IMG/VR virus record: IMGVR_UViG_3300037070_003131 | Location: 1-20,170 of that record | Length of the DNA stretch: 20,170 bases | Strand: one strand, 5' to 3' | Source: a virus | Shown here: positions 1-20,170 of the stretch, in pieces | How the letters are laid out: every line of letters begins with the position of its first letter | Position numbering within the stretch: position 1 is the first letter of the stretch | Program-made: the position numbers and the translations under genes | Notes under the pieces: model-generated | Seen by the model: the letters and a program-made list of their open reading frames with translations, nothing else | Database searches by the model: none | Told to the model about the DNA's origin: nothing

Positions 1-1
1 G

Positions 2-613
2 ATTGGGATAAATGAAAATGTTATCATGGGATACATCACAAGCTATGGGAAGGAATTAGGGGATTTGAATAAAGAAATGGTAGGCGGGGATATGGTCAGG
101 GCTATCATGTCGATGTCATTTAATTGGTGCCTGGAGGACAGATCTCAATCAGTAAGACAGTTAGCTATTCTGCAGTCCAGCCAAGGTGCAGACTACAAAC
201 CTTTCGTCTCTGGTGAAGTAACAAAGGCAATCAAATTGGGCATGGATGCCAATACACAATTGCAATCATTATTAAGGTCAATGATGCCTTCAGGAAATAT
301 GTCCTTACTGCCTTATGAGGAACCCAAGGAGGCTACCGATAAAGGTATCACAATTGACCAAGTGGTTCGCTTACTGAAAGAGGAAAAGGTAACACCCTTA
401 AAGGAAGACCCAGACCACAAGGCAATGCTTAGTGAATATTATGATATCACAAATATGCCAGAGGTAAATGCCTTAAAGCAAGTTAACATGGATACCTCAA
501 AAGAGGGATTAGGATTAATGGATATCACCAACATTAAGGAAGGGCAAATCCTTAATCACAGCAATCGTAGGGAAGAGGAATTCGAAATAGATCCTGACTC
601 GGATAACGTGTAA
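2..613 (+). CDS. hypothetical phage protein, 5' end outside window
   Basis: I do not recognise this protein. The frame is open to the left edge, with codons for IGINENVI before the first ATG at 26, so the gene probably begins outside the window; 195 residues follow that ATG. The sequence looks soluble and mostly helical, with no membrane segment and no cysteine cluster. It has a hydrophobic helical middle (around LQSLLRSMMPSG) and an acidic C-terminus ending in EEEFEIDPDSDNV. It is followed within 35 bp by a hairpin terminator, so it is the last gene of a rightward transcript. No small terminase subunit is recognisable elsewhere in the window and TerS proteins are often helical with acidic tails, so that role is possible, but it is only a guess from context. 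Confidence 0.75.
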   Translation: MGINENVIMGYITSYGKELGDLNKEMVGGDMVRAIMSMSFNWCLEDRSQSVRQLAILQSSQGADYKPFVSGEVTKAIKLGMDANTQLQSLLRSMMPSGNMSLLPYEEPKEATDKGITIDQVVRLLKEEKVTPLKEDPDHKAMLSEYYDITNMPEVNALKQVNMDTSKEGLGLMDITNIKEGQILNHSNRREEEFEIDPDSDNV

Positions 614-645
614 TAATCTATATAATATATATGACAAATTGTTAT

Positions 646-676
646 AAGGATCTTAGTGATAAGGTCCTTTGTTTTT
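646..676 (+). terminator. Rho-independent terminator after the first gene
   Basis: A 10-bp stem (AAGGATCTTA at 646-655 and TAAGGTCCTT at 660-669, with one T-G wobble) closes a GTGA tetraloop. It is followed by a T-rich run, TGTTTTTGTT. It ends the transcript of the partial gene at the left edge. Confidence 0.8.
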
Positions 677-710
677 GTTACTTGGTCTAGGATGTAGGTT
701 GGGATAATCC

Positions 711-759
711 GATCTCAGATCCTTGCTTCAAGGCCTTCCCAGAACACTCCCAGAACACT
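711..759. repeat. two small hairpins and an 11-bp tandem duplication
   Basis: Two short perfect inverted repeats lie side by side: GATCT-C-AGATC at 711-721 and CCTTG-CTT-CAAGG at 721-733. They are followed by a tandem duplication of CCCAGAACACT (738-748 and 749-759). No gene covers this stretch. Part of it (717-743) resembles 2872-2896. The function is unknown; a regulatory or recombination site is possible. Confidence 0.6.
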
Positions 760-808
760 ACACTCTGTGATAATAGGAAAAAGGTCTTTATAGTGTATTT
801 ATATTTTA

Positions 809-816
809 TATATTTG
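809..816 (+). promoter_or_regulatory. Bacteroidota-type -7 box, TATATTTG
   Basis: TATATTTG matches the Bacteroidota -7 consensus TAnnTTTG. It sits 53 bp upstream of the small membrane protein start at 869. It lies within the 13-mer TTTATATATTTGT (805-817), which is repeated exactly at 1595-1607. No clear TTG at -33 is visible, so the call rests on the -7 box, its position and the exact repeat. Confidence 0.55.
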
Positions 817-868
817 TCTTATAATAATTATATATAATAATCCTGTTAAACCTTTAAATCCTAATATT

Positions 869-1069
869 ATGAATCACTCACAATCAATCCTTATCTGTAT
901 TTTAATTATCCTTGTTTCTTTCTTCTCAGGCTATGCTCTAGGCCAAATCGAAAAGAAAAAGGAAATTAAAACCAGAGCAATAGAAATCCTTGATGAACCA
1001 GCCGATAAGGGAGTAGAAGTTACCTTCGGGGAATTGGAATACATTATCTTCGGGGAATACCAAAAATAA
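869..1069 (+). CDS. small single-pass membrane protein
   Basis: This is a 66-residue protein of unknown function. Residues about 6-25 (SILICILIILVSFFSGYALG) form a hydrophobic helix, followed at once by a basic stretch (EKKKEIKTR) and an acidic soluble tail. The charge pattern suggests an uncleaved inner-membrane anchor with the tail in the cytoplasm, though a signal peptide cannot be excluded. It stands alone between a promoter-like box at 809 and a hairpin at 1081, so it is probably a single-gene transcript. The start follows an AT-rich leader without a Shine-Dalgarno sequence, like the other genes here. Small phage membrane proteins of this kind include superinfection-exclusion factors and lysis regulators; nothing in the sequence selects one of these. 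Confidence 0.7.
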   Translation: MNHSQSILICILIILVSFFSGYALGQIEKKKEIKTRAIEILDEPADKGVEVTFGELEYIIFGEYQK

Positions 1070-1080
1070 TATAACACCTA

Positions 1081-1105
1081 AAGCCCATGATAACCTTATG
1101 GGCTT
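1081..1105 (+). terminator. hairpin terminator after the small membrane protein gene
   Basis: An 8-bp perfect stem (AAGCCCAT at 1081-1088 and ATGGGCTT at 1098-1105) encloses a 9-nt loop 11 bp after the stop codon. The following T tract is weak (CCTTGTGCTT), so termination may be partial. Confidence 0.6.
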
Positions 1106-1598
1106 CCTTGTGCTTACTGTTAGAGGCTACTTGTAAAAGGCTATCTGTAACTAATAAGGCCCTATTGCTACTTGGCTACCTGTTAATCCTTATTCACAAT
1201 TGTAACAATAAATTCCTATAAATAGGTAGGCAGGAGTATACAGGAGAACCCCTCTAGCCAATAGAATTCCATCTCATAAGTTTCTCTTAGAAAAAAATCC
1301 AATGAACCATAGGATAACCCAATAAGGAATCCCTTTGTATCACAGGCCTTCAATGGGAAGCAGGGTGTTCTAGGATGGTATGTGTGAATGATATTAAGAT
1401 ATGTATATATGGGCAACAAGGATGATGTTGGGGTTTCGCCGAGGGATGGTTTTATAGTTTTGAGAGTTTTTAAAAAGTTGGGGTTTTCAAACAAAATGTT
1501 TAAAATAAAACAAATTGTTATAAAAAAATAAATAAAAAAATATAACAAATTTCTTTTTAAATGTTATAAAATAATTTTTTTTAAATGAAAAACATTTA
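1106..1598. other. about 490 bp without a convincing gene
   Basis: No frame here gives a supportable gene. The left part carries degenerate 12-14 bp repeats (1111-1185) and a 12-bp palindrome, CCTATAAATAGG, at 1215-1226. Composition changes abruptly after about 1440: upstream resembles the rest of the phage, downstream is extremely AT-rich. A leftward frame at 1216-1548 is open but has no homology I recognise, no leader or promoter and no neighbours on that strand. A rightward 47-codon frame ending near 1534 (it starts MILRYVYMGNKDD) is also unsupported. Confidence 0.5.
1111..1185. repeat. degenerate repeats of GGCTAyyTGTAA, partly in 14-bp phase
   Basis: Related 12-mers begin at 1111 (TGCTTACTGTTA), 1125 (GGCTACTTGTAA), 1139 (GGCTATCTGTAA) and 1174 (GGCTACCTGTTA). 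A partial copy, TGCTACTTGGC, lies at 1166-1176. The first three are spaced exactly 14 bp apart. No gene covers them. Iteron-like or repressor-binding sites are possible. Confidence 0.55.
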
Positions 1599-1606
1599 TA
1601 TATTTG
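1599..1606 (+). promoter_or_regulatory. Bacteroidota-type -7 box, TATATTTG, for the AT-rich cassette
   Basis: TATATTTG fits TAnnTTTG and sits 31 bp upstream of the ATG at 1638, giving a plausible leader of about 25 nt. The surrounding 13-mer TTTATATATTTGT (1595-1607) is identical to 805-817. No TTG is evident near -33; the upstream sequence is poly-T. Confidence 0.55.
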
Positions 1607-1637
1607 TATCAGAATAAATCTTTAAAAATATAATCTT

Positions 1638-1751
1638 ATGAAAAAAATTATTTTAATTTTATTAATTGCATTACAATTATTTAATAATATAGGTAATGAA
1701 AATGATTTAAAGAAACCTAATAAAAAAAAGCAAACAACTTATATTTGTTAA
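1638..1751 (+). CDS. short peptide with N-terminal hydrophobic segment
   Basis: This 37-residue frame starts MKKIILILLIALQLF, a classic lysine-plus-hydrophobic N-terminus resembling a signal peptide or short membrane anchor. It continues with a hydrophilic, lysine-rich part and ends in a single cysteine (QTTYIC). There is no lipobox. Its leader, ending AATCTT before ATG, matches that of the gene at 2115, and a TATATTTG box lies 31 bp upstream, which supports real translation despite the small size. Its final codons overlap another TATATTTG box. The function is unknown; a small membrane protein, a secreted peptide or a type I toxin-like peptide are all possible. It is the first gene of the low-GC cassette. 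Confidence 0.5.
   Translation: MKKIILILLIALQLFNNIGNENDLKKPNKKKQTTYIC
1740..1747 (+). promoter_or_regulatory. possible internal -7 box, TATATTTG
   Basis: A third TATATTTG lies inside the last codons of the 37-residue peptide gene and 22 bp upstream of the ATG at 1769. The spacing suits a promoter with a very short leader. In sequence this AT-rich a chance match is a real possibility. Confidence 0.3.
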
Positions 1752-1768
1752 TCCTAAAAAATAAAAAA

Positions 1769-2017
1769 ATGAAAATAGATTTAAACAATAAAGACTTTAA
1801 TATATATAAAGAGTTTTTACAAAAAACAAAAAGTACTTTAATTACTTCTTATATTAATGATAACGTTTGTATGTTAATAGTAGAACAGAATATACAAAAC
1901 GTTTTAAATTTAAAGTTTATAAAAGAAATTGAAAATACTTTTGATATTACTTTAGATATAGACTTCACAATCGAAAGAATTGAAAATAATAAATTTTTAA
2001 TTATTTTAGAATTTTAA
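1769..2017 (+). CDS. hypothetical small protein of the AT-rich cassette
   Basis: An 82-residue acidic protein that I do not recognise. I chose ATG 1769 (MKIDLNNKDFN) because it follows an A-rich leader (CCTAAAAAATAAAAAA), typical of starts in this window; a TTG at 1745 in the same frame would add eight residues and is less likely. It is rich in Asn, Ile, Lys and Glu, as its base composition dictates. The ending alternates charged and hydrophobic residues (TIERIENNKFLIILEF), suggesting beta strands. There is no membrane segment, and a single cysteine. It is the second gene of a cassette bounded by its own promoter and terminator, and clearly different in base composition from the virion genes. 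Confidence 0.6.
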   Translation: MKIDLNNKDFNIYKEFLQKTKSTLITSYINDNVCMLIVEQNIQNVLNLKFIKEIENTFDITLDIDFTIERIENNKFLIILEF

Positions 2018-2037
2018 AAAATAAATTAATAAAAACC

Positions 2038-2067
2038 TTGCGAATTAAAAAATTTAAATTATCTTTA
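2038..2067 (+). promoter_or_regulatory. Bacteroidota-type promoter: TTG, 19-bp spacer, TATCTTTA
   Basis: TTG at 2038-2040 and TATCTTTA at 2060-2067 are separated by 19 bp. This agrees with the Bacteroidota arrangement of TTG near -33 and TAnnTTTG near -7, with the last base changed to A. The start codon at 2115 lies about 47 bp downstream. This is the best two-part promoter in the window. Confidence 0.6.
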
Positions 2068-2114
2068 CAAAGAATTAAAAAACAAATCATTAAAAATCTT
2101 TAAATTAAAATCTT

Positions 2115-2624
2115 ATGAAAACAAATGTAAAAAATTCAGACAACAAAGGAGTAACTACAAATGTAGTAGAAACTAAAAAAGTAGTTGATTTAAATAATCC
2201 AACAACAAAAGCTAATTTTATTGAAGCAAAAAAAGAAGCAATAAAAAAAGGAATTGATTTTAATAATTTAGATTTTGCTAATTTATTAAATCAATCTCAA
2301 TCTATTAAAGTAGAAAAACAAAATTCTGTAAATGAAAAACATTTTATTTACAAATTTGAAAGAGAAGATTTAAGTAAACAAAAAGCGCAATCTAAAAGAA
2401 ATCAAATCAGAAAAAAAATTGAAAAATTAAATGATAATGTTATTTATTATTTTCAAAATAAAAACGTAGTTGAATTGGAAAAGAGCGTTGAATTATTTAA
2501 AATATTTTATTTAGAAACATATATTTTAAATGATTATTCATTAAATTCTGTTTATGCAAATCATGTAGAACAAATTAAAAAAGATAAATTAAAACTAGTC
2601 TTTGATATTATTCAATTAATGTAA
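2115..2624 (+). CDS. hypothetical Lys/Asn-rich protein of the AT-rich cassette
   Basis: A 169-residue protein with no family I recognise. The N-terminal ~45 residues are hydrophilic and probably disordered. The centre is strongly basic (residues about 85-105, with SKQKAQSKRNQIRKKIEKL), suggesting nucleic-acid binding or a basic helix. The C-terminal half alternates hydrophobic and charged residues and looks helical. No membrane segment is present. The start shares the leader ending AATCTT-ATG-AAAA with the peptide gene at 1638. It has its own two-part promoter at 2038-2067 and is followed within 15 bp by a strong terminator. Its base composition, by eye only about a fifth to a quarter G+C, is far below that of the phage core genes, which points to recent acquisition as a moron-type gene. 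A role in host takeover, exclusion or anti-defence is a guess from context. Confidence 0.7.
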   Translation: MKTNVKNSDNKGVTTNVVETKKVVDLNNPTTKANFIEAKKEAIKKGIDFNNLDFANLLNQSQSIKVEKQNSVNEKHFIYKFEREDLSKQKAQSKRNQIRKKIEKLNDNVIYYFQNKNVVELEKSVELFKIFYLETYILNDYSLNSVYANHVEQIKKDKLKLVFDIIQLM

Positions 2625-2636
2625 AAGAGTCGATTT

Positions 2637-2683
2637 AAAAGGAATAAAAGTAGTACCCCTATTTTTATTCCTTTTATTTTTTT
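2637..2683 (+). terminator. strong terminator closing the AT-rich cassette
   Basis: A perfect 13-bp stem (AAAAGGAATAAAA at 2637-2649 and TTTTATTCCTTTT at 2663-2675) encloses a 13-nt loop and is followed by A and seven T. It lies 12 bp after the stop of the 169-residue gene. The A-rich left arm could also make it work weakly in the other direction. Confidence 0.85.
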
Positions 2684-2720
2684 ATACATATACACCGAGC
2701 TCCTAGTGCATAACCATAAC

Positions 2721-2752
2721 TTTATGAAAAGTGCATAAGGGTTCTCCGATCC
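2721..2752. repeat. imperfect direct repeat, copy 1
   Basis: TTTATGAAAAGTGCATAAGG followed by GTTCTCCGATCC. The second copy, at 2844-2877, reads TTTAGTGAAAAGTGTATAAGG in two parts and ends AAGATCC. GTGCATAA also occurs just upstream at 2706-2713. The function is unknown. Confidence 0.5.
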
Positions 2753-2843
2753 TCCAACTCCAAATCTCCATTCTCCAAACTCCACCCCCATGACTTATAG
2801 CATCCAACACAACAAGGTCCCAGTAAAAAAATACCAGGACCAG

Positions 2844-2877
2844 TTTAGTGAAAAGTGTATAAGGACTCCTAAGATCC
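2844..2877. repeat. imperfect direct repeat, copy 2
   Basis: TTTAGTGAAAAGTGTATAAG, then GACTCCTAAGATCC. It matches copy 1 at 2721-2752 over the core GAAAAGTGyATAAGG and again at the terminal GATCC. It lies just downstream (on the minus strand) of the last leftward gene. Confidence 0.5.
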
Positions 2878-2896
2878 TTTCAAGGCTTCTACCAGA
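2872..2896. repeat. dispersed element similar to 717-743
   Basis: AGATCCTT, TCAAGGC and CCAGA occur in the same order here and at 717-743, with a 3-bp GCT insertion in the left copy and small differences near the end. The two copies lie on either side of the accessory region and its AT-rich cassette. Confidence 0.45.
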
Positions 2897-3181
2897 TTAA
2901 CCTTTATCATTACCCCATCCTGGATTAATACACCCCATTATAGGAATAGGAGAACCACACCCCATACAATATTTAATAGATCCTTGTCCCGCTTCTCCCA
3001 GAGCCTTAACATATTCAAGGAGAGTATTACCAATCGGATGACCAGATTCTCTACACACTTTAATCAATGCTATTGTTTTATCGATAGACTTTACCTTACT
3101 GTATAGGTAACTTATATCATCAAAGGTAAAAGGTGTACTCCTTGCTATTACCCTTAATATTTCTTCTGTCATTGCATCCAT
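2897..3181 (-). CDS. small protein with C-terminal cysteine motif
   Basis: A 94-residue protein of unknown function and the last gene of the leftward block. The N-terminal two-thirds look helical (residues 1-66, with hydrophobic positions in helix-like spacing). The C-terminus carries CMGCGSPIP followed about a dozen residues later by CINPGWGN, so at least three cysteines lie close together (C-x2-C and a further C). This resembles half of a zinc ribbon; a fourth ligand is not obvious within the protein, so metal binding may be incomplete or shared between subunits. The gene starts 30 bp downstream of the large cysteine-rich gene and is probably cotranscribed with it. Confidence 0.65.
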   Translation of the reverse strand: MDAMTEEILRVIARSTPFTFDDISYLYSKVKSIDKTIALIKVCRESGHPIGNTLLEYVKALGEAGQGSIKYCMGCGSPIPIMGCINPGWGNDKG

Positions 3182-3211
3182 AATTCTTTACTTAAAGATT
3201 GAACATTTTAA

Positions 3212-4576
3212 TTAGGCACTTGGGTAATTGGGATCATTAGGTTCAGGTTCGTCCTCATCTTCATCGATGTGTTGTCGGATATTCTTATCTCCCGTCCTAA
3301 CGTGGTTCCTTGCCTCTGGTGTTAGGTCTTCATCATCCTCAAAATCAACATCCTTCTTCAAAGGTCTTTTTTTCTTCTTAGGTTTAGGAACTACTTCCTT
3401 CCAAGCTGAGTAATTACATTGAGGACTAATACATATAATTTCCCCACTCCTATTCTCAAGGGGAGAAGCCAGAGTTTTATTACCACATTCCGGGCATATC
3501 TCTAATGCCTCCATTATCCTTTGTCTCTCTGCTTGAAGTTCCGGTGATAAGGTATCTCCCTCCACAAAGGTTGAATATTCTTCTATAGACATCTCTAAAT
3601 GTTCATGTAAAGGTAAATTAGAATCTCCCTTATGCCATGCATCAATAGCATCATCTATATTTCCTTGTTCTTCTGTTGCCTGAATAGCTACTTCTCTTAG
3701 TTCTTCTGGTTTAGAACCTATATAATATACTCCTTCACAATATTTAGAGTTTTGGTTACAGGCACATATCTTTTTATCCTTACAGTTTTCCCTAGAGAGA
3801 TCTGGTTTAGGAGGATCCATATGTTTCATTAATGCATGTACCTTTGCCTCCAGTTCTTTATCACCATGTAAGGGTAGAATACCATTGATAAAGCCTCTGC
3901 AACATCCTATTTCCAATAATGCTAAGGTTTTGGTTTTACCCCAGATGCTATTGTATTTATCCTTTACTTCGAAGTATTTATCTCTAGGCATATCCCAAGG
4001 TAAGATCTCTTGAACTCTTTCATATGCTTGAGGTATTGGTAATCCCCCAGGTTCCCCAGTTGGATCTTCTTTAGGTGGTCCTATTACTTTACCCAGTATG
4101 ATATCATTCTCTGGACTCTTTCCCGGGAAGTTTCCTTTCTTATTACCATAACAAACATCGCCATTACCAAGTTCCCTGCAACCACAGATGTCTTTGTGCA
4201 TACAATTGTTTATACTGTGCTCAGCTTCTTCCGGATCATTCATTATCTCTTTACGATATTCTGCTTGAGTCATACCTTGGTTATTATATTTCTCTAACCA
4301 ACTAGGGCCATTAACAGGAGTAGAAGTTATAATAGGTTTTTGTTTCTTGAACCCAATCTCATTAGTATTCTCTGTAAATGGTTCAGCTTCCTCAAACTCT
4401 TCTCGATTAAGAGTGATATAGATCAAAGATTTATCATTCCAATATTTACAGGAATAAGTTACCTCTTTATCTCTAATGGTGCAGCTGTCAATTACACCAT
4501 ATAACTTTGGAGTATTATTAGAATTTCCTGGCCGGAGGATTTCTATTCTAGTACCAGATTTTAATATTTGTATCAT
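3212..4576 (-). CDS. large cysteine-rich protein with C-terminal zinc ribbon
   Basis: A 454-residue protein that I do not recognise as a whole. In order: an N-terminal beta-rich segment (residues about 1-62) that could be an SH3 or KOW-like barrel; a first cysteine cluster C125-x5-C131-x-C133-x8-C142; a central region with CC at 225-226; a second cluster of the same pattern, C265-x5-C271-x-C273-x6-C280; a zinc ribbon with CPEC (361-364) paired with C382 and C387; then a lysine-rich patch (398-408) and a very acidic tail. The repeated clusters and the ribbon suggest several metal sites. The basic patch next to a ribbon suggests contact with DNA, RNA or a polymerase, but no catalytic motif is visible. 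It lies 10 bp downstream of a small membrane gene in the leftward block, downstream of thymidylate synthase. Confidence 0.7.
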   Translation of the reverse strand: MIQILKSGTRIEILRPGNSNNTPKLYGVIDSCTIRDKEVTYSCKYWNDKSLIYITLNREEFEEAEPFTENTNEIGFKKQKPIITSTPVNGPSWLEKYNNQGMTQAEYRKEIMNDPEEAEHSINNCMHKDICGCRELGNGDVCYGNKKGNFPGKSPENDIILGKVIGPPKEDPTGEPGGLPIPQAYERVQEILPWDMPRDKYFEVKDKYNSIWGKTKTLALLEIGCCRGFINGILPLHGDKELEAKVHALMKHMDPPKPDLSRENCKDKKICACNQNSKYCEGVYYIGSKPEELREVAIQATEEQGNIDDAIDAWHKGDSNLPLHEHLEMSIEEYSTFVEGDTLSPELQAERQRIMEALEICPECGNKTLASPLENRSGEIICISPQCNYSAWKEVVPKPKKKKRPLKKDVDFEDDEDLTPEARNHVRTGDKNIRQHIDEDEDEPEPNDPNYPSA

Positions 4577-4586
4577 ATTTAGTTAA

Positions 4587-4763
4587 TTAGTATTTATTAT
4601 CTCTCTGTAGGTTATTGGCCCAGATCATCAGGGATACCCAAGTTGGTATTTCTAAACCATATTTTACTGTCAATACAATAAATGCTCCAAGGTATAATGC
4701 TCCACCAATTAGGCAGAGCATTAATTTGGTTTCTTTACTAGGATCTTCTGGATTATTTTCCAT
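4587..4763 (-). CDS. small single-pass membrane protein overlapping thyA
   Basis: A 58-residue leftward frame. It begins MENNPEDPSKETK, has one hydrophobic helix (about residues 14-34, including LCLIGGALYLGAFIVLTV) and ends with a short polar tail, ANNLQRDNKY. Its ATG lies inside the last codons of thymidylate synthase (11-bp overlap), a spacing typical of translationally coupled phage genes, and its stop is 10 bp before the start of the cysteine-rich gene, so it fills the gap exactly. The start follows AATGAAAA, an A-rich leader. A rightward frame over the same bases (4615-4821) has no support. The function is unknown; one helix with an acidic N-terminus gives no specific prediction. Confidence 0.65.
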   Translation of the reverse strand: MENNPEDPSKETKLMLCLIGGALYLGAFIVLTVKYGLEIPTWVSLMIWANNLQRDNKY

Positions 4764-5742
4764 TTTTCATTCCAGTATTAAGGGTTGCTTTAATTGGTGC
4801 ATCATGAGTATAGTCGATTAATCTAAACATTTCAGGAGTTAATTGATTAAACAATTCATGTGTATACCAAACATCTCCTATTGTGTATTGTGTTATCAGA
4901 GTTTCAAATTCATTGCTGAAGTATAGTTCTGGTAATTTATGGGGAGTTCTTGTTAATTGTAGATCAGCAGCCTCTTGGTGATTATCATATAAGTGAATAT
5001 CCCCGAAAGAGTGAATGAATCTACCCGGGATCATACCAGTTAATTTAGCAACTATCTGCATAAGCAATGCGTAAGAAGCAATATTATAAGGTACCCCTAA
5101 GATGCTATCAGCACTTCTTTGATAAAGCTTACAATCAAGGAAATAACCATCCTCAATATCATGACTTACTTGTCGGCAATTGAATTGGAATAAAGCATGG
5201 CACCAGTATAAAGCTAAGTCCTGGTCATTAGCAACATCAATTGAAGATACCAGATGTCTTCTTCCATTAGGGTTTTTCTTGATGTTATGTATTACCCGAG
5301 TGATTTGATCTATACCAGCAGTTGTAGCAGTACCACCAAACCATCGCCAAGTTTTAGGATACTGATTACCAGTGTCACCATATCTATAATTGGTTCCATT
5401 ACGAGTATAACCCGCTATAACCCTTTCCATGAATTCTGCAAAGGTAGCAGTACTATCAGGGAAAAGCTTTTGGAAATAATTATAAGCATCCTCGTTCCAG
5501 ATATTTACTCCATTTTCAACCAAATACCTTATATTGGGGTTACCCCTAAGAAACCAAAGTAGTTCAACTACAATATTATGAAAGCTAACCTTCTTGGTTG
5601 TGATCATAGGGAAGCCTTCAGCAAGGTTAAATTCAATTTGAGGACCAAATAATGATTTAGTTCCGGGTAATCCTTCCCTTGCATCGGCTTTGTGATCGCC
5701 ATTATCCCTAATGTTTCTTAATAATTCTAAATACTGTTTCAT
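4753..5742 (-). CDS. thyA: thymidylate synthase (ThyA type)
   Basis: This enzyme converts dUMP to dTMP with methylenetetrahydrofolate as methyl donor and reductant, in the cytoplasm. The family signature is clear: VVELLWFLRGNPNI with catalytic Glu60, GRRHLVSSID at 160-169 with the two phosphate-binding arginines, the nucleophile Cys181 in YWCHALFQF, LYQRSADSILGVPYNIASYA at 206-225, and GDIHLYDNHQEA with the dUMP-binding His250 and Tyr252. Asn220 occupies the position that selects uracil, so dCMP hydroxymethylase is unlikely. At 329 residues it is longer than the E. coli enzyme (264), with extra sequence between about 86 and 145 and a short C-terminal tail. Oddly, Trp180 precedes the catalytic cysteine where proline is usual. 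It follows a terminator and overlaps the next small gene by 11 bp. The dUTPase gene upstream supplies its substrate. Confidence 0.95.
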   Translation of the reverse strand: MKQYLELLRNIRDNGDHKADAREGLPGTKSLFGPQIEFNLAEGFPMITTKKVSFHNIVVELLWFLRGNPNIRYLVENGVNIWNEDAYNYFQKLFPDSTATFAEFMERVIAGYTRNGTNYRYGDTGNQYPKTWRWFGGTATTAGIDQITRVIHNIKKNPNGRRHLVSSIDVANDQDLALYWCHALFQFNCRQVSHDIEDGYFLDCKLYQRSADSILGVPYNIASYALLMQIVAKLTGMIPGRFIHSFGDIHLYDNHQEAADLQLTRTPHKLPELYFSNEFETLITQYTIGDVWYTHELFNQLTPEMFRLIDYTHDAPIKATLNTGMKNGK

Positions 5743-5877
5743 GTTTATTAAATTAAAGTTGTTATTTACTAATAGTTTATTGTTTCTAAGGTAGTTATAG
5801 CTTATTTTTAGGTATTACAGTCTAAATATCATATAATTATATAATATATTTACTAGACGACTAAGGATAAGCACAAA

Positions 5878-5900
5878 TAAGGGAGTAATTTACTCCCTTA
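5878..5900 (-). terminator. leftward terminator between the dUTPase group and thyA
   Basis: Perfect 11-bp arms (TAAGGGAGTAA at 5878-5888 and TTACTCCCTTA at 5890-5900), realistically a 9-bp stem with a 5-nt loop. It lies 22 bp beyond the stop of the 91-residue gene. On the minus strand the arm is followed by TTTGTGC, a short T-rich tail. It probably separates transcription of 5923-6951 from thyA, although read-through is likely because no clear thyA promoter is seen in 5743-5877. Confidence 0.65.
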
Positions 5901-5922
5901 TAAATAATATATTGATTATTCT

Positions 5923-6198
5923 TTAAGTATTTTCTAATCCTAAATCTCTTCTAGCTTGATATACCGAGTAATTATGTTGTAGGCCAACTATACCTTCTCC
6001 CATTGAATGGGTATCTGCTATTTTTCGGATATAAACTTCTTTAGATTTAGCATCTATGAAATCTTGAGGATCAATTTGTATCTCTAATGAATTCCAGGGA
6101 CCTGTTCTGGAATATTGAACTGAGATAATAATGGTTTGAGAACCTTTTCCTGTGTCTTTATTAATATCCATTATTCTGGCGGTTAAAGTTCTCGGCAT
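5923..6198 (-). CDS. hypothetical protein, 91 residues
   Basis: I do not recognise this protein. It is soluble, with no cysteines, and has alternating hydrophobic residues in the N-terminal half (QTIIISVQYS, SLEIQID) suggesting beta strands, and a more helical end (YSVYQARRDLGLENT). The start at 6198 (MPRTLTARIMD) overlaps the end of the dUTPase gene by 38 bp and follows GAAAA, the A-rich context used elsewhere. An internal ATG nine codons later would shorten the overlap to 11 bp and cannot be excluded. It is third in the leftward operon, followed by a terminator. Its place suggests a role with the dUTPase or in early replication, but nothing in the sequence shows it. Confidence 0.7.
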   Translation of the reverse strand: MPRTLTARIMDINKDTGKGSQTIIISVQYSRTGPWNSLEIQIDPQDFIDAKSKEVYIRKIADTHSMGEGIVGLQHNYSVYQARRDLGLENT

Positions 6199-6625
6199 TT
6201 TTCGATTTATACATAGAATATAACTCCGAACCAGTCATACCTACCTTGATCATCTGATTCATAAAGAAATGGAATTGATCCACTATCTCCATTTTAAGTT
6301 CGATGGTATCTCTTTCGGTTAATTCTTTGATAGTCATGTTCTCCATGATACCTTTATTATCTTTCTTCCACCATTTCCAAGCAGCTGGACCAAAACCATC
6401 ATGAATACCCCCTAAGGCATCCATAGTTTCTGATAGTTCATCTTCTAAGGCATGTTTATTCCCTAATAAGAACCTTGCAACAGAGGCAATTGATTCATTA
6501 GGATTATCAAAATTAGGGGCTATCCTTAATTGTAAGGATTTTTGCATGTCAAGAATCTCATCGAATTCTTTAGCTGTTTCATAATTGATTACTAATTGTG
6601 AACAGGTGTTTTCTGTGTTTGCCAT
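6161..6625 (-). CDS. all-alpha dUTPase (dimeric dUTPase, MazG superfamily)
   Basis: This enzyme probably hydrolyses dUTP (and perhaps dUDP) to dUMP, keeping uracil out of phage DNA and making the substrate for thymidylate synthase. In its 154 residues the hallmarks of the dimeric dUTPase family appear in order: an acidic helix DELSE (62-66) for metal binding, the tryptophan-rich AAWKWWKKD (81-89), a second acidic helix KMEIVDQFHFF (111-121) with Glu113 and Asp116, and the C-terminal run KNAENFNRQNNGY (142-154), matching the family pattern KN..N..RQ..GY that binds the nucleotide. The start shares one base with the previous stop (TAATG), indicating coupling. It is second in the leftward operon. 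A dCTPase-like specificity within the same superfamily is the main alternative. Confidence 0.8.
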   Translation of the reverse strand: MANTENTCSQLVINYETAKEFDEILDMQKSLQLRIAPNFDNPNESIASVARFLLGNKHALEDELSETMDALGGIHDGFGPAAWKWWKKDNKGIMENMTIKELTERDTIELKMEIVDQFHFFMNQMIKVGMTGSELYSMYKSKNAENFNRQNNGY

Positions 6626-6951
6626 TATATATCTAATTTAAGTTGATTATCATTATTTAATAGTTCATTACTTCTAAGTGATTCTATAGTATCTAATCCT
6701 TTAGTTGTTAGTTTGAAAGCTATCCAGTGAGGAGAAGGTGATAAGCCTGATTGTATATCTTCCTTGAATTTGTCAATGTGATAGTATTCATTAAACACAT
6801 GAATAAATCCTTTTTTATGTAAAAGGAAGAATATAGTGACAGGATCTATAGGATTAAATTGTGAAACCTTTTCTAAGAATGTACTCCAACCATGAAATCT
6901 CTTATTATAAATGCCTTTGAAAGCATAGAGATATTTTTCATCTGTACTCAT
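6625..6951 (-). CDS. possible winged-helix protein, first gene of leftward operon
   Basis: A 108-residue protein of unknown function. The middle and end look like a winged helix: a helix-turn-helix candidate around residues 37-52 (DPVTIFFLLHKKGFIH), then a hairpin segment and the phrase FKLTTKGLDTIESL (79-92), which resembles the wing and last helix of many phage and bacterial winged-helix regulators. No enzymatic motif is present. It is the first gene after the 280-bp divergent region and its stop overlaps the dUTPase start by one base, so an autoregulatory role is plausible. The fold assignment is by eye and uncertain. Confidence 0.65.
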   Translation of the reverse strand: MSTDEKYLYAFKGIYNKRFHGWSTFLEKVSQFNPIDPVTIFFLLHKKGFIHVFNEYYHIDKFKEDIQSGLSPSPHWIAFKLTTKGLDTIESLRSNELLNNDNQLKLDI

Positions 6952-7231
6952 AATATATGAATTTATAAATATCAGTGAACCTATCTTAAATGGATAGGCT
7001 CTGGGAATTGGTTAACTCAACTAAACCTTTTCTTACTGATATTTCTTTTAAATAGTATTTCATATAATACGTACTACCACGTAGGATATAATGATTCCTA
7101 GAAAGGATTTCTTTTTCTATCTATATCTATACAAGGATAATATAATATACTATTAGGATATAAATATTATTTACCTCTTCGGGTATAATATTCTTTATCC
7201 TAAAGTAATCAATACCCTAATAATTTAACTA
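6952..7231. promoter_or_regulatory. divergent intergenic control region
   Basis: This 280-bp gene-free region separates the leftward metabolic block from the rightward virion module, so it should hold promoters for both. I see no exact TAnnTTTG on either strand. It contains an exact repeat, TAGGATATAA, at 7082-7091 and 7154-7163, with a related AAGGATAATA at 7133, and several TATA-rich runs. Late phage promoters recognised by a modified polymerase may not match the host consensus. Confidence 0.5.
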
Positions 7232-7972
7232 ATGCACACGAGGAAAATGGAAAACAAAACCACAGATTGGCAATCGATTAAGAATATCCTTATCATTGCC
7301 TTAATAATCGGAATATTCTTTTCAATATGGCAATGCAATCGAAAAGATGATATAATAATTAAGGATAACAAGGCACCAGACAATGCCTATCAATATGAGA
7401 CTAAGGAAATTTATAAGGATAAATACTTTGATTTAAAAGATAGCCTTAAAAACCTTATACCTGTAAAACCAATCACTATTATAAAATGGAAAAAGGATAT
7501 TGAATATTTACCTACTCCAAATGAAGGTCCTTATACAGAAACCATTTTCGATACGATTAGGATTCCTATAGCAGATACCTCGAAATATAATAAAAATCCT
7601 AGATTAGTAAGATTGGGATTGGTTCAAGATTCTTTATCACTCACTCTGTTTAATAATAAAAATGAATTATACACAGAGAACTACCCCATATATCTTGGCA
7701 GTTATGGATATGTTTGGAAAGATAATCAATTGAATATGTACAACATAGATAAAGATAAGAAGACAACAAGTAAAGATCCAAACTCTAAAATATCCTGGAA
7801 TAACCTTTACTTCAATGCTGGCTACAGTGTATATGCTAACAAACCAACAACAGGCCTTGAATATAATCTAACCTATAAAAGATTAAAGCTTGACCTTAAT
7901 TCTGAAGTGCTAATCATTGAGCAACCAAAATTAAACCTTAATGCCAAATTAGGTTATAGACTCTTAAAATAG
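7232..7972 (+). CDS. membrane-anchored protein of unknown function upstream of terminase
   Basis: A 246-residue protein with one N-terminal membrane helix (about residues 17-34, ILIIALIIGIFFSIWQ) followed by Cys35 and a charged segment. The soluble part contains proline-rich strands, and the last ~60 residues alternate aromatic and polar residues in repeated beta strands (YFNAGYSVYANK, LKLDLNSEVLI, LNLNAKLGYRLL), reminiscent of outer-membrane barrel strands or beta-repeat surfaces. The domain after the helix is probably periplasmic. A second ATG five codons in (7247) follows GAGGAAA, the only Shine-Dalgarno-like sequence noticed before a start here, and may be the true start. It is first in the rightward module, 10 bp before the terminase. 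A spanin-like or envelope role is possible; this is inference only. Confidence 0.75.
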   Translation: MHTRKMENKTTDWQSIKNILIIALIIGIFFSIWQCNRKDDIIIKDNKAPDNAYQYETKEIYKDKYFDLKDSLKNLIPVKPITIIKWKKDIEYLPTPNEGPYTETIFDTIRIPIADTSKYNKNPRLVRLGLVQDSLSLTLFNNKNELYTENYPIYLGSYGYVWKDNQLNMYNIDKDKKTTSKDPNSKISWNNLYFNAGYSVYANKPTTGLEYNLTYKRLKLDLNSEVLIIEQPKLNLNAKLGYRLLK

Positions 7973-7982
7973 AAAACCTCTT

Positions 7983-9488
7983 ATGGCCAAAGAGAATATA
8001 TATAAAGAAGGTTTAACCCACGAACAATTCAAAATCATAGAAAGAGTCTACAAAGACCCTTTCTTTTTTGCGACATTCATCTATGTAATCCACCCCATAC
8101 AAGGTAAAACGCCTTTCTTACTGTATCCTTATCAAGTAAGCACTCTATGGGAATTCATAACACAACGTTTTAATATTGTACTTAAATTCAGGCAAGCTGG
8201 TATTACAGAACTAATCGCTATGTATTGTTTATGGTTAGCAATGTTTCATCCAAACAAGAACATCGTAATTATATCCATTAAAGACCGTGTAGCTAAGAAA
8301 GTATTAAGAAAGATTAAATACATGTACAAGAATTTACCTGATTATATGAGGGTAGACATTGTAAATGGTAGGACGGGTGAGTTTGGAACTGCCCAAGAGA
8401 TGGAATTTTCTAATGGTTCTATAATATCTTCCATACCAACAACAGAAGATGCTGGTAGATCTGAGGCTGTATCACTACTCGTTATTGATGAGGCTGCTAT
8501 CGTAAGATGGGCTAATCAGATTTGGGCTGCTGCATTTCCCACCCTATCAACTGGGGGATCTGCCATTGTCAACTCAACTCCATATGGTATCGGTAACTGG
8601 TATCACAAGAGTTGGGTTAATGCAGTAGCTCAAGGAAGTTATTTTAATCCTATAAGGTTGCACTGGACAATGCATCCAGAAAGGGATCAACAATGGTATG
8701 ATACCATGAGGCAATCATTGGGTATAAGAAGAACAGCCCAGGAGATTGATGGGGATTTCTTAACTTCCGGTAATTCTGTATTCGACCTTAATGACATCAA
8801 GGCTATAGAGGATATGATTAGCACATATCCAATCTATGAAACTCGATTTAACAATGCAATGAGGATCTTCCACCAACCTGAGGAAGGTGTTCAATATTTT
8901 ATTGGTGCGGATATTGCTACAGGTAGATCACGAGATTATTCTGCCTTTAGTATTATGGATAGGTATGGTGACGAGGTAGCTTGTTATAAAGGTAAGATGC
9001 CTACTGAGAAATTCGCTGAATTATTAATTGAAATGGGTTATAAGTACAATACAGCTACTATTGCTCCCGAAGTAAATGATATTGGTTTAGCGGTAGTATC
9101 CGATATACAAAAGGCTAATTACCCTAAACTATACTACTCTCAGAAGATACTTAAAAAGAAAAAAGCAAAACGACCAGAATTTGAATCAGTACCGGGTTGG
9201 CTTACTACTTCTAAAAACAGGCCAGTAATTATTGACCAGTTAGAAGAGGATATTAGGAATGATGAAGTTGAGATTAAAGATCCATTCTTTGTTCAAGAGG
9301 CTTATACATTTATATATGATGAAACTAATAAACCTATAGCATTAGGAAAAGGTAGAAGAACATCAGGAGCTAGTGAAGAAGGAGGATTAGAGGATGAGAC
9401 TTATACCGATGATGCTATCTTAGCTAAGGCAATTACAAACTACATCAGAAAAGGAAACGTAACTACTTCAGTTAGACCACCACAGTAA
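7983..9488 (+). CDS. terL: terminase large subunit
   Basis: This is the ATPase-nuclease motor that cuts phage DNA and drives it into the prohead. The 501 residues show both domains. ATPase: YPYQ near 48-51 (adenine-binding region), a variant Walker A at 68-75 (KFRQAGIT), Walker B LLVIDE at 165-170, and the coupling motif NSTP at 197-200. Nuclease of RNase H fold: D310 in FIGADIATGRSRDYSAF, E363 in APEVND, and a final acidic pair in YTDDAILAKAI (D476, D477). The order and length fit T4 gp17-like terminases. It starts 10 bp after the membrane protein gene and is followed 11 bp later by the portal gene. No small subunit is identifiable next to it. Confidence 0.95.
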   Translation: MAKENIYKEGLTHEQFKIIERVYKDPFFFATFIYVIHPIQGKTPFLLYPYQVSTLWEFITQRFNIVLKFRQAGITELIAMYCLWLAMFHPNKNIVIISIKDRVAKKVLRKIKYMYKNLPDYMRVDIVNGRTGEFGTAQEMEFSNGSIISSIPTTEDAGRSEAVSLLVIDEAAIVRWANQIWAAAFPTLSTGGSAIVNSTPYGIGNWYHKSWVNAVAQGSYFNPIRLHWTMHPERDQQWYDTMRQSLGIRRTAQEIDGDFLTSGNSVFDLNDIKAIEDMISTYPIYETRFNNAMRIFHQPEEGVQYFIGADIATGRSRDYSAFSIMDRYGDEVACYKGKMPTEKFAELLIEMGYKYNTATIAPEVNDIGLAVVSDIQKANYPKLYYSQKILKKKKAKRPEFESVPGWLTTSKNRPVIIDQLEEDIRNDEVEIKDPFFVQEAYTFIYDETNKPIALGKGRRTSGASEEGGLEDETYTDDAILAKAITNYIRKGNVTTSVRPPQ

Positions 9489-9499
9489 AAACAACAAAT

Positions 9500-10999
9500 A
9501 TGAAACTAAAAGATTATTTCATTAATGAAGCCCTATCTTTCCTACAAAGATATAGACAGCCCCAAGATACCCGCACACCCATATCGGACCCGGTACATAA
9601 GGATACAACCAAACCTTCAAGCCGAGCATCCCAATCTGAGTATCAAGAGGATAATACTATATTGGGAAAGATTGAAGGCTTCACTAATCCCGAATTCAAT
9701 CCCGATATCATTCCTCAGTTAAGATACTTAGCTGCTACTAATGAAGATGTGGGAGCTGTATATAATGACTTAATAACCTTAACCAATACCGGCCACAAAA
9801 TAGTTTTCGACCAATCAATAGCCCCAGAAATTCAGGATGAAATGAGAAGGCATCTCAAATCTAAATCTGTTAACTGGGGTTCCGGCGTAGCTGGAATTAA
9901 CGGTTTAATAAACAAGTGGATTGGTCAAATATGGGTATCAGGAGCTTTATCTACAGAATGGGTAATAGCTAATGATATGTCTGGAGTTGAAAATTCTGTA
10001 TTGGTAAACCCAGAAAACATCAGGTTTAAATATGATAATAAAACTACTAAATACAAACCTTATCAGATTATAAGAAATAAGTTACTAGGCATTAAGCTTG
10101 GTAACAAAGTGGCTTTAAATGAGAATACCTATTCTTATGTTGGTATGTTAAACTCCACAGACTCTCCCTACGGTATACCTCCATTCCTAACAGCTTTAGA
10201 AGCATTGAAGACCCAAAAAACCATGAAAAAGAATATCAATCATATTCTTAAGCAATTAGGGTTATTAGGTTACTTAGAAGTAAAATTAACCAAACCAACA
10301 CAGAAAGCGGGAGAATCTCTTCCCGCCTATGAAGCTAGATTAGATAAATTATTAGCCGATTCTAAAAAGAATGTATTAAGTGGCTTCCATGAGGGGGTAG
10401 TGGTGGGATATGAAGAGGATCATGAATTTGAATTCCATAGTACCTCACAACAACTAAATGGGGTATCTGATATCTTCAATTCAAATGAGATACAAGTTGC
10501 TAATGGTTTAAAATCACAACCAACATTCATTGGTCAGAAATCAAATGGAACAGAAAGTAATTTGGGTATAGTATTTACTAAGATGTTATCTCAGCTTAGG
10601 AATGTACAGGAAATACTCGCTAGTAATCTAATAAGAGGTTATATACTAGAATTACAATTAAAAGGTTATAATGTAACTGCTTCATCGCTATCAGTTGTCT
10701 TCAACCCCTCTACTATCACCGATGATTTGAAAATCCAACAAGGGAAAGAAATTAAACAAAGGGTTGCTAAATTATTACTTATCGATGGTATTATCAGTAA
10801 TGACCAATATGCCGAGGAGATGGGATATAATCAACCTTTCTCAGAGAAGCCTTTAATACCCTATAAAGAACAAACAGGTAAAGCAATTGACCCAGAGAAA
10901 AAAGCAAATGATGCTGCAAATAAAACCAAATCTGAAAGGAAGGTTAGAGACAAGAATAAAAAACAACCAAGGAGGAACGATACAAAAACTAAAAACTAA
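9500..10999 (+). CDS. portal protein
   Basis: The portal is a dodecameric ring at one capsid vertex through which DNA enters and leaves; the terminase docks on it and the neck attaches below. The 499 residues fit the usual size. Recognisable features are an N-terminal polar stretch, the core segment SGALSTEWVIANDMSG (152-167) leading to LVNPENIRFKYD, the phrase SPYGIPPFLTALEALKTQ followed by a long helix, and a very basic, disordered C-terminus rich in Lys and Arg. Position between terminase and prohead protease is diagnostic. No frameshift or truncation is seen. The assignment is by pattern and context rather than by an exact signature. Confidence 0.85.
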   Translation: MKLKDYFINEALSFLQRYRQPQDTRTPISDPVHKDTTKPSSRASQSEYQEDNTILGKIEGFTNPEFNPDIIPQLRYLAATNEDVGAVYNDLITLTNTGHKIVFDQSIAPEIQDEMRRHLKSKSVNWGSGVAGINGLINKWIGQIWVSGALSTEWVIANDMSGVENSVLVNPENIRFKYDNKTTKYKPYQIIRNKLLGIKLGNKVALNENTYSYVGMLNSTDSPYGIPPFLTALEALKTQKTMKKNINHILKQLGLLGYLEVKLTKPTQKAGESLPAYEARLDKLLADSKKNVLSGFHEGVVVGYEEDHEFEFHSTSQQLNGVSDIFNSNEIQVANGLKSQPTFIGQKSNGTESNLGIVFTKMLSQLRNVQEILASNLIRGYILELQLKGYNVTASSLSVVFNPSTITDDLKIQQGKEIKQRVAKLLLIDGIISNDQYAEEMGYNQPFSEKPLIPYKEQTGKAIDPEKKANDAANKTKSERKVRDKNKKQPRRNDTKTKN

Positions 11000-11004
11000 T
11001 AGTT

Positions 11005-12498
11005 ATGAAAATTGATTTAAAGAAACAGACTGGAGAGATAGATTTAAGATCTGGTCATTCCATGATTACAGGAAACAAACCCGGAATTATTTCCAACGAT
11101 ATGTATACCGATATTATACCTAAGATATATGAGGAAGCAAAGTTTGGTAAAACGGGGATGGAAGCATTTGGATTATGGGAAACTGCTACTCCCAATTATT
11201 CTACTTACTACCCAGATGTAACGGCAGATGATTTAAAACCTAAAGATGAGGATTTCATATATCCTATTTTCAGATGTTTATCCGCTACAGTAGTTTGGAA
11301 AGGAATTAAACCAATTGACTTCAGTAAGCCCGGAGTATTAAAAGAAGCTATGAATAAGTTAGTAGGCCAAACTATTAACGTAGATCATGAGACTGCTCTA
11401 GGGAATGGGATTGGGGTTGTAAAATCTGTATCTTGGCAAGAGGCATACAAGGCAGAGGGGGTTGATATCCCAGCTGGTATTAATGGGGAATTTATGATTG
11501 ATGGTAAATCTAATCCTCGTATTGCTAGAGGAACACAAAGTAAACCACCTATCATTCACTCTAATTCAGTATCGGTAAGATTCGAATGGGAACCTTCTCA
11601 TAAAATGGATAGCAACCAAAGTTTCTTTAACCTATTAGGAACCCGAGATGAAAAAGGAAATCTATACAGATTAATCGTAACTAAGGTATTACAATTTTCT
11701 GAGACTTCTCTTGTATCACATGGGGCTGATGCCTATGCTCAAATTATACATGATGGGGTTATAAACAATCCTAAGTATGCAGCTGGAGTATATAACTTCT
11801 CTAACACTGATACTAAGACAAACCATAAAGTTTTTTCACATTATGTGGACTACAAGGTAGACTTAACCTCAGACACAACACCAGAAGAATTAAACAATGA
11901 AATTAATAACAATCAAAACAACGAAAGTATGGACGTATTAAAAGAACTAGAGATTTTACTAGGTTTAGATGCTGATTCTTTAAAGGAGGCTGACTCAACC
12001 ATACTTTCTGAAGCTATTGCCACATTTAAAGAATCTGCAACGTCAGATTTAACAGAGCAGCTACAAACTTCAGAAAGTACAGTACAGACCTTAACTCAGG
12101 AAAAAGCTGACTTAGCAAAAGAAGTTGAAAAACTTAAAAAAGAGGGAGACCCTGAAACATTAGCTCAAGCAGCTAAGTACCAAGAAACCCTTTTGAGCCA
12201 AAGAACCGAAGCTAAGAAATTATATTCTTTAGCAAAAGGGGAGGAAGCTAAACCAGAACACCTGGCTATGTTAGATACCTGTGATACTCAAGTCTTAGAA
12301 GTATTATCTTCTGAGTATCAATCCGCAGTTGACCTTAAGTACCCTACATCTTGCAAAAAATGTGGAAGCACAGAACTAAGTAAGACTTCATCAGTTAATG
12401 ATGATGATGAAAAAGGTGACAAGGGAAATAAAGGTAAAGGTAACTTTAAGGAAGACCTTAAAAAGGCAGCCAGAGCAAACTCTCTAGGAAGTAAATAA
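11005..12498 (+). CDS. prohead protease fused to scaffold
   Basis: A 497-residue capsid assembly protein. The N-terminal part (to about 260) looks like a herpesvirus/phage-type serine prohead protease: His128 in NVDHETALG, a serine strand IIHSNSVSVRFEW (184-195, Ser186 or Ser188) and ETSLVSHGADAYA (233-245), which resembles the final conserved strand of such proteases. The catalytic residues are my assignment. The C-terminal part (from about 309) is acidic and helical, with a probable coiled coil at 349-380, as expected for a scaffold that fills the prohead and is later digested. It also carries CKKCG (450-454) and a Gly/Lys/Asp-rich linker before a basic tail. An in-frame ATG at codon 309 follows a gene-start-like leader and may give a separate scaffold. 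It starts 5 bp after the portal stop. Confidence 0.85.
   Translation: MKIDLKKQTGEIDLRSGHSMITGNKPGIISNDMYTDIIPKIYEEAKFGKTGMEAFGLWETATPNYSTYYPDVTADDLKPKDEDFIYPIFRCLSATVVWKGIKPIDFSKPGVLKEAMNKLVGQTINVDHETALGNGIGVVKSVSWQEAYKAEGVDIPAGINGEFMIDGKSNPRIARGTQSKPPIIHSNSVSVRFEWEPSHKMDSNQSFFNLLGTRDEKGNLYRLIVTKVLQFSETSLVSHGADAYAQIIHDGVINNPKYAAGVYNFSNTDTKTNHKVFSHYVDYKVDLTSDTTPEELNNEINNNQNNESMDVLKELEILLGLDADSLKEADSTILSEAIATFKESATSDLTEQLQTSESTVQTLTQEKADLAKEVEKLKKEGDPETLAQAAKYQETLLSQRTEAKKLYSLAKGEEAKPEHLAMLDTCDTQVLEVLSSEYQSAVDLKYPTSCKKCGSTELSKTSSVNDDDEKGDKGNKGKGNFKEDLKKAARANSLGSK
11929..12498 (+). CDS. possible nested scaffold protein from internal start
   Basis: Internal ATG at codon 309 of the protease-scaffold gene, in the same frame, would yield a 189-residue scaffold (starting MDVLKELEILLGLD). 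The bases before it are A-rich and unstructured, with AACAATGAA and ATAACAATCAAAACAACGAA, just like the leaders of true genes here. In the long protein they encode a disordered N/E-rich linker (EELNNEINNNQNNES) that exactly separates protease from scaffold. Nested protease/scaffold pairs are known in lambda (C and Nu3). Whether translation starts here is unproven. Confidence 0.4.
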   Translation: MDVLKELEILLGLDADSLKEADSTILSEAIATFKESATSDLTEQLQTSESTVQTLTQEKADLAKEVEKLKKEGDPETLAQAAKYQETLLSQRTEAKKLYSLAKGEEAKPEHLAMLDTCDTQVLEVLSSEYQSAVDLKYPTSCKKCGSTELSKTSSVNDDDEKGDKGNKGKGNFKEDLKKAARANSLGSK

Positions 12499-12502
12499 TC
12501 AA

Positions 12503-12516
12503 CAACATTTAAAAAC
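12503..12516 (+). promoter_or_regulatory. A-rich translation leader, CAACATTTAAAAAC, copy 1
   Basis: This 14-mer ends 9 nt before the ATG at 12526 and is repeated exactly at 14586-14599 before the ATG at 14608. Similar AT-rich, Shine-Dalgarno-free leaders precede most genes here, in line with known initiation habits of Bacteroidota ribosomes. Confidence 0.5.
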
Positions 12517-12525
12517 TTATAAATT

Positions 12526-12957
12526 ATGGCAGAATTAACTCAATTCGGACAAGAAACTAAATCAATCTTTTTGAATGATATAGAATCACACAAACTCCAC
12601 ATTGCTTTCGTAGCAGCGGCTACCATTAAAAAAGGTCAGCCAGTTAAATTGGATGCTACTGGGAAATTAGTTGCACCAATTGGAGACGGTACAGATGCAC
12701 ATGCTATTATTGGATATTCTATCCAAAATGGGGTAGCTGGTGATTATGTAACCATTGGAGTACGAGGTTACGCAGTAGTATGGGCAAGAGCTAAAACAGC
12801 AATTACCCCTGGCCCAGTATTCTATGCAGGAATGGATTCAGTAGAAACTGAATATACTGCTTACGAAGATACCTTGGTAACAGCGGCTAATATGAGTGGA
12901 TGGTCTTTGGATGTTGCAGCAGCAATCCATGACGAAATCCGAGTATTGGTAAAATAA
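12526..12957 (+). CDS. capsid decoration (cement) protein
   Basis: A 143-residue protein, mostly beta, rich in Ala, Gly, Val and Thr. It resembles the small capsid-stabilising proteins of the DUF2190 type: the segment VAAATIKKGQPVKLDATGKL followed by a turn and IIGYSIQNGVAGDYVTIGVRG, and GPVFYAGMD further on, fits their barrel with repeated 'rendered value' strands. Position directly before the major capsid gene is the usual place for a decoration protein. It would bind the outside of the expanded capsid. It is preceded by a conserved A-rich leader and spaced 34 bp from the capsid gene. The assignment is from sequence feel and synteny. Confidence 0.75.
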   Translation: MAELTQFGQETKSIFLNDIESHKLHIAFVAAATIKKGQPVKLDATGKLVAPIGDGTDAHAIIGYSIQNGVAGDYVTIGVRGYAVVWARAKTAITPGPVFYAGMDSVETEYTAYEDTLVTAANMSGWSLDVAAAIHDEIRVLVK

Positions 12958-12991
12958 TCACAATCATTTAATCACTCAAAAAATATAAAAA

Positions 12992-14092
12992 ATGAATACA
13001 GAAAAATTTGATAAATCACAGTACAAAGGACAAATCCAAGCTATCCACAATATAGCTGAGTCCTTAAGAAAAGATTCTAAGGAACCAGTAGATGTTTCTT
13101 TCGAAGATGTTTGCCAACAAAAATTCGACTTATCTTTCAATGACCTATTGGAGGATCTGGGAATTGATCCGGCAATCGATACAATCTCAGCAATCCAAAC
13201 AAGCGGAGATATGGATGTAAGATGGTTAATCCCTGAAATCATTCGTTCAGCAATTCGTTTGGGATTAAGAGAAGCTCCAATCTGGCCACAGATCACAGCA
13301 ATGGAAATTGAGACATCTCAAAAGAAATTGACAATGCCTTTTTTAAATATGTCTGATGCTGCTCCGAAAAGAGTAAATGAAGGCGAAACAATTAAAATGG
13401 GTTCTATCAGCTATGGTGAGAAATCTGTAGAGGTATTCAAAATGGGTAGAGGAATTAAAATACCTTACGAGGTAGTTCAATTCGTATCCATCAATGTTAT
13501 CTCTATCTTCTTACAGGACTTTGGAGTTAAGTTGGGACAAGCTTTAGACACATTGGCAATTGATGTATTGTTAAATGGAGAACAAGCAAATGGTTCGGCA
13601 GCTGCTCCAGTAATTGGGGTTACTACTCCAGGTACTAAGGTATACAAAGATTTCTTACGTCCTTGGATTAGAGGATCAAGAATGGGACGTAATTTCTCTA
13701 CTATCATTGGTAGTGAAGCTTCAGCCTTAGAGACTTTGGATTTACCAGAATTCAAAGACAAACATTCTGGAACTACTCAAGCTACATTGAACTTGAAAAC
13801 TCCAGTACCAAACTCAGCTGATTATTTCGTACATGGTAATGTACCAACCAATCAAGAGATCTTGGTGGATAAAAGATATGGCCTATTGAAATTGAACGTT
13901 ATTCCTCTTTTAATTGAAAGTGATAAAGTAGTGAGTAACCAGACAATAGAAACTTACGCTTCTATCACAACTGGATTCTGTAAAATGTTCTTGGATTCAA
14001 CTTTGATCCTTGATAAATCATTAGACTTCGCTACTAATGGATTCCCATCTTATATGGATGTGGATGCATTGGAGAATGTTCAAATTGACTAA
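12992..14092 (+). CDS. major capsid protein (HK97 fold)
   Basis: The shell subunit, 366 residues, in the expected place after protease/scaffold and decoration genes. The N-terminal ~90 residues are charged and helical (a possible delta domain removed by the protease). The body then shows features of HK97-fold shells: a long E-loop-like stretch (SQKKLTMPFLNMSDAAPKRV), a long spine helix (around 168-190, SINVISIFLQDFGVKLGQAL) followed by LAIDVLLNGEQANGS, and A-domain strands near the end. A strong terminator sits 24 bp after the stop, which fits a heavily expressed gene. The codons look typical of the module. I saw no Ig-like insertion. Confidence 0.85.
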   Translation: MNTEKFDKSQYKGQIQAIHNIAESLRKDSKEPVDVSFEDVCQQKFDLSFNDLLEDLGIDPAIDTISAIQTSGDMDVRWLIPEIIRSAIRLGLREAPIWPQITAMEIETSQKKLTMPFLNMSDAAPKRVNEGETIKMGSISYGEKSVEVFKMGRGIKIPYEVVQFVSINVISIFLQDFGVKLGQALDTLAIDVLLNGEQANGSAAAPVIGVTTPGTKVYKDFLRPWIRGSRMGRNFSTIIGSEASALETLDLPEFKDKHSGTTQATLNLKTPVPNSADYFVHGNVPTNQEILVDKRYGLLKLNVIPLLIESDKVVSNQTIETYASITTGFCKMFLDSTLILDKSLDFATNGFPSYMDVDALENVQID

Positions 14093-14116
14093 AAACAGAA
14101 TACTATACATTATAGC

Positions 14117-14144
14117 AAAAGCCTAAGTAACACCTTAGGCTTTT
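14117..14144 (+). terminator. terminator after the major capsid gene
   Basis: An 11-bp perfect stem (AAAAGCCTAAG at 14117-14127 and CTTAGGCTTTT at 14134-14144) with a 6-nt loop TAACAC, followed by CTTGTTTT. It lies inside the virion module, so partial termination here would give more capsid transcript than downstream neck and tail transcript. Confidence 0.85.
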
Positions 14145-14189
14145 CTTGTTTTATTACTATTAAAAATAAACAACTTAAATATAAATACA

Positions 14190-14576
14190 ATGGCAAAAGA
14201 AAAAGTTTATGTAAAGTTAGGACCTAAAGCTAATAGCTTTTCATGTCCTACTACAGGTTTCTCATTAGTGAAACAAGGAGAGGTTAAAGAGTTAATCTCT
14301 ACAGTGGCAAACTCTAAAAAAGTTGAACAAGCTTTAAGAGGAGGTCATATCGTTTATGCTAAAGATACAGAATTCGATGCTCAAGGTGAAGAAGCAAACA
14401 ATGCTCCAATCTTAGACAGACCTTTCTTAGAAAGCAAAACCAAAGCTGTCTTAGTTCCTATGGCAATTGATTTGTTAGAGGAAGATGATGAAGAGGATGT
14501 AGCTGATATTGAGGCAATGAAAAAACCAGAATTGGTTGATTTCATCCTAACTAAAAGCGAAAAAGAGCAAGAGTAA
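14190..14576 (+). CDS. hypothetical head protein with C-terminal HeH-like motif
   Basis: A 128-residue protein immediately after the capsid gene terminator. The N-terminal half is basic and beta-like (VYVKLGPKANSFSCPTTGF). A very acidic stretch (LLEEDDEEDVADIE, 95-108) leads to MKKPELVDFILTKSEKEQE, which resembles the short helix-extended-helix (HeH/SAP-like) tails seen in small proteins that lie after capsid genes in many phages. Such proteins often act at the head-tail interface or in packaging, but no function is established by this sequence. There is no membrane segment. The leader is A-rich without Shine-Dalgarno. Confidence 0.7.
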   Translation: MAKEKVYVKLGPKANSFSCPTTGFSLVKQGEVKELISTVANSKKVEQALRGGHIVYAKDTEFDAQGEEANNAPILDRPFLESKTKAVLVPMAIDLLEEDDEEDVADIEAMKKPELVDFILTKSEKEQE

Positions 14577-14585
14577 TATTCTTAG

Positions 14586-14599
14586 CAACATTTAAAAAC
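14586..14599 (+). promoter_or_regulatory. A-rich translation leader, CAACATTTAAAAAC, copy 2
   Basis: Identical to 12503-12516 and placed 8 nt before the ATG at 14608. It sits where a Shine-Dalgarno sequence would lie in other bacteria. Confidence 0.5.
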
Positions 14600-14607
14600 A
14601 AAGTATT

Positions 14608-15483
14608 ATGCCAGCACCAATTTCCCAATTTGGATATCAAGTAAATGACTTAGAAATAACCTTTACTTCACTTTCTCTTAATGTAGATGTTGATACAACC
14701 TACTTATGGGATTTTGGTGATGGAAATACTTCAGCAGAAGAGAATCCTATACACACTTACCTAGCACCAGCTTTTTACAATGTTAAATTAACAGTAACAA
14801 ACCTTGATGCTAGTACTTCCGAAAGTATAGTCCTTATAAATATCTCGGGTACACAGAATCCCGAAATATTTAATGATATACCTTCAATGGTGGATTTATA
14901 TTCCCCAACTGAAATCATTGGTACAGTTAGAAATCACCAACAAAAAGAATTTCTTATAAGTAAATGGCAGGCATACCTACAACCATTAGTAGTTGATAAA
15001 ATTGTAACAATAGAGAATACTTATAATCCAAATGCTTACTCTCCTCTAGCAAATTCTCTTATAGCTAAATTGGTGGTAATAGAAATCATAATGGCTGAAG
15101 CATCTGCATTCTTATTAAAGACAGCAGTCGATGGAAATGGCGGAAGCTCTGCCTCATCAGGTTCAGGAAGTACAACAGTTAATGGTTCTATTAAATCCAT
15201 TGAAACTGGGCCTACAAAAGTTGAGAGATATGAGAACAAAGATGTATCATCAGCTTCAGAGAAATCAGCTAACTTAGCTAAGACATATCAAAACCTAATA
15301 ACACAGGGTGGAGTACTTGATCAATTAAAAGACAGTGCTTGCCAAGAATCTAAACGTATAGATGTATACTTACCTATGTGTGGACCATTACCAGCTTCTA
15401 ATAAGGGTTTTGGAGTAACATGTAAAAATGAGGGACAAGGATACAACGCTAATCCATTTGGTATAACTGATAGAATGATATAA
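14608..15483 (+). CDS. PKD-domain protein, probable head-tail connector
   Basis: A 291-residue protein with two parts. Residues about 5-80 form a PKD/Ig-like domain with the signature YLWDFGDGN (32-40), then NPIHTY and YNVKLTVTN. Residues 90-175 are helical (VDLYSPTEIIG, SPLANSLIAKLVVIEIIMAE), consistent with a gp6-like connector below the portal. A Gly/Ser-rich linker (about 176-190) leads to a conserved-looking SIKSIETGPTKVERYE segment and a C-terminal domain ending PFGITDRMI. PKD domains bind carbohydrate or protein surfaces and decorate many virions. The gene lies between a small post-capsid gene and a gene starting two bases after its stop, in the neck cluster. The PKD call is strong; the connector role is inference from order and helix content. 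Confidence 0.8.
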   Translation: MPAPISQFGYQVNDLEITFTSLSLNVDVDTTYLWDFGDGNTSAEENPIHTYLAPAFYNVKLTVTNLDASTSESIVLINISGTQNPEIFNDIPSMVDLYSPTEIIGTVRNHQQKEFLISKWQAYLQPLVVDKIVTIENTYNPNAYSPLANSLIAKLVVIEIIMAEASAFLLKTAVDGNGGSSASSGSGSTTVNGSIKSIETGPTKVERYENKDVSSASEKSANLAKTYQNLITQGGVLDQLKDSACQESKRIDVYLPMCGPLPASNKGFGVTCKNEGQGYNANPFGITDRMI

Positions 15484-15485
15484 TC

Positions 15486-15953
15486 ATGGCAGGATATATA
15501 ATAAGCCCAGAAGAATGGGCCCAGTTTAATGATGACATTAATGGGTTCATGGAACTAGATTCAGCTAACCAGGTATTCACCTGGTTAAAATGTGTTAGAA
15601 GTATAAATCCAAAAGGAAATGATGATACTCCTTTATACAAGAATTATGAATTACAAGGATTATTTCAATACAATGAATTCCGTTCTTGGCCAATTAACGC
15701 AGATACTTCTACAGGTCAAATCGATAAAGAATCTATCTTAGCCTTTATTAATAATGATTACCTTCAAAAATTAGGATTATTAACACCAGAAGGACAATTT
15801 AATTTTAATCCAGCACTAGATAAATTTATAGTTAATGGAGTAAGATATAAATCTAAAGGTGATTCCCAAACTGCACAGGCTCATAATAAACCTTTATTAC
15901 ATTTTATGGTTTTATTAAGAGATTACGTAGAAACTGAAAATGAAAGATACTAA
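15486..15953 (+). CDS. putative neck / head-closure protein
   Basis: A 155-residue protein of the neck cluster. It has no signature I can name. It is soluble, with an aromatic-rich N-terminal half (YIISPEEWAQFNDD, FTWLKCVRS, LQGLFQYNEFRSW) and a helical end (KPLLHFMVLLRDYVE). Its start lies 2 bp after the stop of the PKD/connector gene and its stop shares a base with the next ATG (TAATG), so the neck genes look translationally coupled. In myoviruses the space between connector and HK97-gp10-like genes normally holds a head-closure or adaptor protein, and that is the suggested role. Confidence 0.65.
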   Translation: MAGYIISPEEWAQFNDDINGFMELDSANQVFTWLKCVRSINPKGNDDTPLYKNYELQGLFQYNEFRSWPINADTSTGQIDKESILAFINNDYLQKLGLLTPEGQFNFNPALDKFIVNGVRYKSKGDSQTAQAHNKPLLHFMVLLRDYVETENERY

Positions 15954-16525
15954 TGCCAACTACAAACGTAAACGTATCGGGGCAAGGTATAATACCTGAG
16001 ATAAAGTTAGAGGGTGATTGGGCTAAAGCATTACAACTAATTGGTCACGACTTATCAGCCCTAGTTTTAAAGGGTGCCTACAATGGCCAAGTAGCAGCAG
16101 CAGAAAAGTTAAAGGTAATAGTAAAGAATAATATAAGATCTGGAGGACCTCAATCTATATATTGGCCAAACTATTCTCTTATGTATGGAGAAAGAAAAGC
16201 TAAGGCTGGAGCTGGGGATAAAAAATGGAGATATACAGATACCTATTATAAATCCATAACAGTGACCAAACACTCCATGAATAAAGTATCTGTAGGTGTA
16301 CCTAAGAATGAAAGAAGTAAAGTTAATCAAAATCCATTAACTTTAGGACAGGTAGCTGTTATACTTGAAAGAGGATCAAGGGTTGCTAATATAGCTGCTA
16401 GACCTTTATGGGGACCAAGCTGGAAAGAGTTCGGTGGAAAGAAAAGAGTAGCATACCACATCAATTGGCACATCAGAAAAATATTATTCGAAGCAACTGG
16501 ACTAAGAGGCTTAAAATTCAAATAA
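15953..16525 (+). CDS. neck / tail completion protein, HK97 gp10-like
   Basis: A 190-residue basic protein. The helix around residues 25-65 (LIGHDLSALVLKGAYNGQVA...LKVIVKNNI) followed by a WPNYS...MYG segment, the strand VSVGVPKN, and near the end the family-like phrase VAVILERGSR...IAARPLWGPSW, then a helix, fits the HK97-gp10/tail-completion family, whose members join the tail tube or sheath to the neck. The Ala-Arg-Pro-(Leu)-Trp-x-Pro-Ser-Trp turn is the most telling feature. It overlaps the previous stop by one base and ends 8 bp before the tail terminator candidate. Order and pattern agree. Confidence 0.75.
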   Translation: MPTTNVNVSGQGIIPEIKLEGDWAKALQLIGHDLSALVLKGAYNGQVAAAEKLKVIVKNNIRSGGPQSIYWPNYSLMYGERKAKAGAGDKKWRYTDTYYKSITVTKHSMNKVSVGVPKNERSKVNQNPLTLGQVAVILERGSRVANIAARPLWGPSWKEFGGKKRVAYHINWHIRKILFEATGLRGLKFK

Positions 16526-16533
16526 CATAAATC

Positions 16534-17235
16534 ATGGCTGCAAAAGAAAAAGAAATAACCGACATGTTGTTTGAGGTTATCAGACAAAAACTTGTCATAG
16601 AAGGATGGATACCAGATATCAATACTTTCCCGGGAGTTGATGGTACAGATCCCGATATAGTTGAAGGAGCATATGCTAACTACTTAGCAGCAATGAAAAC
16701 AATAGCCTCTAATAAAGGCTATTGTATTGATGTAATAGGTTTTTCAAGTAGTCAATATAAGGATGAAAAGAAAACCTGCAGGATAGTAATAGACGTACAC
16801 CAATTCCTTCCTTCAGAATTGGGTAATGAAACTACTCCTGAGTACATTGAACATGAGGGACCCAATAATACCAAATATTACACCAGAACAATTGGTATCA
16901 CATCTCTATCTGATTTAACCTTTAGTATATATGCTATAGGATTCAAATCAGACCAGATGATAACAATGAACAAACTTATAATGGAATGTTTACCAAGAAG
17001 AGGTTATTTAAAACCTCTAGGTGAACCCCAATTATTACCTGCAGAAAATTTCTTTATACGATTAACTGATAAGGGAAGAACATTTGAATTACCAATAGGG
17101 ATAATGGAAAGGTATTTTGTATATCAAATCATGGATTGTCAAGAAACAGAAGGAACACAACTTCCAGGAAATATACCAGCTATAATCGATATAGGTATAG
17201 ATGCATCAGTTGAAAACAATTCTGCAAGCTCATAG
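16534..17235 (+). CDS. putative tail terminator protein
   Basis: A 233-residue protein directly upstream of the tail sheath, the usual place for the protein that caps the tail tube and sets the joint with the neck. It begins with a helix (KEITDMLFEVIRQKLVIEGW), has a CRIVIDVHQFLP strand, then a beta-rich centre (YTRTIGITSLSDLTFSIYAIG) and a helix IMECLPRRGYL, a layout common in tail terminators. The protein ends with a short Ser/Ala-rich tail. The gene ends in TAG. The gap to the sheath gene is 63 bp and AT-rich without a recognisable promoter box. The role is inferred from position and size; no unique signature is visible. Confidence 0.65.
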   Translation: MAAKEKEITDMLFEVIRQKLVIEGWIPDINTFPGVDGTDPDIVEGAYANYLAAMKTIASNKGYCIDVIGFSSSQYKDEKKTCRIVIDVHQFLPSELGNETTPEYIEHEGPNNTKYYTRTIGITSLSDLTFSIYAIGFKSDQMITMNKLIMECLPRRGYLKPLGEPQLLPAENFFIRLTDKGRTFELPIGIMERYFVYQIMDCQETEGTQLPGNIPAIIDIGIDASVENNSASS

Positions 17236-17298
17236 CCCATATAATAATAAATTACAAGTAAACCCTAGTAATAGTATTAACAATAAACTTTAAGAACA

Positions 17299-18879
17299 AT
17301 GAACACACCACAAGTAAAATTTAAGGTTGAAGACCTTACCGCGTCAGTAGGTACTCCCATTGAAGGAGTAAGTTTTGTTTTGGGTAAGGCTATCAGAGGT
17401 AAAATAAATAACCCAGATACCATATTCAATTCATATCCAGCTTTCATAAAAGAACATGGTGGAATAGCTGATGGTAATTCAGCTGCCATGGTAAAACGAT
17501 TATTTGAAGGCGGAGGATCAATGAGATTCTGTAATCTATCACACTATTCAGATATTGATGATGCAGAAACATTAACAGCTGTAAAGGCTACTATCGATTC
17601 TGCATTCACAGATGAAGACTTAGTAGAGATATTCTCATTTGAACCAAAGAATGCTGGTGTAAGTTATAACAATCTACAAGTAGTATTAGCACCATCTACT
17701 AATGGTCTAGCAACACATTTCAATTTAATTATTGAAATAATAGGAGACTCTAACACAAGAGAAACTTATGCTAATTTATCTATTCCATTAGGACCAGAAG
17801 GAAGTACAGCAGATGCTACTAAAGGTTACTTAAGTGCCATCGAGAAAAGTTCTAGGTTAGTAAAACCCGTTTACTTAGATTTCATCACAGGTGGTATCCC
17901 TAATACTCCAGACACATTTGTTACACCAGAAGCTGGTACAAAAACATTTGCTGGGGGTACAGATGGTGGGGCATTGGTTAGTACAGATTTAATAGGAAGC
18001 TCAGTATCAGCAACAGGTTTAAATGCCTTTGATGAATATGAGGAAGCTTTACAAATCTTCTATCTATTAGATCCAGTAGCTGATACAGTACACATCGCAG
18101 CAGATGCATATGTAACTGGTCGAGATGATATGCAATATTGGTTATTCTTACCAGCAGATGCCCAAACAAAGGATGCTATGGTTATAGCAAGAACTGCATT
18201 AGGTATCAACAATAAGTTGACCAATATCTTTGCAAGCTATATTAAGGTTAGTGATCCTAGTTCTGGGGCTATTGTTGAACAACAAGCTTTAGCTGATATT
18301 GCTGGACTAGCAGCAAACAGTGATAAGAACTTCGGTACACATTTCTCATTCTCGGGAAACAAAAGGGGAGTATTAAGAAATGTATTGGGGGTAGTATTAA
18401 ACTTCGGTACTAATGGCAGAAGAAATGATTTGAATGAATTAGCAAACAGACAAATTAATGTTATCATTAACCGAGACAGCCAGATTAAACTTTGGAACAG
18501 TTACACTTCATTGATAGGCCAAAGCCAAGAACAATTCATTGGAGTAGTAAGAGGTACATTATCTATTAAAAAGGCATTAAGACCTTTATTAGAGGATTAC
18601 CTTGAAGAACCAAATGATATGAAAGCTTGGAAATTAATGTACTACCAAGTTAAACCTTACCTTGACCAATTGGTTGAGAAGAGAGCATTATTCTCCTACC
18701 GTTGGGAAGGTGACCAAGACGCTACTTCATTGGATAACCTTATCATCAATGATCCAGATGAAGTATCACAAGGTAAATACAAGGTAAGATTATTCCTTTC
18801 ATTCATAGTAAGTATGGTTGAAATTGAGGTAACATTAGTACTTACTTCTGGTAACATTACATTTGAAACAAACGCCTGA
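17299..18879 (+). CDS. contractile tail sheath protein
   Basis: Polymer of the contractile sheath around the tail tube; it shortens on infection to push the tube through the envelope. Its 526 residues show the expected sheath layout: an N-terminal strand region with a Gly-rich loop (GGSMRFCNLS), a variable middle (about 120-330), and a conserved C-terminal domain with ALADIAGLAANSD, NRDSQIKLWNSYT, FIGVVRGTLSIKKAL and a closing strand pair FLSFIVSMVEIEVTLVL. The gene ends with TGA at 18877-18879, the only TGA stop in the window, and the frame continues open to TAA at 18946-18948. An internal TATCTTTG (18225) is likely chance. The sheath-to-tube interval also holds two other genes. Confidence 0.9.
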   Translation: MNTPQVKFKVEDLTASVGTPIEGVSFVLGKAIRGKINNPDTIFNSYPAFIKEHGGIADGNSAAMVKRLFEGGGSMRFCNLSHYSDIDDAETLTAVKATIDSAFTDEDLVEIFSFEPKNAGVSYNNLQVVLAPSTNGLATHFNLIIEIIGDSNTRETYANLSIPLGPEGSTADATKGYLSAIEKSSRLVKPVYLDFITGGIPNTPDTFVTPEAGTKTFAGGTDGGALVSTDLIGSSVSATGLNAFDEYEEALQIFYLLDPVADTVHIAADAYVTGRDDMQYWLFLPADAQTKDAMVIARTALGINNKLTNIFASYIKVSDPSSGAIVEQQALADIAGLAANSDKNFGTHFSFSGNKRGVLRNVLGVVLNFGTNGRRNDLNELANRQINVIINRDSQIKLWNSYTSLIGQSQEQFIGVVRGTLSIKKALRPLLEDYLEEPNDMKAWKLMYYQVKPYLDQLVEKRALFSYRWEGDQDATSLDNLIINDPDEVSQGKYKVRLFLSFIVSMVEIEVTLVLTSGNITFETNA

Positions 18880-18948
18880 AGTTCAGCGGGCGGCGCAAAT
18901 ACACCAGGGGGAATATTTAATCTACCTTTTAATGATACATTCAACTAA
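18880..18948 (+). other. possible UGA read-through extension of the tail sheath
   Basis: After the sheath TGA the same frame continues for 22 sense codons, from SSAGGANTPGG to LPFNDTFN, and ends in TAA. The first part is much more G+C-rich than anything around it (AGTTCAGCGGGCGGCGCA) and encodes a Gly/Ser/Ala linker. The TAA lies 18 nt before the next ATG, in line with the 18-34 nt seen between other genes of this module, whereas the TGA would leave an unusual 87-nt gap. The base after TGA is A. Alternatives are a recent nonsense mutation, an assembly error or a non-coding spacer. Confidence 0.45.
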
Positions 18949-18966
18949 TCATTAAAATACTATACC

Positions 18967-19302
18967 ATGAATCTAAAGGATAAAATCTATACATTTATAA
19001 CATCGAAGACCCTGCCCAGTACGGTTTTAAACACGAAGGTAGGGCAGATAATGACTGAGGTACTAGATTCCAATAGAACTTATGGCCTTAGTCTACAAAT
19101 CATAGCTAAGGGATTTAACCAAGATGGGGTACCAAACGAAAGCTATGATATAGAACCCACAGACCTCGTAAGAGGTTGGGCTGATATCGATAATTACTGG
19201 TATTCAGCAATGTATATAGGGGGTGATCCAGATGACCTTGCCAACTATCGATATGGAGTAAAAACAAATTACTCGGAAGCCAGAGATGAAACAACATTTT
19301 AA
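18967..19302 (+). CDS. hypothetical tail-module protein, 111 residues
   Basis: A small soluble protein between sheath and holin-like genes that I do not recognise. The N-terminal half is mixed helix and strand (NLKDKIYTFITSKTLPS, TYGLSLQIIAKGFNQDG). The C-terminal half is acidic and aromatic (DLVRGWADIDNYWYSAMYIGG). It has no membrane helix and no cysteines. Its start follows an A-rich leader 18 nt after the TAA that closes the possible sheath extension. As it lies inside the tail operon it is probably a virion or tail-assembly component, but nothing more can be said. Confidence 0.7.
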   Translation: MNLKDKIYTFITSKTLPSTVLNTKVGQIMTEVLDSNRTYGLSLQIIAKGFNQDGVPNESYDIEPTDLVRGWADIDNYWYSAMYIGGDPDDLANYRYGVKTNYSEARDETTF

Positions 19303-19329
19303 TAATAACATTAATAACCTAAAAAGAAT

Positions 19330-19626
19330 ATGGGAAAATTAAGCAGTTTATTTAGCGTAAACTTAAGAGAAAGGATTAAGACCTTAACTATTACGATAGT
19401 AGGTACAATGGCAACGGCAATCTACCAAGTGGTAAACCAAGCTATCACAGATACAGGTAAATTCCCGGTAACAATCGAGGAATGGCAACAAATCCTATTA
19501 ATCGGGATATCAACTGGTATATCCGCTGGAGCACTATACTTCGGGGTAACATTTTCTTCTAATGGTAATACTCCGGGATTACTAGAGAAAACATTATCTA
19601 AGAAAAAAGAGGGTAACATAAACTAA
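19330..19626 (+). CDS. small two-helix membrane protein, holin-like
   Basis: A 98-residue protein with two predicted membrane helices, about residues 18-38 (TLTITIVGTMATAIYQVVNQ) and 54-74 (QILLIGISTGISAGALYFGV), joined by a polar loop, with a basic N-terminus and a lysine-rich C-terminal tail (LSKKKEGN). This is the usual layout of a class II holin, which forms lesions in the inner membrane at the end of infection. No endolysin gene is adjacent; the neighbours are tail sheath and tail tube genes. A membrane-bound tail-assembly or antiholin role cannot be excluded. The leader is A-rich without Shine-Dalgarno. The call rests on topology only. Confidence 0.7.
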   Translation: MGKLSSLFSVNLRERIKTLTITIVGTMATAIYQVVNQAITDTGKFPVTIEEWQQILLIGISTGISAGALYFGVTFSSNGNTPGLLEKTLSKKKEGNIN

Positions 19627-19655
19627 TTGAGTAATAAACCTTAAAACTAAAAAAG

Positions 19656-20117
19656 ATGGCAAATATAACAAACCCAAGGAAAGAATTTAATTTTTCTATC
19701 CAAGTAGTAGGGGCTCCAATAAATCCTTTCTTGGTTCAGGATGTTACTCTACCAGAAATATCCATTTCCCAAGCTAAGCATGGGGATACCAATTATGATG
19801 TTAAAACTGCTGGTCGAGTAGAGATCGGGGAATTAGAAATAGAAAAGATTATGAGTACCTCGGGGGCTGATAACTATTTCTTTACTTGGGCTTATTCTTG
19901 CCAGGATATCATCATTGGGGGAGGTAACGTACCTAACTTCTATAAGAGATCTATATTGGTTCAAGAGCTTGCTGAGGATGGTACTTCAGTAATCAACACT
20001 TGGGTATGCACAGGATGCTGGCCAATGAAAATCAATGGTCAAAAGCTAAGCAGAAAAGGGACAGAAAATTCCCTTGAAAAATTATCTATCTCAGTTGACC
20101 GAGTAGAGAAACTATAA
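19656..20117 (+). CDS. tail tube protein (T4 gp19-like)
   Basis: Subunit of the inner tail tube that the sheath surrounds. The 153 residues are almost entirely beta, as in gp19-like tubes: EFNFSIQVVGAPINPFLVQDVTLPEIS at the start (given here as EFNFSIQVVG...VQDVTLPEI), a loop with KTAGRVEIGELEIEK, DNYFFTWAYSC in the middle, ILVQELAEDG...VINTWVCTGCWP, and the closing strand LEKLSISVDRVEKL. Size and order fit the family, and the gene is followed by a strong terminator. It lies two genes after the sheath rather than directly next to it. The start follows an A-rich leader. Confidence 0.85.
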   Translation: MANITNPRKEFNFSIQVVGAPINPFLVQDVTLPEISISQAKHGDTNYDVKTAGRVEIGELEIEKIMSTSGADNYFFTWAYSCQDIIIGGGNVPNFYKRSILVQELAEDGTSVINTWVCTGCWPMKINGQKLSRKGTENSLEKLSISVDRVEKL

Positions 20118-20138
20118 CAAACAAAATCAACAACAATC

Positions 20139-20163
20139 AGGGGACCTACAAGTCCCCTTTTTT
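20139..20163 (+). terminator. terminator after the tail tube gene
   Basis: A 7-bp perfect stem (AGGGGAC at 20139-20145 and GTCCCCT at 20152-20158) with a 6-nt loop CTACAA, followed directly by a run of six T. It closes the head-to-tube transcript. Confidence 0.9.
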
Positions 20164-20170
20164 ATTGTCT

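Follow-up and report, generated by a model that had tools for sequence, protein, structure and literature searches.

Sequence comparison and possible translation past the sheath stop

A contractile tail sheath gene that closes with UGA, and behind which the same frame stays open up to a second stop, raises the question of whether some of its translation continues past the stop. The gene lies in a 20,170-base virus record (the window) that also carries terminase, portal, protease, capsid and tube genes. The read-through that the initial annotation had put forward is supported at the level of sequence by the same stop, a coding signal in the same frame and the same motif in two diverged phages, and we consider UGA read-through of the sheath stop that is programmed, or at least selectively maintained, to be the probable explanation.

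The sheath gene and its UGA stop

The gene at 17299-18879 is, by profile and predicted fold, that of a contractile phage tail sheath. Its product matches PHROG 23 (tail sheath; E 2.6e-27), and its AlphaFold model (pLDDT 83) had among its best PDB matches in Foldseek the sheaths of T4, P1 and phi812 and other contractile sheaths (E down to 2.7e-27). The open reading frame closes with TGA at 18877-18879, and the features of this region are the following:

17299..18876, + strand: contractile tail sheath protein, main product of 526 aa (PHROG 23, AlphaFold, Foldseek)
18873..18892, + strand: possible RNA hairpin enclosing the UGA (CGCCUG/CGGGCG; GCCU/AGGC in the close relative L001), weak
18877..18879, + strand: putatively leaky UGA stop with the surroundings GCC-UGA-A; sole TGA stop counted in the window and in L001
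18880..18945, + strand: putative read-through extension of 22 codons, linker SSAGGANTPGG then IFNLPFNDTFN; kept in L001, with frame-0 codon usage and conservative changes
18946..18948, + strand: TAA closing the extension; TTC-AAC-TAA stands at the aligned place in L001

As first described, the sheath gene is the only gene in the window that ends in TGA, the other 20 genes counted ending in TAA or TAG, and the frame past the TGA is open for 22 codons (SSAGGANTPGGIFNLPFNDTFN) up to a TAA that lies 18 nt from the ATG at 18967. The GC richness reported after the TGA was also recovered (58% in the first 36 nt vs 34% in the record), a level that 0.16% of windows of this length reach. The length of the open run was not in itself accepted as evidence, given that 66 of the 331 stops in the phage family (about 20%) have at least 20 open codons behind them; the case therefore rests on conservation, frame and codon usage. 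In the AlphaFold model, the residues of the extension have low pLDDT (31-37) and no predicted fold.

Conservation of the stop region in a diverged phage

Scans of IMG/VR with the sheath, the sheath C-terminus, the tail tube, and stop-region and sheath-peptide DNA patterns gave a single close relative, L001 (IMGVR_UViG_3300027805_000140), from another metagenome; scans of bacterial genomes gave no close relative, and phage records yielded distant sheaths only. Two pattern matches (L043 and L044) were rejected, both lying inside unrelated genes. The extensions were thus compared in two genomes, as a single pairwise comparison. The sheath of L001 is 62% identical to that of the window, with 50% identity at third codon positions and 43% at fourfold sites (near saturation).

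The L001 sheath stop is GCC-TGA-A, as in the window (GCCTGAA is identical in both), and among the genes counted in L001 a TGA stop occurs once, at the sheath end. The L001 frame past the TGA has 20 open codons and ends in TTC-AAC-TAA. The peptide encoded there (TEADNANVGVFGPAFGSAFN) and that of the window both consist of a linker of small residues, followed by F(N/G)xxF(N/G)xxFN directly before the stop. The pattern F[NGSD]xxF[NGSD]xxF, which was picked after the extensions had been seen, has five matches in the translations of all loci (810,172 residues), the two extensions among them. Because a phage from another metagenome, with fourfold sites near saturation, keeps GCC-TGA-A, a near-equal length and the C-terminal motif, the alternatives of mutation or assembly error raised in the initial annotation are very unlikely.

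At the DNA level, the stop regions of the two phages have in common the words GCCTGAA, GCGG....CGCAAAT and ATTCAACTAA. The inverted repeat CTGAA-G-TTCAG described around the TGA is present in the window (CTGAAGTTCAG) but is not kept in L001 (CTGAACAGAGG), and was set aside. Both genomes also have minus-strand ORFs across from the sheath end, where they run antisense to coding sequence that is conserved.

The coding frame of the extension

Peptide shuffles raised the scores of frame 0 and frame +1 alike, since the two extensions are similar as DNA; as the shuffles do not separate these frames, codon-usage and substitution tests were used. With substitutions placed at random on one window/L001 DNA alignment, frame 0 gave p = 0.003, frame +1 p = 0.15 and frame -1 p = 0.36, and alternative gap placements gave p = 0.007-0.04 in frame 0 and p = 0.08-0.27 in frame +1. 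On these alignments, the substitutions in the extension are conservative in frame 0 only. In both phages, the codon-usage score per codon of frame 0 (+0.11 and +0.15) lies inside the spread of scores from true gene windows, whereas almost every window in a true frame scores higher than frames +1 and -1 (about -0.3). Exchanging the codon tables of the two phages leaves this outcome unchanged. Because the substitution and codon-usage tests single it out, the coding frame of the extension is, by these measures, frame 0, in keeping with the frame originally proposed, and a same-frame coding extension behind the stop is kept in the one relative with a frame-specific signal.

Distribution of the extension and the downstream module

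It had been suggested that homologues might have a sense codon in place of the stop. This was not borne out: L001 has TGA as well, and about 30 more distant sheaths end where the window has its TGA, in TAA (one in TAG), and lack an extension. This stop position is the normal sheath end in all relatives, and because the distant sheaths stop there without an extension, the latter is, on the distribution seen here, a lineage-specific gain, that is, a clade-specific addition. In one contig (L002, 3906-7399), two different sheath-like genes occur in tandem.

The genes that follow the sheath gene in the window are:

18967..19302, + strand: 111-aa protein that shares its N-terminal domain with the L001 fibre-like protein (31% identity over 94 aa, E 4e-13); candidate partner
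19330..19626, + strand: small hydrophobic protein (98 aa) belonging to the inserted module; its position is common with that of a 76-aa L001 protein
19656..20117, + strand: tail tube protein (Pfam Phage_T4_gp19, E 1.3e-14; 79% identical to L001)

The tail tube gene stands directly after the sheath gene in most of the distant loci, and among the loci tested, only the two extension-bearing genomes have a fibre-type gene and a small gene between them (18967-19626 in the window, 6680-8005 in L001). The fibre-like protein that follows the sheath in L001 has 358 aa, includes a collagen-like repeat and has matches among tail fibre families; the fibre body is found in L001, and only the N-terminal domain in the window. 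The 98-aa protein of the window showed no sequence match to the 76-aa protein of L001. The extension and the inserted module occur together, but as there was probably one origin, this joint occurrence is a hint and not proof.

Read-through and other explanations of the extension

Separate initiation of the extension is not plausible, since frame 0 of the window extension contains no ATG, GTG or TTG. The earlier statement that UGA is not generally recoded was confirmed by the 15 + strand genes counted, which contain 49 TGG and no in-frame TGA. A tRNA gene was found in neither the window nor L001, and Rfam gave no match. With no start in the extension, no reassignment of TGA and no tRNA gene, UGA read-through would be the simplest route to the extension. 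The stop context, UGA-A after GCC, is kept in both phages, and no strong conserved RNA structure was found downstream of the stop in the two. The possible hairpin around the UGA falls inside the ribosome footprint and may have arisen by chance.

An untranslated RNA or DNA element past an ordinary stop, such as part of a signal for the processing of the next gene or for its translational coupling, would fit the conserved DNA words, the high GC after the stop, the small hairpin around the stop in both phages and the DNA-level conservation between window and L001 of some other intergenic gaps. We nevertheless regard it as unlikely in view of the frame-0 codon usage, the frame-specific conservative changes, the retention of both the F-motif and the same final stop, and the lack of an Rfam match. 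A programmed +1 frameshift at GCC-UGA would place the extension in frame +1 (EVQRAAQ...HSTNH in the window, EQRRTTQ...HSTK in L001). In both phages the +1 frame stays open up to almost the same point, the peptide shuffles raise the +1 score as well, and the tsh genes of Listeria phages PSA, A118 and A500 undergo a +1 shift at CCC_UGA, at the end of the major tail protein (PMC5009743). However, neither codon usage nor the substitution test finds a coding signal in +1, where the substitution test is not significant and the codon-usage score is exceeded by about 99% or more of the true gene windows in both phages. Full re-pairing on CCU is moreover impossible for a tRNA-Ala on GCC, and we judge a frameshift to be quite improbable.

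The extension could also be a relic, having arrived with the downstream module or having once been part of the sheath, and be untranslated now or leak without function. Its restriction to the clade with the inserted module would agree with this, as would the end of every other sheath at the TGA position; the stop, length, motif and frame are nonetheless kept despite a fourfold-site identity near saturation, which makes a relic very improbable. That every sheath subunit is long because UGA is a sense codon here, through code reassignment, selenocysteine or a suppressor tRNA, is scarcely credible. A special codon would be in line with one TGA per genome, but no other in-frame TGA occurs in the genes counted, the tRNA and Rfam searches named above were negative, and the normal sheath end of all relatives is at this stop.

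Possible role of a longer sheath and comparison with known systems

Under UGA read-through, most ribosomes would stop at GCC-UGA-A and yield the normal 526-aa sheath, and a minority would read the UGA with a near-cognate aminoacyl-tRNA, probably that for Trp, thereby adding 22 residues and one for the stop; we infer the occurrence and rate of read-through, the inserted amino acid and the role alike. The added peptide would be a flexible Gly/Ala/Ser/Asn linker with an aromatic C-terminal motif, F(N/G)xxF(N/G)xxFN. The sheaths of T4, P1, Milano and other phages have the same fold as that of the window, and in the Milano sheath N- and C-terminal arms are donated to neighbours, with the C-terminal arm of the first ring going to the baseplate (PMC10811340). 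As the C-terminal arm is a strand passed to a neighbour, the extra peptide would extend past it in a small proportion of subunits, where it could label one sheath end or hold an accessory protein in place. Our guess is that it serves to dock an accessory tail protein, for which the fibre-type product of the neighbouring gene is the likeliest candidate, or to make a special sheath end at the baseplate or neck. The more specific proposal of a two-length sheath, in which UGA read-through sets the number of aromatic docking tags that recruit the fibre-type protein encoded next door, is tentative and rather doubtful; if true, a translation error would set the copy number of tail decorations. Hair-like whiskers are known along the contractile tail of phage CBB, for which the gene is not known (PMC5259590).

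In phage Q-beta, UGA read-through gives the minor coat protein A1, of which few copies, with their C-terminal extension displayed, are present in the virion (PMC8067240, PMC8310308). The likeness lies in a major structural protein that ends in a single leaky UGA, the leakiness here being proposed from sequence; however, Q-beta is an ssRNA phage with a large folded extension domain, whereas the putative extension described here has 22 residues and would belong to the contractile sheath of a tailed dsDNA phage. Phage SPP1 makes its tail tube protein in two lengths at a constant ratio (gp17.1 and gp17.1*), and the extension is presumed to lie exposed and to attach to cell surfaces (PMC6316719). 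A polymeric tail protein of two lengths is proposed here as well, but in SPP1 the tube protein gains 87 aa that include an FN3 motif, by a +1 frameshift, unlike the same-frame UGA and short tail on the sheath. The Listeria phage tsh genes resemble the proposed case in recoding at the UGA that closes a major tail protein; there the frame changes, whereas in the present case frame 0 carries the coding signal.

As SPP1 gp17.1* and Q-beta A1 illustrate, structural proteins of two lengths can bear extensions that are exposed. Phage capsids and tail tubes both provide cases of such proteins, and the dsDNA phages compared here use frameshifting. No two-length sheath made by read-through was found in the literature searched; the proposed read-through is of a known kind (Q-beta A1, SPP1 gp17.1*) and in a contractile sheath is apparently new. 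If true, same-frame read-through in a contractile sheath would be a new place and mode for two-length proteins, would hint at how sparse decoration or a marked end can arise on a helical tube whose subunits are identical, and would provide a natural display site on contractile injection machines.

Other features of the window

After the capsid gene, the DNA at 14092-14190 is well conserved relative to L001 (z 7.2), and the open frame past the stop is not kept; a regulatory element is possible at this position. A 291-aa protein with a PKD domain is encoded among the head-tail genes (14608-15483), and a thymidylate synthase gene and a dUTPase-like gene adjoin the terminase module on the minus strand (4753-6625). 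Positions 1480-2640 form an island of 14-21% GC in the 34% GC record, which includes a 169-aa ORF (2115-2624) of no clear family and looks like a recent insertion.
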